Source: Leucobacter soli (GTDB taxonomy: Bacteria; Actinomycetota; Actinomycetes; Actinomycetales; Microbacteriaceae). Taken from it: DNA of 64,000 bases. Positions 1 through 64,000 of the stretch are shown here, piece after piece. The notes under the pieces are model-generated. The model did no database searches and was not told where the DNA came from. It saw nothing but the letters and a program-made list of their open reading frames with translations. The translations under genes were made by a program, and so were the position numbers. The stretch spans positions 62,001-126,000 of the forward strand of contig NZ_CAJVAP010000007.1 in NCBI RefSeq assembly GCF_910593785.1, in the 5' to 3' direction. Positions within the stretch are counted from its first letter, which is position 1. Every line of letters starts with the position of its first letter.

Positions 1-1
1 C

Positions 2-766
2 ACGGGCACCGGCACGAGGATCGCGAAGGTCGCGGCGGACCGGCATGTGCCCTGCCTGCTGGAGCTCGGCGGGAAGTCGCCGAACATCGTGTTCGCCGAT
101 GCTGATTTCGAGAAGGCGCTGAACGGGGTGGCGAACGCCATCTTCGCCGTCTCCGGCCAGGCGTGCACCGCGGGATCCCGCGCCTATGTGCATCGCGACA
201 TCTACGATGACTTCGTCGCCGCGCTGGTCGAGCGCGCGAAGCGCATCCGTGTCGGAGATCCGCGGAGCGACGGGACCGAGATGGGTCCGCTGGCCTATTC
301 CGAGCATTTCGACCGCGTGCTCTCCTACGTCGACAAGACGGTCGGCGAGGGTGCGCGGCTCGCGACCGGTGGGCGACGGGTCGCGGGGGCGGGGTTCGAC
401 GACGGGCTGTACCTCGAGCCGACGATCTTCGACGGCGTCACGCCCGAGATGACGATCACCAAGGAGGAGATCTTCGGGCCGGTGCTCGCCGTGATCCCCT
501 TCGACACCGAGGACGAGGTGATCGAGCATGCGAACGGCACCGAGTTCGGACTCGCGGCGGGCGTGTGGACCCAGAACGTGAACCGCGCGCATCGCGTGGC
601 CCGGCGGATCGATTCCGGAGTGGTGTGGGTGAACACCTACCGGGTCCTCAGCCCGATCACGCCCTTCGGCGGGTTCAAGGCCAGCGGGCACGGCAAGGAG
701 GGCGGGGTCGAGAGCCTCTACGAGTACTCGCGGCTCAAGAGCGTCTGGATGGATCTCAGCGAGTAG
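2..766 (+). CDS. Aldehyde dehydrogenase, C-terminal part (5' end outside window)
   Basis: NAD(P)-dependent aldehyde dehydrogenase that would oxidise an aldehyde to the acid. The open frame runs in from the window edge, so the N-terminal cofactor-binding half is missing. Visible are the catalytic-glutamate block LELGGKSPNIVF, the nucleophile block GQACTAGSR, and the C-terminal EEIFGPVLAV and PFGGFKASGHGKEGG stretches, in the usual family order. It ends 51 nt before a Pot-type transporter gene on the same strand and is probably in the same operon, which suggests it oxidises an intermediate of the imported substrate. The specific substrate cannot be told from the sequence. Confidence 0.93.
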   Translation, partial: TGTGTRIAKVAADRHVPCLLELGGKSPNIVFADADFEKALNGVANAIFAVSGQACTAGSRAYVHRDIYDDFVAALVERAKRIRVGDPRSDGTEMGPLAYSEHFDRVLSYVDKTVGEGARLATGGRRVAGAGFDDGLYLEPTIFDGVTPEMTITKEEIFGPVLAVIPFDTEDEVIEHANGTEFGLAAGVWTQNVNRAHRVARRIDSGVVWVNTYRVLSPITPFGGFKASGHGKEGGVESLYEYSRLKSVWMDLSE

Positions 767-817
767 ACCCCACCGAATCTCGACGAACCACACAACGAAC
801 GTCCAAAGGAGGACTTC

Positions 818-1912
818 ATGAACACTCTCTCTCAGATGAGCACCACGCGACGCGGGCTGCTCGGCGGATCGCTCGGCATCGGCGCGCTCGGTCTTCTCGC
901 CGGGTGCTCCCCCTCGCCGCAGACAGGAGGCGGCGGTGGGAGCGGGAACCCCTTCACCATGGTCACCTGGGGCGGCACCTCCGAGGAGGCGTTCCTCGAG
1001 GCCTGGGGAACTCCCTTCATAGAGGCAACCGGCCGCACCATCACCACCGACACCATCGACTACGGCCGGTTCGCGACTCAGGCCGAGAGCGGCAAGCTGG
1101 AGTGGGACTGGTTCGACTGCGAGGCGTACTACGCGCTCGGCAATCCGGACTTCTTCCAGCCGCTCGACTACGATCGGCTCGAGGTCGACAAGGACGACTT
1201 CATCGAGATGCCCAACGATCGCGGCCAGGCCTTCACCGAGCGCGCGCTGGTCTCGTACTGGACCTCGTGGGTCAGCAGCTATCGCACCGACCGCGACGGC
1301 CCGCGCCCGATGAACTGGGAACAGTTCTTCGATACGAAGGCGATCCCGGGCAAGCGGTCCGTCTACAACTGGCCGCAGGGCATGCTCGAGATCGCGCTCC
1401 TCGCCGATGGCGTCGCGTACGAGGACCTCTACCCGCTCGACCTCGAGCGTGCGTTTGCGAAGTACGACAGCATCCGGGACGATCTGGTGTTCTGGAACTC
1501 CGCGGCCGAGTCGCAGCAGTACCTCGTGAGCGGCGCCGCGGACTTCGTCGTGACCTGGAACAACCGGATCGGCAACCTCGCGCTCGGCGGCGAGGCGGTC
1601 GCGATCGAGTGGGAGGGCAACCTCCGCTCGTACGGCATGCACGTCGTTCCCGAGAACGCCCGCGACGAAGAGGGCACCTACGAATGGATCAAGCTGGCGC
1701 TGAAGCCAGAGAACCAGGCGGCGTTGAGCCTGGGCGGCGGCATGGCGCCGACCTTGAAGTCGGCCTCCGCCTCGATCCCCGCCGATGTGCGCAAATGGCT
1801 GAGCACCGAGCCCGAGGCGATCGAGAAGTCGGTCGGCGGCGCCGACGAGAAATGGTGGGGCGAGAACCTCGCCGAGGTTTCGACACGGTGGTACGAGTGG
1901 GCGGGTCAGTGA
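818..1912 (+). CDS. Pot-type ABC transporter substrate-binding lipoprotein
   Basis: Extracellular binding protein of the spermidine/putrescine (PotD-like) class, 364 aa. The N-terminus carries a twin-arginine stretch (TTRRGLLGG) followed by a lipobox LLAGC with the lipidated cysteine near residue 30, so it is probably Tat-exported and membrane-anchored. The start is fixed by a near-perfect Shine-Dalgarno AAAGGAGG about 7 nt upstream; a second Met six codons in is less well placed. Its stop overlaps the start of the first permease. The neighbouring oxidative enzymes suggest that the ligand is a catabolic substrate rather than necessarily a polyamine. Confidence 0.92.
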   Translation: MNTLSQMSTTRRGLLGGSLGIGALGLLAGCSPSPQTGGGGGSGNPFTMVTWGGTSEEAFLEAWGTPFIEATGRTITTDTIDYGRFATQAESGKLEWDWFDCEAYYALGNPDFFQPLDYDRLEVDKDDFIEMPNDRGQAFTERALVSYWTSWVSSYRTDRDGPRPMNWEQFFDTKAIPGKRSVYNWPQGMLEIALLADGVAYEDLYPLDLERAFAKYDSIRDDLVFWNSAAESQQYLVSGAADFVVTWNNRIGNLALGGEAVAIEWEGNLRSYGMHVVPENARDEEGTYEWIKLALKPENQAALSLGGGMAPTLKSASASIPADVRKWLSTEPEAIEKSVGGADEKWWGENLAEVSTRWYEWAGQ

Positions 1913-2715
1913 CCTCTTCGCTGAAGGGCAAGCGGCTGGGGTTCCTCATCCCCAGCCTGCTCCTGCTCGTCGTGGTGTTCGCGATCCCGGTCGTGCTCGT
2001 GATCGGTTCCGCGTTCCAGCCCGAGGCGAACGCCTTCGGCAAGCTCTTCTCGCCGACTTTCGTCGCGATCACCCTCCGCACGCTGGGGATCGCGGCGGCG
2101 GTCGCGCTCATCTCCTTGGTCGTCGCGTACCCGGTGGCCTACCTGGCGGCGTCGAGCGGGAAGCGGGCGTCATCGCTGCTCCTCGGCCTCGTCGGGATCT
2201 CGCTGTTCCTCAGCATCGTGGTCCGCGGCTACGCATGGATGGCGATCCTCGATCGGCGAGGCGTCGTGAACACGCTGCTGGGCACGGACTTCGAGATGCT
2301 CCGCAACACCCCCGCGGTGCTCATCGGCCTGATCCAGTACGGCGTGCCGTTGATGGTGTTCCCCCTCTACAACTCGATGAAGCGGGTCGACCTCCGTCTC
2401 CTGCGTGCTTCGCGGAACCTGGGGGCCTCCGGCCCGCGCGCGTTCTGGGGCGTCTACTTCCCGCAGACCCTGCACGGCGTCTTCGCCGGCTACACGGTCG
2501 TCTTCGTCGTCATCCTGGGCTACTACATCCTTCCTGCGATCCTCGGCGGACCGCAGAACACCATGATCGGCGAGTTCATCGCCAATCAGTTCCTCTCGAC
2601 CGCCGACTTCGCCACCGGTGCCGCCGCCTCACTGGTGCTGCTCGCCTGCGCGCTCGGCGGGTACATCGTCATCCAGGTGATCAGCAGGATCGTGATCAGG
2701 GGGCCGAGAACATGA
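1909..2715 (+). CDS. Pot-type ABC transporter permease 1 (PotB-like)
   Basis: Inner-membrane permease of 268 aa. The first membrane helix follows a short basic N-terminus (MTSSLKGKRLGF). The EAA-type cytoplasmic loop appears as LLRASRNLGASGPRAFWGVYFP, which docks on the ATPase. I chose the GTG that overlaps the binding-protein stop (GTGA), because the frame stays open far upstream inside the previous gene and that extension has no membrane-protein character. The 3' end overlaps the next permease by ATGA. Such overlaps imply translational coupling along the transporter genes. Confidence 0.9.
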   Translation: MTSSLKGKRLGFLIPSLLLLVVVFAIPVVLVIGSAFQPEANAFGKLFSPTFVAITLRTLGIAAAVALISLVVAYPVAYLAASSGKRASSLLLGLVGISLFLSIVVRGYAWMAILDRRGVVNTLLGTDFEMLRNTPAVLIGLIQYGVPLMVFPLYNSMKRVDLRLLRASRNLGASGPRAFWGVYFPQTLHGVFAGYTVVFVVILGYYILPAILGGPQNTMIGEFIANQFLSTADFATGAAASLVLLACALGGYIVIQVISRIVIRGPRT

Positions 2716-3584
2716 CCAGAGTGCTGCTGTGGATCTTCTCCGCCCTCGTCTGCCTGTACCTGCTGCTCCCGGCCGCTGTGGTGATCCCGCTCTCGTTCAA
2801 CTCGTCGCCCTTCCTGCAGTTTCCGCCTCCCGGATACACGACGAAGTGGTACGAGCAGTTCTTCGCGGATCCCTCCTGGACCGGTTCGCTCTTCATGAGC
2901 TTCCGGGTCGGGTCGATGTCGGCGCTGCTCTCGATCGTGCTGGGCGCCACCGCGGCCTACTTCCTGCTGCGCGCAGGCAGGAAGACGGAGCGATACGTCG
3001 ACACGGCGCTCGCGCTCCCGCTCGTCGTGCCGATCGTCGTCTTCGCCGCCGGGCTCTACTTCGTGAAGCTCGTGTACCTGCCCCAGGGGACATCTCCCGA
3101 GCTGGTGCTCGTGCTCGCCCACGGAGTGATGACGATGCCCTATGTGCTGCTCTACATCCGAGCCGCGTTCTCGCAGGTCAACTGGCAGCTCGAGCGCGCC
3201 GCGCGGAACGCCGGGGCGAGCGGCGTCCGCGCCTTCGCGGACGTCGTGCTGCCTCAGATCTGGCCGGCGCTCGCCGCGAGCGGGGTGCTCGCCTTCGTGC
3301 TCTCACTCGACGAGACGGTGATCTCGATGTTCGTGACCGACGGCTCGACGCGCACCCTCCCGGCCCGGATGTTCTCGAGCATCAGCTATCAGCTGAACCC
3401 GCTCGTGCCGGTCGCGGCGGCCGTCATGCTGGGCTCGATGGCCGCGCTCGGGATCCTGTACCTGGTCATACGCATCGTCGCGAACAGACTCAAGAACACA
3501 CAGCAGTCGCACGCCGCGCGTGCGACAGAACCGGAGAACTCAACTCGTGAAATCGCAATCTCGAAAGTCGTCGAAGGCAGCTGA
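2712..3584 (+). CDS. Pot-type ABC transporter permease 2 (PotC-like)
   Basis: Second membrane subunit, 290 aa, beginning MTRVLLWIFSALVCLYLLLP with an immediate hydrophobic helix. The EAA-like loop reads LERAARNAGASGVRAFADVVLPQIWPAL, typical of PotC homologues. The start ATG overlaps the stop of permease 1. The last 25 or so residues are polar and Glu/Arg-rich, a short cytoplasmic tail. Together with the preceding permease it forms the heterodimeric pore of the importer. Three nt separate it from the ATPase gene. Confidence 0.9.
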   Translation: MTRVLLWIFSALVCLYLLLPAAVVIPLSFNSSPFLQFPPPGYTTKWYEQFFADPSWTGSLFMSFRVGSMSALLSIVLGATAAYFLLRAGRKTERYVDTALALPLVVPIVVFAAGLYFVKLVYLPQGTSPELVLVLAHGVMTMPYVLLYIRAAFSQVNWQLERAARNAGASGVRAFADVVLPQIWPALAASGVLAFVLSLDETVISMFVTDGSTRTLPARMFSSISYQLNPLVPVAAAVMLGSMAALGILYLVIRIVANRLKNTQQSHAARATEPENSTREIAISKVVEGS

Positions 3585-3587
3585 ACG

Positions 3588-4670
3588 ATGAAGGGTTCGC
3601 TCGAGATACGCCGGCTGGCCAAGTCCTATCATTCCGCGGTCGCGGTGCGGGAGTTCGATCTCCACGTGCAGCCGGGCGAGTTCGTCACGCTGCTGGGCTC
3701 CAGCGGCTCGGGAAAGACCACGACGCTGCTCATGGTGGCCGGCTTCGAGGAGCCGACCTCGGGGAATCTCATCCTCGACGGGCGGGACATCACTCGCGTC
3801 CCGCCGAACAAGCGCGGCATCGGCATGATGTTCCAGCACTATTCGCTCTTCCCGCACATGACCGTGGAGCAGAACGTCGCCTACCCCCTGAAACTCCGTA
3901 AGGTGCCGAAGGCCGAGATACGGGACCGGGTGCGCGATGCGCTCGCCCTGGTCGAGCTCGCCGACTACGCCTCCCGGTACCCGACAGAGCTCTCCGGCGG
4001 GCAGCAGCAGCGCGTCGCACTCGCACGGGCGATCGTGTTCCGGCCCGGTCTGCTGCTGATGGACGAGCCGCTGAGCGCCCTCGACCGGGGGCTGAGGAAG
4101 AGCATGCAGAGCGAGATCCGGCGCATCCACCGGAATCTGAAGACCACGATCATCTACGTCACTCACGACCAGGACGAGGCGCTATCGATGAGCGATCGCA
4201 TCGTGCTGATGCACGACGGCGAGATCGTGCAGGTGGGGACTCCGACCGAGCTCTACGACTCCCCGGTGAACACCTTCGTCGCGAACTTCGTCGGAGAGTC
4301 CACGCTGCTCCGCGGCGTCGTCGATGCGTCCGTCGATGGCGGCTATCGGGTGAAGCTGGACTCCGGAGAACTCGTCGCCTGCGACTCCGGTCGGAGCTTC
4401 GAACGCGGGGATGCGGTCGTGATCCGGATCCGTCCCGGGCAGCTCTCCTTCGGCAGCGCAGAGCTCGGCGCGCAAGCGCCCCCCGAGGGAATCGAGGCTC
4501 GGGTCGAGGACTCGGCCTATCTCGGCGACCACTGGCAGCACACCGCGCGGACCGGGGCGGGCGCCTTGGCGACGTTCCTCGAGAACACGAGCCGGGGCAG
4601 CCGGGTTCAGGTGGGCCAGAGGGTGCGGCTGAGCTGGCTGCCTTCCGACGCGATCCTGCTCCAGGCGTGA
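3588..4670 (+). CDS. Pot-type ABC transporter ATP-binding protein (PotA-like)
   Basis: ATPase subunit of 360 aa that powers the importer. It shows Walker A (GSSGSGKTT), a Q-loop (MMFQHYSLFPHM), the signature LSGGQQQRVALARA, Walker B (LLLMDEPLSALD) and the switch histidine (YVTHDQDEAL). The C-terminal third resembles the TOBE regulatory domain of PotA/PotG proteins. Length is normal for the family. It starts 3 nt after the permease stop. The order of binding protein, two permeases and ATPase differs from the classical E. coli potABCD order but is common in catabolic clusters. Confidence 0.95.
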   Translation: MKGSLEIRRLAKSYHSAVAVREFDLHVQPGEFVTLLGSSGSGKTTTLLMVAGFEEPTSGNLILDGRDITRVPPNKRGIGMMFQHYSLFPHMTVEQNVAYPLKLRKVPKAEIRDRVRDALALVELADYASRYPTELSGGQQQRVALARAIVFRPGLLLMDEPLSALDRGLRKSMQSEIRRIHRNLKTTIIYVTHDQDEALSMSDRIVLMHDGEIVQVGTPTELYDSPVNTFVANFVGESTLLRGVVDASVDGGYRVKLDSGELVACDSGRSFERGDAVVIRIRPGQLSFGSAELGAQAPPEGIEARVEDSAYLGDHWQHTARTGAGALATFLENTSRGSRVQVGQRVRLSWLPSDAILLQA

Positions 4671-4704
4671 TGGCCGGTGCGGACGAGGAAGGACGGTACC
4701 CCGC

Positions 4705-5214
4705 ATGCTGCAGCAGCTGACGCTCGCCATGACGGCCGCGGAGCCCCTCCGAGTGACCTTCTACGAACCGGTCGACGTACCGGTGACGGCACTCGAGCCG
4801 GTGGAGGCGAGCGGAGGAGCGGAGGCGAGACTGCTCGCCTCGCCGGGCGATGAGGTGCCGACCCCGAGCCGCCTCATCGGGGAGGAGGCGGCCGTTGCCT
4901 CGGCCTTCCTGGTCGTGGTGTTCGAGGTGGCGCAGCCCCATCGCCGTGAACTCCTGCAGTGGTTCGTGGACGAGCACGTCCCGCTGCTGCAGCGGGAGCC
5001 CGCGTGGCTGCGGACGCGGATCGTCGCCGAGGGCGCCGATGGCCGCGTCGTGGCGATCCACTCGCTGGCCGATCGCGGTGCGCTCACGAGCAGCTACCGT
5101 CGGGCGGCCGGCGAGACGCGACTGGCGCACCGGATCCTCTCGTCCGACTGGTTCGTCCCGCCGCTGCGGCTCGTCTTCTCCACCCGGTCCGTCGCCGGGC
5201 CGGATGCATCGTGA
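4705..5214 (+). CDS. Uncharacterised protein with a dimeric alpha/beta-barrel-like C-terminal half
   Basis: 169 aa, soluble, function unknown. The second half (FLVVVFEVAQPHRRELLQWF onward, including EHVPLLQREPAWLRTR) has the alternating strand-helix pattern and the Trp/His-containing helix seen in EthD-like and related dimeric alpha/beta-barrel proteins, which often act as small oxygenases, isomerases or accessory factors. The first half resembles a diverged copy of the same fold. It lies between the ATPase and a dehydrogenase-like gene with short gaps, so it is probably a pathway component. The family call rests on pattern recognition only. Confidence 0.7.
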   Translation: MLQQLTLAMTAAEPLRVTFYEPVDVPVTALEPVEASGGAEARLLASPGDEVPTPSRLIGEEAAVASAFLVVVFEVAQPHRRELLQWFVDEHVPLLQREPAWLRTRIVAEGADGRVVAIHSLADRGALTSSYRRAAGETRLAHRILSSDWFVPPLRLVFSTRSVAGPDAS

Positions 5215-5242
5215 GCACCCGGCCGATAGGAGGCGACGAATC

Positions 5243-5833
5243 GTGAGGATCCTCGTCGTGGGAGCGACCGGCCAGGTCGGCGCGATCGTCGCCGGCGCGC
5301 TGGGCGAGCGCCATGAGGTGATCGGCCTCTCGAGATCCAGCGATCCCCGCCTGGATCTTCTGGACGCCGACTCCATCTCCGCCGCCCTGACGCGCATCGG
5401 AAGGGTGGATGCGGTGGTCGACTGCGCCGGCGGCGCTCCGTTCCTGCCGCTCCGGCAGCTGACCTCCGAGCTCGTCCTCGCCGGCGTGCGCACGAAGATG
5501 CTCGGCAAGGTCGATCTGCTGCTGCACGGGCACCCCTGGGTGGCGGACGGCGGCTCGTTCACCTTCACCACGGGAATCACCGCGCGACGAGTGGTCCCGG
5601 GGGGAAGCGTGGCGGCGCTCGCCAACGGCGCGATCGAGTCCTTCGTGCGCACCGCGGCGACCGAGATGCCGCGCGGCATCCGCGTGAACGCGGTGAGCCC
5701 GACGGTCGTGGAGGGGAGCGATGCGCTCGCGCACGGATTCCGAGGATTCGACCCGGTCGCCGCGTCGGTGCTGGCTGCGGCGTTCGTGGCGGCCGTCGAG
5801 GGCTCGGCGAACGGCCGGGTCATCGAAGTGTAG
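5243..5833 (+). CDS. Short-chain dehydrogenase/reductase-like protein
   Basis: 196 aa. The N-terminal Rossmann nucleotide site is clear (VVGATGQVGAIVAGAL), as is the later NAVSPTVVEGS stretch of the SDR superfamily. The usual catalytic YxxxK pair is absent; at that position the protein has GGSVAALANGAIESFVR, as in a small SDR subgroup that lacks the Tyr-Lys pair. I set the start at GTG because a strong TAGGAGG site lies about 9 nt upstream. Its place in the operon suggests an oxidoreduction or isomerisation step. The missing pair leaves the reaction uncertain. Confidence 0.82.
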   Translation: MRILVVGATGQVGAIVAGALGERHEVIGLSRSSDPRLDLLDADSISAALTRIGRVDAVVDCAGGAPFLPLRQLTSELVLAGVRTKMLGKVDLLLHGHPWVADGGSFTFTTGITARRVVPGGSVAALANGAIESFVRTAATEMPRGIRVNAVSPTVVEGSDALAHGFRGFDPVAASVLAAAFVAAVEGSANGRVIEV

Positions 5834-5911
5834 GCGGAGCCGCGCCGGGCGGCGGCGCAGGCAGAACGGTCGCGGCGCGGCCGACAGACAAGCAAGCAAG
5901 AAGGAGAACCT

Positions 5912-7060
5912 GTGAAATTCGATCTTTTCGTGAACCTCTTCGATGAGGCGCGTCGCCCTTATCGCACCGTGGTGGACGAGCTGCTCGCGGTCACGCAGCA
6001 GGTCGAGGAGCTCGGCTTCGACACGATCTGGACCGGAGAGCACCATTTCGGCGGGGAAGGGTACGACATCCAGCCGAATCCGATCATGAACCTCCTCTAC
6101 CTCGCCCAGCACACGGAGCGGATCCGCCTCGGGATCGCGGCGGTCGTCCTCCCCGCCTGGCACCCGCTCCGCCTGGCCGAGGACCTCGCGATCCTCGATC
6201 ATCTGTCCAACGGACGGGTCGAGGTGGGCATCGCGCGCGGGATCACCGATCGCGAGCTGAGCAACCTCAACAGCACTCGCGTCGAACGGCGATTCGGCCA
6301 GGCGAGCCGGCAGATGTTCAAGGAGACGCTCGACATCGTCCGCGCATCGTGGACCGAGGAGAGCCTGCAGTGGGACGGGCAGTACTACACCTTCCCCCGC
6401 CGGGGCATCGCCGACAGCTACGCGGCGTGGTATCCGCGCAACCCGGAATGGAGATCCGAGGCGGGCGAGTACATCGGCATGAGCATCGTGCCGAAGCCGG
6501 TGCAGTCGCCGATGCCGCCGCTCTGGAACGTCGGCGACAGCGACGATTCGATCCGGTTCGCCGCGCGGGAATCGATGGGGGCGATCACCTGGCTGCTCTC
6601 CGACAAGTCGTTGCCCCGCATGTTCGAGCTCTACCGCGACGAGTCGTCCGCGCACGGCGTCGAGCGGCGGCTCGGCGAGGACCTGGGGCTGCTCCGCGTG
6701 TGCGTCGTCGCGCCGACCGACGCCGAGGCGCGGGCGCTGGCCGAGCCCTCCGTCGAACGGCTGTACCGGGACTACCTCGGCGGTCTCCGCGGCCGATCGA
6801 TCTACGCCGATCCGGGCGAGGTGCTCGGATCCGACGTCGACGACGTCTCGTGGTTCGATTTCCTCGACGAACGGGGCCACCTGCTCGTGGGAAGCCCCGA
6901 GACCGTGACCGCGCACCTCAAGCAGTACGAGGACACCGTGGGCCTGGAGCGGATCCTGCTCCTCACCTGGCTCCCCGCCTTGACGTCCGCCCAGATCCAG
7001 GAGTCGCTGCGGCTCTTCGGCGCCGAGGTCATGCCTCACTTCCGGACGGAGGAGGCATGA
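5912..7060 (+). CDS. LLM-class flavin-dependent monooxygenase
   Basis: Luciferase-like TIM-barrel oxidoreductase, 382 aa. Such enzymes use reduced flavin and oxygen to hydroxylate or cleave their substrate. Family features include the N-terminal barrel start (MKFDLFVNLF), GFDTIWTGEHHF with the conserved EHH, RIRLGIAAVVLPAWHPLRLAED and the glycine-rich RVEVGIARGI. The GTG start has an AAGGAG site 7 nt upstream. It overlaps the next gene by ATGA. It needs a reduced-flavin supply; no dedicated reductase is seen within the block. Confidence 0.92.
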   Translation: MKFDLFVNLFDEARRPYRTVVDELLAVTQQVEELGFDTIWTGEHHFGGEGYDIQPNPIMNLLYLAQHTERIRLGIAAVVLPAWHPLRLAEDLAILDHLSNGRVEVGIARGITDRELSNLNSTRVERRFGQASRQMFKETLDIVRASWTEESLQWDGQYYTFPRRGIADSYAAWYPRNPEWRSEAGEYIGMSIVPKPVQSPMPPLWNVGDSDDSIRFAARESMGAITWLLSDKSLPRMFELYRDESSAHGVERRLGEDLGLLRVCVVAPTDAEARALAEPSVERLYRDYLGGLRGRSIYADPGEVLGSDVDDVSWFDFLDERGHLLVGSPETVTAHLKQYEDTVGLERILLLTWLPALTSAQIQESLRLFGAEVMPHFRTEEA

Positions 7061-7950
7061 GCCGGTCGCCCGCTCCGTCGACGGACCGGGCTGAGACGGA
7101 ACTCGACGGCCGCGGCATCACGGACTGGCACAGTCATATCTGGCTGCCCGGTCAGCTGGGGCCCGAGTTCGGGAAGCAGCTCGATGAGCACTACGCTCAC
7201 GTTCCGAGCGAGTCGGGCTCCCCGGAGCATCACCGCAGGATGATGGCGGAGAGCGGCGTCGAGCAGGCGGTGGTGATCGGGCTCACGAGCGACCACCTGG
7301 GCATGGACATCCCGAACGAGTTCGTCGGCGACTACGTCGCATCCGATCCCGGGCGCCTCGTCGGCTTCTCCTCGGTCGACCCGAACCGAGCCGACGCGCC
7401 CGCGGAGCTGCGCTACGCGCTCGGCGAGATCGGCCTGCGCGGGGTGAAGCTCGCCCCGCCCTACCAGGACTTCCACCCCCATTCCGAGGAGGCGTACCGC
7501 GTGTACGAGGTCGCCGCGGAGCACGGAGCGGTCATCTTGTTCCATCAGGGCGCGGTCACCCACCGTCGGGGCGTGCTCGAGGTGGCGCAGCCGATCCTGC
7601 TCGACCGCGTCGCCCGCGACTTCCCCGAGCTGAAGATCATCGTCGCGCACGTGGGCCAGCCGTGGTTCGTCGAGGTCGTCTCGATGATGCGGAAGCACCG
7701 GAACCTGTACACCGATGTCTCGGCCCGATGCCAGCGCCCCGCGCAACTGGCGAAGATACTCGAGGCCGTTCTCGACTACGACCTCCAGGACCGGCTGCTG
7801 TTCGGCTCCGACTTCCCGGTGTTCGACCCCCGGGCGCACGCGTCCTCTTTCTTGAGCGTCGCCGAGGAGAGCGGCGACGAACGGCTGGACGGCGCGCTCG
7901 TCCGCGATGTGCTCTTCAACCGTCCGTTGTCGTTGCTGGGGCTCGAATAG
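7057..7950 (+). CDS. Amidohydrolase family 2 metal-dependent hydrolase
   Basis: 297 aa, with the TIM-barrel metal-site pattern of the amidohydrolase_2 (ACMSD-like) group: HSH near residue 27, FHQGAV, IIVAHVGQPW and the late aspartate in FGSDFP. Members hydrolyse or decarboxylate small cyclic or aromatic acids. The ATG overlaps the stop of the monooxygenase gene, so the two are translated together, which makes a sequential oxygenation and hydrolysis or decarboxylation plausible. It is the last gene of the block; the next gene has its own promoter-like element. Confidence 0.9.
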   Translation: MSRSPAPSTDRAETELDGRGITDWHSHIWLPGQLGPEFGKQLDEHYAHVPSESGSPEHHRRMMAESGVEQAVVIGLTSDHLGMDIPNEFVGDYVASDPGRLVGFSSVDPNRADAPAELRYALGEIGLRGVKLAPPYQDFHPHSEEAYRVYEVAAEHGAVILFHQGAVTHRRGVLEVAQPILLDRVARDFPELKIIVAHVGQPWFVEVVSMMRKHRNLYTDVSARCQRPAQLAKILEAVLDYDLQDRLLFGSDFPVFDPRAHASSFLSVAEESGDERLDGALVRDVLFNRPLSLLGLE

Positions 7951-8011
7951 GCGTGCGAGCCCCTCAGGCTCGGGCTCGTCGGCTCGGGTTCGCGGGTGCA
8001 GGAGCGGCGAA

Positions 8012-8017
8012 TAGAGT
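8012..8017 (+). promoter_or_regulatory. Putative -10 box (TAGAGT), leaderless start of pip
   Basis: TANNNT hexamer ending 6 nt before the ATG at 8024, with no Shine-Dalgarno between. This matches the leaderless-promoter geometry known in Actinobacteria. Confidence 0.5.
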
Positions 8018-8023
8018 ACAGCT

Positions 8024-9007
8024 ATGACGAATCCCCCTGCGAGCGACCTGCGCACCCTCTACCCGCCCGTCGAGCCCTACACGACCGGACTGCTCGCCGT
8101 CGGAGACGGACACGAGGTCTACTGGGAGGCCTGCGGCAACCCGGCCGGCAAGCCGGTCGTGTTCCTGCACGGCGGCCCCGGCGGCGGGTGCACCCCCGAC
8201 CATCGCCGCTACTTCGACCCGCAGCGGTACCGGATCGTGCTCTTCGACCAGCGCGGCTGCGGCCGCAGCACGCCGCACGCGGGCGAGGCCGGTGCCGACC
8301 TCAGCGCGAACACCACCTGGCATCTGGTCGCCGACATCGAGCGACTGCGCGAGCACCTCGAGATCGATCGCTGGCAGGTGTTCGGCGGATCCTGGGGATC
8401 CGCGCTCGCGCTCGCCTATGCCGAGACGCACCCCGAGCGGGTCACCGAGCTCGTGCTGCGCGGCATCTTCACGCTGCGGGCGAGCGAGATCCGCTGGTTC
8501 TACCAGGAGGGCGCCTCGGAGCTCTTCCCCGACCTGTGGGAGGGCTACCTCGCGGCGATCCCCGAGGCCGAGCGCTCGGACCTGGTCGCGGCATTCCATC
8601 GGCGCCTCTTCGACGCCGATCCCGCCGTGCACACCCCGGCCGCGGTCGCCTGGACCGTCTGGGAGAACTCCACCATCCGGCTGATCCCCGACGAGTCCGC
8701 CATCGCCGCCGCCCGAGCCGACGAGGCGGCAGCGGTGGCCTTCGCCAGGATCGAGAACCACTACTTCACCAACGGCGGCTGGATGGAGGAGGGGGCGCTG
8801 ATCCGGGATGCCGCAGAGCGGCTCGCCGGGATCCCCGGAGTGATCGTGCAGGGGCGCTACGACGCATGCACGCCGCCCCGCACCGCCTGGGACCTGCACC
8901 GTGCCTGGCCGGAGGCCGAGTTCCGCATGATCCCGGACGCCGGGCATGCCGCGAGCGAGCCGGGCATCGTGGACGCGCTCGTGCGCGCCACCGATCGCTT
9001 CGCCTGA
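8024..9007 (+). CDS. pip: Prolyl aminopeptidase (alpha/beta hydrolase)
   Basis: Cytoplasmic serine peptidase of 327 aa that removes N-terminal proline from peptides. Visible are the oxyanion-hole motif HGGPGGG, the conserved FDQRGCGRSTPH block, the nucleophile elbow GGSWGS, and the late Asp/His region (VQGRYDACTPP and IPDAGHAAS). Length matches the S33 family. It is probably transcribed alone from a leaderless promoter. Confidence 0.95.
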   Translation: MTNPPASDLRTLYPPVEPYTTGLLAVGDGHEVYWEACGNPAGKPVVFLHGGPGGGCTPDHRRYFDPQRYRIVLFDQRGCGRSTPHAGEAGADLSANTTWHLVADIERLREHLEIDRWQVFGGSWGSALALAYAETHPERVTELVLRGIFTLRASEIRWFYQEGASELFPDLWEGYLAAIPEAERSDLVAAFHRRLFDADPAVHTPAAVAWTVWENSTIRLIPDESAIAAARADEAAAVAFARIENHYFTNGGWMEEGALIRDAAERLAGIPGVIVQGRYDACTPPRTAWDLHRAWPEAEFRMIPDAGHAASEPGIVDALVRATDRFA

Positions 9008-9239
9008 TCCGACGACGCCGCCCGGATACCTCGGCGCCTGATCCGGTCTGCGCCCGACCGTCGCGGTTCTCCGTCCCGTAACACGATGTTCACGGATCGC
9101 GCGCGTGTCGCCCCGGCCTGAACCCAGCGTCCGGGCGTAACGTGTGAGTCATCGGGCACCTCGCCCGATCGGGGTGTCCGCGCCCCACATCACGTCGGTC
9201 ACCCCGCTGATCCGGAACACCCGGGCAGAAGGAGTCACC

Positions 9240-10634
9240 GTGGCCGCCACACAGCCGAACGACACCACAGCCAGCGCCGTCTCCGATGCGGCGGCAGCCG
9301 CGGAGCGCGGCAGCCATGAGGCGCTTCCGCAGACCGAGCGCACGTACGTGCTCGACACCTCGGTGCTGCTGAGCGACCCGGGGGCGATCTTCCGCTTCGC
9401 CGAGCACGCGGTCGTACTGCCCGTCGTGGTGATCACCGAACTCGAGAAGAAGCGGCAGGATCCCGAGATCGGCTACTTCGCCCGGCGCGCGCTGCGCCTG
9501 CTCGACTCCCTGCGCGAGAAGCACCTGCGGCTCGACTTCCCGGTGCCGGTCGGCGAACAGGGCGGCACGCTGCGCGTTGAGCTGAACCACACCGACGCCG
9601 ACGCGCTGCCGAGCGGCATGCGGCTCGGCGACAACGACACGCGGATCCTCGCGGTGGCGCAGAACCTCGCTGCCGAGGGTCTCGACGTCTCGGTCGTATC
9701 GAAGGATCTGCCGATGCGCGTGAAGGCCGCGGCGCTCGGCCTCGGCGCCGAGGAGTACCGCGCGGAACTCGCGCGCGACGACAGCTATTCGGGGGTGGCC
9801 GAGGTCGAGCTCGACGAGGAGGCGATGAGCCGGCTCTGGGACGACGAGCGCCTGGACGGCGTCGCCGCGGTCTCGGAGCTGCCGCTCGGCACCGGTCTGA
9901 TCCTGAACTCCCCGCGCGGGCATGCGCTCGGCCGGGTGGAGCGAAGCGAGGACGGGGGGAACGCCGGGTCGCTGCGTCTCGTCCGAGGCGATCGCGAGGT
10001 CTTCGGGCTGCACGGCCGCAGCGCCGAGCAGCGGCTCGCGATCGACCTGCTGCTCGACCCGCAGGTCGGGATCGTCTCACTCGGCGGCCGGGCGGGCACC
10101 GGCAAATCGGCGCTCGCGCTCGCCGCGGGGCTCGAAGCCGTGCTGGAGCGGCAGCAGCACCGCAAGGTCATGGTGTTCCGCCCGCTCTACGCGGTCGGCG
10201 GCCAGGAGCTCGGCTACCTGCCCGGCGACCAGCAGGAGAAGATGAACCCCTGGGGTCAGGCGGTGTTTGACACGCTCGGCTCGATCGTCTCGCAGAACGT
10301 GCTCGAGGAGGTCGAGGCCCGGGGCCTGGTCGAGGTGCTGCCGCTCACCCACATCCGCGGGCGGTCGCTGCACGACGCGTTCGTGATCGTCGACGAGGCG
10401 CAGTCGCTCGAACGCAACGTGCTGCTGACGATGCTGAGCCGGATCGGCCAGAACTCGCGCGTGGTGCTGACGCACGACGTCGCGCAGCGCGACAACCTGC
10501 GCGTCGGCCGGCACGACGGCATCGCCGCGGTCATCGAGAAGCTGAAGGGCCACCCGCTCTTCGGGCACGTCACGCTGACCCGCAGCGAGCGGAGCGAGAT
10601 CGCGGCGCTCGTCACGGACCTGCTCGAGGAGTAG
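9240..10634 (+). CDS. PIN domain plus PhoH-type ATPase/RNA helicase-like protein
   Basis: 464 aa with an N-terminal PIN nuclease domain ([12 protein letters not shown], later [10 protein letters not shown]) joined to a PhoH ATPase domain (Walker [13 protein letters not shown]; Walker B-like [11 protein letters not shown]). Mycobacterial PhoH2 with this architecture is known to unwind and cleave RNA. I chose GTG at 9240, which follows an AGAAGGAG site by 7-8 nt; an upstream in-frame GTG at 9144 has no ribosome site and sits directly after a TAACGT hexamer that may be the promoter. PhoH lies near fumC in mycobacteria as well, so the position is conserved. Confidence 0.9.
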
Positions 10635-10680
10635 CCGGCCGGCGCCGCGGTCCGCGATCCGGCAGCCACGCGTCTCGACC

Positions 10681-10718
10681 GTCGTCCTGCGATCCCGCTT
10701 CGCGGGCCGCAGAACGAC
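10681..10718. repeat. REP-like palindromic repeat, copy A
   Basis: A 38-nt imperfect palindrome. The outer arms GTCGTCCTGCG and CGCAGAACGAC pair, and an inner CCCGC/GCGGG stem closes a three-base loop. The core matches repeats near 57412 and 58947. It lies between the PhoH gene and the acyl-CoA dehydrogenase gene, where it may also help end transcription. Confidence 0.6.
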
Positions 10719-10745
10719 AGGAGAAGGCGGATCGTGGGACGGGAA

Positions 10746-10751
10746 TAGGCT
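10746..10751 (+). promoter_or_regulatory. Putative -10 box (TAGGCT), leaderless start at 10758
   Basis: TANNNT hexamer 6 nt before the GTG of the acyl-CoA dehydrogenase-like gene. Confidence 0.5.
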
Positions 10752-10757
10752 GGTGAG

Positions 10758-11999
10758 GTGAACGAGAATACGGCCAGGACCGTCGACGAGTTGCTGCCCG
10801 ATGCGATGCTGCGGCGGTTCGGTGAGCGGGCGCCGGGCTACGACGCCGAGAACGTCTTCTTCGCCGATGACTTCGAAGAGTTGCGCGCAACCGGCTATCT
10901 CGCGGCGCCGGCGCCGGTCGAACTCGGCGGCGCCGGGCTGCGCCTCGAACAGCTGGTCGAGGCGCAGCGACGCCTCGCCGCCTACGCGCCCGCCACGGCG
11001 CTCGGTGTGAACATGCACCTCGTCTGGGTGCAGGTGGCGCGATTCCTTCGGGACCGCGCGCCTGGTGATGACGGGAACGGCCCGCTCGACTGGGTGCTGC
11101 GCGACGCGGTCGCGGGCGAAGTCTTCGCCTTCGGGATATCCGAGGCCGGCAACGACGCGGTGCTCATGGATGCTCGATCGACAGCCGAGCACCTCGGCGC
11201 CGGCGAGGGCTACCGCGTCGACGGCACGAAGATCTTCACGAGCCTCTCGCCGGTGTGGACACGACTCGGGGTGCATGCTCGCTGCGATGCGCCCGGGCCC
11301 GGCGCCGCTGGGCCCGGCGCCGCGGAGCCGCATCTCGTCTTCGGCTTCGTGCGGCGCGACGGTGGCGCGCTGCGCGAGGGATCCATCTCGCACCCGGGGG
11401 AGTGGAACCCGCTCGGTATGCGCGCGACGCAGAGCTGGACCACGCGACTCGACGGGGTGCGGATCGCCGAGGCCGACGTCGCGGCGCGGATCGCACCCTT
11501 CGACGGGTCGGATCCGCTGGTGCTCGCGATATTCTCATCCTTCTCGATCCTGACCGCCGCGGTGTACGCCGGGATCGCGGATCGGGCGCTCGAACTCGCG
11601 CGCGTCGCCGCGAACCGCCCGGTGCCGGCACCCGACGGTTCGGAAGACCCGATCGGGATCCGGCTGGATGACCCGGACACCGCCGCGCGGTTGACCGCCG
11701 CCGTGCTGGATCACCGGGCCTCTCTCGATGCGCTCGCCGTGGCGGCCCGCGATATCGACGAGCGTCGGCCGCGCGACGACTGGTTCCTCGTGCTCGCCGC
11801 CGTGCGCAACCGCACGACCGACGAGGCGCGCCGCGCCGTGGATGTCGGGATGCGCCTGGTCGGCGCCGAGGGCTTTCGCGCGGAGAGCGAACTCGCGCGC
11901 CTCTATCGGGATGTCCTGGCCGGGATGTTCCACCCGTCGAGCTCGCGGGCGTTGGCGAGGACCGTCCGCGGCGTCCTCGAGGATCAGGCAGACGCATAG
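10758..11999 (+). CDS. Acyl-CoA dehydrogenase family protein
   Basis: 413 aa FAD-dependent acyl-CoA dehydrogenase-like protein. The N-terminal helical region contains the family pattern LRATGYLAAPAPVELGGAGL, followed by the middle beta-domain (FAFGISEAGNDAVL, YRVDGTKIFTS) and a C-terminal helical bundle with a late Arg/Glu-rich segment. It is probably translated from a leaderless message. No electron-transfer flavoprotein or beta-oxidation partners lie beside it, so the substrate is unknown; some members are monooxygenase-like or act in sulfur or nitro-compound metabolism. Confidence 0.85.
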   Translation: MNENTARTVDELLPDAMLRRFGERAPGYDAENVFFADDFEELRATGYLAAPAPVELGGAGLRLEQLVEAQRRLAAYAPATALGVNMHLVWVQVARFLRDRAPGDDGNGPLDWVLRDAVAGEVFAFGISEAGNDAVLMDARSTAEHLGAGEGYRVDGTKIFTSLSPVWTRLGVHARCDAPGPGAAGPGAAEPHLVFGFVRRDGGALREGSISHPGEWNPLGMRATQSWTTRLDGVRIAEADVAARIAPFDGSDPLVLAIFSSFSILTAAVYAGIADRALELARVAANRPVPAPDGSEDPIGIRLDDPDTAARLTAAVLDHRASLDALAVAARDIDERRPRDDWFLVLAAVRNRTTDEARRAVDVGMRLVGAEGFRAESELARLYRDVLAGMFHPSSSRALARTVRGVLEDQADA

Positions 12000-12040
12000 C
12001 AGTGATGCCGAGAAAGTGCTGATTCGGTGCTTATTTCTGC

Positions 12041-12070
12041 TTGAAACTGCGGAATCGGTTGTGTTAGCTT
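12041..12070 (+). promoter_or_regulatory. Candidate promoter for the PACE transporter gene
   Basis: TTGAAA (-35) and TAGCTT (-10) are separated by 18 nt inside an unusually AT-rich stretch between two genes. The predicted start gives a leader of about 75 nt before the GTG at 12154. Confidence 0.4.
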
Positions 12071-12153
12071 TGTTGAGCTGACTTTTTCGCGATATTCGAG
12101 AATGACGGGTATGGGCCCGTCCGCGATGTCGGCGCCCAACTGGAGTGATACCC

Positions 12154-12708
12154 GTGACCTTCGCAGGCCACACCGAGGGCGCCGTCGCGCCCGTCCTGTC
12201 CACCTCGCCCGTCTCGTCGGCCACGGCCGGCGCGGAGCTCGGCGCCCGGCCCTCGCGGTTCTTCCAGACCCGCCCGGTGCTGCGTCGCGTCGCCTATGTC
12301 GTCGGCTACGAGGGGCTCAGCGTACTCGCCACCGCGATCGTGATGAGCGAGCTGCTCGGCCACGGGGGCGGAGATTCCGCGCTCACCGCGATACTGCTCT
12401 CGACCACGGCGACGATCTGGAACTACGTCTGGAACACCGCCTTCGAGTCCATCGAGCGCCGCGTCGGCGCGACCGGGCGCACAGCGCGATCCCGTGCGCT
12501 GCACGCGATCGGCTACGAGGGCGGCGTGCTCGTGTTCACGATCCCGCTCGTCGCGATGCTGCTCGGCGTCGGCCTCTTCGAGGCGGCGATGATCGAGGGC
12601 GGGCTGCTCCTCTTCTTCCTGGTCTTCACCCTGGTGTACGCGTGGGCCTTCGACCGGATCTTCGGGCTGCCGGCGTCGGCCGTGTCGACAGCGGCGCCGA
12701 CGGCGTGA
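12154..12708 (+). CDS. PACE-family efflux transporter
   Basis: 184 aa membrane protein with two similar halves, each of two helices, as in the proteobacterial antimicrobial compound efflux (AceI-like) family. The first repeat contains RRVAYVVGYEGLSVLATAIV and the signature WNYVWNTAFE; the second has RALHAIGYEGGVLVFTIPL. Known members export biocides such as chlorhexidine and short diamines such as cadaverine and putrescine. The GTG start has GGAG about 8 nt upstream. A polar N-terminal extension of about 30 residues is not usual for the family. Actinobacterial members are less studied, so the substrate is open. Confidence 0.88.
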   Translation: MTFAGHTEGAVAPVLSTSPVSSATAGAELGARPSRFFQTRPVLRRVAYVVGYEGLSVLATAIVMSELLGHGGGDSALTAILLSTTATIWNYVWNTAFESIERRVGATGRTARSRALHAIGYEGGVLVFTIPLVAMLLGVGLFEAAMIEGGLLLFFLVFTLVYAWAFDRIFGLPASAVSTAAPTA

Positions 12709-12790
12709 TCCTCGGTGCGGATCCGGTCAGCCCGGTCGACCAGGTCGGCCCTGCTGCAGGGAACCTCGCCCGGGCGGCCGGCAGCGACTG

Positions 12791-13603
12791 CTAATCCGGA
12801 CGGCCGTCGCGCCCCGTGCCGCCGGAGTTCCCGTTCCCGAGATCCCGACCGTCGTCACCGGACGTGTCGTCGCGGCCGCCCTCGTCCGCCGGCAGATCCG
12901 GCAGCGTGATGGCTCCGGTGTGCAGCGCCTCGTCGATGGCGGCCTCGACCTGCCGCCGGCGGCGCAGCCGGAGCCGGCTGAGCGCCCGCTGCTCGGGCAG
13001 GCTCCAGCCGAAGCGGACCGCGAAGAGCCGCAGCACCGTGCTGACGACGACGCAGGCGATCGCCGCCGCGAGCACCGGGAGCCCGAGGGCGAGCGCGACG
13101 AGCAGCACGAGGATGCCGCCCATCGCCGCCATAGCGTAGAACGATCCGACGTGCATGACCGCGATCGGGATGTTGAGCAGCAGGTCTCTGACGAAACCGC
13201 CGCCCACGGCTGAGACGGTTCCGACGAAGAGCGCTGGAACCACGGGGAGACCCATCGAGAGGGCCTTCGTCGTGCCGATCGCTCCGTAGAGGCCGATGCT
13301 GAGGGCGTCGAGCGAGGTGACGAGCCAGTCGACGCGCTCGAACAGCCGGAGCAGCAGCATGCCGACGAGCGCGGAGATCGTGGCGGTCAGCAGATAGGCG
13401 TTGTTCGAGAATGCGGCCGGCGTCACCCCGAGCAGGATGTCGCGGAGGAACCCGCCGCCGATGCCCGTCGCGATGCCGACGATCGCGACGCCGAGCAGGT
13501 CGAGGCGCTTGAAACCGGCGGCGAAGAGGCCGCCCTGCAGGCTGCCGACCGCGACCGCGGCGAGATCGGGCGCGAGCGGCACGGTGAAGGTCTGATCGAG
13601 CAC
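12791..13603 (-). CDS. TRIC/UPF0126-type membrane channel protein
   Basis: 270 aa membrane protein made of two homologous three-helix repeats, each with a glycine-rich GGGFxRD motif (residues about 49-55 and 134-140), the hallmark of bacterial TRIC-type (UPF0126, YicG-like) proteins. These act as cation channels or have been described as glycine transporters. The C-terminal 50 residues are polar and rich in Asp/Gly, probably cytoplasmic and disordered. I start it at the GTG reading MLDQTFTVPLAPD, since the frame upstream lacks membrane character and runs into the next gene. Confidence 0.82.
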   Translation of the reverse strand: MLDQTFTVPLAPDLAAVAVGSLQGGLFAAGFKRLDLLGVAIVGIATGIGGGFLRDILLGVTPAAFSNNAYLLTATISALVGMLLLRLFERVDWLVTSLDALSIGLYGAIGTTKALSMGLPVVPALFVGTVSAVGGGFVRDLLLNIPIAVMHVGSFYAMAAMGGILVLLVALALGLPVLAAAIACVVVSTVLRLFAVRFGWSLPEQRALSRLRLRRRRQVEAAIDEALHTGAITLPDLPADEGGRDDTSGDDGRDLGNGNSGGTGRDGRPD

Positions 13604-13643
13604 CCGGCCATTCTCGCAGGCGGTGCAGTGCGAAGGCTCCTGA

Positions 13644-14483
13644 TCATACGGGCGAGGCGGGGTCACCCGCTCGCGCGGCCTCATGGCCGGCGGCCACCGC
13701 GTGCCCCTCGCCGCGCATCGCGCTGCCTCGCACCGCATCGACGCGGGCGCGGACGAACGGCCAGAACGTCTCCGCCCAGATCTCGTAGCCGCGGTCGTTC
13801 GGGTGGAACGCGTCCTCCGCGAACTCGGTGAGGACCCCGGCGAGTCCGCGAGCCCGGGTGGCGGCATGGATCGGTACGACGGCGAGCCCGCGGTCGGCGG
13901 CGATCCGGTGGAGGATCCGATTCGCCTCGCCTACCTTGCGCTCATTCCAGGGAAGGTGGAAGCATGGCACCTCCCCGAGGACGGTGTGCGCGGGGAGGGC
14001 GTCGAGGATCAGGCGCAGGTGACGATGATAGGCGACGGGATCCCAATCCGCGATGTCGTTGGCCCCGATGTCGAGCGTCACGAGGTCGGGTGCTGCCGCG
14101 AGCGGGCCCGCCGCCCGTGGCAGCTGATCCCGGGCGCAGAGATACGAAGTGGCTCCCGAGAAGCAGAGGTTGGTGACGCGGATCGGAGCACCGAGGTGCT
14201 CCTCGATCCGCTCGGCGAGCTGGCCGACGTAGCTGCGGCCGGGGGTCGAGGCCCCGATGCCCTGACCGGTGGAGTCGCCCAGCGCCAGGTAGTGGAATTC
14301 GCCGGGGAGGGTTCGCCGTTCGCGCCACCAGGCGGCGGTCACGGGCTGCATGTCCGAGAGCGCCACGACGGGGCGGTTCGCGCGCTCGAGCACGTTCGTC
14401 CAGCCGAACCTTCGGGCCGCGGAGGCCGTCGCGAAGGTGGCGAGCGCCTTGGCGCCGGCGAGCGGGGAGGCGGCGGGCATCAC
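13644..14483 (-). CDS. SGNH/GDSL hydrolase
   Basis: 279 aa esterase- or lipase-like hydrolase. The SGNH blocks are clear: block I LALGDSTGQGIG with the catalytic serine, block III GANDI, and block V EDAFHPNDRGYEIW with the Asp/His pair. No signal peptide is convincing, so it is probably cytoplasmic. The substrate cannot be predicted; related actinobacterial proteins act on acyl esters. Translation probably begins leaderless at the GTG directly before an ATG. Confidence 0.9.
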   Translation of the reverse strand: MMPAASPLAGAKALATFATASAARRFGWTNVLERANRPVVALSDMQPVTAAWWRERRTLPGEFHYLALGDSTGQGIGASTPGRSYVGQLAERIEEHLGAPIRVTNLCFSGATSYLCARDQLPRAAGPLAAAPDLVTLDIGANDIADWDPVAYHRHLRLILDALPAHTVLGEVPCFHLPWNERKVGEANRILHRIAADRGLAVVPIHAATRARGLAGVLTEFAEDAFHPNDRGYEIWAETFWPFVRARVDAVRGSAMRGEGHAVAAGHEAARAGDPASPV

Positions 14484-14489
14484 CCGTCC

Positions 14490-14495
14490 AGCTTA
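14490..14495 (-). promoter_or_regulatory. Putative -10 box (TAAGCT), leaderless start at 14483
   Basis: On the minus strand TAAGCT ends 6 nt before the GTG of the GDSL hydrolase. Confidence 0.5.
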
Positions 14496-14545
14496 GAGGT
14501 CGCGCGGCGCACCGCAGTAGGAGCGACCTATCCGCGCGACCTCTT

Positions 14546-14585
14546 GGGCGGCGCGGGGAGCGCGCGCCCGCTCCCCGCGTCGCCC
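14546..14585 (-). terminator. Strong GC hairpin after fumC
   Basis: Arms 14546-14562 and 14569-14585 pair over 17 bp with one G-U wobble and a 6-nt loop, 5 nt past the fumC stop. There is no clear U-tract, which is normal for high-GC actinobacterial terminators. Confidence 0.65.
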
Positions 14586-14590
14586 GCAGA

Positions 14591-16000
14591 CTACTTGGCG
14601 ACGCCCGGGTGGGTCATCGAGAGCAGGTCGAGCGCCTTGTCGAGATCCGCCTCGCTCACCTCTCCGCGCTCGACGTAGCCGAGATCGACGAGCGCCTCGC
14701 GCACGGTGATGCCCTTGGCGACCGAGTGCTTCGCGATCTTCGCCGCGGCTTCGTAGCCGATGAGGCGATTGAGCGGGGTGACCGTGGAAGGGCTCATGCC
14801 GGCGAGGGTGGCCATGCGCTCGACGTTCGCCTCGAGGCCGTCGACGGTCTTATCGGCGAAGACGCGTACGACATTCGCGAGCAACCGGATCGACTCGAGC
14901 AGTGCGGTGCCCATGACGGGGATCATCACGTTGAGCTCGAAGTTGCCGCGGGCGCCGCCCCAGGCGATGGTCGCGTCGTTGCCGATGATCCGTGCGCACA
15001 CCATGAGCGTCGCCTCGGGCACGACCGGGTTGACCTTGCCGGGCATGATCGACGAACCGGGCTGCAGGTCAGGGATGTGGAGCTCCGCGAAGCCGGTGTT
15101 CGGCCCCGAGCCCATCCAGCGCACGTCCTCGGCGATCTTGGTGAGCGAGACGGCGATCGTGCGCAGCGCGCCCGACGCCTCGACCAGGCCGTCGCGGTTG
15201 GCCTGCGCTTCGAAGTGATTGCGGGCCTCGGTGATCGGCAGGCCGCTCGACTGGGCGATCTCTGCGATGACCTTCTCGGGGAAGCCGAGCGGCGTGTTGA
15301 TGCCGGTGCCGACAGCGGTGCCGCCCTGCGGCACCTCCGCGACCCGGGGGAGGGCGGCGTCGATGCGCTCGATGCCGTAGCGGATCTGCGCGGCGTAGCC
15401 GCCGAACTCCTGTCCGAGCGTGACCGGCGTCGCGTCCATGAGGTGGGTGCGACCCGACTTCACGGCGTCCTTCCACAGCTCCGCCTTCTTCTCGAGCGCC
15501 TCCGCCAGGTGGGCGAGCGCCGGCTTGAGCTGCTCGATGAGCGCGCCGGTCACGGCGATGTGCACCGACGTCGGGAAGACGTCGTTCGAGGACTGCGAGG
15601 CGTTGACGTGGTCGTTCGGGTGCACGGGCGCACCGAGGTGCTTCGTCGCGAGGCCGGCGAGGACCTCGTTCATGTTCATGTTCGACGACGTGCCCGAGCC
15701 GGTCTGATAGGTGTCGACAGGGAACTGGTCGTGATGCGCGCCGCCGATGATCTCGGCGGCGGCGGCGACGATCGCGTCGGCGATGGCGGCGTCGAGGATG
15801 CCGAGCTCCGAGTTCGCGATCGCGGCCGCGCGCTTGATCCGGGCCAGCGCCACGATCTGGGCGGGCTCGAGGCCGGAGCCCGAGATCGGGAAGTTCTCGA
15901 CGGCGCGCTGCGTCTGCGCGGCGTAGAGCGCGTTCTTCGGAACGCGGACCTCGCCCATCGTGTCGTGCTCGATGCGGTACTCGGTATCAGTCACTGTCAT
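14591..16000 (-). CDS. fumC: Fumarate hydratase, class II
   Basis: TCA-cycle enzyme converting fumarate to malate, 469 aa. It shows the class II features [14 protein letters not shown], the [16 protein letters not shown] region and the family signature [11 protein letters not shown]. Length is normal. The ATG at 16000 reads [19 protein letters not shown] abuts this ATG, so the GTG two codons later (5-6 nt after AAAGGA) is an equally good start. It lies downstream of carbonic anhydrase, DUF4245 and xseB on the same strand, in a neighbourhood conserved in actinobacteria. Confidence 0.96.
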
Positions 16001-16055
16001 CCTTTGCTCGTGATCTGGGGAACTGGTGGGTGGAAAAAACTGCGCCGTGCCGCGC

Positions 16056-16733
16056 TCAGACCGCCGTGGCCAGGTCGATCTGGAGCGGCCCGACCGCCGT
16101 GTAGGGGACCGCCCGGCCCTCGGTGAGGCGGTACTGGCAGCCGACCACGGCGAGCTCGCCGCGGTCGACCGCGTCGCTGATGGTGCGGGATCCGCGGAGC
16201 AGGCCGTTGACGGTCGCATCGAGGTGGATCCGCCCCACCGCATTCGCGTCGAGCTGATCCGCGTCGACGTACGGGGTGTCGTGATGATCCCGGTGCCAGA
16301 GCTGCTGCACGGACGGCAGGATCGGCGCCAGCGTGTTCCCGACGGCTTCGGTCACCGCGCCCGGCGTACGCCCCGATTGCTCGATCGCCGCGGCGACCGC
16401 GCCGCAGGAGTCGTGGGCGAGCACGACGATGAGAGCGGTGCCGAGCTCGACGACCGTGTACTCCATCGACGCGATGATCGACTCGGCCACCACGTGGCCC
16501 ATGTTGCGGGCGATGAAGAGGTCTCCGAGGCCGCAGTCGAAGATGATCTCCGCCGCCAGGCGCGAGTCGGAGCATCCGAAGAGTGCGACGTCGGGCGCCT
16601 GCGTGTTCACGAGCTCGGATCGGCGCTCCACGTCCTGGTTCGGGTGGCGCGACGTGCCGCCGATGAAGCGCTCGTTCCCGGCGATGAAGGCATCCCACGC
16701 CTGCTGGGGCGTGATTCTGGGCTGAACTGCCAC
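16056..16733 (-). CDS. Beta-class carbonic anhydrase
   Basis: 225 aa zinc enzyme that interconverts CO2 and bicarbonate in the cytoplasm. The zinc ligands and catalytic dyad are visible: Cys54 with Asp56 and Arg58 in FGCSDSR, then His107 and Cys110 in AHDSCGA. The GTG start is preceded by AGGAG at good spacing. It sits 12 nt after a DUF4245 gene and 55 nt before fumC, so bicarbonate supply is probably co-expressed with fumarase. Confidence 0.94.
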
Positions 16734-16745
16734 TGCGGCTCCTGA

Positions 16746-17426
16746 CTATCGATCCTGCGGTGCGGTCTCGAACGCCGCAACCTGCGCGGCGACGGATGCC
16801 GCGAGGGCGCGCAACTCGTCCGCCTCATCGGTCCCGTACACCAGCAGCGTCGACGCACCGGCCTGCGACTGCAGGGCGAACCGCACGTTGGTGTGGTCGG
16901 CGCTGCGCTCAGGGTGATCGTAGGCGGTCCATTCCAGGCCGCCGATCCGTTCGGTGCCGGTGGCGGTCTGCGCCTCGAGCTGCTGGGCGATCCAGGTCTC
17001 GTCGACGGGGGAGCCGTCGGAGGTGAATGCCTGCACGACCGCGGCGTAAGCGCCGTTCGCCGTCGTGTAGCCGATGTACCAGTACGAGATGGTTCCGGTG
17101 CCACCGCGCAGCTCGGCCTGCTTCGCGAGCCAGCCGTCGGGCGTATCGGGCGCGACGAGCGCCTGACCGGCCGTGGGCGCCGCTGCCGTCGCTGCGGCTG
17201 CGGCGTCGACCGAGTGGTCCTGCCACATGTCGGTGCCGCGGGGGACGATCAAGACGATGAGGAGCACCACTCCCAGCGAGACGAGCAGGGAGAGGACGAG
17301 GTTGTTGACGGTCTTCCGCTGGCGGTAGAGCCGACTGTTCTCGGCCTTCCGGGCGGCGGTCTCGGCGGCGGTCTCGGGTCGTCCGAGCTCGGCGACGACC
17401 ACCGGCGCCTTGCGCTTCTCCGTCAT
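16746..17426 (-). CDS. DUF4245-family membrane-anchored protein
   Basis: 226 aa, function unknown. A basic N-terminal tail ([12 protein letters not shown]) leads into one membrane helix ([19 protein letters not shown]), followed by an extracytoplasmic domain with [12 protein letters not shown] and [18 protein letters not shown], matching DUF4245. The start ATG overlaps the xseB stop (ATGA). DUF4245 genes are found next to xseB, glpX and fumC across actinobacteria, so the context supports the call. The role is still unknown. Confidence 0.88.
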
Positions 17427-17692
17427 GCCCGGGTCTCGCCCCCGTCCGCAGCCGGTGCCTGGCCGGACGCAGCATCGCCGGCTGCGCCGGACCGGGCTGC
17501 CTCGAGCCGCTTCCGCGCCCCGATCAGCCATTCCTCGCAGCGAGCGGCGAGCGCCTCTCCGCGTTCCCAGAGCTGCAGCGACTCCTCGAGCGTGGCGCCG
17601 CCCTGCTCGAGGCGGGACACCACCTGAACGAGCTCGTCGCGCGCCTGCTCGTAACTGAGCGCGTTCGTATCCGCGGCGGTGCCATCTGCCAT
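17423..17692 (-). CDS. xseB: Exodeoxyribonuclease VII small subunit
   Basis: 89 aa helical protein that binds XseA to form exonuclease VII, which degrades single-stranded DNA. The family core is present: [20 protein letters not shown], then [26 protein letters not shown] polar Ala/Gly-rich tail follows. Unusually, it is separated from xseA by 318 nt, and it appears to have its own leaderless promoter. Confidence 0.93.
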
Positions 17693-17698
17693 GCCCCC

Positions 17699-17704
17699 AG
17701 CTTA
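17699..17704 (-). promoter_or_regulatory. Putative -10 box (TAAGCT), leaderless start of xseB
   Basis: Minus-strand TAAGCT lies 6 nt before the xseB ATG at 17692. Confidence 0.5.
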
Positions 17705-17806
17705 CCCGGCCGTTGCTGCCCGTTCCCCGAGCCGTTCTCGGCACCATTCTCCGCACTGTTCTCCGCGGGCTCGGTCGCCGCGGGCTGCGTCACCGCGCTT
17801 CCATCG

Positions 17807-17883
17807 GAAACTGTACGTTTTCGTCGAGACGGTACGCGATCGACGCGCAAACAGGTACTGCTTCGACGAAAACGTACAGTTTC
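17807..17883. repeat. Perfect 21-bp inverted repeat with 35-nt spacer
   Basis: Arms 17807-17827 and 17863-17883 are exact reverse complements (GAAACTGTACGTTTTCGTCG plus one more base). They are clearly AT-richer than the surroundings. The element sits between xseA and xseB. It could fold as a long hairpin or be a remnant of a small mobile element; no gene lies between the arms. Confidence 0.8.
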
Positions 17884-18010
17884 GAAGCGGCGGACCGCGC
17901 TGGGGCCGCATCCGAGGCCCGCGTTCCGGGGGCCGCGTCCGGGTCCCGCGTTCCGGGGATGCGCCGCGGGGTCGCACCCCGGGGCCGCCCGGCGGGGCCG
18001 GCGGCCGGAG

Positions 18011-19261
18011 CTACTCCGCCGCGGGGCCGTCCGAGACGGCGGACAGCCGCCCGCCCGCGAGCGACACCAGGATCGCCGCGCCGGCGGGGGCGTCGGCGGG
18101 GTCCCGCAGCACGGCCCCCGCCGCGACGTCACCGCTTCCATCGTCGACGAGCAGTTGCGCGATCGCGTAGCCGCGCTCGAGCGTGGCTCGAGGCGAGAGC
18201 GCCGTGAGCCGGGCGCGGTCGTGCGCGAGCGCGCTCGCGCGATCCTGCACGTCGCGTTCGGCGAGCTCCGTGCCGCGCGCGATCCAGCGCACCAGCTCCT
18301 CGGCGCGTTCGTCGACGATGCGCTCGGGCATGGCGAGCGCCGGGCGCACCCGCAACTGCGCGATGCGGTCCGTCTCGTGCGCGAGCAGCTGGCCGAGGCG
18401 CGCGCTCATCCGGCTGCGCGCCCCGTCGATGCCGGCGAGCTCCTCCGCTACATCGGGCACGATTCGCTTGGCCGCGTCGGTGGGCGTCGACGCGCGCAGA
18501 TCCGCCACCTCGTCGAGCAGCGGGCGATCCGCCTCGTGGCCGATGGCGCTCACGAGCGGCGTCGCCGCGGCGGCCGCCGCGCGCAGGACCAGCTCGTCGC
18601 TGAAGGGGAGGAGGTGCTGGAAGTCGCCGCCGCCGCGCGCCACGACGATCACTTCGACCTCCGGGTCGGCGTCGAGCGTCGCGATGCCCGCGGCGACCTC
18701 GGCGGCGGCACGATCGCCCTGCACCGCCGCGTAGTGCACCCGGAACCGCACGCCCGGCCAGCGCAGGGTCGCGTTCCGGATCACGTCCTTCTCGGCGTCG
18801 CTGTCGCGCCCCGTGACCAGGCCGATCACCTGCGGCAGGAAGGGAAGACGGCGCTTGCGATCCGCGTCGAAGAGCCCCTCTGCATGAAGCCGTCGGCGCA
18901 ACTCCTCGAGCCGCTGCAGCAGCTCGCCGAGCCCGACGTGCGCGAGCTCGAACACCTGCACCGTGAGCGTGCCGCCCTTCACCCAGAAGTTCGGCTTCAC
19001 CAGCGCGACGACGCGGTCGCCCTGGGCGAAGTCGCCCTTCAGACTCTGCACGGCCGATCGCCAGATCGTGAAGCTCACCGTCGCGTCCTGCGTCAGATCC
19101 TTGAGCTTGCCGTAGACGTGGCCGCCGCGCAGCTGCCACTGGGTGACCTCGCCCTCGACCCAGACGGTGCCGAGGCGCTCGATCCAGTCGCGGATCTTGG
19201 TGCTCATCACCGCGACCGGCCAGGGCGCGTCGCGCGTCGCGGGTGCGGTGGTCTCGGCCAT
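18011..19261 (-). CDS. xseA: Exodeoxyribonuclease VII large subunit
   Basis: 416 aa catalytic subunit of exonuclease VII. It has the N-terminal OB-fold (VWVEGEVTQWQLRGGHVYGKLKD), the central catalytic region (GLVTGRDSDAEKDVIRNA, VVARGGGDFQHL) and SAIGHEADRPLLDEVADLRA with STPTDAAK, followed by a helical C-terminal part that binds XseB. It probably starts leaderless. Its upstream neighbour is a divergent accessory cassette rather than ispH, which is the neighbour in many relatives. Confidence 0.95.
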   Translation of the reverse strand: MAETTAPATRDAPWPVAVMSTKIRDWIERLGTVWVEGEVTQWQLRGGHVYGKLKDLTQDATVSFTIWRSAVQSLKGDFAQGDRVVALVKPNFWVKGGTLTVQVFELAHVGLGELLQRLEELRRRLHAEGLFDADRKRRLPFLPQVIGLVTGRDSDAEKDVIRNATLRWPGVRFRVHYAAVQGDRAAAEVAAGIATLDADPEVEVIVVARGGGDFQHLLPFSDELVLRAAAAAATPLVSAIGHEADRPLLDEVADLRASTPTDAAKRIVPDVAEELAGIDGARSRMSARLGQLLAHETDRIAQLRVRPALAMPERIVDERAEELVRWIARGTELAERDVQDRASALAHDRARLTALSPRATLERGYAIAQLLVDDGSGDVAAGAVLRDPADAPAGAAILVSLAGGRLSAVSDGPAAE

Positions 19262-19267
19262 GCGTCA

Positions 19268-19273
19268 AGCCTA
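19268..19273 (-). promoter_or_regulatory. Putative -10 box (TAGGCT), leaderless start of xseA
   Basis: Minus-strand TAGGCT ends 6 nt before the xseA ATG at 19261. Confidence 0.5.
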
Positions 19274-19415
19274 GGGCGTGTCTGCTGGATCACTGCTTCG
19301 ACGTCGATGCGCCGGCAATCCCGGGGAAGCGAATTCGCGCGGACGGGGGAGTGAGTTCACGCGGAAGGGTCGGCGGCGCGGACCGCCAGGCGTGCGAAAC
19401 CCCGTCGGAACCGGC

Positions 19416-19444
19416 TTGCGGCTTCGGCGACCCGGCAGTACCAT
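19416..19444 (+). promoter_or_regulatory. Candidate promoter of the deacetylase-like gene
   Basis: TTGCGG and TACCAT are separated by 17 nt. The -10 box ends 7 nt before the palindromic operator at 19452, so a bound repressor would cover the transcription start. Confidence 0.6.
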
Positions 19445-19451
19445 CCCAAGT

Positions 19452-19467
19452 GCAGGAACGTTCCCGC
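19452..19467. promoter_or_regulatory. LacI-type operator, copy 1
   Basis: Palindrome GCAGGAACGTTCCCGC with the central CG typical of LacI-family sites. An identical copy lies at 21892, within an 18-nt identity (TGCAGGAACGTTCCCGCG). A LacI-family regulator is encoded between the two sites. Confidence 0.75.
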
Positions 19468-19528
19468 GAGTGATCCCCGAACCGCTCGATTCCGCTTCGG
19501 CGACGACGACGCCCAGGGACCCCGCACC

Positions 19529-19538
19529 TGCTCGAGCA
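19529..19538. promoter_or_regulatory. Second shared palindrome TGCTCGAGCA, copy 1
   Basis: A perfect 10-bp palindrome within a 19-nt block (19527-19545) identical to 21984-22002, overlapping the Shine-Dalgarno AAAGGAG. It may be a second operator or a translation-control element. Confidence 0.5.
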
Positions 19539-19553
19539 AAGGAGCCAAGGATC

Positions 19554-20681
19554 ATGAATCAGCGACGCCGCACCGGGTACGTCTGGGATGAGCGCTACGC
19601 CTGGCACGACACCGGCACGCATGCGGGGATCTTCCCCTCCGGCGGCTACGTGCAGCCCTACCACAACTTCGAGAGCCCGGAGTCGAAGGCCCGCATGGCC
19701 GCGCTCGTCGAGGTCTCGGGCCTGATCGACAGCCTGGTGCGCATCCCGGCCCGGCCCGTGACGGAGGAGGATCTCCTCCGCGTCCACACGCAGCGGCACG
19801 TCGACAGCATCCGGGAGCAGTCGGAGGCGTCGGGCGGCGACGCCGGCGACGGCTTCTCGCCCTTCGGCCGCGGCTCGTACGAGATCGCGAAGCTGGCGGC
19901 CGGCGGTACGCTCGCCGCCGCCGAGGCCGTGCTCGACGGCACGGTCGACAACGCCTACGCCCTCGTGCGCCCGCCGGGGCACCACGCCGAACCCGACCTG
20001 GGTCGCGGCTACTGCCTCTTCTCCAACGTGTCGGTCGCGATCCAGGCGCTTCGGGCCGCGGGCCGCGTGCAGCGCGTGGCGATCTTCGACTACGACGTGC
20101 ATCACGGCAACGGCGCCCAGAAGATCTTCTGGGACGATCCGAACGTGCTGACCATCTCGGTGCACCAGGATCGCCTGTTCCCCGTGGACAGTGGCCTCGT
20201 GGACGAGCAGGGCGAGGGCGCCGGTGCGGGGACCAACATCAACATCCCGCTGCCTGCGGGCTCGGGTGACGGCGCCTACTGGTCGGTGGTCGACGAGGTG
20301 GCGGTGCCGGCGATCCGCGCGTTCGCGCCGGATCTCATCATGGTGTCGAGCGGCTTCGACCCGTCGGCGTTCGACCCGCTCGGCCGCATGAGCGTGACCT
20401 CCGGGGGGTTCAAGGGGATGGCGGAGCGGCTGCTCGCCGTCGCCGACGAGGTGTGCGGCGGCAAGATCGTCTTCTCGCACGAGGGCGGGTACTCGCCGGT
20501 GCATGTTCCGTTCTGCGGGCTCGCGGTGCTGGAAGCGCTGAGCGGGGTCGAGACGGGCGTCGAGGATCCGGTGAACATCTCGGTCGGGGATTCCCCGACC
20601 CGTGCGCTTACCGCTTGGCAGACGGAGACGATCGAGCGCTCGGCGCAGCTCGCGCGCGCACTGGGGATGATCGTGGGCTGA
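19554..20681 (+). CDS. Class II histone deacetylase-like zinc amidohydrolase
   Basis: 375 aa protein of the arginase/deacetylase fold. Zinc ligands Asp181 and His183 (FDYDVHHGNG) and Asp269 (SSGFDP) are present, with the active-site histidines His143-His144 (PPGHHAEPD) and the transition-state tyrosine near residue 313 (HEGGYSP). Bacterial relatives remove acetyl groups from polyamines or other N-acyl amines; a protein target cannot be excluded. The ATG is chosen for its AAAGGAG site; the frame continues open upstream through the promoter. It shares operator and leader motifs with the ABC importer at 22010. Confidence 0.92.
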   Translation: MNQRRRTGYVWDERYAWHDTGTHAGIFPSGGYVQPYHNFESPESKARMAALVEVSGLIDSLVRIPARPVTEEDLLRVHTQRHVDSIREQSEASGGDAGDGFSPFGRGSYEIAKLAAGGTLAAAEAVLDGTVDNAYALVRPPGHHAEPDLGRGYCLFSNVSVAIQALRAAGRVQRVAIFDYDVHHGNGAQKIFWDDPNVLTISVHQDRLFPVDSGLVDEQGEGAGAGTNINIPLPAGSGDGAYWSVVDEVAVPAIRAFAPDLIMVSSGFDPSAFDPLGRMSVTSGGFKGMAERLLAVADEVCGGKIVFSHEGGYSPVHVPFCGLAVLEALSGVETGVEDPVNISVGDSPTRALTAWQTETIERSAQLARALGMIVG

Positions 20682-20758
20682 TCGTCGTTCGGAGCGAGCC
20701 GGGGTCTCGGACGCCCCGGGACGCCCGAGCCGGTCGAATCGCGAGGCGGCACGGTGGC

Positions 20759-20764
20759 TAAGCT
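20759..20764 (+). promoter_or_regulatory. Putative -10 box (TAAGCT), leaderless start of the LacI gene
   Basis: TAAGCT ends 7 nt before the GTG at 20772, which supports that start over the in-frame GTG at 20754. Confidence 0.45.
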
Positions 20765-20771
20765 AAGCAAG

Positions 20772-21794
20772 GTGAGCTACACCGCCGTGACCATCGTCGA
20801 CATCGCCCGTGAACTGGGGATATCGAAGACGACGGTCTCGTCGGCGCTGCACGGCAACGGGCGCGTATCCGAGGCGACCCGCACGCTGGTGACCGAGACG
20901 GCGGAACGGCTGGGCTACGTCTCGAATCGGGCCGCCCAGCGACTCCGCGGCAGCCGATCGCAGAGCATCGGCCTGCACCTCTTCCCGAACAGCCACGGGC
21001 GGAACTTCTACATGCAGTTCGTGTTCGGCGCGATGGAGCACGCGGCCGACAGAAGCCTGGACCTGACCCTCCTCACGGAGAACCGCCTCCATCCGCGGCG
21101 GCGCAGCCTGTGGGCCGACGGCATGCTGGTGCTGGATCCGGCGCCGAACGATCCCTTCATCGAGCAGGTGTCGCGGACCGGCATCCCGGTGGTCGCGGTC
21201 GGTGCGCTCTCGCCCGAGCAGCGGGGCCTGGTGCGCGGCCAGTTCTCGGGCGGGCAGGACGAGTTCACCCCGATCGTGCTCGAGCGCCTGCACGCCGAAG
21301 GCGTCCGCCGCCCCGCGATCGTCGCGCTCGATGAGGGGGTCGAGCCGCTCTGGGCCGTGCAGGCGCGCGAGATCTATCTCGATTGGATGCGGCGCGAGGG
21401 GGTCGAGCCGCTGGTGCTGCGCGCCGGGTTCTGGCCCTCGGGCGAGGAGATCGAGCGCATGGTGGACGCGCTCGAGGAGGCGGGGGACGTCGACGGGGTC
21501 CTGGTCGTGCAGCAGGGCGTCGCCGGCCCCTTCGCGAAGCGCTACCTGGAGCGCCGGGGCGAGGCGATCTGGGTCGCCGCGCTCGCCGCCGACCCCGCCA
21601 CTGAGGGCGGAGTCGAGCAGTTGATGGCGGTCGAGCTCAACGCCCAGTCGTTCGGACGCCGGGCGGCGCAGTTCCTCACCGGACTGATCGACGGCGAGGG
21701 CGAGGGATTCGAGTGGCGGGTCAATCGGGAGATCTCGCTGCTCGTCCACGGGCGGACGCCCGAGTCGCTCTTCCCCGATGACGAAGACGCCTGA
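20772..21794 (+). CDS. LacI-family transcriptional regulator
   Basis: 340 aa DNA-binding regulator. The N-terminal helix-turn-helix and hinge are textbook LacI (VTIVDIARELGISKTTVSSA, later RLGYVSNRAAQRLRG), followed by a periplasmic-binding-like effector domain. The start at 20772 puts the helix-turn-helix at the very N-terminus and follows a leaderless -10 box; a GTG six codons earlier with a GAGG site is the alternative. It lies between two identical CG-centred palindromes and probably represses both the deacetylase gene and the importer operon. The inducer is probably the imported compound or a derivative. Confidence 0.93.
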   Translation: MSYTAVTIVDIARELGISKTTVSSALHGNGRVSEATRTLVTETAERLGYVSNRAAQRLRGSRSQSIGLHLFPNSHGRNFYMQFVFGAMEHAADRSLDLTLLTENRLHPRRRSLWADGMLVLDPAPNDPFIEQVSRTGIPVVAVGALSPEQRGLVRGQFSGGQDEFTPIVLERLHAEGVRRPAIVALDEGVEPLWAVQAREIYLDWMRREGVEPLVLRAGFWPSGEEIERMVDALEEAGDVDGVLVVQQGVAGPFAKRYLERRGEAIWVAALAADPATEGGVEQLMAVELNAQSFGRRAAQFLTGLIDGEGEGFEWRVNREISLLVHGRTPESLFPDDEDA

Positions 21795-21853
21795 TCGATC
21801 GCGGATGGCCTCGGGGCCGGATCCGAATCTCGTCGATAACGATTGAGAACCTC

Positions 21854-21884
21854 TTGCGGGCGAGCCCGCTGGTCGTGTTAGCAT
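21854..21884 (+). promoter_or_regulatory. Candidate promoter of the sugar-type ABC operon
   Basis: TTGCGG and TAGCAT are separated by 19 nt. As in copy 1, the -10 box ends 7 nt before the operator palindrome. Confidence 0.5.
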
Positions 21885-21891
21885 CTCCAAT

Positions 21892-21907
21892 GCAGGAACG
21901 TTCCCGC
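21892..21907. promoter_or_regulatory. LacI-type operator, copy 2
   Basis: Identical to the site at 19452 and placed at the same distance from its -10 box, upstream of the binding-protein gene. Confidence 0.75.
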
Positions 21908-21985
21908 GTCCGTCCGCGAATGTCGCTCCCCGGAGCCGCACCGCTTCCGGACCGTGAACGATCGGAACGGACGGGCCCGTTCTCC

Positions 21986-21995
21986 TGCTCGAGCA
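21986..21995. promoter_or_regulatory. Second shared palindrome TGCTCGAGCA, copy 2
   Basis: Part of the 19-nt block shared with 19527-19545, again just before the ribosome site. The spacing to the upstream operator differs between the two copies (about 74 nt and 91 nt centre to centre). Confidence 0.5.
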
Positions 21996-22009
21996 AAGGA
22001 GCTATGGAC

Positions 22010-22990
22010 ATGAAACATTCACGCCGCACACTGGGCGTCGTCGCACTCACCGCAGCCGCCGCACTCGCGCTCTCCGGATGCGCATCGGACGGCTCGGGCG
22101 GAGGGGGCTCGGACTCCTCGAAGGGCGCGGTCGCGATGAGCTTCGCGGGCCTCGACATCCAGATCTGGAACGACATGCTCCCCTTCATGGAGACCGTCGT
22201 GACCGACGCCGGCTTCGAGTTCGTCACCGACGACCCGAAGTGGGACGTCAACACGCAGGTCTCCGACTGGGAGTCGTGGATCGTGCGCGGCGACATCAAG
22301 GCGATCATGGGCTATCCCGCCCAGTCGGACGCGATGGTCGCGGTGACGCAGCAGGCGACCGACGCGGGCATCCCCGTGCTCGGCTACGGCAGCACCTGGG
22401 AGGGCGTGCAGGCCGCCGTCGTCCTCGACCACAAGGCCGATGGGCTGAAGGCCGGCGAACGCGCCGCGGAGTGGATCAAGGAGAACTACGGCGACGAGAA
22501 GGTCGACGTCGGGTTCCTCGGCTACCCCGACACCGACCTGGGGCGCCTCCGCGGCGAGGGCATCAAGGAGGCGCTCGACGCCGCCGGCCTCAACCTCAAC
22601 ATCAACGAGCACAGCGTGCTCAACCTCGACGACGGCTACGCCGCCGCCCAGAATCAGCTCAACGCGTTCCCCGACACCAAGGTGTGGCTCGCGATCGCCA
22701 ACGATCCCGCCCTCGGCGCCTACCAGGCGCTGATCGACTCGGGCGTCTCGCCGACCGATGACAGCATGCTGCTGCTCAACCTCGACGCGACCGATGCCGA
22801 GCTGAAGATCATCGGCGAGGAGGGATCGTTCTGGCGCTACGCCTTCATCCCCGTCACCCGGCAGATCGCCGAGGCGAATGCGGCCATGCTGGTCGCCGCC
22901 GCCAACGGAGAGCCCGTCGAGGACAAGGTGATCCCGACCACCGAGGTCACGAGCGCCAACGCGCTGGACTACCTCCTCGAGAACCAGTAG
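22010..22990 (+). CDS. Sugar-type ABC transporter substrate-binding lipoprotein
   Basis: 326 aa periplasmic-binding-protein-like lipoprotein of the ribose/galactose class. The signal peptide ends in the lipobox LSGC with the lipidated cysteine at residue 24, followed by a Gly/Ser linker. The mature part shows the alternating Rossmann-like lobes (GDIKAIMGYPAQSDAMVAV, IPVLGYGSTWEGVQAAVVLD, DVGFLGYPDTDLGRLRGEGI). I start at the second ATG because AAAGGAG then lies 8 nt upstream; the ATG two codons earlier is too close. It is the first gene of a LacI-controlled importer operon. The ligand is unknown. Confidence 0.92.
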   Translation: MKHSRRTLGVVALTAAAALALSGCASDGSGGGGSDSSKGAVAMSFAGLDIQIWNDMLPFMETVVTDAGFEFVTDDPKWDVNTQVSDWESWIVRGDIKAIMGYPAQSDAMVAVTQQATDAGIPVLGYGSTWEGVQAAVVLDHKADGLKAGERAAEWIKENYGDEKVDVGFLGYPDTDLGRLRGEGIKEALDAAGLNLNINEHSVLNLDDGYAAAQNQLNAFPDTKVWLAIANDPALGAYQALIDSGVSPTDDSMLLLNLDATDAELKIIGEEGSFWRYAFIPVTRQIAEANAAMLVAAANGEPVEDKVIPTTEVTSANALDYLLENQ

Positions 22991-23000
22991 TCGGCGGTGA

Positions 23001-23045
23001 CCGGGATCCTCGGCGGAGCGGAGAGCCGTCCGCCGAGGATCCCGG
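23001..23045 (+). other. 17-bp perfect hairpin between binding protein and ATPase genes
   Basis: Arms 23001-23017 and 23029-23045 are exact reverse complements with an 11-nt loop, 10 nt after the binding-protein stop. It is probably an mRNA 3'-end stabiliser or partial terminator that raises binding protein over the membrane components. Confidence 0.75.
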
Positions 23046-23107
23046 GACCGATGCCCCATCAGGGGCGCGAGCGGCCACGGCGGCCGCCGGGAAGGAGCGC
23101 GAGGCGC

Positions 23108-24580
23108 ATGAGCAGTCCTGAGACGAGGATCGCGTTCGAGGGCGTGACGGTCGACTTCGGTGCGACCCGAGCACTCGATGACATCCGATTCGAAGTCGCG
23201 CCGGGCGAGATCGTCGGCCTGCTGGGCCACAACGGAGCAGGGAAGAGCACGCTCTTCAACGTCACCACCGGGGTCATCGACGCGACGAGCGGCGGATTCA
23301 CGATCGACGGCACCCGCATCGACGGCCGCCTCAGCCCGCGCGCCGCCGCCGAGCTCGGCATCACCGTCATCCACCAGGAGCCGGCGCTCGCGCCGAACAT
23401 GTCGGTGCTCGACAACCTCTTCCTCGCCCGCGATGCGCCGAGGGGTCCAGAGCGCGTCGCCCGTGCACGGGAGGCGCTCGCGACGGTCGGCGCCCGGCTG
23501 CCGCTCGACATGCCGGTGGAGGCGCTCGGCCTCGGCGAACGGCAGCTGGTCGATCTCGCCCGCGGCCTGCTCTCGGGCGAGATGAAGGTGCTGATGCTCG
23601 ACGAGCCGACGGCCGCGCTCGGCAAGGCGGAGACCGAGTCGTTGCACGCGCTGATCCGAGACTTCGCCGCGCGCGGGGTGTCCGTGCTCTACGTGTCGCA
23701 CCGCCTGCCCGACATCCTCGAGGTGTGCACCCGCATCGTCGTGCTGCGCGGGGGCCGGCTGGTCGTCGACGGGCCGGCGGCCGACTTCACGCCGGCGCGG
23801 CTGGCGGAAGCGCTCGTGCCCGATCTGCGCTCGCTCGACTTCAGCCATGTCGAAGCCGGCGACGAGGTCGTTCGCATGACCGTGCCCGGTGGGACCGTGA
23901 CGGCCCGATCCGGCGAGGTGGTCGGCCTCTTCGGCATGGCCGGCGGCGAGCAGTTCCGCATGGCCGCGCAACTCGCGGGCGCCTCCGATCAGGTTCACGA
24001 GTACGTGCTCGCCGGCGAGAGCGTCCGCTTCCGCTCCCCGGGGCAGGCGATACGCAGGGGCGTGTTCTTCGTGCCGCCCGATCGTGAGACCGAGGGGTTG
24101 ATCGCCTCCGAGACCGGCATCGACAACGTCATGCTGCCCTGGTATTCGCAGGGGGCGTCGCGCGGGTGGTGGGTCTCCCGCACTTCCGGCGTCGAGATGT
24201 ACGAGCGCGCACGCACGGGCCTGGACATCCGCGGGCCGGAGGGCACGGCCGAGGTCTCCCAGTTCTCGGGCGGCAACCGTCAGAAGCACCTCCTCGCCCG
24301 CTGGCTCTACCCCGCGGAGCCGAATCTACTGGTCCTCGCCCAGCCGACCCAGGGCGTCGATGTCGGCGCGAAGCTCGACATCGTCGAGGCGGTCCGCGCG
24401 GGGGCGCATCGCGGCGCCGCAGTCGTGGTGGCCTCGAGCGAGTCCGACGAGATCGCGAGCATGTGCGACCGCGCCTACACGGTGCTCGGCGACCGCCTCG
24501 TCGAGGTGCCCCGAACCGCGACCTTCAACGAAGACCTCCTCTCAGCCCTCCTCGCGCTCGCCGAGACGGCGGATGCCTGA
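23108..24580 (+). CDS. Sugar-type ABC transporter ATPase (two fused nucleotide-binding domains)
   Basis: 490 aa RbsA-like ATPase. Domain 1 has Walker A (GHNGAGKST), a signature-like segment LGLGERQLVDLARG and Walker B (VLMLDEPTAALG). Domain 2 has a degenerate Walker A (GLFGMAGGEQF), the signature FSGGNRQKHLLARWL, and a Walker B in which the Asp-Glu pair is replaced (LLVLAQPTQGVDVGA), so it probably cannot hydrolyse ATP. The ATG lies 11 nt after GGAG. It follows the binding-protein gene after the hairpin and precedes the permease by 29 nt. Confidence 0.92.
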   Translation: MSSPETRIAFEGVTVDFGATRALDDIRFEVAPGEIVGLLGHNGAGKSTLFNVTTGVIDATSGGFTIDGTRIDGRLSPRAAAELGITVIHQEPALAPNMSVLDNLFLARDAPRGPERVARAREALATVGARLPLDMPVEALGLGERQLVDLARGLLSGEMKVLMLDEPTAALGKAETESLHALIRDFAARGVSVLYVSHRLPDILEVCTRIVVLRGGRLVVDGPAADFTPARLAEALVPDLRSLDFSHVEAGDEVVRMTVPGGTVTARSGEVVGLFGMAGGEQFRMAAQLAGASDQVHEYVLAGESVRFRSPGQAIRRGVFFVPPDRETEGLIASETGIDNVMLPWYSQGASRGWWVSRTSGVEMYERARTGLDIRGPEGTAEVSQFSGGNRQKHLLARWLYPAEPNLLVLAQPTQGVDVGAKLDIVEAVRAGAHRGAAVVVASSESDEIASMCDRAYTVLGDRLVEVPRTATFNEDLLSALLALAETADA

Positions 24581-24609
24581 GACACACGGATCCAACCGGA
24601 AAGAACCTC

Positions 24610-25638
24610 ATGAACGCTGAACGCCTCAAGATCTTCGTCGCGAAGAACGGGATCTTCCTCGCACTCATCGTGCTCATCGCCGTCTTCTCGATTCTGCGCC
24701 CCAACTTCTTCAGCTTCGCCAACGGCCAGAGCATCCTGATGCAGGCCACCGAGCTCGGCCTCATCGCGATCCCGGCGGCCTTCCTGATCATGTCGGGGAC
24801 CATCGACCTGTCGGTGGGCTCCGTCGCCTCGGCTGCAGCGATCACCGGTGGCATGGCCATGAGCGCCACGGGGTCGACACTGCTGGGGTTCGCCGCCGCG
24901 GTCGTCACGGGCGTCGTCGCCGGTGCGCTGAACGGGTTCCTCGTCTCGTACCTCCGGCTGAACTCGTTCGTGGTCACGCTCGGTGCGCTGAGCGTCTGGG
25001 GCGGCTTCGCCCTGCTGCTCTCGAGCGGCAAGACCATCCCGCGGTCCGAGCTGCCCGATGCCTTCCGCGCGATCGGCACCTTCAAGGTCGGGCCGATCCC
25101 GATCCAGATCATCGCGCTGATCGTCGTCGTGCTGCTGGGCTGGTACGTGCTCAACCACACGAAGTTCGGCAAGCAGGTCCGCGCGATCGGCGGCAACGAA
25201 CGGGCCGCGCGGCTCATGGGAATCGACGTGAAGCGATCCCGATTCCTGCTCTTCGTCGCCTCGGGCGCGTTCGCCGCGCTCGCCGGGATGTTCCTCTCGG
25301 CGAAGGTGCAGTCCGCGAACCCGACCATCGGGTCGGGGCTCGAGCTCGAGGCGCTCACGGTGGTGCTGCTCGGCGGCGTCGCGTTCGAGGGCGGCGTCGG
25401 CCGCATCAGCGGCGTCGTCGCGGGCCTGCTCTTCTTCCGAGTGCTGCGCGCGGGGCTCGTGTTCCTCCAGGCCTCGCCGTTCCTGCAGACCATCCTCGTG
25501 GGTGCGACGCTGATCGTCGCGGTCGGGCTCGACAGCTCGATCCAGAAGATGATCCGCAGTTCGTGGGCGAAGCTCGGACGGAAGGCGGTCGCCGAGGAAG
25601 AGCCGAAGCATCAAGCGCGATCCGGGGGTGCCGTATAG
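24610..25638 (+). CDS. Sugar-type ABC transporter permease (RbsC-like)
   Basis: 342 aa membrane protein with about ten hydrophobic segments. Family features include IMSGTIDLSVGSVASAAA near residue 60 and the cytoplasmic coupling loop GNERAARLMGIDVKRSRF. The final 25 residues are polar. The ATG follows GGAAAG, a modest ribosome site. It is the last gene of the LacI-controlled importer. A single permease gene is normal for the RbsABC class, in which it works as a homodimer. Confidence 0.93.
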   Translation: MNAERLKIFVAKNGIFLALIVLIAVFSILRPNFFSFANGQSILMQATELGLIAIPAAFLIMSGTIDLSVGSVASAAAITGGMAMSATGSTLLGFAAAVVTGVVAGALNGFLVSYLRLNSFVVTLGALSVWGGFALLLSSGKTIPRSELPDAFRAIGTFKVGPIPIQIIALIVVVLLGWYVLNHTKFGKQVRAIGGNERAARLMGIDVKRSRFLLFVASGAFAALAGMFLSAKVQSANPTIGSGLELEALTVVLLGGVAFEGGVGRISGVVAGLLFFRVLRAGLVFLQASPFLQTILVGATLIVAVGLDSSIQKMIRSSWAKLGRKAVAEEEPKHQARSGGAV

Positions 25639-25682
25639 GGCTGCGCCGGAGGCCCCACCGGGGATCTGTCAGGCCGGACGGG

Positions 25683-25688
25683 TAAGCT
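25683..25688 (+). promoter_or_regulatory. Putative -10 box (TAAGCT), leaderless start of ispH
   Basis: TAAGCT ends 6 nt before the ispH ATG at 25695, so ispH need not depend on the importer operon upstream. Confidence 0.5.
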
Positions 25689-25694
25689 CGAGGC

Positions 25695-26789
25695 ATGACT
25701 GGTACGGCTACGGCTCAGGATCAGCGCACGATCGGCGCACCGGTCGTCAGCCTCGCGATGCCGCGCATGAGGCGCGAGCGGGGTCGGCTCAAGAACGTGC
25801 CGGTCGACGGGCCGAAGCAGGTGCTGCTCGCGGCGCCCCGAGGCTATTGCGCGGGGGTGGATCGTGCGGTCGTCGCCGTCGAGAAGGCGCTGGATCGCTT
25901 CGGCGCCCCCGTCTACGTGCGCAAGCAGATCGTCCACAACGTGCACGTCGTGCAGACCCTCGAGAAGATGGGTGCGATCTTCGTCGACGAGGTCGATGAG
26001 GTGCCCGAGGGTGCGAACGTGGTCTTCTCTGCCCACGGCGTCTCGCCCGCAGTGGTGCAGGCCGCCGAGGACCGGCACCTGCACGCCATCGACGCGACCT
26101 GCCCGCTCGTGACGAAGGTGCACCGCGAGGCCGTGCGCTTCGCGAAGCAGGACATGGAGATCCTGCTCATCGGCCACACCGGGCACGAGGAGGTGGAGGG
26201 CACGAGCGGCGAGGCGCCGGACCACATCACCATCGTGAACTCGCCCGCCGACGTCGACACCCTCGAGGTCGAGGATCCCGACAAGCTGGTCTGGCTCTCC
26301 CAGACTACGCTCTCGGTCGACGAGACGATGGAGACGGTGGATCGCCTCCGTGAACGATTCCCGAACCTGCAGGATCCGCCGAGCGACGACATCTGCTACG
26401 CGACGCAGAACCGCCAGGGCGCCATCAAGCAGATCGCGCCGCAGGCCGACCTCGTCATCGTCGTGGGATCCTCGAACTCCTCGAACTCGGTGCGGCTCAA
26501 GGAGGTCGCGCTCGAGTACGGCGCCAAGGCGGCCTACCGCGTCGACTACGCGAGCGAGGTGCAGCAGGAGTGGCTCGACGGCGTGCGCACCGTCGGTGTG
26601 ACGAGCGGCGCCTCGGTGCCCGAGGTGCTGGTGCAGGAACTGCTCGACGATCTCGCCGATGCGGGCTATTCGGATGTCCGGGCGACCGTGACGGCCGAGG
26701 AGGATCTGGTCTTCTCCCTGCCGAAGGAACTCCGGCAGGATGCCTCCGGCAAACGGGACGCTCGCGCGCTCGGCGGCCGGGTGCGCTGA
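25695..26789 (+). CDS. ispH: 4-hydroxy-3-methylbut-2-enyl diphosphate reductase
   Basis: Last enzyme of the MEP isoprenoid pathway, producing IPP and DMAPP, 364 aa. The three cysteines that hold the iron-sulfur cluster are at about 52 (PRGYCAGV), 136 ([11 protein letters not shown]) and 234 ([10 protein letters not shown]); the catalytic Glu is in [11 protein letters not shown]. An N-terminal extension of about 35 residues precedes the core, and the leaderless -10 box supports its inclusion. In mycobacteria ispH lies beside xseA and ychF, as approximately here. Confidence 0.96.
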
Positions 26790-26841
26790 CCGTCGGATCC
26801 GCGATGGTGTTCGGGCGTCGCTGAGGCGCCTGAGACGCTGC

Positions 26842-26847
26842 TAGGCT
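26842..26847 (+). promoter_or_regulatory. Putative -10 box (TAGGCT) before a short upstream ORF
   Basis: TAGGCT lies 7 nt before the ATG at 26855, which opens a 13-codon frame ending inside the start of the next gene. Confidence 0.4.
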
Positions 26848-26854
26848 CCGAGCC

Positions 26855-26896
26855 ATGGGGAACCCCTACGATCCTTGGAGGCCGCGATGGCGATGA
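26855..26896 (+). CDS. Possible leaderless 13-residue leader peptide
   Basis: The frame MGNPYDPWRPRWR begins 7 nt after a TANNNT box, like the leaderless genes nearby, and its TGA overlaps an in-frame ATG of the S55-like gene (ATGA). Translation of it might couple to or tune the larger gene. Nothing beyond position and geometry supports it. Confidence 0.3.
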   Translation: MGNPYDPWRPRWR

Positions 26897-28734
26897 ACCG
26901 ACGACCGATCACCGTGCTGGGAACGGGAGTCGCCGCTGCGCTGGCCGCCTCTCTTCTCGCCGCACCCGCCCAGGCCGCGCCGTCGGCGGATCCGGGCCTC
27001 TTCTGCGATCTGCCGGGTGAGGAGCTCGCGATCTCGCCGATCGCGGACCTGGTCGTGGACGAGCCGGTGACCTGGCTCTCGACGGTCTCGGGCATCGCGC
27101 CGACGGAGTTCAGCGGCACGTATCTCGGCAGGCTCCCCAACGCGCTCGGGCACGACGCCTACGGCAACCAGCGCGATCTCCTGCTGGTCGAGCTCTCGGG
27201 TCCCGTCGTCGACGGCTCCGGGAGCACGCTGCCGGCCGGGGTCTGGGCCGGTGCCTCGGGTTCTCCGGTGTACGACGAGGACGGGGCGCTGATCGGCGCC
27301 GTCTCCTACGGGTTCAGCGGGGAGGCCGACAACGTCGCCGGCGTCACGCCGGCCGCGGCCATGAAATCGATCGGCGACCTGCCCGCTTCCGTGCAGGTGA
27401 ACGCGGCGGGGCGGCAGATGGTGCAGGCGGCGACAGGCGTCTCGCCGGGGCGATCGATGACGCAGCTGCAACCGGTGAAGGTCGAGAACGGGCGGACCGG
27501 GAACCTCTTCGAGAAGACCGAGAAGCGCCTGAAGCAGGCGGTGAAGGGCTTCAAGACCGTGGGTGCGACCGGCCGAGCAGGCGGGGTGGTCGGTGCCGAC
27601 GCGGAGGCCATCCCCTCCATCGTGCCCGGCGGCAACATCGCCGTCAGCTACGCGCACGGCGCGCTGTGGGACGCCACGGTGGGCACGGTGACCGCCGTCT
27701 GCGGCGATCAGGTCTGGGCCTACGGGCATCCGAACACCGGGAACAGCAAGTTCAAGGCGAGTTTCCACGGGGCGTCCGCCGCCCGGGTGGTGCCCAGCGC
27801 GGGCGACTCGTACAAGCTGATCGCCGAGATCGGCGCGCCGATGGGCCGGCTCACCGACGACCGCACGGCCGGCGTTCGCGGCACCCTCGGCGAGACCTTC
27901 CCCGCAGTGAAGGTCACGACGGTGAGCAAGGTCGGCGGGACGAGCAGCACTGCGGTGACGAACGTCACCGAGAAGCTGGACATCGCGCCCGTCGCCGCCG
28001 TCCAGCTCGGCGGCGACGCGCTCCGCATGCTCGACAACGCCTGGGCCGGCTCCGCGACGGTCCGCTGGTCGATCGACTACACTCGCGCGAACGGCCGAAC
28101 CGGCACGCTCACCAATACCGACAAGTACGCCGACGACATGTACCTGCCCGACCTCGTCGGCTGGGGCGTCGCCGAGGACATCGCCGCGCTGCAGTACAAC
28201 GGGTTCGAGACCGTCACGGTCACGGGCGTGCGGATCACTGCCGATTTCTCCGATCAGGTCCGGGTCGCCCGGGTCGCCGGATTCGAACGGAAGTCGGGCA
28301 CGGGCTGGAAGAAGGTGCCGGCCGGCAGCACGGTGCAGGCGAGCCGGGGGAAGAGCTACGACTACCGTGCCGTGCTCCGGCCCGCCCCCAACGCCGATGG
28401 CGGCACGAGCTACCTGCCCTTCACGGTCACGGTGCCGAAGAGCATCAAGAAGACGCTGAAGGTCCGGCTCACCGGTGCGACGCCGCTCTTCGAGGACGGC
28501 GAGCTCGTCATCGGCTCCGACGACGGTGCGCCGGTGCGGAACTTCGACCAGTACGTCGCCGCGCTCGACGATCGTTCGCGTTCGGATCGCGTGACCGTCA
28601 CGCGCCGCTACACCTCCGCATCGGGGGCGAATCAGGTGAAGACGAGCCGGAAGACGGCGCCGACGGTCGTCGACGGGGGGCAGCGGTCGTTCATGCTCCA
28701 GGTGGCGGTCGAGAAGTCGAAGAAGCGGAGGTAG
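26887..28734 (+). CDS. Secreted S55 (SpoIVB-type) peptidase-like protein
   Basis: 615 aa exported protein. A signal peptide (to about residue 30, AAPAQA) precedes a region resembling the SpoIVB/S55 serine peptidase domain: the nucleophile motif GASGSPVYDEDGALIGAVSYGF near residue 125 and a later GALWDATVGTVTAVCGDQVWAYGHP. The C-terminal 250 residues look like beta-rich repeats with many Thr/Val and a Lys-rich end. SpoIVB cleaves a sporulation partner in Bacillus; this organism is probably a non-sporulator, so another extracellular target is expected. The ATG follows GGAGG by 5 nt; a second ATG two codons on is possible. Confidence 0.78.
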   Translation: MAMNRRPITVLGTGVAAALAASLLAAPAQAAPSADPGLFCDLPGEELAISPIADLVVDEPVTWLSTVSGIAPTEFSGTYLGRLPNALGHDAYGNQRDLLLVELSGPVVDGSGSTLPAGVWAGASGSPVYDEDGALIGAVSYGFSGEADNVAGVTPAAAMKSIGDLPASVQVNAAGRQMVQAATGVSPGRSMTQLQPVKVENGRTGNLFEKTEKRLKQAVKGFKTVGATGRAGGVVGADAEAIPSIVPGGNIAVSYAHGALWDATVGTVTAVCGDQVWAYGHPNTGNSKFKASFHGASAARVVPSAGDSYKLIAEIGAPMGRLTDDRTAGVRGTLGETFPAVKVTTVSKVGGTSSTAVTNVTEKLDIAPVAAVQLGGDALRMLDNAWAGSATVRWSIDYTRANGRTGTLTNTDKYADDMYLPDLVGWGVAEDIAALQYNGFETVTVTGVRITADFSDQVRVARVAGFERKSGTGWKKVPAGSTVQASRGKSYDYRAVLRPAPNADGGTSYLPFTVTVPKSIKKTLKVRLTGATPLFEDGELVIGSDDGAPVRNFDQYVAALDDRSRSDRVTVTRRYTSASGANQVKTSRKTAPTVVDGGQRSFMLQVAVEKSKKRR

Positions 28735-28817
28735 GCCGCGCCTGAGCCGCGTACGCGCGCGCTCGGCCTTCCGCGGACCGTTGCGCGATCTCCCATCGAA
28801 CGCACACCCCGAGGAGG

Positions 28818-28823
28818 TAGCGT
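28818..28823 (+). promoter_or_regulatory. Putative -10 box (TAGCGT), leaderless start at 28830
   Basis: TAGCGT ends 6 nt before the GTG of the alarmone synthetase gene. Confidence 0.45.
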
Positions 28824-28829
28824 CGAGCT

Positions 28830-29738
28830 GTGACCGAATCGACGATCCGCCCCCCGGACGAGACCGACCGGGTCGATGAGCGGAAGGCGCCGTCGATCGG
28901 CGGGCACGGCCCCGGGCCGGTCCACCCGCTCACCGGCCCGATAGACCTCTCCCGGATCGATCTCTCGGAGATCGAGGGCCGGCGCGAGGTCCGCGAGGGG
29001 CTGACCCGCTTCCTGATGCCGTACAAGTTCGCCATCGACGAGGTGATGACGAAGCTCCGGATCCTGCAGGAGGAGTTCACGCAGACCGGGGAGTACAACC
29101 CCATCGAGCACGTCTCGAGCCGGTTGAAGGATCCCGACAGCATCATCGAGAAGATGCAGCGCCGCGGTGTGCCGCTCGAGACGGAGCGGGTGCGCGAGAC
29201 GATCACCGACATCGCCGGCCTGCGGGTGGTCTGCGCATTCGTCTCGGACGTCTACCGGGTCTTCGAGCTGCTGACCGCGCACGACGACGTCACCGTGTTC
29301 CAGGTGAAGGACTACATCGCGAAGCCCAAGGAGAACGGGTACCGCAGCCTGCATCTGCTGCTCGAGGTGCCGGTGTTCCTCTCGAGCGGCCCGGTGCGGA
29401 CCATCGTGGAGGTGCAGATCCGCACGATCGCTATGGATTTCTGGGCCAGCCTCGAGCACAAGATCTACTACAAGTACGATCGCGAGGTTCCGGCCGAGCT
29501 CCTCGAGGGACTGCGAGACGCGGCGGATCAGGCCTGCCGGCTCGACTCGACGATGGAATGGCTGCACATCGCGATCCGCGGCTCCGACCGCGACACCCTG
29601 GTGCGCCGGGGGACCGACACCGTCATGCGCAGCATGGCGGCCGCGGCCGGGCTGGAGAGCCCCGCGGCATCGGCGGACGACGGCGGGACCGAACCCGGGC
29701 CAGGCCGGGCCGACGAGCTCGGGGCCGACGAGCTCTAG
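28830..29738 (+). CDS. Small alarmone synthetase (RelA/SpoT-domain GTP pyrophosphokinase)
   Basis: 302 aa protein with a single synthetase domain and no HD hydrolase, TGS or ACT domain, so it would make (p)ppGpp-type alarmones without degrading them. The substrate loop DIAGLRVVCAFVSDVYRVF and the GTP-binding YIAKPKENGYRSLHL are present, followed by EVQIRTIAMDFWASLEHK. Relatives are RelQ/RelP-like. The N-terminal 45 and C-terminal 40 residues are low-complexity and acidic. Its stop codon overlaps the stop of the convergent gene (CTAG). Confidence 0.92.
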   Translation: MTESTIRPPDETDRVDERKAPSIGGHGPGPVHPLTGPIDLSRIDLSEIEGRREVREGLTRFLMPYKFAIDEVMTKLRILQEEFTQTGEYNPIEHVSSRLKDPDSIIEKMQRRGVPLETERVRETITDIAGLRVVCAFVSDVYRVFELLTAHDDVTVFQVKDYIAKPKENGYRSLHLLLEVPVFLSSGPVRTIVEVQIRTIAMDFWASLEHKIYYKYDREVPAELLEGLRDAADQACRLDSTMEWLHIAIRGSDRDTLVRRGTDTVMRSMAAAAGLESPAASADDGGTEPGPGRADELGADEL

Positions 29739-31228
29739 GGTTCGACGATCCGCGCGAGGAGCTCGCAGAGCAGCGCTTCGGCGACGGGCGGCGGCAGCCG
29801 TTCGACCAGCGCCATGAGCTGGGCCTGATCCCCGGGCTTCGCGCGCTTGCTCACGCCGACGCTGCGCAGGATCGCCCAGGCCGCGCTCGGTCCGGGCACT
29901 CGGCCGTCGACGCCGTAGCCCAGCATCCGCATCGCGGCGAGGGCGGCGACGGGGGAGGCCGGGCGCCTGCCTCGGACGGCGTCGGCGGCGCTCTGGAGGG
30001 CGACGATGAACTCGCGCGCCGTCTGCTCGGTGACCGGTGTGATCGTCAAATGCGCGCTGTGCGGCAGCCTGACGCCGTTCGACTGGGTGTGCCCGGGCTG
30101 ATGCTGGATCATGAAGCCGAGACGCGTCAGCGCATCGGTGAGGTGGTGCGGATCGACGCGCCGGACGCTCGGCACCGACTCGTCGGCGACCAGCGAGAGC
30201 ACGGGTCCCATCGGCCTGCCCTGCACTGCGAGGCCCGGTATGCCGTCGACCGCCCGGACGAGTCGGTGCGTCGCGCGCTCGCAGGAGGCCGTCAGTTCGC
30301 GGTAGCCCTCTGCGCCGAGCCGGCGAGTGATGGCCCATGCCGCTGCGATGGGAGAGATGGACCGGGAGCCCAGCAGGGTCGGGTTCACGACGGGGTAGCC
30401 GGGCCAGCCCGTCGTGGCGAAGAACTGTGCGCGGTGCGGCGCCCGGCCGCGGTGCAGGAGCACCGATACGCCCTTCGGCGCGTAGCCGAACTTGTGCAGG
30501 TCCGCGGAGATGCTGGTGACCCCCGGCAGCCGGAAGTCCCAGACGGGCGCGCCCGGCCACCACGGCAGTGCGAGGCCGCCGAAGCAGGCGTCGACGTGGC
30601 AGGGAATGCCGCGGGCGGAGGCCGCGTCGGAGACGGAGCCGATGGGGTCCATCGCTCCGGACGGATACGCCGGGGCCGAGACGACGACCAGCGCGACATC
30701 ATCGTCGAGGTGTCCGATCAGCTCGGTGGCTCGCACGGATCCATCGGTGTCGCAGGGCACCGGGCACCACTCGAGGTCGAACATGCGCGCCGCCTTCTGG
30801 AACGCGGCGTGCGCCGTGACCGGGGCGACCAATCGCGGCACGGTTCGGCTGTCCGGGTGCCGACGGCGCCAGAGGTCCCTCGCCGCCTTCACCGCGAGGA
30901 GGCAGCTCTCGGTCCCGCCGCTCGTCACGCTGCCGACGACGGGCCCGCCGAGCCGGCGGCGGTGCCCGTTCAACGCCCGGCGGGTGAAGCTGATGAGATC
31001 GCGTTCCATCGCCGCAACCGACGGGAAGGTCGTAGGGTCGAGTCCGTTCAGCGGCCGAGCCAGTTCGGCGGCGCGGCCGGCCAGCGCATCGAGCTCCGGA
31101 AGGCCCGCATCGTAGACGTAGGAGAGCACCCGGCCGCCGTGCGTCGGCGCGTCGAGCTCCCGCAACTCGCGCAGACGCGCGAGGACCTCGGCGGAATCCG
31201 AGCCGTGGCTTCCGGCCGCCCGGTTCAC
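29735..31228 (-). CDS. PLP-dependent decarboxylase / S1P-lyase-like protein
   Basis: 497 aa pyridoxal-phosphate enzyme of the group II decarboxylase and sphingosine-phosphate-lyase type. Features: SVTSGGTESCLLAVKAARD (phosphate-binding), HVDACFGGLALPWW with the PLP-ring Asp, and the Schiff-base lysine in SISADLHKFGYAPKG. The GTG start overlaps the stop of the transporter gene upstream (GTGA), so translation is coupled. The substrate could be an amino acid or a phosphorylated long-chain amine; the sequence does not decide. Confidence 0.88.
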   Translation of the reverse strand: MNRAAGSHGSDSAEVLARLRELRELDAPTHGGRVLSYVYDAGLPELDALAGRAAELARPLNGLDPTTFPSVAAMERDLISFTRRALNGHRRRLGGPVVGSVTSGGTESCLLAVKAARDLWRRRHPDSRTVPRLVAPVTAHAAFQKAARMFDLEWCPVPCDTDGSVRATELIGHLDDDVALVVVSAPAYPSGAMDPIGSVSDAASARGIPCHVDACFGGLALPWWPGAPVWDFRLPGVTSISADLHKFGYAPKGVSVLLHRGRAPHRAQFFATTGWPGYPVVNPTLLGSRSISPIAAAWAITRRLGAEGYRELTASCERATHRLVRAVDGIPGLAVQGRPMGPVLSLVADESVPSVRRVDPHHLTDALTRLGFMIQHQPGHTQSNGVRLPHSAHLTITPVTEQTAREFIVALQSAADAVRGRRPASPVAALAAMRMLGYGVDGRVPGPSAAWAILRSVGVSKRAKPGDQAQLMALVERLPPPVAEALLCELLARIVEP

Positions 31229-32751
31229 TGCTCCGCTCCGGCGGGATCCTGCGGGGGAGCATGGCCGACGATGTCGCTCTCGCGGAGGCGGTAGCGGTTC
31301 AGCGTGAAGAGACTCGCGAACATGAGGATCGCCGGGAGCAGGCTGAACGAGAGCACGATGCCGACGATGGCGGACCCGGGCTGCTGCACCGTGACGCCGG
31401 AGGTGGACTCGAGATAGCCGGTGAGCGCGAGCACGATCGTCAGGGCGGTGGATCCGAGCGCCATGCCCGTGGTCTCCCCGGCGGTCCAGACGCCGCCGAA
31501 CACCCCGGAGCGGGCCTCGCCGCGGTGCTCGCCGCGGTGCTCGCCGCGGTGCTCGGGCGCGGCCGGCACGACGGTGTCGGCCTCCGGCCCAGCGGGAGCA
31601 ACGCGTTCTCGTGCGCCGCCCGCTGCGTCGTGGCTGATCACGTCCGGCAGCATGGCCAGCGGCAGCGCCTGCAGGCCGGCGTAGGCGGCCCCGGCGAGGG
31701 CGACCGGGGCGACCACCCACCACCCGGGGGACCAGAGCATGGCGACGAGCAGTACCGTGGCGATGAGGAAGAGGAGCGTCGCCAGGCGGTACGCCCGCTC
31801 CTTGCCGATGCGGTCGGCGACGATCCGCCAGATCGGGGTGACGAGCAGCGCCGGCGCGATCAGCGCGAGGAACAGCGCGGTGACCGCGCGTTCGTCGCGC
31901 AGCACCCAGGCGGCGACGAACTGCGCGCCCGCGAGCATGAGCCCGGTCGCGAGCCCCTGCAGCATGAACGTGCCGAGCAGTGCGCGGAACGGCTGGCTGT
32001 CGCGAAGCGCGGCGAAGCCCTCCCGGTAGTGGCGCACCGAGAGCGGCCCGGGGCGCGGTGCCTGATCCCTGGTCGACGCGGGCAGCGGGGCCTGGCGAGG
32101 CGCCACCGACGCTCCGATGACCAGGCCGGTGCACAGCAGCAGCGCCGCCGCGATCGCCATCACGAGGTAGCCGAGCGCGGAGTCGTCGGGGAACATGCCG
32201 CGGATCTCGGGGCCACCTGCTCCGAAGATCAGGATCGCGAGCGTCAGCACGACGACGCGCCAGGTGAGCAGCCGGGTGCGCTCCCGGTAGCCGCTCGTCA
32301 ATTCGGCGGGGAGGGCGATGTACGGCACCTGGAACAGGCTGAAGAAGGTCGCCGCGGCGACGAACGCGACGAGCACCCAGATCGCGGATGCGGCCGGTGT
32401 CAGCCCCGTCGGCACGGCGAAGGTGAGGATGAAGGCGATCGGGAGCCCGATGGCGCCGATCAGCATGGGCCCGCGGCGAGTCCCGTTCAGCGCGAGGGCG
32501 CGGTCGCTGAGTCCGCCGATGATCGGGTCGATCAGCACGTCCCACACCTTCGCGAGGGTGACGACCAGCCCGGCGACGATCGCCGTGACGCCCAGGGAAT
32601 CGGTCAGGTAGTAGACGAGCACCAGGCCGGGGAGCGTGCCGAAGCCGCCCGTACCGAGCGAGCCCGTGGCGTAGCGAGCGATCAGACCGCGCGGCAGTCG
32701 CGGGGTCCGGTCCGCATCCCCGGGTGCAGACGAACTCGACGCTGAAGTCAT
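31225..32751 (-). CDS. MFS/GPH-family cation symporter
   Basis: 508 aa, twelve-helix transporter of the glycoside-pentoside-hexuronide (MFS_2) group. The early motif KVWDVLIDPIIGGLSDR matches the family's loop 2 signature, and FSLFQVPYIALPAELT the helix-4 region. A cytoplasmic loop contains a repeated EHRGEHRGEHRGE segment encoded by a 12-nt tandem repeat. The gene overlaps the decarboxylase by 4 nt, which suggests that it imports the decarboxylase substrate or exchanges substrate and product. Confidence 0.88.
   Translation of the reverse strand: MTSASSSSAPGDADRTPRLPRGLIARYATGSLGTGGFGTLPGLVLVYYLTDSLGVTAIVAGLVVTLAKVWDVLIDPIIGGLSDRALALNGTRRGPMLIGAIGLPIAFILTFAVPTGLTPAASAIWVLVAFVAAATFFSLFQVPYIALPAELTSGYRERTRLLTWRVVVLTLAILIFGAGGPEIRGMFPDDSALGYLVMAIAAALLLCTGLVIGASVAPRQAPLPASTRDQAPRPGPLSVRHYREGFAALRDSQPFRALLGTFMLQGLATGLMLAGAQFVAAWVLRDERAVTALFLALIAPALLVTPIWRIVADRIGKERAYRLATLLFLIATVLLVAMLWSPGWWVVAPVALAGAAYAGLQALPLAMLPDVISHDAAGGARERVAPAGPEADTVVPAAPEHRGEHRGEHRGEARSGVFGGVWTAGETTGMALGSTALTIVLALTGYLESTSGVTVQQPGSAIVGIVLSFSLLPAILMFASLFTLNRYRLRESDIVGHAPPQDPAGAEQ
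31516..31551. repeat. Three tandem copies of a 12-nt unit in the GPH transporter
   Basis: The unit CTCGCCGCGGTG is repeated three times exactly, plus four more bases. It encodes the GEHR repeats in a transporter loop and keeps the frame. It could vary in copy number between strains. Confidence 0.85.
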
Positions 32752-32810
32752 GACTCACAGCGTATCGTCACCCCGCCGGGGGCCGCAGCGGCCTCCGGCG
32801 CGCGCCGCAT

Positions 32811-33710
32811 CTACGGTGTGGAGCTGCTCATCCCCGAGAGGTAATCGATCAGCTTCGCCGTGGCGGAGGGATCGGAGAGCACCTGGATCAGCTCGGGCGC
32901 CTGGTTCAACGCGAAGGCCGTGAACGCGAATACGACGATGAACGCGATCGCCGCGGCGGCGAGCGGCACCCAGAACGCGAGCTTGCGGTGCCGCATGCGC
33001 TGGATCGAGTAGATGAGCGCGATCGCGTAGACGGCGAGGACGATCAGCGCACCGACCGTTCCGAGGGTGCTCACCGCGGCCGGAACGACGAAGCCCTCGA
33101 TCGCGAGCGCATCGCCGAGGAGGGCGAGACTGTTCGGCAGCTGCTGCAACGAGGCCGCGGAGTACAGGGCGCCGAGCGCCCCGATGGCGAGCAGCACGAT
33201 GGTGACGATGCGGTCGCCCAGACGCGGATTCGCCGCGCGCGGCCGCGGCTGCGGCGGCAGTTGCGGTGCTTCGCCGCGGTAGTGCTGCTGCCCACCGGCG
33301 TCCGGCGCGTCCTGCGGCGCAGCCGGCTGCTGCGGTGCCGGCTGCTGCGCGCTGCCTGCACCGCCCGGTCCGTTCGGAGGAACGGGTGCGCCGGCGATCG
33401 TACCGGGAGCGGAGGATCCGCCGGCGCCCAGATTGTGCGGTACGCCGGGGACCGGCCCGCTGCTCGGGCGGGGCGCCGCTGGGGCCGCCGCAGCAGTGGG
33501 CGCGGCGCCCGGAGCGGTCGCGGCCCGCGGTTGCCCCGCGGCCGGCTTCGGGTCGCTGTCCGGCGGCGTCCACGACCAGCCCTCGGGCGCGTACTCCCCG
33601 TACTGAGGAGCCTGCCGCGCGGTCGGGGCGGTCTGAGGGGCCTGCGCCGGTTGATCCGTCGGAGCAGTCGGTGTCGCCTGCTCCGCGGTGCCGTCCTGCC
33701 GATCCGGCAT
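32811..33710 (-). CDS. Uncharacterised Pro/Ala-rich membrane protein
   Basis: 299 aa. The first 165 residues are disordered and rich in Pro, Ala and Gln, with a short aromatic motif (YGEYAPEGWSWTPP). Three or four hydrophobic helices follow (RIVTIVLLAIGALGALYSA; VSTLGTVGALIVLAVYAIAL; FWVPLAAAAIAFIVVFAFTA). The architecture resembles DUF6264-type proteins of Microbacteriaceae, a low-certainty family call. Its ATG abuts the fba stop (TGATG), so it is probably the distal gene of an fba operon. The function is unknown. Confidence 0.75.
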   Translation of the reverse strand: MPDRQDGTAEQATPTAPTDQPAQAPQTAPTARQAPQYGEYAPEGWSWTPPDSDPKPAAGQPRAATAPGAAPTAAAAPAAPRPSSGPVPGVPHNLGAGGSSAPGTIAGAPVPPNGPGGAGSAQQPAPQQPAAPQDAPDAGGQQHYRGEAPQLPPQPRPRAANPRLGDRIVTIVLLAIGALGALYSAASLQQLPNSLALLGDALAIEGFVVPAAVSTLGTVGALIVLAVYAIALIYSIQRMRHRKLAFWVPLAAAAIAFIVVFAFTAFALNQAPELIQVLSDPSATAKLIDYLSGMSSSTP

Positions 33711-34741
33711 CAGGCGCTCACCGAGTTCCCTGCAGAACCGAGCTGCTGGGCGGCCTCGACCACGCGCGCGGCCATACCTGCCTCTGCGGCCCGGCCCCAG
33801 GCGCGCGGATCGTACTGCTTCTTGTTGCCGACCTCGCCGTCGATCTTGAGCACGCCGTCGTAGTTTTTCAGGATGAAGTCCGCCGCCGGCCGGGTGAACG
33901 CGTACTGCGTGTCAGTGTCGATGTTCATCTTGATCACGCCGTTGCGCACGGCCTCGGCGATCTCCTCCGAGGAGGATCCCGATCCGCCGTGGAAGACGAG
34001 ATCCAGGGGCTTCTCACCCGTGCCGTACCGCTCGGCGAGACCCGCCTGGATCTCGGCCAGCAACTCGGGCCGCAGCTTGACGCCGCCCGGCTTGTAGACG
34101 CCGTGCACGTTGCCGAAGGTGAGCGCTGTGAGGTACCGGCCGCGTTCGCCGAATCCTAGCGCCTCGACCGTCGCGACGGCATCGTCGAGGGTGGTGTAGA
34201 GCTGGTCGTTGGTGACCTCGTGCGCGATGCCGTCCTCCTCGCCGCCGACGACCCCGATCTCGACCTCGAGGATCACGCCGATGGCGGCCATGCGCGGCAG
34301 CAGATCCTTCGCGATCTCGAGGTTCTCGGCGAGCGGCACGGCCGAACCGTCCCACATGTGCGACTGGAAGTAGGGCAGCCCGCCGCCTGCGACGCGCTCC
34401 TCGCTCGCGGCGAGCAGGGGCAGCACGAAGCTGTCGAGATGCTCCTTCGGGCAGTGGTCGGTGTGCAGCGCGACCGTTACGTCGTAGGCCTTCGCGACCT
34501 CCTCGGCGAACTTCGCGAAGGCGATCGCGCCGCCGGCGCGGTTCGTCACGGTGCTCCCGGCCAGGTAGTCGGCGCCGCCGAAGCTCACCTGCAGGATCCC
34601 GTCGCTGCCGGCCTCCGCGAATCCCCGGATCGCCGCGGTCAGCGTCTGCGAGCTCGAGACGTTGATGGCGGGGAAGGCGTAGCCGCCCGACTTGGCGGCG
34701 TCGATCATGGCGGCGTACTGGTCGGGGGTGGCGACGGGCAT
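33710..34741 (-). CDS. fba: Class II fructose-bisphosphate aldolase
   Basis: 343 aa zinc-dependent aldolase of glycolysis and gluconeogenesis. Metal and substrate motifs include VALHTDHCPKEHLDSFVLPLL, EIGVVGGEEDG, GNVHGVYKPGG, and LVFHGGSGSS. The start MPVATPDQYAAMID follows GGAG; the frame is open upstream but covers the divergent glpX gene. It is divergent from glpX with 75 nt between the starts. Confidence 0.96.
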   Translation of the reverse strand: MPVATPDQYAAMIDAAKSGGYAFPAINVSSSQTLTAAIRGFAEAGSDGILQVSFGGADYLAGSTVTNRAGGAIAFAKFAEEVAKAYDVTVALHTDHCPKEHLDSFVLPLLAASEERVAGGGLPYFQSHMWDGSAVPLAENLEIAKDLLPRMAAIGVILEVEIGVVGGEEDGIAHEVTNDQLYTTLDDAVATVEALGFGERGRYLTALTFGNVHGVYKPGGVKLRPELLAEIQAGLAERYGTGEKPLDLVFHGGSGSSSEEIAEAVRNGVIKMNIDTDTQYAFTRPAADFILKNYDGVLKIDGEVGNKKQYDPRAWGRAAEAGMAARVVEAAQQLGSAGNSVSA

Positions 34742-34803
34742 GAAGGCTCCATTCGATGAGGGATACCGGATCGTCCATAAGTCTAGGCCGTGCCGCTGAG
34801 CGG

Positions 34804-34809
34804 TAGGCT
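34804..34809 (+). promoter_or_regulatory. Putative -10 box (TAGGCT), leaderless start of glpX
   Basis: TAGGCT ends 7 nt before the ATG at 34817. Confidence 0.45.
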
Positions 34810-34816
34810 TGCAGGC

Positions 34817-35800
34817 ATGAACGCATCCCACACCCTCGGCGACTGGCAGCCCGACCGCAACCTCGCGATGGAGCTCGTGCGCGCGACCGAGGCGGCGGCG
34901 ATCCGGGCCACGCCATGGGTCGGTCGCGGCGACAAGAACGCTGCCGACGGGGCGGCCGTCGACGCGATGCGCCGCTTCCTCTCCACTGTCGCGATGCGGG
35001 GCACCGTGGTGATCGGCGAGGGCGAGAAGGACGACGCGCCCTGGCTCTACAACGGCGAGCAGGTCGGCAACGGCGAGGGCGCCGAATGCGACGTCGCCGT
35101 CGATCCCATCGACGGCACCCGTCTGACCGCGGAGGGCCGCCCCGGCGCGCTCTCGGTCATCGCGGTCGCCGACCGCGGCAGCATGTACGACCCGTCGGCC
35201 GTCTTCTACATGGACAAGCTGGTCTGCGGCCCTGAGGGCGTGGGCATCGTCGACATCGAGCGCCCGATCGGCGAGAACATCCGCGCGCTCGCCCGGGCCA
35301 AGCGCGTCGACGTCAGCGACATCCGGGTCGCCGTGCTGGATCGCCCCCGACACGACCAGCTGATCGCCGACATCCGCGATGCGGGCGCCGGGACGCGCCT
35401 GATCATGGACGGCGACGTCGCCGCCGGTGTGAACGCGGCGCAGTGGGATTCGCGGGTGGATCTCGCCGTCGGCGTCGGCGGAACCCCCGAGGGCATCATC
35501 ACCGCCTGCGCGGTGAAGGCGCTCGGCGGTGTGATCCAGGGCAAGTTGTGGCCGAAGGACGACGAGGAGCGCGAGCAGGCGCTCGCCGCCGGGCACGACC
35601 TCGACCGGGTGCTGCACGCGAACGACCTCGTCGCGAGTGACAACGCGTACTTCGTCGCGACCGGCATCACCTCGGCCGACTTCCTCGACGGCGTGCAGCG
35701 GCGCGGTCCGTTCCTGCGTTCGGAGAGCGTCGTCATGCGCGCCTATTCGGGCACGATCCGGCGCGTCATCACCGACCAGCGTCCGCAGCGCTGGGACTGA
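34817..35800 (+). CDS. glpX: Class II fructose-1,6-bisphosphatase
   Basis: 327 aa GlpX-type phosphatase of gluconeogenesis. Metal-site motifs are present: VVIGEGEKDDAPWLYNGE, CDVAVDPIDGTRLTAEGRPG, and the C-terminal GGTPEGIITACAVKALGG. The ATG follows a leaderless -10 box. In many actinobacteria glpX lies by fumC and DUF4245; here it has moved to face fba. Confidence 0.95.
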   Translation: MNASHTLGDWQPDRNLAMELVRATEAAAIRATPWVGRGDKNAADGAAVDAMRRFLSTVAMRGTVVIGEGEKDDAPWLYNGEQVGNGEGAECDVAVDPIDGTRLTAEGRPGALSVIAVADRGSMYDPSAVFYMDKLVCGPEGVGIVDIERPIGENIRALARAKRVDVSDIRVAVLDRPRHDQLIADIRDAGAGTRLIMDGDVAAGVNAAQWDSRVDLAVGVGGTPEGIITACAVKALGGVIQGKLWPKDDEEREQALAAGHDLDRVLHANDLVASDNAYFVATGITSADFLDGVQRRGPFLRSESVVMRAYSGTIRRVITDQRPQRWD

Positions 35801-35925
35801 GGCCGCTGCCGCTGCCGGGCTGCCGGCGGGCCTGCGCCGAGCTCTGAAGGCCGTCTCCACGAGCCCGTTTCCACGGGCCGGTGGATCGAGCCGACGAGTC
35901 CGAAGGCCGGGCCGAAACGACTGAG

Positions 35926-36510
35926 CTACAGCTTGAGCGGGATCGCGGTGAGGCGCTGCAGTCGCAGACCGGTCGCCCGGGCGAGCGCTGGGAGATCCGC
36001 CGCCCGGTGCCGGCGCGCGGCGTCGACGATGATCGCCGCGCAGGCCTCGGCGTCGGCGAGCGCCTCGTGGTGCGCGAACTCGCCGAAACCCGCCGCCGCC
36101 GCCGAGAGCGGGAGGCGGTGCGATGGGATGTCGTACGTCTTGCGCGAGACCTGCACACTGCAGAGGTAGCGCAGCTTCGGCGTCGGGGTGATGGTCTCGG
36201 CGCAGGCGGCGCGGATCACGCCCATGTCGAAGCCGGCGTTGTGCGCGATCGCAACGTCGCGTCCGATGAACTCGCGCAGCCGGTCGAGCTGCCCCGCCCA
36301 GTCGTCAGCCTCGGCGACCATCTCGGGCGTGATCCCGTGGATCTTGATGTTGAACGGCAGGAACTCGGCATGCGCGGCCGGCGGGCGGATCAGCCAGTCG
36401 TCGCGTTCCACGACGACCCCGTCGCGGACCTTGACGAGTCCCACCGCGCACGCCGACGAAGGATGGCTGTTGGCGGTCTCGAAGTCGATCGCGGTGAAGT
36501 CCACTGGCAC
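35926..36510 (-). CDS. DnaQ-like DEDDh 3'-5' exonuclease
   Basis: 194 aa exonuclease domain protein. The DEDDh residues are visible: Asp and Glu in TAIDFETANS, Asp in HNAGFDMGVI, and His and Asp in HHEALADAEAC. It resembles stand-alone epsilon-like nucleases that act in DNA repair or RNA processing. The GTG reading MPVDFTAIDFE is chosen because AAGG lies 7 nt upstream; an extended N-terminus would add Cys-rich sequence unlike the family. It is convergent with glpX. Confidence 0.9.
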   Translation of the reverse strand: MPVDFTAIDFETANSHPSSACAVGLVKVRDGVVVERDDWLIRPPAAHAEFLPFNIKIHGITPEMVAEADDWAGQLDRLREFIGRDVAIAHNAGFDMGVIRAACAETITPTPKLRYLCSVQVSRKTYDIPSHRLPLSAAAAGFGEFAHHEALADAEACAAIIVDAARRHRAADLPALARATGLRLQRLTAIPLKL

Positions 36511-36564
36511 GCATCTACCTTGGCACACGCCACCGACACGGCATCCACACGGCATCGTCGCGCC

Positions 36565-36592
36565 GGCACTGTCTCGCTGGCACTGTCTCGCT
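36565..36592. repeat. Tandem direct repeat of a 14-nt unit
   Basis: GGCACTGTCTCGCT occurs twice in tandem, followed by more degenerate copies containing GTCTCG to about 36650. It is possibly the remains of an expanded simple repeat. Confidence 0.7.
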
Positions 36593-36705
36593 GGCGCTGC
36601 CTCGACTGCCCCGTCTCGACAATCCCGTCTCGCCGGCGCTGTCTCGGCCGGGGCGTGCGCGCCGGCCGGCCCGCCAGCGCTTCAGCCGTCCGCTCGAAGC
36701 AGAAC

Positions 36706-36771
36706 CGCACCGATCTGCAGGATCGCACACGCAATACTCTGCAACCCTGTGCGATTCTGCAGATCGGTGCG
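36706..36771. repeat. 26-bp inverted repeat with 14-nt loop
   Basis: Arms 36706-36731 and 36746-36771 match in 24 of 26 positions (core CACCGATCTGCAG). A further partial copy of the arm continues to about 36779. It lies about 63 nt before the ychF -10 box. It could form a long hairpin; no gene is carried. Confidence 0.75.
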
Positions 36772-36833
36772 ATCCTGCATCCGCTCGGTCCGGCCGAGGG
36801 CCGCCGAGCGCCCGATCAGCCCGATCCGGCCAG

Positions 36834-36839
36834 TAGACT
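36834..36839 (+). promoter_or_regulatory. Putative -10 box (TAGACT) before ychF
   Basis: TAGACT ends 8 nt before the GTG at 36848. Confidence 0.4.
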
Positions 36840-36847
36840 TGACCCTC

Positions 36848-37921
36848 GTGGCTTTGACTATCGGAATCGTGGGGCTGCCGAACGTCGGCAAGTCGACCCT
36901 CTTCAACGCGCTCACCCAGAACGACGCGCTGGCGGCGAACTACCCGTTCGCCACCATCGAGCCGAACGTGGGCGTGGTGAACCTGCCCGACGCTCGGCTC
37001 GACGCGCTCGCCGAGATCTTCGGGAGCGAGCGGATCCTGCCCGCCCCGGTGAGCTTCGTCGACATCGCCGGCATCGTGCGCGGCGCCAGCGAGGGTGAGG
37101 GACTGGGCAACCAGTTCCTCGCGAACATCCGCGAGGCCGACGCGATCGCGCAGGTGGTGCGCGGGTTCAGCGACCCCGATGTGGTGCATGTCGACGGCGC
37201 GGTGAACCCCGCGAGCGACATGGAGACGATCAACACCGAGCTGATCATCGCCGACATGCAGACCCTCGACAAGGCGCTCGTGCGCTTCGAGAAGGAACTG
37301 AAGAACCGCAAGATCGACGCCTCCGTCGTCGAGACCGCGAAGGCCGCTCGGGCCTCGCTCGACGAGGGCAAGGTGCTCTCGCACGCGGGTATCGACCTCG
37401 AGCCGATCAAGGAACTGGGGCTGCTCACCGCGAAGCCCTTCCTCTACGTCTTCAACGTCGACGAGGCGGTGCTGCAGGATCGCGCGAAGCTCGACGAGCT
37501 CTCGGCGCTCGTTGCGCCGGCGAAGGCGATCTTCCTCGACGCCAAGATCGAGAGCGAGCTCATCGAACTCGATCCTGCCGACGCGAAGGAGCTGCTCGAG
37601 TCCATCGGCCAGGAGGAGAGCGGGCTGGATCAGCTCGCCCGGATCGGCTTCGACACGCTCGGCCTGCAGACCTACCTCACCGCCGGCCCCAAGGAGGCCC
37701 GCGCGTGGACGATCAAGAAGGGCTCGACCGCGCCGCAGGCCGCCGGTGTGATCCATACCGACTTCGAAAAGGGCTTCATCAAGGGCGAGATCATCTCGTT
37801 CGCCGACCTGGTCGAGTGCGGCTCGGTCGCAGAGGCCCGCGCGAAGGGCAAGGCCCGCATGGAGGGCAAGGACTACGTGATGCAGGACGGCGACGTCTGC
37901 GAGTGGCGGTTCAACGTCTAG
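36848..37921 (+). CDS. ychF: Redox-regulated ATPase YchF (Obg-like)
   Basis: 357 aa P-loop NTPase of the Obg family that prefers ATP and binds ribosomes. It has the G1 motif GLPNVGKSTLFNAL, the G3 region DIAGIVRGASEGEGLGNQFL, and the Ade-recognising FNVDE in place of the NKxD of GTPases. The C-terminal TGS domain (FTAGPKEARAW-like region, then EVIS-type GEIISFADL) is complete. Length is normal. It is predicted to be leaderless. Confidence 0.96.
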   Translation: MALTIGIVGLPNVGKSTLFNALTQNDALAANYPFATIEPNVGVVNLPDARLDALAEIFGSERILPAPVSFVDIAGIVRGASEGEGLGNQFLANIREADAIAQVVRGFSDPDVVHVDGAVNPASDMETINTELIIADMQTLDKALVRFEKELKNRKIDASVVETAKAARASLDEGKVLSHAGIDLEPIKELGLLTAKPFLYVFNVDEAVLQDRAKLDELSALVAPAKAIFLDAKIESELIELDPADAKELLESIGQEESGLDQLARIGFDTLGLQTYLTAGPKEARAWTIKKGSTAPQAAGVIHTDFEKGFIKGEIISFADLVECGSVAEARAKGKARMEGKDYVMQDGDVCEWRFNV

Positions 37922-38027
37922 CGCCATCGACGCATTCCGTTGCGCACGCGGCTTGCGGTCGGATCGTTCGCCGATCGAAGACGTGCAGATCGTGGACCAT
38001 CGCTGAGGCGGGCGTGAGCCTCCGGCC

Positions 38028-38465
38028 TCAGGCGAGCTCCTCGGCGAGCCCGATGAGGATCCCCTCGGGCCCGCGGACGTAGCAGAACCGGTACGCGTCC
38101 TCGTACCGCACCACCTCGCCGCCGACGATCTCGGCGCCGTGCGCACGGAGGCGATCGAGCGTCTCGTCGAGGTCGTCCACCGCGAACATCACGCGCAGGT
38201 ACCCCAGGGCGTTCACCGGCGCCTGCCGGTGGTCGGCGACGACCGCCGGCTCGAGGAAGCGCGACAGCTCGAGCCGCCCGTACCCGTCGGGCGTGCGCAT
38301 CATCGCGATCTCGACGCGCTGATCGCCGAGACCGGTCACGCGTCCCGCCCATTCGCCCTCGACCGCGGAACGTCCTTCGAGCTCGAGCCCGAGCTCGCGG
38401 AAGAACTCGATCGCCGCTCCGAGATCCTCGACGACGATGCCGACGTTGTCCATCCTGACCGCCAT
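38028..38465 (-). CDS. VOC-family glyoxalase-like protein
   Basis: 145 aa, two beta-alpha-beta-beta-beta modules of the vicinal oxygen chelate fold: VGIVVEDLGAAIEFFRELGLELEG at the start and LRVMFAVDDLDETLDRLRAHGA in the second half, ending in an ILIGLAEEL strand with the metal-ligand Glu. The substrate is unknown; it could be a glyoxalase, dioxygenase or resistance protein. It is transcribed alone from a leaderless-type promoter. Confidence 0.85.
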   Translation of the reverse strand: MAVRMDNVGIVVEDLGAAIEFFRELGLELEGRSAVEGEWAGRVTGLGDQRVEIAMMRTPDGYGRLELSRFLEPAVVADHRQAPVNALGYLRVMFAVDDLDETLDRLRAHGAEIVGGEVVRYEDAYRFCYVRGPEGILIGLAEELA

Positions 38466-38471
38466 GCGGTC

Positions 38472-38477
38472 ATTCTA
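38472..38477 (-). promoter_or_regulatory. Putative -10 box (TAGAAT), leaderless start at 38465
   Basis: Minus-strand TAGAAT ends 6 nt before the ATG of the VOC gene. Confidence 0.5.
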
Positions 38478-38556
38478 GAGAGGTGCGCCGCGCTGCGCGC
38501 GTGATCGGCCCGGGCAGGGCCGCGCCGCCTCCGCCGGGATCTGATTGACTGAGCGC

Positions 38557-38937
38557 ATGAACGTCGTCGCAGCACTCTGCGCCACCACGATCCTCGGTGC
38601 CCTCGCCGTGTTCCAGCTCGCGCTGGCGTTCGGTGCGCCGGCCGGCAGATTCGCCTGGGGCGGCCGGCACCGCGTGCTCCCCACCGGTCTGCGCGTCGGC
38701 AGCGGGCTCTCGATCCTGCTCTACGCCGGGCTCGCCGCCGTGCTGCTCGCGCGGGCCGGCGCCCTCGCCGTGCCCGGCGACGCGCCACCGGTCATCGCCG
38801 CCGCCTGGGCGGTGTTCGGATACTTCGTCCTCGGCGTGCTCGTGAACGCGATCTCGCGCAGCCGGCCCGAGCGCTTCACGATGACCCCCGTCAGCGGGGT
38901 GCTCGCGGTGTGCGCGCTCATCGTCGCCCTGGGGTGA
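38557..38937 (+). CDS. Small four-helix membrane protein, uncharacterised
   Basis: 126 aa with four predicted helices (near residues 1-23, 45-67, 80-100 and 112-126). A basic loop WGGRHRVLPTGLRVG follows helix 1, and ISRSRPERFTM separates helices 3 and 4. No motif gives a function. The ATG lacks a strong ribosome site. A hairpin after the stop may end the transcript. Confidence 0.75.
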   Translation: MNVVAALCATTILGALAVFQLALAFGAPAGRFAWGGRHRVLPTGLRVGSGLSILLYAGLAAVLLARAGALAVPGDAPPVIAAAWAVFGYFVLGVLVNAISRSRPERFTMTPVSGVLAVCALIVALG

Positions 38938-38950
38938 GCCTTCCGCGCTC

Positions 38951-38975
38951 CTCGGAGGGGGTACCCCTTTCCGAG
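38951..38975 (+). terminator. Candidate terminator hairpin
   Basis: Eleven pairs (two G-U) close a three-base loop, 14 nt past the stop of the small membrane protein, with three T residues inside the descending arm. It also lies in the leader of the next gene, so an attenuator is an alternative. Confidence 0.45.
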
Positions 38976-39025
38976 CATCTGGGCCAGACTGGGCACGGGG
39001 GATCCCGAGAAGAAGGAGCCCGATC

Positions 39026-39454
39026 ATGACCCAGTCGATCGCCACCTACGTGGCGCTGCCCGGCACGACCGCCGAAGCCATGGAGCACTGGCACGAGGTG
39101 TTCGGCGGCGAGCTGTCCATCATCCGCTATCGGGACATGCCGCTGGAGGGCATGCCGTTCGAGCCGGATCCGGATGCTGTCGCCCACGCGACGCTGACGC
39201 TGCCCGACGGAGCCGGGATCATCGCCGGCAGCGATGTCATGGATGACGAGAACGACTACCCGGTTCGCGGCACCGCATACTCGCTGCTGGTGACCACGGC
39301 GACCGCAGACGAGGCGCGTGCCGGCTTCGAGCGGATGCTCGGCAGCGGCGGATCCGTCGGCATGCCGTTCGAGAAGGCGCCCTGGGGCGACTGGTACGGT
39401 CAGGTCTTCGACCGATTCGGCGTCATGTGGGCGTTCTCCTGCGAGAACGACTGA
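39026..39454 (+). CDS. PhnB-like VOC-family protein
   Basis: 142 aa. The pattern ATYVALPGTTAEAMEHWHEVFGGE, then HATLTLPDGAGIIAGSD, and the C-terminal WGDWYGQVFDRFGVMWAFS matches PhnB-like (glyoxalase-superfamily) proteins. In spite of an old database name, most are not known to be methyltransferases. The start has AAGGAG at good spacing. The short gap to the DUF4287 gene suggests that the two are co-transcribed. Confidence 0.88.
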   Translation: MTQSIATYVALPGTTAEAMEHWHEVFGGELSIIRYRDMPLEGMPFEPDPDAVAHATLTLPDGAGIIAGSDVMDDENDYPVRGTAYSLLVTTATADEARAGFERMLGSGGSVGMPFEKAPWGDWYGQVFDRFGVMWAFSCEND

Positions 39455-39503
39455 CGGGCATCAGCGGGCGGAACGCGAAGAGGCGAAGAGAAACGGAGAG
39501 ACG

Positions 39504-39725
39504 GTGTCGGATCAGGTGAAGGGGCCGAGGTCCTACTTCCCCTCCATAGAGGCGAAGTACGGCAGGACGATCGACGAATGGATCGCAGAGCTGCGGCCGC
39601 ACGCGGGGGAGGCTCACATGAGCCAGGTCTCCTTCCTCAAGGAGCAGGGGATGGGGCACGGGCATGCGAATGCGCTCGTGCACGTCTTCCGCGCCGAGTA
39701 CGGGGGTGCCGAAGCCGATGCGTGA
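39504..39725 (+). CDS. DUF4287 domain protein
   Basis: 73 aa. The core SYFPSIEAKYGRTIDEWIAEL and FLKEQGMGHGHANALVHVFRAE matches DUF4287, a small helical domain often found alone or fused to DUF5655. The GTG start follows GGAG at short distance. It lies 49 nt after the PhnB-like gene. The function is unknown. Confidence 0.87.
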   Translation: MSDQVKGPRSYFPSIEAKYGRTIDEWIAELRPHAGEAHMSQVSFLKEQGMGHGHANALVHVFRAEYGGAEADA

Positions 39726-39797
39726 CATTCGATCGATCCGCGGCGACGGCGTTGAGCTGGAATCCTCGCGCGCACTCCGGATCCGGGTGGGGCGTCC

Positions 39798-40697
39798 ATG
39801 ACCATCGCTCTTGCGGACGGCGGCATCGAGACCGCGCTGGAGGATCGTCTGGGGCAGGAGCTCCCCGAGTTCGCGGCGTTCGTGCTGCTCGATTCCGTCG
39901 ACGGCCGGCAGGCGTTGCGCGACTACTACCGCCCCTTCGTGGAGTTGGCGGATCGTGTCGGCCTGCCGCTCGTGCTCGACACCCCGACCTGGCGCGCGAA
40001 CCCGGATTGGCTCGAACTGCTCGGGTACGACGCCGTCGCCGGGGATGCCGACATCGCCGCGCGCATCAACGCCGCCGCGGTGGATCTCGTCCGCGAGGTC
40101 GCGGCGGAGACGGCCGCCGCTCCGGTCGTCGTGAACGGCTGCGTCGGCCCGCGCTTCGACGACTACGACGCTGCGCAGCGGATGACGCCGGAGGAGGCGG
40201 AGTCCTATCATGCGCCGCAGGTCGCGGCTCTGGCCGCCGCCGGAGCGGATCGAGTGACTGCGGTGACCGTGCTCGATGCCCCTGAGGCCATCGGCGTGGT
40301 GCGCGCCGCGCGCCGGGCCGGAGTGCCATCGGCGGTCTCCTTCACCGTCGGTGCGGACGGCCTGCTGGCGAGCGGCGACACCCTGGCCGAGGGAATCGCC
40401 GCAGTCGATGCCGCCACTGGCAACGCCCCGATCGGCTATCTGATGAACTGCGCGCATCCGGAGGAGGCCGCCCGCGCTCTGCGCAGCGGCGGCTCGATGG
40501 ACCGGGTGATCGGCTTCCGGTTGAACGCTGCGCGCGAGGGCGAGGAGGGACCGGGCGATGCGCCGGCGGCCTTCGCGCACGGGTTGACCGCTCTGCGCGA
40601 GTTGGCGGCGAACGCCGAGATCTTCGGCGGGTGCTGCGGCACGGATGCGCCGCACATCGCCGCGGTCGCCGGGGAGCTGGGAGGCGCCGCTCAGTGA
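39798..40697 (+). CDS. Homocysteine S-methyltransferase
   Basis: 299 aa, zinc-dependent methyltransferase of the MmuM/BHMT class that makes methionine from homocysteine using S-methylmethionine or another methyl donor. Zinc cysteines lie in YLMNCAHPE and in the paired GGCCGTDAPHIAAV; the start ALADGGIETALEDRLG matches the family N-terminus. It is monocistronic here, with no methionine riboswitch visible upstream. Confidence 0.92.
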   Translation: MTIALADGGIETALEDRLGQELPEFAAFVLLDSVDGRQALRDYYRPFVELADRVGLPLVLDTPTWRANPDWLELLGYDAVAGDADIAARINAAAVDLVREVAAETAAAPVVVNGCVGPRFDDYDAAQRMTPEEAESYHAPQVAALAAAGADRVTAVTVLDAPEAIGVVRAARRAGVPSAVSFTVGADGLLASGDTLAEGIAAVDAATGNAPIGYLMNCAHPEEAARALRSGGSMDRVIGFRLNAAREGEEGPGDAPAAFAHGLTALRELAANAEIFGGCCGTDAPHIAAVAGELGGAAQ

Positions 40698-40716
40698 ACG
40701 GCGCCCGCCGGGCGGG

Positions 40717-40722
40717 TAAGCT
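40717..40722 (+). promoter_or_regulatory. Putative -10 box (TAAGCT), leaderless start at 40729
   Basis: TAAGCT ends 6 nt before the ATG, 20 nt past the previous stop. Confidence 0.5.
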
Positions 40723-40728
40723 GGCAGG

Positions 40729-41790
40729 ATGAACGAAGACGAGCTTCGGGCGTTCCTCGATTCTGCGACGGTCGGAGACGACCCCGTCGAGGACGATGCG
40801 GCGTCGGCGGAAACGGATCCGCTGAACCTGCCGCCGACCGAACCGATCCTCACTCTGCCCGCCGCCCCCGTCTCCGCGCGGGGCGAGTCGGGCGCCGGGG
40901 GAGCAGGCTCCCCGGACGCGAACCCGAGCTTCGACTCGATCCTCGGCCTCGACGGCGAACCGGATGCCGCGCCGCCTGTCCAGCAGCGGCAACCGGAGAT
41001 CACGCCGATCGTCCTCCCGGCTCCGCCGGCATCCGCTCAGGCCGCGCGGAAGCGCCGCTCGACCGCGCCGAGCGCGCCGCGCACCGCCCCGCTCCCGACT
41101 CAGACGGTGCCCGAGCCGGTGGTCCTGCCGTCGGCCGCAGCCGCCGCGCCTCAGGAATCCGGCGCATCGGCCGCCCAACTCGCCGCCGACCTCGGATTCG
41201 ACGTCGAATCGCCCGCGGGAGAGTACGAGCGGATCGCCGTGACCGGAGCGGAGAAGGAGCATCGCCGGCTGCTGCCCTGGATCATCGTCGCCGCTGTCGC
41301 GATCGTCGCGATCGTCGCGTCCGTGTTCATCGTGCAGACCTTCCGCGGCGGCGGCGAGACCCCGCCGCCGGTCGTCCAGCCGACCACCGAGACTCCGAGC
41401 ACGACCGAACCGACCGAGCCGACAGCCCCGGAGGAGGAGCCGTCCGACCCGGAGACGCCCGAAACGGGCGACGCGGCCCCCGAGGTCGAGGTCGGCTCGA
41501 CCTACCGGATGCCGATCACCCAGTGGGATGTGACCGTCGAGGTCTCGAACAAGCTCGGCTCCGTCTACTACATGCTCGACGGAGAGCGAATGATCCTGCA
41601 GGACGGTGCGCTGCTGCCGAAGTTCCCCTCCTCCTGCAGCGAGATGCGGGAGGGCTTCGGCCTCACCCGTCTCGCCGACGGCACCTTCGAGGTGCTGCGC
41701 CCTGCCGAGCGCTGCGCCGAGGCGACGGAGCTCTACGACGAGGTGTGGGGCTTGGTCGCGGCGATGATCCCGACGATCGAGGCGGCCTGA
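40729..41790 (+). CDS. Single-pass membrane protein with disordered flanks, uncharacterised
   Basis: 353 aa. About 180 Pro/Ala-rich, probably cytoplasmic residues precede one helix (LLPWIIVAAVAIVAIVASVF), then a Thr/Pro/Glu-rich stalk and a C-terminal region of about 100 residues with WDVTVEVSNKLGSVYYMLDGE and two cysteines (SSCSEM, AERCAE) that could pair outside the cell. The layout fits an envelope sensor or anchor protein. No family is recognised. Confidence 0.75.
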   Translation: MNEDELRAFLDSATVGDDPVEDDAASAETDPLNLPPTEPILTLPAAPVSARGESGAGGAGSPDANPSFDSILGLDGEPDAAPPVQQRQPEITPIVLPAPPASAQAARKRRSTAPSAPRTAPLPTQTVPEPVVLPSAAAAAPQESGASAAQLAADLGFDVESPAGEYERIAVTGAEKEHRRLLPWIIVAAVAIVAIVASVFIVQTFRGGGETPPPVVQPTTETPSTTEPTEPTAPEEEPSDPETPETGDAAPEVEVGSTYRMPITQWDVTVEVSNKLGSVYYMLDGERMILQDGALLPKFPSSCSEMREGFGLTRLADGTFEVLRPAERCAEATELYDEVWGLVAAMIPTIEAA

Positions 41791-41818
41791 CCGATCCGAC
41801 CCGTTCGGGACGTCGATG

Positions 41819-42628
41819 TCAGGACGCCGATCCTCCGGGCGCGGGGAAGAGGCTCGGCCAGAGCGCGACCGCGAGCGGGTAGCCGACGAAGCTCACGATG
41901 TCGAGCACCCAGTGGGCGACGATCAGCGGGAGCGACCGACCCCACCGCCGGTAGGCCCAGCCGAAGACGACCCCCATCACCACGTTGCCGATGAAGCCCC
42001 CGAAACCCTGGTAGAGGTGGTAGCTGCCGCGCAGCAGCGCGCTCAGTAGAGTGACGGTCCACGGGCCGAGGCCGATCCTGCGCAGCCGGTCGAAGACGTA
42101 GACGACCACGATCAGTTCCTCACCGAGCGCGGCGCGGAGCGCGCTCAGGATCAGAACCGGGACGGTCCACCAGTAGGCGTCGAGCGCCGTCGGCACGACG
42201 GCGACGTTGATGCCGATGACGCGGCCGAAGAGATAGAAGGCGAGGCCGGGCAAGCCGATCGCGGCGGCGAGGAGCAGCCCGCCGCCGCACTCGCCGAGCC
42301 ACCAGCGCGGGGAGGCGCCCGGTCGCGGCGACAGCCCGAGCCGCCAGAGGTGCGGTCGGCCGCGCCGCCACAGCAGGTAGACGACGAGCGCGACGGGCGC
42401 GAGGCCGAAAGCGAACGACAGCAGCTGGTAGACGAGGTCGAACACCGGCCGTTCGGCCAGTGACCGGTTGAGGGTCGCGGTCTGCTCGGCGAGGGCGGTC
42501 TCACGCGTGACGCGATCGATGATCGCGACGATCGCCGTGATACCGGATGCCCCGTACGAGAGCGCGAGGACGATGCCGAGCTCCCAACCCAGCCGGCCCC
42601 GCAGCCGGCCCCGCGTCGATGTCGCCAC
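41819..42628 (-). CDS. CPBP-family intramembrane glutamic endopeptidase
   Basis: 269 aa multi-helix membrane protein. The CPBP (Abi) motifs are present: the paired glutamates in ALGEELIVVVYVFDRLRR, a histidine in SYHLYQGFGGFIGN with the following Asn, and HWVLDIVSFVGY. Family members cleave prenylated proteins or bacteriocin precursors within the membrane. No bacteriocin or partner gene is adjacent. It is predicted to be leaderless from GTG. Confidence 0.85.
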   Translation of the reverse strand: MATSTRGRLRGRLGWELGIVLALSYGASGITAIVAIIDRVTRETALAEQTATLNRSLAERPVFDLVYQLLSFAFGLAPVALVVYLLWRRGRPHLWRLGLSPRPGASPRWWLGECGGGLLLAAAIGLPGLAFYLFGRVIGINVAVVPTALDAYWWTVPVLILSALRAALGEELIVVVYVFDRLRRIGLGPWTVTLLSALLRGSYHLYQGFGGFIGNVVMGVVFGWAYRRWGRSLPLIVAHWVLDIVSFVGYPLAVALWPSLFPAPGGSAS

Positions 42629-42634
42629 GGCGCC

Positions 42635-42640
42635 AGCCTA
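42635..42640 (-). promoter_or_regulatory. Putative -10 box (TAGGCT), leaderless start at 42628
   Basis: Minus-strand TAGGCT ends 6 nt before the CPBP-protein GTG. Confidence 0.5.
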
Positions 42641-42826
42641 GCGCCGGAGCCGGATGCCCCGCGAGCGGCCCCTGAGCGACGGGCCGGCCGGATCCGCCCG
42701 GATCCCGCGCCGGCCCGGCCCGGAGACCCCGGGAGTTGTAGGGTTCGGCCAGTCCGGCCCGCGAAAGCATTGGTCACGATTGTGCGGCGTATCCGGCCGC
42801 GGTGAAACGGGCACTCGGAAGATGGC

Positions 42827-42832
42827 TAGGCT
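42827..42832 (+). promoter_or_regulatory. Candidate -10 box (TAGGCT) of the oligopeptide ABC operon
   Basis: It lies 74 nt before the binding-protein GTG, leaving a leader of about 65-70 nt with an AAGGAG ribosome site. No strong -35 box is seen; GTGAAA lies 19 nt upstream. Confidence 0.4.
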
Positions 42833-42906
42833 GTTCTGGTCAATCACTTCCACGACGCCGTGCACGACCCGTGCGCGGCGGAGCGGAGAGTAACGAAGGA
42901 GAACAA

Positions 42907-44526
42907 GTGAAACTCTCACGCACGGCCTACGGTGCACTCGCACTGGCCACTGCGAGTGCACTCACGCTCGCCGGTTGCGCCTCGGGCGGCAACGGCAACG
43001 GCGGCGGCGATTCCGCCGGCGGCGCGATCGTCATCGGCACGACCGAGGTGGTCACCTCGCTCGACCCCGCCGGCGCCTACGACAACGGCTCGTTCGGCGT
43101 CATGACGAACGTCTACCCGTTCCTGCTGAACAACCCGGTCGGCAGCAGCGAGGTCGAGCCCGACATCGCCGAGTCGGCCGAGTTCACCACGCCGACCGAG
43201 TACACGGTCACGCTGAAGAGCGGCCTCACCTTCGCCAACGGCAACGAGCTCACCAGCTCGGACGTGAAGTTCACCTTCGATCGTCAGCTCGCGATCGCCG
43301 ACGAGAACGGCCCCTCGAGCCTCCTCGCGAACCTCGACAGCATCGAGACCACCGATGACGTCACCGTCGTGTTCCACCTGAAGGAGGGCAACGACCAGAC
43401 GTTCCCGCAGGTGCTCTCGAGCCCGGTCGGCCCGATCGTCGACGAGGACGTGTTCCCCGCCGATGCGCTCGCGACCGACGCCGACATCGTCGCGGGCAAG
43501 CCCTTCGCCGGCCCGTACTCGCTCGAGACCTTCGACCAGAACAACCTGGCCTCGTACCAGGCGTTCGACGGCTACCAGGGTCTCTGGGGCGCCGCGCAGA
43601 CCGCGCAGATCAACGTCAAGTACTTTGCCAACGAGTCGAACCTCAGCCAGGCGATCGAGACGAAGGCCGTCGACGTCGCGTTCCGCAGCCTCTCGGCCAC
43701 CGACATCGAGAAGTTCGAGGGCACCGACGGGCTCAACGTCGTCAGCGGCCCGGGCGGCGAGATCCGCTACATCGTCTTCAACTTCAACGTGCAGCCGTAC
43801 GGCGCGAAGACCGACGACGCCGATGAGGCGAAGGCGCTCGCCGTCCGTCAGGCGGCCGCCGACCTGATCGACCGCGAGAAGATCTCGGATCAGGTGTTCA
43901 AGGGCACCTACACCCCGCTGTACAGCTACGTGCCCGAGGGCCTGACCGGTGCGAACGAGGCGCTCAAGGGCCTCTACGGCGACGGCCAGGGCGGCCCCGA
44001 CGCCGCGCGCGCCGCGGAGCGCCTCGCCGACGCGGGCGTCGAGACCCCGGTCGAGCTCAACCTGCAGTACGCGGGCGAGCGCTACGGTGCGGCCTCCTCC
44101 GAGGAGTACGCGCAGATCAAGGCTCAGCTCGAGACCGACGGTCTGTTCTCGGTGAACCTGCAGTCCACCGAGTGGGGGCAGTTCACCAAGGATCGCGTCG
44201 AGGATCTCTACCCGGCTCACCAGCTGGGCTGGTTCCCCGATTACTCGGATGCGGACAACTACCTGACCCCGTTCTTCCTCGAGGGCGGCTTCCTGTTCAA
44301 CCACTACGACAACCCCGAGGTCAACGAACTGCTCCGTTCGCAGCTCGTGACCCCGGACGTGGCGGAGCGCACCGCGAAGATCGAGGAGATCCAGGACCTC
44401 GTGGCCGCGGATCTCTCGACCCTGCCGATGCTGCAGGGCGCGCAGGTCGCGGTCGCGGTCGACGGCGTCGAGGGCGTCACCCTCGATCCTTCGTTCAAGT
44501 TCCGTTTCGGAACGCTGACGAAGTAA
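42907..44526 (+). CDS. Peptide/nickel-type ABC transporter substrate-binding lipoprotein
   Basis: 539 aa family 5 binding protein (DppA/OppA-like). The signal peptide ends at lipobox LAGC with Cys24 and a Gly/Asn linker. Family features: TTEVVTSLDPAGAYDNGSF, LTFANGNELTSSDVKFTFDR, and AVRQAAADLIDREKISDQVF. The GTG is preceded by AAGGAG. The ligand is probably a peptide, but related proteins bind sugars or metals. A 13-bp hairpin follows its stop before the permease genes. Confidence 0.94.
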   Translation: MKLSRTAYGALALATASALTLAGCASGGNGNGGGDSAGGAIVIGTTEVVTSLDPAGAYDNGSFGVMTNVYPFLLNNPVGSSEVEPDIAESAEFTTPTEYTVTLKSGLTFANGNELTSSDVKFTFDRQLAIADENGPSSLLANLDSIETTDDVTVVFHLKEGNDQTFPQVLSSPVGPIVDEDVFPADALATDADIVAGKPFAGPYSLETFDQNNLASYQAFDGYQGLWGAAQTAQINVKYFANESNLSQAIETKAVDVAFRSLSATDIEKFEGTDGLNVVSGPGGEIRYIVFNFNVQPYGAKTDDADEAKALAVRQAAADLIDREKISDQVFKGTYTPLYSYVPEGLTGANEALKGLYGDGQGGPDAARAAERLADAGVETPVELNLQYAGERYGAASSEEYAQIKAQLETDGLFSVNLQSTEWGQFTKDRVEDLYPAHQLGWFPDYSDADNYLTPFFLEGGFLFNHYDNPEVNELLRSQLVTPDVAERTAKIEEIQDLVAADLSTLPMLQGAQVAVAVDGVEGVTLDPSFKFRFGTLTK

Positions 44527-44542
44527 TCGCGTGAGATAAGTG

Positions 44543-44572
44543 CAGGGAGGGGGCCGCGCGGCTCCCTCCCTG
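44543..44572 (+). other. 13-bp hairpin between binding protein and permease genes
   Basis: Arms 44543-44555 and 44560-44572 pair completely (one G-U) around a GCGC tetraloop, 16 nt past the binding-protein stop. A TACCCT box follows immediately. It is probably a processing or attenuation site that sets binding-protein excess. Confidence 0.75.
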
Positions 44573-44578
44573 TACCCT
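44573..44578 (+). promoter_or_regulatory. Possible internal -10 box (TACCCT) before the permease gene
   Basis: It ends 7 nt before the ATG at 44586, the leaderless geometry, directly after the hairpin. Confidence 0.35.
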
Positions 44579-44585
44579 TTCGACT

Positions 44586-45662
44586 ATGACTCTCGATATC
44601 GCAGCGGTCAGCACCAGCGCGAAGCCACGGCGCAGCTCCGGAGGAGGCCTCGGGCGCTACATCCTCTGGCGCGCGGTGCTCATCATCCCGACCGTCTTCA
44701 TCCTGGTCACCATGGTGTTCCTCCTCATGCGCACCATCGGCGACCCGATCACCGCCTCGATCGGCGATCGCCTTCCCCCGGACGAGCTCGCCCGTCGCAT
44801 CCACGAGGCCGGCTACGACCGGCCGATCCTGGTGCAGTACGTCGAGTACCTCGGCCAGATCCTCCGCGGCGACTTCGGCACCACGATCAGCGACAACCGT
44901 GCCGTGACCGAGGTCCTGCTCACCTTCGGCTCCGCCACCCTCGAGCTCGCCTTCTACACGCTGATCGTCGCTTTCATCGTCGGCATCCCGCTCGGCATGC
45001 TCGCCGCCTACTACCGCGATCGCGGTCCCGACGCGGTGCTGCGCGTGTTCGCGATCTTCACCTACGCGACGCCGGTGTTCTTCTCGGGCCTGCTGATGAA
45101 GCTGGTCTTCGGCATCTGGCTCGGCTGGCTCCCCGTCTCGGGGCGCGCATCGATCGGCACCGAATTGCAGCTGCAGATGCTGTCGAATCCTTCCGGTTTC
45201 TATCTGATCGACGCATTCCGCACTGGGGACATGGCCAATGTCGCGGATGTGCTGGCGCATGCGATCCTGCCCGCGCTCACGCTCGGCCTCATGACCGCCG
45301 GCGTGTTCCTCCGGCTGGTCCGCACGAACATGATCGGCACGCTGGGCCGCGAGTACATCGATTCCGGGCGCTCGCGCGGCGTGGGGGAGTTCCGGCTCGT
45401 CACGAAGCACGCCTACCGGCCGGCGCTCATCCCGATCATCACCGTGATCGGGATGCAGATCGCGCTCCTCCTGGGCGGCGCCGTGCTCACCGAGACGACC
45501 TTCGAGTGGAAGGGTCTCGGCTTCCAGCTGGCCTACTATCTGAGCGCGCGCGACTTCATCGCGGTGCAGGGCATCGTGGTGCTGCTCGCCGTCATCGTCG
45601 CGCTGAGCAACTTCATCGTCGACGTGCTCGCCGCGCTCATCGACCCGCGAGTGAGGTACTGA
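44586..45662 (+). CDS. Peptide/nickel-type ABC permease 1 (DppB-like)
   Basis: 358 aa membrane subunit. The family start YILWRAVLIIPTVFILVTMVF and LRGDFGTTISDNRAV are followed by the coupling-loop region TLGREYIDSGRSRGVGEF. About six helices. It has a polar N-terminal tail of about 25 residues. No Shine-Dalgarno is visible, so it is either leaderless from the box at 44573 or coupled weakly to the upstream gene. Confidence 0.93.
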   Translation: MTLDIAAVSTSAKPRRSSGGGLGRYILWRAVLIIPTVFILVTMVFLLMRTIGDPITASIGDRLPPDELARRIHEAGYDRPILVQYVEYLGQILRGDFGTTISDNRAVTEVLLTFGSATLELAFYTLIVAFIVGIPLGMLAAYYRDRGPDAVLRVFAIFTYATPVFFSGLLMKLVFGIWLGWLPVSGRASIGTELQLQMLSNPSGFYLIDAFRTGDMANVADVLAHAILPALTLGLMTAGVFLRLVRTNMIGTLGREYIDSGRSRGVGEFRLVTKHAYRPALIPIITVIGMQIALLLGGAVLTETTFEWKGLGFQLAYYLSARDFIAVQGIVVLLAVIVALSNFIVDVLAALIDPRVRY

Positions 45663-45663
45663 C

Positions 45664-46752
45664 GTGACGAACTCGACTCCCACCGTGAACGGAACGGTCG
45701 CCGCGCCGGGCGAGCGCGCCTGGCACTCCTGGCCGCTCATCAAGCAGCTGCGCCAGAGCGTCGGACTGCAGCGGGGCATGCTCATCGCCGGCCTCGTCCT
45801 CGTCGCGCTCTTCGTGCTGCTCGCCGTGTTCGCTCCGCTGATCGCGCCCTACAGCTACAACACGCTCTCGGGGCCCGACGGCGACTTCGGCTCGCGGATG
45901 GCGCCTTCGGCCGCGCACCCCTTCGGTACGACGATCGCGGGCTACGACGTGCTCTCCCGCGTGATCTGGGGCTCCCGCACGGCGCTGCTCGTGATCGTGA
46001 TCGCCGTGCTGAGCTCGATCTTCGCGGGGACGCTGCTCGGTCTGGTCTCCGGCTACCTCGGCGGCGCGCTCGACCGGGTGCTCGTGATGATCACCGATGC
46101 GATCTACGCCTTCCCCTCGCTGCTGCTGGCCATCGTCATGTCGATCATGATCTCGGGCGGCCAGTCGAGCCTGTGGGGCGGCATATGGTCGGCCGCGCTC
46201 TCCATCACCGTCGTGTTCATCCCGCAGTACTTCCGCGTGGTGCGCAGCGAGGTGGTGCGAGTGAAGGCCGAGGCCTTCGTCGAGTCGGCCCGCGTGATCG
46301 GCGCGAGTCATCGCCGGATCATGTTCACGCACGTGCTGCGCAACTCGACGCGATCGCTCCCGCTCGTGTTCACGCTGAACGCCTCGGAGGCGATCCTGAC
46401 GCTGGCCGGCCTCGGCTTCCTGGGATTCGGCATCGAGCCGAACGGCGCCGCCGAGTGGGGCTACGACCTGAACAAGGCCGTCGCCGACGTGACGAACGGC
46501 ATCTGGTGGACCTCGCTCTGGCCGGGCCTCGCGATCGTGCTCATCGTCATGGGCCTCACTCTGACTGGGGAGAGCCTGAACGATCTCGCGGACCCGCGCC
46601 TGCGCATCCGCCGCCGCGCGAAGGCCGGCAGCGGCAAGGTGGCCGCCACCTCGGTCGGCGCCCGCCACGCGCAGGATCAGGGATACGAGTCGCTGGAAGC
46701 CGAGGATCCGGCCCCGGGAGCGGGAGCCGCCGACGAAGGAGGTGCGCGATGA
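45664..46752 (+). CDS. Peptide/nickel-type ABC permease 2 (DppC-like)
   Basis: 362 aa membrane subunit. Family features: PFGTTIAGYDVLSRVIWGSRTALLV, the coupling loop KAEAFVESARVIGASHRRIMF and EAILTLAGLGFLGFGIEPNGAEW-type sequence. The C-terminal 50 residues are polar. The GTG start is 1 nt past the previous stop, and the stop overlaps the ATPase start (ATGA). Confidence 0.93.
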   Translation: MTNSTPTVNGTVAAPGERAWHSWPLIKQLRQSVGLQRGMLIAGLVLVALFVLLAVFAPLIAPYSYNTLSGPDGDFGSRMAPSAAHPFGTTIAGYDVLSRVIWGSRTALLVIVIAVLSSIFAGTLLGLVSGYLGGALDRVLVMITDAIYAFPSLLLAIVMSIMISGGQSSLWGGIWSAALSITVVFIPQYFRVVRSEVVRVKAEAFVESARVIGASHRRIMFTHVLRNSTRSLPLVFTLNASEAILTLAGLGFLGFGIEPNGAAEWGYDLNKAVADVTNGIWWTSLWPGLAIVLIVMGLTLTGESLNDLADPRLRIRRRAKAGSGKVAATSVGARHAQDQGYESLEAEDPAPGAGAADEGGAR

Positions 46753-48455
46753 CGCGTCTGCTCGACATCTCGGATCTTGAGGTCACATTCTCGACGGACA
46801 GCGGGCCGGTGACGGCGGTCGACGGGGTCTCGCTGCACGTGGAGCCCGGCCGCGTGCTCGCGGTCGTGGGCGAGTCCGGATCCGGCAAGACCGTCTCGGC
46901 TCGCACTGTGCTCGGTCTGCTGCCCGAGACCGCGATCGCGACCGGCTCCGTCGTGCTCGCGACGCGCGACGGCAGCGGGAGCAACGACGTGCTGCATCTC
47001 GGCGCGGACCAGCTGCGCCGGGTGCGCGGCCGCGACGTCGCGATGGTCTTCCAGGAGCCGTCCACCGCGATGAACCCGGTCTTTCCGATCGGCTGGCAGA
47101 TCGCCGAGGGCCTGCGCGCCCACGGCAAGCTCTCGAAGAAGGAGCTGCGGGCCAAGGCGATCGAGATGCTCGACCTGGTCGGCCTGCCGGATCCGGAGGA
47201 GCGCGTCGACTACTACCCGCATCAGCTCTCTGGCGGGCAGAAGCAGCGCGTGATGATCGCGATGGCGCTGGCTCTGCGACCGGGACTCATCGTGGCGGAC
47301 GAGCCCACGACCGCGCTGGATGTGACCGTGCAGGCCGAGATCCTCGATCTGCTGCGCAAACTGCGGGACGAGCTCGGCACCGCGATCCTGCTCATCACCC
47401 ACAACATGGGTGTGGTGGCGGATCTCGCCGACGACGTCGCGGTGATGTACCAGGGGCGCGTCGTCGAGCAGGCACCGGTCGCGGAGCTCTTCGCGAACCC
47501 TCGCGAGGCCTACACGAAGCAGCTGCTGGGTGCGGTGCTGAAGCTCGGCGAGGGGCGACTGGTCGCGGAGGACCGGCAGGCGCTGCCGCATCCCGCCGGG
47601 GCGCACGCGGCGCCCGATGACGCGACCGTCACGGCGCCGGTCGTGCGGGCGCGCGGGCTCGAGATCCAGTACCCGGGTCGCTTCGGCCGTCCGGGGTTCA
47701 AGGCCGTGCAGGGCGTCGACTTCGAGATCTCCGCGGGCGAGGTGTACGGCCTCGTCGGCGAGTCGGGATCGGGCAAGTCGACCATCGGCCGCGCGATCGC
47801 CGGCCTCACCTCGGTCACCGGAGGGTCGCTCGAGGTGTTCGGGCACGAGATGCTCGGCTACAAGGAGCGGGCCTTCCGGTCGATCCGGCGCGATATCGGC
47901 TTCGTGTTCCAGGATCCCGGCTCGAGCTTCAACCCGCTGCTCACGATCGCGCAGAACGTGGCCGAGCCGCTGCTCGTGCACCGGGTGGTGCGCAGCGCGG
48001 AGGCCGCGCGGCCTCGCGTCGACGAGCTGCTCGAGGCGGTGCAGCTGCCCCGTGCCTACGGGGACCGGTTCCCGCACGAGCTCTCGGGCGGGCAGCGGCA
48101 GCGGGCCTCGCTGGCCCGCGGGCTGGCGCTCGATCCGAAGCTGTTGATCGCCGACGAGCCGACCAGCGCGCTCGACGTCTCGGTGCAGGCTCGCGTGCTC
48201 GCGCTCTTCGTCGAGCTGCAGCAGGAGCTCGGCTTCGCCTCGCTGTTCATCACGCACGACCTCGCGGTGGTCGATGCGCTCGCCGACCGGGTGGGCGTGC
48301 TCTTCCACGGCGAGCTGGTGGAGAGCGGCAGTTGCGAGGAGGTGCTGCGCCACCCGCAGGAGGCCTACACGCAGCGGCTGCTGGCTTCGCTGCCGGTGCC
48401 GGATCCGGTGGAGCAGGCACAGCGGCGGGAGGCCTGGCGGGCGGTCGCCTCGTAG
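46749..48455 (+). CDS. Fused peptide/nickel-type ABC ATPase (DppD-DppF-like)
   Basis: 568 aa with two complete nucleotide-binding domains in one chain, replacing separate D and F subunits. Domain 1: Walker [10 protein letters not shown], signature [16 protein letters not shown], Walker [13 protein letters not shown]. Domain 2 (from about residue 295): [37 protein letters not shown]. Both look active, unlike the sugar importer ATPase in this window. Its last codons and stop lie in a 35-nt tandem duplication. Confidence 0.95.
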
Positions 48456-48505
48456 CCTCTCCCGCGACCCGGCGGGCGGTCGCCTCGTAGCCTCTCCCGC
48501 GACCC
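48436..48505. repeat. Exact 35-nt tandem duplication over the 3' end of the fused ATPase gene
   Basis: 48436-48470 is repeated exactly at 48471-48505, plus five further bases. The unit includes the final codons and the TAG stop, so the second copy lies outside the gene. It looks like a recent slippage event. Confidence 0.9.
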
Positions 48506-48522
48506 GGCGGACGAGCGGGCGG

Positions 48523-48540
48523 TGTCTGGAATCCCGGACA
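48523..48540. promoter_or_regulatory. Candidate IclR-type operator upstream of hutU
   Basis: TGTCTGGAATCCCGGACA is palindromic in 7 of 9 pairs and matches the site in front of hutH in 15 of 18 positions when both are read toward their gene. Both end in CGGACA, which could serve as the -35 box. No clear -10 box was found for hutU. Confidence 0.6.
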
Positions 48541-48660
48541 TCGCCCGCTCTCGTCGCATTGCCCGGCCGAACCGCCTGCGGTGAGATGGGTGCAGCGCGA
48601 TCCTTCGCGAGACGACTGCGGAGGATCGCACCTCGAACGCACCGATCGAAAGGCACGACC

Positions 48661-50388
48661 ATGGCTCTCCCCGGCGCCCGCCCCGTCCGCTCCCCGCGCG
48701 GTACCGAGATCTCGGCCAAGAGCTGGCAGACCGAGGCTCCGCTGCGCATGCTCATGAACAACCTCGACCCCGAGGTAGCCGAGCGCCCCGACGACCTGGT
48801 CGTGTACGGCGGCACGGGCCGCGCGGCGCGCTCGTGGGGCGCCTTCGACGCGATCGTCGACACCCTGCGCGATCTCGAAGAGGACGAGACGCTGCTCGTG
48901 CAGTCGGGGAAGCCGGTCGGCGTGTTCCGCACGAACAGGTGGGCGCCGCGCGTGCTCATCTCGAACTCGAACCTCGTGGGCGACTGGGCGACCTGGCCCG
49001 AGTTCCGCAAGCTCGAGGCCGAAGGCCTGATGATGTACGGCCAGATGACGGCCGGCTCGTGGATCTACATCGGCACCCAGGGCATCCTCCAGGGCACCTA
49101 CGAGACCTTCGCCGCCGCCGGCCGCAAGCTCCAGGGGCAGGGCCGCATCGAGAAGGTCGAGGGCAAGGGCCCCCTCGCCGGCACCATCACCCTGACCGGC
49201 GGCTGCGGCGGCATGGGCGGCGCCCAGCCCCTCGCGGTCACCCTGAACGACGGCGCCTGCCTGATCGTCGACGTCGACAAGACGCGCCTCGACCGTCGCG
49301 CGGGCAAGCGCTACCTCGACGAGGTCGTGGAAGACCTCGACGAGGCGCTCGCCAAGGTGCAGCAGGCGAAGGACGAGCGGCGCGGCTGGTCCGTCGGCCT
49401 CGTCGGCAACGCGGCCGAGGTGTTCCCCGAGATCCTGCGCCGCCACCGGGCGGGCGAGATCACGATCGATCTCGTGACCGACCAGACGAGCGCCCACGAC
49501 CCGCTCAGCTACCTGCCCGTCGGCTACACCGTCGAGGAGTGGCACGAGCGCGCGGCGGCCGACCCCGAGCAGTTCACGAAGGACGCGCAGGCCGCGATGG
49601 CCGCGCATGTCAAGGCCATGGTCGAGTTCCAGGACGCGGGCGCCGAGGTCTTCGACTACGGCAACTCGATCCGCGATGAGGCCCGCACGGGCGGCTACGA
49701 TCGCGCCTTCGAGTTCCCCGGCTTCGTGCCCGCCTACATCCGCCCGCTCTTCTGCGAGGGCCTCGGTCCGTTCCGCTGGGCGGCGCTCTCGGGCGATCCC
49801 GAAGACATCCGCGTCACCGACGCCGCGCTCAAGGAGCTGTTCCCCGAGAACACCCACCTCCACGCCTGGCTCGACGCCGCCGCCGAGCGGGTCGAGTTCG
49901 AGGGCCTGCCCGCTCGCATCTGCTGGCTCGGCTACGGCGAGCGCCACCAGGCCGGCCTGCTCTTCAACCGGCTCGTCGCGGAGGGCAAGGTCAAGGCGCC
50001 GATCGTGATCGGCCGCGACCACCTCGACTCGGGCTCGGTCGCCTCGCCCTACCGCGAGACCGAGGCGATGGCCGATGGATCCGACGCGATCGCCGACTGG
50101 CCGCTGCTCAACGCACTCACGGCGACCTCGTCCGGCGCGACCTGGGTGTCGATCCACCACGGCGGCGGCGTCGGCATCGGCCGCTCGATCCACACCGGCC
50201 AGGTTTCGGTCGCCGACGGCACCGAGCTCGCCGCCGAGAAGCTCTCGCGCCTGCTGACCAACGACCCCGGCATGGGCGTCATCCGCCACGTCGACGCGGG
50301 CTACGAGCGCGCCGCCGAGGTGGCGAAGGAGCGCGGCGTGCGCGTGCCGATGGAGCCCGTGATCCGCAACACCGATCGGGCCTGGTAG
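48661..50388 (+). CDS. hutU: Urocanate hydratase
   Basis: 575 aa NAD+-dependent enzyme converting urocanate to imidazolonepropionate, the second step of histidine breakdown. Features: [28 protein letters not shown] (cofactor region), [18 protein letters not shown], and [19 protein letters not shown] near the C-terminus with the conserved active-site area. The ATG follows AAAGG by 8 nt. hutI begins 10 nt after its stop. Confidence 0.97.
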
Positions 50389-50391
50389 GTT
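50386..50391 (+). promoter_or_regulatory. Possible -10 box (TAGGTT) overlapping the hutU stop
   Basis: TAGGTT starts with the hutU stop codon and ends 7 nt before the hutI GTG. hutI has no Shine-Dalgarno, so a leaderless internal start is possible. Confidence 0.35.
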
Positions 50392-50398
50392 CTCGCTC

Positions 50399-51634
50399 GT
50401 GACCTCCCTGCTGATCGACGACATCGGCGAGCTGACGACAAACGACGAGTCGCTCGGCGAGGGAATCGGCGGGCGCCTGCGCGATGCGGCGGTCGTGATC
50501 GACGGATCGCGGATCGCGTGGGTCGGCTCGGCCACTGACGCCCCCGCCGCCGACGAGCGCGTCGACGCCGGCGGGCGTGCTCTGCTGCCGGGCTGGGTCG
50601 ACTCGCATACGCACATGGTGTTCGCGGGGGATCGCACCGCCGAGTTCGAGGCACGCATGGCGGGCGAGGCGTATGCCGCGGGCGGCATCAACGTCACCGT
50701 GAGCGCGACGCGCGCCGCTTCTGACGAGGAGCTCGACGGCAACCTCGCCCGGCTCGTCGCCGAGGCGCGGCGCGGCGGCACCACCACGATCGAGACGAAG
50801 ACCGGCTACGGGCTCACGGTCGAGGACGAGGTGCGCTCCGCGGTCGTCGCCGGGCGCCGGGCCGACGCCGTCACCTTCCTCGGAGCTCATGTCGTCCCGG
50901 CCGGGCAGGATCCCGACGCCTACCTCGACCTCGTGACCGGGCCGATGCTCGACGCCGTCGCTCCGCACGTGAGCGCCGTCGACGTGTTCTGCGAGACCGG
51001 CGCCTTCGATGAGGCCGCCTCGGCGAGGGTCCTCGAAGCCGCCGCTCGGCACGGTCTCGCCACCCGTGTGCACGGCAACCAGCTCGGCCACGGTCCCGGC
51101 GCGCAGCTCGCCGTGGCGCACGGCTCGCTCAGCGTCGACCACCTCGGCTTCCTGAGCGATGGCGACATCGCGGCGCTCGCGGGGTCGTGGGACGAGTGGC
51201 GCCGCGGTGCAGGAGTCGCCGGCACCGTCGCCACGGTTCTACCGGCTTGCGACCTCTCGACGCGCATGCCGCTCGCGCCGGCCCGCAGGCTGCTCGACGC
51301 GGAAGCGGTGCTCGCCATAGCGAGCAACTGCAACCCCGGCACCTCGTACACGAGCTCGATGGCGTTCTGCGTCGCGACCGCGGTGCTGCAGATGGGCCTG
51401 ACGATCCAGGAGGCGGTGCGCGCGGCGACGCTCGGCGGCGCCACCGCGCTCGGCATGCAGGATGACGGATGGACCGACCCGCGCGGCGAGGCGCAGCCCG
51501 CCGTCGGCGCGATCCGCCCCGGTGCGCGCGCCGACCTGCAGCTGCTCGACGCCCCCTCCGTGACGCACCTCGCCTACCGGCCGGGGATGCCCCTCACCGC
51601 CGCGGTCTGGCGCGCGGGCGAGCGCGTCGTCTGA
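50399..51634 (+). CDS. hutI: Imidazolonepropionase
   Basis: 411 aa metal-dependent amidohydrolase, third step of histidine breakdown, giving N-formimino-glutamate. Metal motifs: PGWVDSHTHMVFAGDR at the start of the barrel, TRVHGNQLGHG, and AIASNCNPGTSYTSSM. KTGYGL is the conserved substrate loop. It follows hutU by 10 nt and is convergent with the IclR regulator. Confidence 0.96.
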   Translation: MTSLLIDDIGELTTNDESLGEGIGGRLRDAAVVIDGSRIAWVGSATDAPAADERVDAGGRALLPGWVDSHTHMVFAGDRTAEFEARMAGEAYAAGGINVTVSATRAASDEELDGNLARLVAEARRGGTTTIETKTGYGLTVEDEVRSAVVAGRRADAVTFLGAHVVPAGQDPDAYLDLVTGPMLDAVAPHVSAVDVFCETGAFDEAASARVLEAAARHGLATRVHGNQLGHGPGAQLAVAHGSLSVDHLGFLSDGDIAALAGSWDEWRRGAGVAGTVATVLPACDLSTRMPLAPARRLLDAEAVLAIASNCNPGTSYTSSMAFCVATAVLQMGLTIQEAVRAATLGGATALGMQDDGWTDPRGEAQPAVGAIRPGARADLQLLDAPSVTHLAYRPGMPLTAAVWRAGERVV

Positions 51635-51822
51635 GACGGCTGCGCCGCACCGACGCCGCAGTGCTGCCGTGCCGCAGCCCGGGTCTCGTCCGCCCCTCGG
51701 CTCACCGCAGGCCCCCTTCCTGACGAGCGTGCAGGAAAATCACCGCGAATACGGGGTACGCCGGTCAGCAAGGTGTACTCCAGTGGGCAAAAGCCGGGCC
51801 GGTCCTGCTCGCTCGCCGTCCC

Positions 51823-52611
51823 TTACGCACTCGCGGGTCGCCCGTGGATGCGGGCGGAGAGCGTCTCGGCGGTGCGCCGGACCTCGGCGGCGAGCCCGTC
51901 GAGGCGATCCTCCGCGATCTGGTCGTCCGGAAAGGTGACGGCGATCGCGGCGACCGGCCATTCGCGGTGGTCGAGCACGGGCACGGCGACGGAGGAGAAC
52001 TCCGGCGTGACGGATCCGCGCTCGACGGCGAAGCCGCGCGTGACCACCTCGTCGAGCACCGCGCGCAGCTTCGAGTACCGGTCGATGTCGTCGATGATGT
52101 CGTGCCGGTGCACGAACGCGCCGCGGTCGGGGAACAGGGCGCGGACCTGCGCTTTCGGCAGCGCGGCGAGGATCGCCCGGCCGCTGGCGGTGAGCTGCAT
52201 CGGCAGCCGGACGTTCACGTCGGTGATGAGCATCGGCGATCCCGGCGCGCGCTCCTCGATCACGTAGAGCACGTCCCGGCCGTGCGGCACGGCGAGGTGT
52301 CCGCTGACCCGCACCCGGTCCACGAGCGCCGCGATCAGCGGCCGGCCGATCCGCGTCAGCGGTTCCTGCCGGGCGTAGGCCGAACTCAGCTCGACGGCGG
52401 CGATCCCGAGCCCGTAGCGTCGCTCCTCTGGCAGGTGCATGACGAAGCCGTGCTCCTGGAGCGTCGCCAGCAGGTGGTACACGGTGGATCGCGGGAGCCC
52501 GAGCTGGGTCGCGATCATGCTCGCCGGCAGCGGTCCGCGCGAGGCGGCGAGCATCGCGAGGATCCGCAGCGTCTGATCCGCCGCGGGCACCTTCGGCTGC
52601 TGCTCGCTCAC
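51823..52611 (-). CDS. IclR-family regulator, probable histidine-utilisation regulator
   Basis: 262 aa. An N-terminal winged helix (ADQTLRILAMLAASRGPLPASM, LGLPRSTVYHLLATLQEHGFV) is followed by the IclR effector domain (LTASGRAILAALP, then FAVERGSVTPEFSSVAVPVLD). It lies between hutI and hutH on the hutH strand, and a matched palindrome pair flanks the locus, so control of hut genes is the natural inference. The effector could be urocanate or another intermediate. It is predicted to be leaderless from GTG. Confidence 0.93.
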   Translation of the reverse strand: MSEQQPKVPAADQTLRILAMLAASRGPLPASMIATQLGLPRSTVYHLLATLQEHGFVMHLPEERRYGLGIAAVELSSAYARQEPLTRIGRPLIAALVDRVRVSGHLAVPHGRDVLYVIEERAPGSPMLITDVNVRLPMQLTASGRAILAALPKAQVRALFPDRGAFVHRHDIIDDIDRYSKLRAVLDEVVTRGFAVERGSVTPEFSSVAVPVLDHREWPVAAIAVTFPDDQIAEDRLDGLAAEVRRTAETLSARIHGRPASA

Positions 52612-52617
52612 CCTCGC

Positions 52618-52623
52618 AGCCTA
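52618..52623 (-). promoter_or_regulatory. Putative -10 box (TAGGCT), leaderless start of the IclR gene
   Basis: Minus-strand TAGGCT ends 6 nt before the GTG at 52611. Confidence 0.5.
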
Positions 52624-52648
52624 CTTCCGAATGCGTCTCCGAGGGGTG

Positions 52649-54220
52649 CTACCCCAGCGGTGCGCCGAGCGCGCCCTCGGCGGCGGATACCACGGCGCCG
52701 GAGACGACGAAGTCGCGCGCGGCGGTGATGGTCGGCGAGAGGAAGGTGTCGGTGTCGGGCGCCGGGATGCGGGTACGGAAGAGCGCGTGGACCGCCGCGG
52801 TCGCCGGGGCGGGATCGCCCGCGCCCTCCGCCGCGCGGAAGTCGAGGGCGCGGGTCGATGCGAGCAGCTCGATCGCGAGCACCCGGCCCAGCCCGTCAAT
52901 GCCTCGGCGCAGCTTGCGCCCGGCGTGCCAGCCCATGGAGACGTGATCCTCTTGCATCGCGGAGGAGGGGATCGAGTCCACCGAGGCGGGCGCCGCGAGG
53001 CGCTTGAGCTCCGAGACGATGCCGGCCGCGGTGTACTGGGCGATCATGAGCCCGGAGTCGAGGCCGGCATCGGCGGCGAGGAACGGCGGCAGGCCGTGGC
53101 TGCGGGCGACGTCGAGGAAACGATCCGTGCGGCGCTCGCTGATGGAGGCGAGGTCGGCCACCGCGATCGCGAGGAAGTCGAGCACGTAGGCGACGGGCGC
53201 GCCGTGGAAGTTGCCGTTCGACTCGACCCGGCCGTCGGGCAGCACGACCGGGTTGTCGATCGCGGAGCGCAGCTCGATGCTCGCGACGCGTGCGGCGTGA
53301 TCCGCCGTGTCTCGCGCCGCACCGTGCACCTGCGGGGAGCAACGCAGCGAGTAGGCGTCCTGCACCCGGGTGAACTCGCCTTCGCGCGGGCGCTGGATGA
53401 GGCGGGAATCGGCGAGCACGGCCGCGATGTTCGCGGCGGCGGCACCCTGGCCGGGATGCGGGCGCAGCTCCTGCAATTCGGCGGCGAAGACGGCATCGGT
53501 TCCGGTGAGGGCCTCGACCGAGGCCGCCGCGGCGAGGTCGGCGACCTTGAGCAGTGCGCCCAGGTCGTGCAGGGCCAGGCAGAGCATGCCGAGCATGCCA
53601 TCGGTGCCGTTGATGAGGGCGAGGCCCTCCTTCTCGGCGAGCACGAGCGGCTCGATGCCGGCGTCCGCGAGCGCGGAGGCGGCATCGATGGCCGGGGCGT
53701 GCGGATCCTCGCTCACTCGTACCTGGCCTTCGCCGAGCAGGGTGAGCGCGCAGTGAGCGAGCGGGCTGAGGTCGCCCGAGCAGCCGAGGGAACCGAACTC
53801 GTGCACGACCGGGGTGATGCCGGCGTTCAAGATCGCGGCATACGTTTCGGCGACGACGGTGCGCACCCCGGTGCGGCCGCTGGCGAGCGTGTTGAGACGC
53901 AGCAGCATGAGGGCGCGAACGACCTCGCGCTCGACCTCGGGGCCGGTGCCGGCCGCGTGCGAGCGGATCAGGCTGCGCTGCAGCTGCTGGCGCTTCTCCT
54001 GGGGGATCTGCACCTTGGCGAGCGCGCCGAAGCCGGTGGAGATGCCGTAGTGCGGGCGGGTGTCGTTCGCGAGCTCGTCGATCATGCGCCGGCTCGCGGC
54101 GATGCGGTCGAGCGCGTCCGGTCCGATCTCGACGCGTGCGCCCTCTCGGGCGACGGCCACGACGTCGGCGACGGTGAGGGGGGCTTCGCCCAGAACGACG
54201 GTGGTGACAGTGCTGCTCAT
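52649..54220 (-). CDS. hutH: Histidine ammonia-lyase
   Basis: 523 aa enzyme that removes ammonia from histidine to give urocanate, first step of the pathway. The MIO prosthetic group forms from the tripeptide at residues 147-149, which here is Cys-Ser-Gly (GSLGCSGDLSPLAH) rather than the more common Ala-Ser-Gly. Other conserved segments: YGISTGFGALA with the catalytic Tyr, ALINGTDGML, and SAMQEDHVSMG. The ATG is chosen because the frame upstream is Arg/Ser-rich and unlike the family. Confidence 0.96.
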   Translation of the reverse strand: MSSTVTTVVLGEAPLTVADVVAVAREGARVEIGPDALDRIAASRRMIDELANDTRPHYGISTGFGALAKVQIPQEKRQQLQRSLIRSHAAGTGPEVEREVVRALMLLRLNTLASGRTGVRTVVAETYAAILNAGITPVVHEFGSLGCSGDLSPLAHCALTLLGEGQVRVSEDPHAPAIDAASALADAGIEPLVLAEKEGLALINGTDGMLGMLCLALHDLGALLKVADLAAAASVEALTGTDAVFAAELQELRPHPGQGAAAANIAAVLADSRLIQRPREGEFTRVQDAYSLRCSPQVHGAARDTADHAARVASIELRSAIDNPVVLPDGRVESNGNFHGAPVAYVLDFLAIAVADLASISERRTDRFLDVARSHGLPPFLAADAGLDSGLMIAQYTAAGIVSELKRLAAPASVDSIPSSAMQEDHVSMGWHAGRKLRRGIDGLGRVLAIELLASTRALDFRAAEGAGDPAPATAAVHALFRTRIPAPDTDTFLSPTITAARDFVVSGAVVSAAEGALGAPLG

Positions 54221-54249
54221 AGGTCGATCCCAGCGCATGCGCGGCTCGA

Positions 54250-54279
54250 ACTGTAGAGCTCCCGAGCCGCTCCTGTCCG
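54250..54279 (-). promoter_or_regulatory. Candidate hutH promoter
   Basis: On the minus strand CGGACA (-35) and TACAGT (-10) are 18 nt apart. The -35 box lies inside the palindromic operator at 54275. Confidence 0.5.
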
Positions 54280-54290
54280 GGATACCGGAC
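54275..54290. promoter_or_regulatory. Candidate IclR-type operator between hutH and hutG
   Basis: GTCCGGGATACCGGAC is palindromic in 7 of 8 pairs. It lies in the divergent hutH-hutG interval and could serve both genes. Confidence 0.65.
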
Positions 54291-54423
54291 GAGTCCGCGA
54301 TGGGGTGCGGCGCAGCGCGAGCGGATCGTGGCAGGCTAACGGCAGAGGATCGCGCAGCACGGCGATCCGAGACGATCCGAGACGATTCGGAACGAGACGA
54401 ACCGACGCGGGAACGGAGACCCC

Positions 54424-55377
54424 ATGACAGGCAGGCTGGTGCATGATCCGCTATGGCCGCGCACGGGCGGATGGCCCGCGCTCGGGGACTCCGGCACGGT
54501 CGACCTCGCCCTGATTGGCGTGCCGACGAGCCGGACCTCGCTCTCGCCGACGCAGGCGCACGAGACCCCGGCCGCCGTGCGCGACGCGCTGCGACGCTAC
54601 TCGGGGCATTTCGTGGCGCCCGGGCTGCCGGGCGACCGCGGCGCCGAAGCCGAACTGGTGCTCGACGAGGCCGTGAGGTTCGCCGATGCGGGCGACCTCG
54701 AAGATCCGGATACCGAGGACGGCGAGGTCGCCGCAACGGCTGCGATCCGGGCGCTGGCGGCACGCGCCGAACTCGTGGTCGCGCTCGGCGGCGACAACGC
54801 GTGCACCGTGCCGGCTGCGCTCGGCATCGCCGGAGCGCACGGAGGGATCGGCGCCGCCGGCCTCATCACGCTGGACGCCCACCACGACCTGCGCGACGGC
54901 CGCAGCAACGGCTCCCCGGTGCGCCGTCTCGTCGAGGCCGGCCTCGATCCGCGCCGCATCGTGCAGATCGGGATCGCCGACTTCGCGAACTCCCGCGCCT
55001 ATCGCGATCGCGCCAAGGAGTGGGGGATCACGGTGATCCATCGCGACGAGCTGCACGAGAGGCCGATGGGCGAGGTGGTCGCGGAGGCGCTCGAGATCGC
55101 CGGATCCGGTGGCGGAGTGATCCACGTCGATCTCGACGTCGATGTCTGCGACCGCAGCGTCGCCCCGGGCTGCCCGGCCTCGATCCCGGGCGGCATCCAA
55201 GCGCACGAGCTGCGCCGCGCCGCCCGGCTGCTCGCCGCCGACCCGCGCGTGAGAGGCCTCGACATCGCCGAGGTCGACGCGACGACCGATGCGCCCGACG
55301 GGCGCACCGTGAGGCTGGCCGCCCTCCTGGTGCTCGAGGCCGCGGCCGGGCTCGCCTCTCGCTCGCGCCGCCCGTAG
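54424..55377 (+). CDS. hutG: Formimidoylglutamase (ureohydrolase family)
   Basis: 317 aa manganese enzyme of the arginase fold that hydrolyses N-formimino-L-glutamate to glutamate and formamide, completing histidine breakdown. Metal motifs: LGGDNACT, LDAHHDLRDG and HVDLDVDVCD. The Asn in GGDN, in place of the His of arginases, is usual for HutG-type proteins. The leader contains short GATCCGAGAC direct repeats. Confidence 0.92.
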   Translation: MTGRLVHDPLWPRTGGWPALGDSGTVDLALIGVPTSRTSLSPTQAHETPAAVRDALRRYSGHFVAPGLPGDRGAEAELVLDEAVRFADAGDLEDPDTEDGEVAATAAIRALAARAELVVALGGDNACTVPAALGIAGAHGGIGAAGLITLDAHHDLRDGRSNGSPVRRLVEAGLDPRRIVQIGIADFANSRAYRDRAKEWGITVIHRDELHERPMGEVVAEALEIAGSGGGVIHVDLDVDVCDRSVAPGCPASIPGGIQAHELRRAARLLAADPRVRGLDIAEVDATTDAPDGRTVRLAALLVLEAAAGLASRSRRP

Positions 55378-55477
55378 AGCGGGCTCCGTCGAACGGTCCG
55401 GACGGGTGCCGGGATCTCCAGAATTCGCGCGTGTAGAATAGAACGTTGCCAATTTTCGATCGTAAGGATCCACCCCT

Positions 55478-57388
<1,911 letters not shown>

Positions 57389-57390
57389 CG

Positions 57391-57951
57391 ATGGCGGCGA
57401 ATGCCGCTATCGTCGTCCTGCGCGGAGCACGAAGTGCGTAGTCGCAGGATCCAGCTGGCGAGGTCGGCCTCGAAGGCCTGCTGCTGTCCGCCGGGGATGC
57501 GAAGGTCTACCACGTGCCGCTCAGCTACCGCAGCGCCCCGTTCGCGGGATCGGAGGCGTTCCTGGTCGGCACCTCCGAGCACGGCGTGCTCGGCAAGCGA
57601 TGGTTCGCCGACGCGGCCGGGGACCCGGTGTACCGCAGCGTGCTCGCCGCCACGATCGCGCAGGGAGGCCGGGAGGCGGACGAGTTCTCCGACGACGGGA
57701 CCGGCGCGCTCGTCCCCCGGGACCTGAGCACACGGGTGCGCGGATCGGGTGAACCTGGGCGCCTCATCCCGGATCTGAGCGCGGCGACCGTCAGCGCCGT
57801 CGGGCACCTCACCCGACTCGACGCGGACTCCTCCGTGCTCGACATTCTCCGTATCGTGGATCCCGCCGCGGTCGAGCGGGACGATCAGCTCACCCTCCGG
57901 GCGACCTGGCCGGGTCAGACGATGCCGGCGATCCTGGCGACGCTCGAGTAG
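57391..57951 (+). pseudogene. Broken maltokinase N-cap-like gene
   Basis: An ATG 2 nt past the typA stop opens a frame that meets TAG at 57439-57441; the same frame then continues through SQDPAGEVGLEGLLLSAGDA and YHVPLSYRSAPF to 57951. The latter part resembles the maltokinase N-terminal cap domain found in small actinobacterial proteins. The expected first 45 or so residues are replaced by about 19 that overlap a REP-like repeat. Translation could restart at GTG 57514 and give a 145-aa product that lacks the first strands. I consider it a remnant. Confidence 0.6.
57412..57453. repeat. REP-like palindromic repeat, copy B
   Basis: GTCGTCCTGCGCG, a small GCAC/GTGC stem, then AGTCGCAGGATCCA. 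It shares outer sequences with copies at 10681 and 58947 and carries the stop codon that breaks the gene around it. Confidence 0.65.
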
Positions 57952-58004
57952 GGTCGCGCTCGGAGAGAGCACCCAGGCGCGAGCCCCGGGGTGCGCGCGT
58001 GCCG

Positions 58005-58010
58005 TAGGCT
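58005..58010 (+). promoter_or_regulatory. Putative -10 box (TAGGCT), leaderless start of argF
   Basis: TAGGCT ends 6 nt before the GTG at 58017. Confidence 0.5.
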
Positions 58011-58016
58011 GGACGG

Positions 58017-58940
58017 GTGACCAGGCACTTCCTCCGTGATGACGACCTCTCGCCCGCCGAGCAGCGCGAGGTGCTCGACCTCGCCGCGCGTCTGAAGGCG
58101 GATCGCTTCGCGGAGCGCCCGCTCGAGGGGCAGAAAACCGCGGCCGTCATCTTCGACAAGACGAGCACGCGCACGCAGGTCAGCTTCTCGGTGGGGGTCG
58201 CCGACCTCGGCGGCAATCCGCTGATCATGGACTCGAAGAACTCCCAGATGGGCGGCAAGGAGTCGATCTCCGACACCGCGAAGGTGCTCTCCCGCATGGT
58301 CGAGATGATCGTCTGGCGCACCTATGCCCACGCCGGCCTCGAAGAGATGGCTGCGCACGCGACGGTGCCGGTGATCAATTCGCTGAGCGACGACTTCCAC
58401 CCCTGCCAGATCCTCGCCGACCTGCAGACGATCCGCGAGCACAAGGGCGAGCTCGCGGGGCTCACCGCGAGCTATCTCGGCGACGCCGCCAACAACATGG
58501 GCCAGTCCTACCTGCTCGGTTTCGCCACGGCGGGGATGCACATCCGCGTCGCCGGCCCGGCCGGCTATCACCCGCGGGCCGACATCGTGGAGGATGCGCG
58601 CCGGATCGCCGCCGAGACCGGCGGCAGCGTGACGGTGACGGAGGATCCGGTCGCCGCCGTGGCCGGGGCCGACGCCGTGATCACCGACACCTGGGTGTCG
58701 ATGGGGCAGGAATCGGAGAAGGCCGAGCGGGTCGCCACCTTCGGCGCCTACCGGGTGACTCCGGAGCTCATGGCGCAGGCGAAGGACGGCGCGATCTTCC
58801 TGCACTGCCTGCCCGCGTACCGAGAGTACGAGGTCGCCCCCGAGGTGATCGACGGCCCGCAGAGCGTCGTCTGGGACGAGGCAGAGAACCGCGTGCACGC
58901 GCAGAAGGCGCTCATGGCGTGGTTGCTCGCGCAGAGCTGA
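58017..58940 (+). CDS. argF: Ornithine carbamoyltransferase
   Basis: 307 aa enzyme joining carbamoyl phosphate and ornithine to form citrulline in arginine synthesis. Motifs: [14 protein letters not shown] (carbamoyl-phosphate loop, with Gln where many homologues have Arg after STRT), [14 protein letters not shown], and FLHCLPAYR with the catalytic Cys. argH follows after a 92-nt gap with a repeat. argG is not between them. Confidence 0.95.
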
Positions 58941-58946
58941 CCTTTC

Positions 58947-60490
<1,544 letters not shown>

Positions 60491-60566
60491 GCACTGCGGA
60501 GCGCGAGGCGTCGTCTTCGCGCCTCCGACCGGCTCTCAATAGCTCGGCCGTTCGGTGTTCAGTCGT

Positions 60567-61121
60567 TCAGCCGCTGAGCGAACCGAACGCGGACACGGTG
60601 CAGATCGCACCGACCACGAGAAGCACGGGAGCGCCGAGGATCCCGCACCAGAAGCTGCGTGCCGCGATCCCGAGCGGTAGGAGCGCTGCGACGACGGCGA
60701 CGATCGTGACGAGTATTCCGGTGACAGCGAAGATCGGTTGGCCGAACACCGGAGCCAGCGGAATGAAATGGATGCCGACGACGGCGAGCACCAGCGGGGC
60801 GATGAGGTCGCCGCGTCTTCGCCGCGTCGCCCAGATGGCGACCACCACGATCGCGACGACTTCGAGCGCGAAGACCGTGAGATAGATCGTGCTCGCGGTA
60901 CCGCCGAAACTGATCGCGGTCGGCCCGGTCCAGTTGCGGATCACCGCGGGCATGCTGATCCCGGTGAGCGCGAGGCCTCCGAGCCCGAGGAGGGCGAGGA
61001 CGATTCGCCAGATCCAGTGCGTCGGCGGGCGCTCCTGCGCCCAGCCCGACCATACGAACGCGGCCACGCCGAAGATGACACCGGTCATCAGCAGGTCGCG
61101 AGGGAACTCGGTAATGATCAT
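60567..61121 (-). CDS. Uncharacterised membrane protein
   Basis: 184 aa with five or six hydrophobic helices and short loops (WAQERPPTHWIWR; WATRRRRGDLIAP). No motif was recognised. The ATG is preceded by AGAGGA at about 6 nt. It lies between argH and a small helix-turn-helix gene on the opposite strand and is probably monocistronic. Confidence 0.78.
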   Translation of the reverse strand: MIITEFPRDLLMTGVIFGVAAFVWSGWAQERPPTHWIWRIVLALLGLGGLALTGISMPAVIRNWTGPTAISFGGTASTIYLTVFALEVVAIVVVAIWATRRRRGDLIAPLVLAVVGIHFIPLAPVFGQPIFAVTGILVTIVAVVAALLPLGIAARSFWCGILGAPVLLVVGAICTVSAFGSLSG

Positions 61122-61278
61122 GGATCCTCTTCGATTCCGCCAGCGGGATGGGCAGGCAGGGCCAGCGTATCCCAAGGGCTCGGAGGCCGGTGGAGCCGCC
61201 GGGATCGTGCCGGCGCCGGAAATGCCGGTGCAGGCACGCGCGGTTTACTTCGCCGGGGCGTTCGGGGAGGATGGTGGT

Positions 61279-61593
61279 ATGACTGGCACGGCGGACGACC
61301 TTCCCCTGACCGCGGATCTCGCACGCGCGGCGCGCGCGTTCACGAAGGTGTCGACGCGCACGATCGCGGAATCGGCCGGCCTCACGAAGAAACAGGTGCG
61401 GAGCTTCGAGCAGGGCACGATCGCTCTGCCGGCGGCGGACCTGGCGCGGCTCAAGGAATCGTTGGAGCGGTACGGTGCGCTGTTCATCCCCGAGGACGAG
61501 ACCGCGGGGTACGGAGTGCGCCGACGGTACTCCCGCGAGAAGCTGCTCCAACTGAACGCGTGGGAGGACGAGGGCGGGCCGCCGCCCCAGTGA
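61279..61593 (+). CDS. Small XRE-like helix-turn-helix protein
   Basis: 104 aa. Residues about 25-65 (RTIAESAGLTKKQVRSFEQG and following) fit an XRE-type helix-turn-helix. A C-terminal segment (FIPEDETAGYGVRRRYS) resembles the end of short phage- and toxin-antitoxin-type regulators. No toxin gene is adjacent. The ATG follows GGAGG by 8 nt. It lies 35 nt before tyrS. Confidence 0.78.
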   Translation: MTGTADDLPLTADLARAARAFTKVSTRTIAESAGLTKKQVRSFEQGTIALPAADLARLKESLERYGALFIPEDETAGYGVRRRYSREKLLQLNAWEDEGGPPPQ

Positions 61594-61616
61594 CGGCCTC
61601 CGCCGTGGCCGTTGGC

Positions 61617-61622
61617 TAGAAT
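61617..61622 (+). promoter_or_regulatory. Putative -10 box (TAGAAT), leaderless start of tyrS
   Basis: TAGAAT ends 6 nt before the GTG at 61629. No T-box structure is seen upstream. Confidence 0.5.
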
Positions 61623-61628
61623 CGAACG

Positions 61629-62942
61629 GTGAACGCAGCAGCAGAACGCGCCGAGATCCTGGCAGCCCAGTGCAACGACGACAGCTTCGCGACCCTGTGG
61701 GACGAGCTGGAGTGGCGCGGGCTGATCCACGTCTCGACCGACCCGGGAGCCCTGTCGGAGCTGTTCGAGGGCGAGCCGTTCACCTATTACTGCGGCTTCG
61801 ACCCGACCGCGCCCAGCCTGCACCTCGGCAACCTGGTGCAGCTGCTGCTGCTGCGCCGTCTGCAGTTGAAGGGGCACCGGCCGCTCGGGCTCGTGGGCGG
61901 CTCGACCGGCCTCATCGGCGACCCCCGACCGACGGCCGAGCGCACGCTCAACAGTCGGGACACCGTCGCCGAGTGGGTGGCACGGCTCCAGGCGCAGGTC
62001 TCGCGCTTCCTCTCGGATGACGGCGCGAACGCGGTGCGTCTCGTCAACAACCTCGACTGGACCGCCCCGCTCAGCGCCATCGACTTCCTGCGCGAGGTCG
62101 GCAAGCACTTCCGCGTCGGCACGATGCTCAAGAAGGATGCCGTGGCCGCGCGTCTCGCCTCGGACGAGGGCATCAGCTACACCGAGTTCAGCTACCAGAT
62201 CCTGCAGGGCTTCGACTTCCTCGAGCTGCACCGGCAGTACGACTGCCGGCTGCAGACGGGCGGCAGCGACCAGTGGGGCAACCTGACGAGCGGCACCGAC
62301 CTCATCCGCAAGGTCGAGGGCGTGTCGGCGCACGCGATCGGCACACCGCTGATCACGAACTCCGACGGCACGAAGTTCGGCAAGAGCGAGGGCAACGCCA
62401 TCTGGCTCGACCCCGAGATGTGCTCGCCCTACCGCTTCTACCAGTTCTGGCTCAACCAGTCCGACGCCGATGTGATCGACCGGCTCAAGGTCTTCACCTT
62501 CCTGACCCGCGCCGAGATCGACGAGTACGCGGCGCAGGTCGCGGCCGAGCCGTACAAGCGCGCGGCGCAGCGGCGCCTGGCGCTCGAGGTGACGTCGCTC
62601 GTGCACGGCTCGGCGGCCGCGCAGGCGGCGATCGACGCGTCCGCGGCGCTGTTCGGCCAGGGCGACCTCGGAGCGCTCGATGCGCCCACGCTCGATGCGG
62701 CGCTCGAGGAGCTGCCTGTGGCGACCGGGGGCGCGGGATCCGCCGTCGCCCAGCTGCTCGTCGACTCCGGCCTGGTCGCCTCGCTCAGCGAGGCGCGCCG
62801 GGCGATCGGCCAGGGCGGCGTCTACGTGAACAACGTGCAGGTGTCCGCGGACGACGCCGTGCTCTCGGACTCCGACCTGCTGCACGGCCGTTTCGCCGTG
62901 CTGCGCCGGGGGAAGAAGACGCTCGCCGCCGTGCGCGCCTGA
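61629..62942 (+). CDS. tyrS: Tyrosyl-tRNA synthetase
   Basis: 437 aa class I aminoacyl-tRNA synthetase. The HIGH-like motif is PSLHLGNL, tyrosine-pocket residues lie in YCGFDPTAPS and SYQILQGFDFLELH, and the KMSKS-equivalent is KFGKS (TKFGKSEGNAIWL). The C-terminal S4-like RNA-binding domain (SLSEARRAIGQGGVYVNNVQV) is complete. Confidence 0.97.
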   Translation: MNAAAERAEILAAQCNDDSFATLWDELEWRGLIHVSTDPGALSELFEGEPFTYYCGFDPTAPSLHLGNLVQLLLLRRLQLKGHRPLGLVGGSTGLIGDPRPTAERTLNSRDTVAEWVARLQAQVSRFLSDDGANAVRLVNNLDWTAPLSAIDFLREVGKHFRVGTMLKKDAVAARLASDEGISYTEFSYQILQGFDFLELHRQYDCRLQTGGSDQWGNLTSGTDLIRKVEGVSAHAIGTPLITNSDGTKFGKSEGNAIWLDPEMCSPYRFYQFWLNQSDADVIDRLKVFTFLTRAEIDEYAAQVAAEPYKRAAQRRLALEVTSLVHGSAAAQAAIDASAALFGQGDLGALDAPTLDAALEELPVATGGAGSAVAQLLVDSGLVASLSEARRAIGQGGVYVNNVQVSADDAVLSDSDLLHGRFAVLRRGKKTLAAVRA

Positions 62943-63059
62943 AGCGCTCCCGGAACCGAATCGCCCGGAGCCGGGTCGCTCCCGGGACTGCGGGCGCCCG
63001 GCACCGCTGCGCGGTTCTGGAGATCACGCGAGGGGAGCCGCGAGGGAGGCCGCCGGGAG

Positions 63060-63065
63060 TAGCGT
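63060..63065 (+). promoter_or_regulatory. Putative -10 box (TAGCGT), leaderless start at 63072
   Basis: TAGCGT ends 6 nt before the ATG. Confidence 0.45.
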
Positions 63066-63071
63066 GGGGGT

Positions 63072-63878
63072 ATGAGCGAGGATCGATCCGACACCCACCG
63101 CGTCATCGAGCCGAGCGTGCTCTACCTGGGAACGCCCGTCTACCTGGTCGCGACGCGCAATCCCGACGGTAGCACGAATCTCGCGCCGGCATCGAGCCAT
63201 TTCGCGCTGGGGCGCACCATCGTGCTGGGGCTGGAGGAGGGCGGCCGGTCGCTCGACAATGTACGCCGACACCCGGAGCTGACGGTCAACTTCCCCGCAT
63301 CGCACCAGTGGCGGCACGTCGAGCGCCTCGCCGGCGTCACCGGCAGCGATCCTGTTCCTGAGGAGAAGGCGGGCGCCTACGCCTTCGAACCGCGCAAGTT
63401 CGAACGTGCCGGCCTCACGCCGGCGGCGTCCGATCTCGTGCAGGTGTCGCGGGTCGCGGAGGCGCCGATCCAGCTCGAAGCGCGGGTGCGCACTGCGAGC
63501 ACATCGGGCAGCGGCGAGTTCGGGATCGTCGAGGCCGAGGTCGTGCGCGTGCACGCCGAGCGCGGTATTACGGTCGACGGAACCGAGCACATCGACCCGG
63601 AGGCCTGGCATCCGCTCATCTACGCCTACCGGCACTTCTACGATCGGGGTGCCGAGGTCGGGTGGACCCGCAAGACGCCGTTCGCCGTGACGCCGCCCGC
63701 GGTGGAGCGCTGGGAGACGGCGGGCGGCACCTGGCGCATCGCCGGCGTCGATGACGATTCGGCGACCGTGGAGCTGCTGCGCTGCGATGGCGGCGAGCTC
63801 GTCGAGACGTTGACGCTGCAGGACCCGCGCGCGCTCCGTTGGGCGGCGGTGCAGCGGGCCATCCTCGACGCGCGCTGA
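63072..63878 (+). CDS. Flavin reductase-like FMN-binding split-barrel protein
   Basis: 268 aa. The N-terminal 170 residues show the split-barrel flavoprotein pattern (PVYLVATRNPDGSTNLAPASS, NVRRHPELTVNFPASHQW). A C-terminal tail of about 90 residues is not part of the usual domain and contains a WETAGGTWRIAGVDDDSATVE-type strand pair. Such proteins bind FMN and may reduce flavins or coenzymes. It could supply reduced flavin to an LLM monooxygenase, but it is far from the one in this window. Confidence 0.85.
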   Translation: MSEDRSDTHRVIEPSVLYLGTPVYLVATRNPDGSTNLAPASSHFALGRTIVLGLEEGGRSLDNVRRHPELTVNFPASHQWRHVERLAGVTGSDPVPEEKAGAYAFEPRKFERAGLTPAASDLVQVSRVAEAPIQLEARVRTASTSGSGEFGIVEAEVVRVHAERGITVDGTEHIDPEAWHPLIYAYRHFYDRGAEVGWTRKTPFAVTPPAVERWETAGGTWRIAGVDDDSATVELLRCDGGELVETLTLQDPRALRWAAVQRAILDAR

Positions 63879-63924
63879 TCGCCTTGAAGCGAGCTGATCG
63901 GCTCGTCGCGGATGCGGACATGGT

Positions 63925-63941
63925 CCGCCGCGGAGCGGCGG
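63925..63941. terminator. Possible bidirectional terminator hairpin
   Basis: CCGCCGC and GCGGCGG flank a 3-nt loop between two convergent frames. There is no U-tract. Confidence 0.35.
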
Positions 63942-63949
63942 CGCTGCGC

Positions 63950-64000
63950 TCAGGCCGAGCCGCTCCATGCGGCGGGGACCAGCACCCAGACGACCTCCGC
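63950..64000 (-). CDS. Possible C-terminal end of a leftward gene cut by the window edge
   Basis: Reading in from 64000 on the minus strand, sixteen codons (ending VLVPAAWSGSA) precede a TGA. The hydrophobic, strand-like residues and a hairpin after the stop suggest a real gene end. Too short to identify. Confidence 0.3.
   Translation of the reverse strand, partial: AEVVWVLVPAAWSGSA

Follow-up and report, generated by a model that had tools for sequence, protein, structure and literature searches.

In the Leucobacter soli DNA analysed here (a window of 64,000 nucleotides), a LacI-family protein very probably represses two operons, encoding an HDAC-like amidohydrolase and an ABC importer, by way of two copies of the same sequence, TGCAGGAACGTTCCCGCG; a second sequence shared by the two upstream regions would be an extended Shine-Dalgarno (SD) region, whose palindrome is incidental. 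According to the proposed mechanism, the LacI protein would bind both copies of TGCAGGAACGTTCCCGCG (consensus TGCNGGAACGTTCCNGCA), each placed just downstream of a -10 element, and the bound repressor would cover the start point. The hdac-lacI transcript (lacI included) and the importer operon would be repressed jointly and released by an inducer, probably an imported amide-type compound or its product.

The genes of the locus (Table 1) are ordered hdac, lacI, binding protein, ATPase and permease, all on the plus strand, and the original prediction had correctly placed the starts of hdac and the binding-protein gene, as well as the lacI reading frame between them. The lacI gene starts 72 nt downstream of the end of hdac, and because this gap is short lacI is probably repressed together with hdac, the two genes being probably cotranscribed from operator 1, i.e. 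autoregulation would occur. The HDAC protein contains a Hist_deacetyl domain and the motifs PGHHA, DYDVHHGNG, GFDPS and GGYSP, which we take to be the Zn/catalytic residues of a class II HDAC-like amidohydrolase. Its best solved relatives include dimethoate and propanil hydrolases, with the top chains labelled just deacetylase. Two more HDAC-like genes were observed outside the locus in the genome to which the window belongs, G000 (G000:C10:90196-91209 and G000:C7:34196-35197; 54% and 41% identical, respectively).

The N-terminal helix-turn-helix of the regulator is present (PF00356, 43.9 bits, cut-off 27), the effector domain PF13377 matches below its cut-off (E 1.6e-4; 22.3 versus 26.5 bits), and the protein aligns with the LacI-family chain 5ysz across residues 14-316. 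Its named relatives come from Leucobacter celer subsp. astrifaciens CBX151 and Leucobacter sp. UT-8R-CII-1-4. The importer is of the ribose/arabinose type (CUT2), with a Peripla_BP_4 binding protein, a long AraG/RbsA-type ATPase (whose AraG match is almost full-length) and a BPD_transp_2 permease. In the family profile search no equivalog cut-off was reached by the importer proteins. Elsewhere in the window, directly beyond the xseA end, lies an inverted repeat (17807-17883; 29-nt arms, 90% complementary, 19 nt spacing), whose first 21 nt are absent from all 235 fetched loci and from whose arm a 16-nt piece has no further window match at up to 3 mismatches.

Table 1. Positions of genes and sequence elements within the window
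Feature	Position	Strand	Remarks
-10-like hexamer TACCAT, HDAC promoter	19439..19444	+	conserved position
operator 1, TGCAGGAACGTTCCCGCG	19451..19468	+	exact shared block, conserved
shared block 2, SD region of HDAC gene	19527..19545	+	AGCRAAGGAGC invariant in 8/8 leaders
HDAC-like amidohydrolase gene (hdac)	19554..20681	+	PF00850, Pfam E 4e-87
LacI-family regulator gene (lacI)	20754..21794	+	PF00356 E 2e-11; helix SKTTVSSAL
-10-like hexamer TAGCAT, importer promoter	21879..21884	+	conserved position
operator 2, TGCAGGAACGTTCCCGCG	21891..21908	+	exact shared block, conserved
shared block 2, SD region of binding-protein gene	21984..22002	+	
RbsB-type substrate-binding protein (Peripla_BP_4)	22010..22990	+	
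AraG/RbsA-type ATPase	23108..24580	+	
AraH/RbsC-type permease (BPD_transp_2)	24610..25638	+	

The only words longer than 8 nt common to both upstream regions are TGCAGGAACGTTCCCGCG (block 1, 18 nt) and CCTGCTCGAGCAAAGGAGC (block 2, 19 nt), the next longest having 8 nt; both blocks are identical at the two promoters, as had been predicted. Block 1 had been described as a palindrome centred on CG. The centre was confirmed, and the symmetry proved imperfect in this genome, since an inner A/C pair and the outermost pair of TGCAGGAACGTTCCCGCG are mismatched; relatives carry perfect 18-bp versions (TGCAGGAACGTTCCTGCA, TGCGGGAACGTTCCCGCA and TGCCGGAACGTTCCGGCA). Its fixed distance from the -10 hexamer also stands, with the spacing corrected to 6 nt: in all eight promoters of the ABC group (HDAC or importer), a TANNNT hexamer (TACCAT, TAGCAT, TAACAT or TACGCT) ends exactly 6 nt ahead of the operator, the start codon following 92-119 nt after the first operator base. 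Because a scan of 19300-22100 for consensus sigma-70 promoters and terminators gave nothing at threshold, the -10 elements are assigned by their conserved position alone. An operator located in this way should block the start of transcription when repressor is bound.

Within the window, the core word GGAACGTTCC with at most one mismatch is not enriched (two matches versus a shuffle mean of 1.86). Both matches are exact, and exact matches number three in the 2.87-Mb genome; the third falls inside a reading frame, and no further operator sites were found in this genome. That reading frame presumably encodes a FabG-type reductase, which it resembles.

Comparison across genomes makes it very probable that block 1 is the operator of the LacI protein encoded between the two operons. 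The original prediction had named a lack of conservation near orthologues as one of the outcomes that would refute it, and conservation is what we observed, together with a CG-centred palindromic operator at promoters, as looked for in a LacI-family system. Of 54 Leucobacter genomes, 22 contain the 17-mer TGCNGGAACGTTCCNGC (27 sites; reversed control 0), and at every one of the 27 sites a lacI gene of this subfamily is no more than 1.4 kb away. Searching the genus with the LacI protein gave 20/54 genomes at E<=1e-40 and 23/54 at E<=1e-30 (26 hits). The helix SKT[TA]VS[SDA]AL is present in 22 of these hits, all of which have the site, while the four without it (second copies in G032, G016 and G021, and that of G040) have unrelated helices. 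In each of the other 19 genomes found at E<=1e-40, an exact GGAACGTTCC stands beside the gene, their lacI genes being 35-80% identical to that of the window and their leaders having otherwise diverged; in two extra site-bearing genomes, G036 and G037, the regulator was found at E 2e-40 and 4e-40. This co-occurrence of site and helix in the genus, along with the fixed -10 distance, strongly supports the predicted role of the first palindrome as a LacI-family operator.

In the wider family the 17-mer was found in 12 of 398 genomes (reversed control 1), seven of which contain this LacI subgroup (five Leucobacter, G215 and G303). The remaining five of the 12 count against the operator reading. In three of them (G156, G423 and G213) the 17-mer is near a different LacI, with helix SKSAVSRVL, and in the stretches examined of G055 and G361 (2.3 kb around the site in the latter) no LacI gene was seen near it, the G055 site being inside a reading frame. 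Loci L127, L128 and L129, from another genus, have a LacI protein with helix SKSAVSRVL near the same operator, which is thus apparently read by a different helix there; a lipoprotein-like gene adjoins the operator in L129.

The best in-silico evidence that the LacI protein itself reads the site is the covariation of helix and operator in the fetched loci. Helices SKTTVSSAL and SKTAVS[SA]AL pair with TGC[AGT]GGAACGTTCC, SKTTVSDAL with TGCCGGAACGTTCCGGC, SNTTVADAL with TGCCGTAACG, SRTT[VA]SDAL with TGCCGGATCG and, at one locus only, SPTTVSSAL with TGCGGCAACG. Where the seventh helix letter is D, the palindrome is of the TGCC..GGCA type at 10 of 12 loci, and with S or A there this type occurs in none; it was not found for two SKTTASDAL proteins (L051 and L056). 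The second letter of SxTT/SxTA helices (K, N, R or P) corresponds to GGAACG, GTAACG, GGATCG or GCAACG, respectively, P being represented by a single locus. For more distant LacI proteins (e.g. with helix SRSAASFAL) no such palindromes were found in the fetched loci. These pairings of helix residue and operator base give a small, naturally occurring set of cases in which the LacI recognition code may be studied.

The second block, which includes TGCTCG and the SD part AGCAAAGGAGC, has the appearance of a strong ribosome-binding site of the usual kind and not of a further switch. Within it AGCRAAGGAGC is invariant in all eight ABC-group leaders, and the remaining leader is not conserved. The 8 nt of block 2 past this conserved core, CCTGCTCG, are the same in both window promoters, an identity that counts against a plain SD reading and is not fully accounted for by an SD role. 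Two of the three genomic copies of AGCAAAGGAG (a number equal to the reversed control; 2 forward, 1 reverse) are at these genes, which is suggestive only.

The identity of the blocks may also reflect duplication of a promoter and its leader instead of independent selection on two promoters, a possible but rather doubtful explanation. The two blocks come in the same order, and upstream similarity extends past the operator in L028 (TAGCATCTCA, p ~0.007) and L004 (p ~0.02). However, the window regions outside the blocks are not significantly alike (p 0.13 upstream, 0.17 in the leader), nor are the leaders in L004 (p 0.16) or L028 (p 0.42). Orthologous leaders have diverged as far from each other as the two window leaders have, and an old promoter duplication is compatible with the operator reading.

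It is improbable that block 2 acts as an RNA element, e.g. a weak hairpin presenting the SD sequence in its loop (AGC-AAAGGA-GCU in the window, GAC-AAAGGA-GUC in relatives). Complementary triplets do flank the SD sites of the window (19535-19546 and 21992-22003, one pair failing at the HDAC gene), and such 3-nt flanks were counted in 19 of 21 regulon sites versus 2 of 46 other SD sites; moreover, orthologous importer genes differ in both flanks (AGC/GCT versus GAC/GTC). The count covered the loci other than L045-L063 and L112-L132 (other genera) and took SD sites in front of ORFs of at least 150 codons (80 if cut by the locus end), a limit that leaves out the SSS group; identical 30-nt contexts were counted once. 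Yet the sites in the count belong to two or three lineages and are non-independent, the hypothesis is post hoc, the hairpin is weak at -0.7 to -2.2 kcal/mol, the outermost pair is missing in the window HDAC leader and the L004 importer leader, and the SSS group, judged by eye, has no hairpin. GACRAAGGAGTC is also widespread, with 249 sites among the 54 genomes against 27 for the reversed control, and the GAC/GTC form is common in the genus. Taken whole, the eight leaders are no more stably folded than shuffled versions (z -1.64 to +0.94), and the one Rfam match, which is sub-threshold, is located within the HDAC gene; a cis-regulatory RNA was thus indicated neither by Rfam nor by conserved leader structure.

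An auxiliary operator for repressor looping between or within promoters is a highly improbable role for block 2: its TGCTCGAGCA forms an exact, CG-centred palindrome of 10 bp in the two window promoters and the L004 importer promoter, but it is broken in the other five of the eight ABC-group leaders, all of which retain GGAACGTTCC, it is found 65 times genome-wide (27 for the reversed control), it resembles GGAACGTTCC at the central CG alone, and in all 17 MFS- and SSS-type loci the sequence up to 300 nt from the operator contains no TGCTCGAGCA and no AGCAAAGGAG. The suggestion in the original prediction that the second palindrome is an auxiliary operator or an RNA-level control element is therefore not borne out, the palindrome being broken or absent in most of these leaders and loci and the leaders showing no more structure than shuffled ones, and we retain the extended SD region as the preferred reading.

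The genes accompanying the operator in relatives suggest that HDAC-like hydrolases, Amidohydro_3 hydrolases or both are controlled by one LacI/operator pair, along with a transporter that may be of the ABC, MFS or SSS type. Five genomes combine the operator with HDAC and an rbs-type ABC importer, two of them also with Amidohydro_3; in G046 (a 4.4 kb contig) the importer is visible as part of the binding protein, and ATPase matches below 40% identity were left out of the table of regulon genes. An MFS gene accompanies the operator in 14/14 loci, with Amidohydro_3 too in the 12 that are sufficiently long (in G036 and G037 the MFS gene alone is inside the stretch covered), and the operator is found with SSS and HDAC in 3/3 loci. 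Beyond Leucobacter, the operator is accompanied by SSS, HDAC and a distant (35%) Amidohydro_3 in G215 and by MFS and Amidohydro_3 in G303. A perfect 18-bp operator separates lacI from a divergent Amidohydro_3-HDAC pair in L005 and L027. No sugar enzymes were seen in the operons examined, and since what the loci share is the cleavage of amide-like bonds and not the metabolism of sugars, we infer a non-sugar effector. A regulon and a defined operator can thereby be predicted for an anonymous regulator, and the little-understood bacterial HDAC-like enzymes become linked to uptake systems, a link which suggests small-molecule amides rather than proteins as their substrates.

The connection with LacI is not obligatory. 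Close homologues of HDAC (at least 78%) and the binding protein (at least 74%) occur together in 18 genomes of the genus, and in 5 of these the LacI gene and operator are present at the HDAC-ABC locus. In the other 13, hdac and the binding-protein gene diverge, the locus lacks the operator, and no more than 200 nt separate hdac from an Lrp/AsnC gene (62-100% identical to that of G052; PF13404 and PF01037 in the two tested); 8 of these 13 genomes carry the operator at an MFS locus. In the five LacI genomes the sole Lrp-type homologue is distant (41-43%) and located elsewhere, and G006 and G011, whose HDAC and binding-protein genes are less closely related, have neither regulator. Mapped on the HDAC and binding-protein trees, regulator type shows 2 changes, the well-supported branches being also compatible with a single origin. 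Taken together, a swap between LacI and Lrp/AsnC at the HDAC-importer locus is likely, which would provide a case of regulator exchange at one operon. The Lrp-type loci of the 13 genomes (L169, L172-L179, L181, L182, L184, L185 and L191; L227 11114-11638) have an AT-rich intergenic region in which GAATTCAC..CACAA and TGTCGAAACAT-like words recur by eye. In G022 the HDAC-importer-Lrp locus is present twice, inverted and with equal scores (G022:C23:26229-29239 and 35280-38290), representing either a real inverted duplication or an assembly artefact. We consider it an evenly balanced question whether, more generally, this LacI subfamily senses an amide-type non-sugar compound through a near-invariant operator, while enzymes and transporters have been exchanged around it and the regulator itself has traded places with Lrp/AsnC.

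A literature search with operator strings and topic terms returned no paper on this regulon among the matches listed, and GGGAACGTTCCC was found in no paper of the literature searched other than PMC9953190. That paper, in the part considered here, proposes TGGGAACGTTCCCA as the CebR2 site of Streptomyces scabiei, connected with cello-oligosaccharide transport; the MFS-type sites described here share its 12-bp centre GGGAACGTTCCC and differ in the outer bases (TGGG versus TGCG). PMC11532494 describes bacterial HDAC-like deacylases of sub-cluster 1b, among them the dimethoate and propanil hydrolases, which act on small amides. Unlike these enzymes as presented in the main text of that paper, where the word "transporter" does not occur and "operon" occurs once, the HDAC described here is tied to an importer and a LacI gene. 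According to the portion of PMC4052901 drawn on here, even palindromes with a central CG are recognised by 1173 of 1303 LacI-family TFs, and most effectors of the family are carbohydrates. The present system resembles the LacI regulons of that study in its even, CG-centred palindrome and in a local regulator adjoining transporter and enzyme genes, and is unlike them in that the enzymes are amide hydrolases. CG-centred LacI operators are thus already the rule, and it is the context of this one, among amide hydrolases and transporters, that is of interest.
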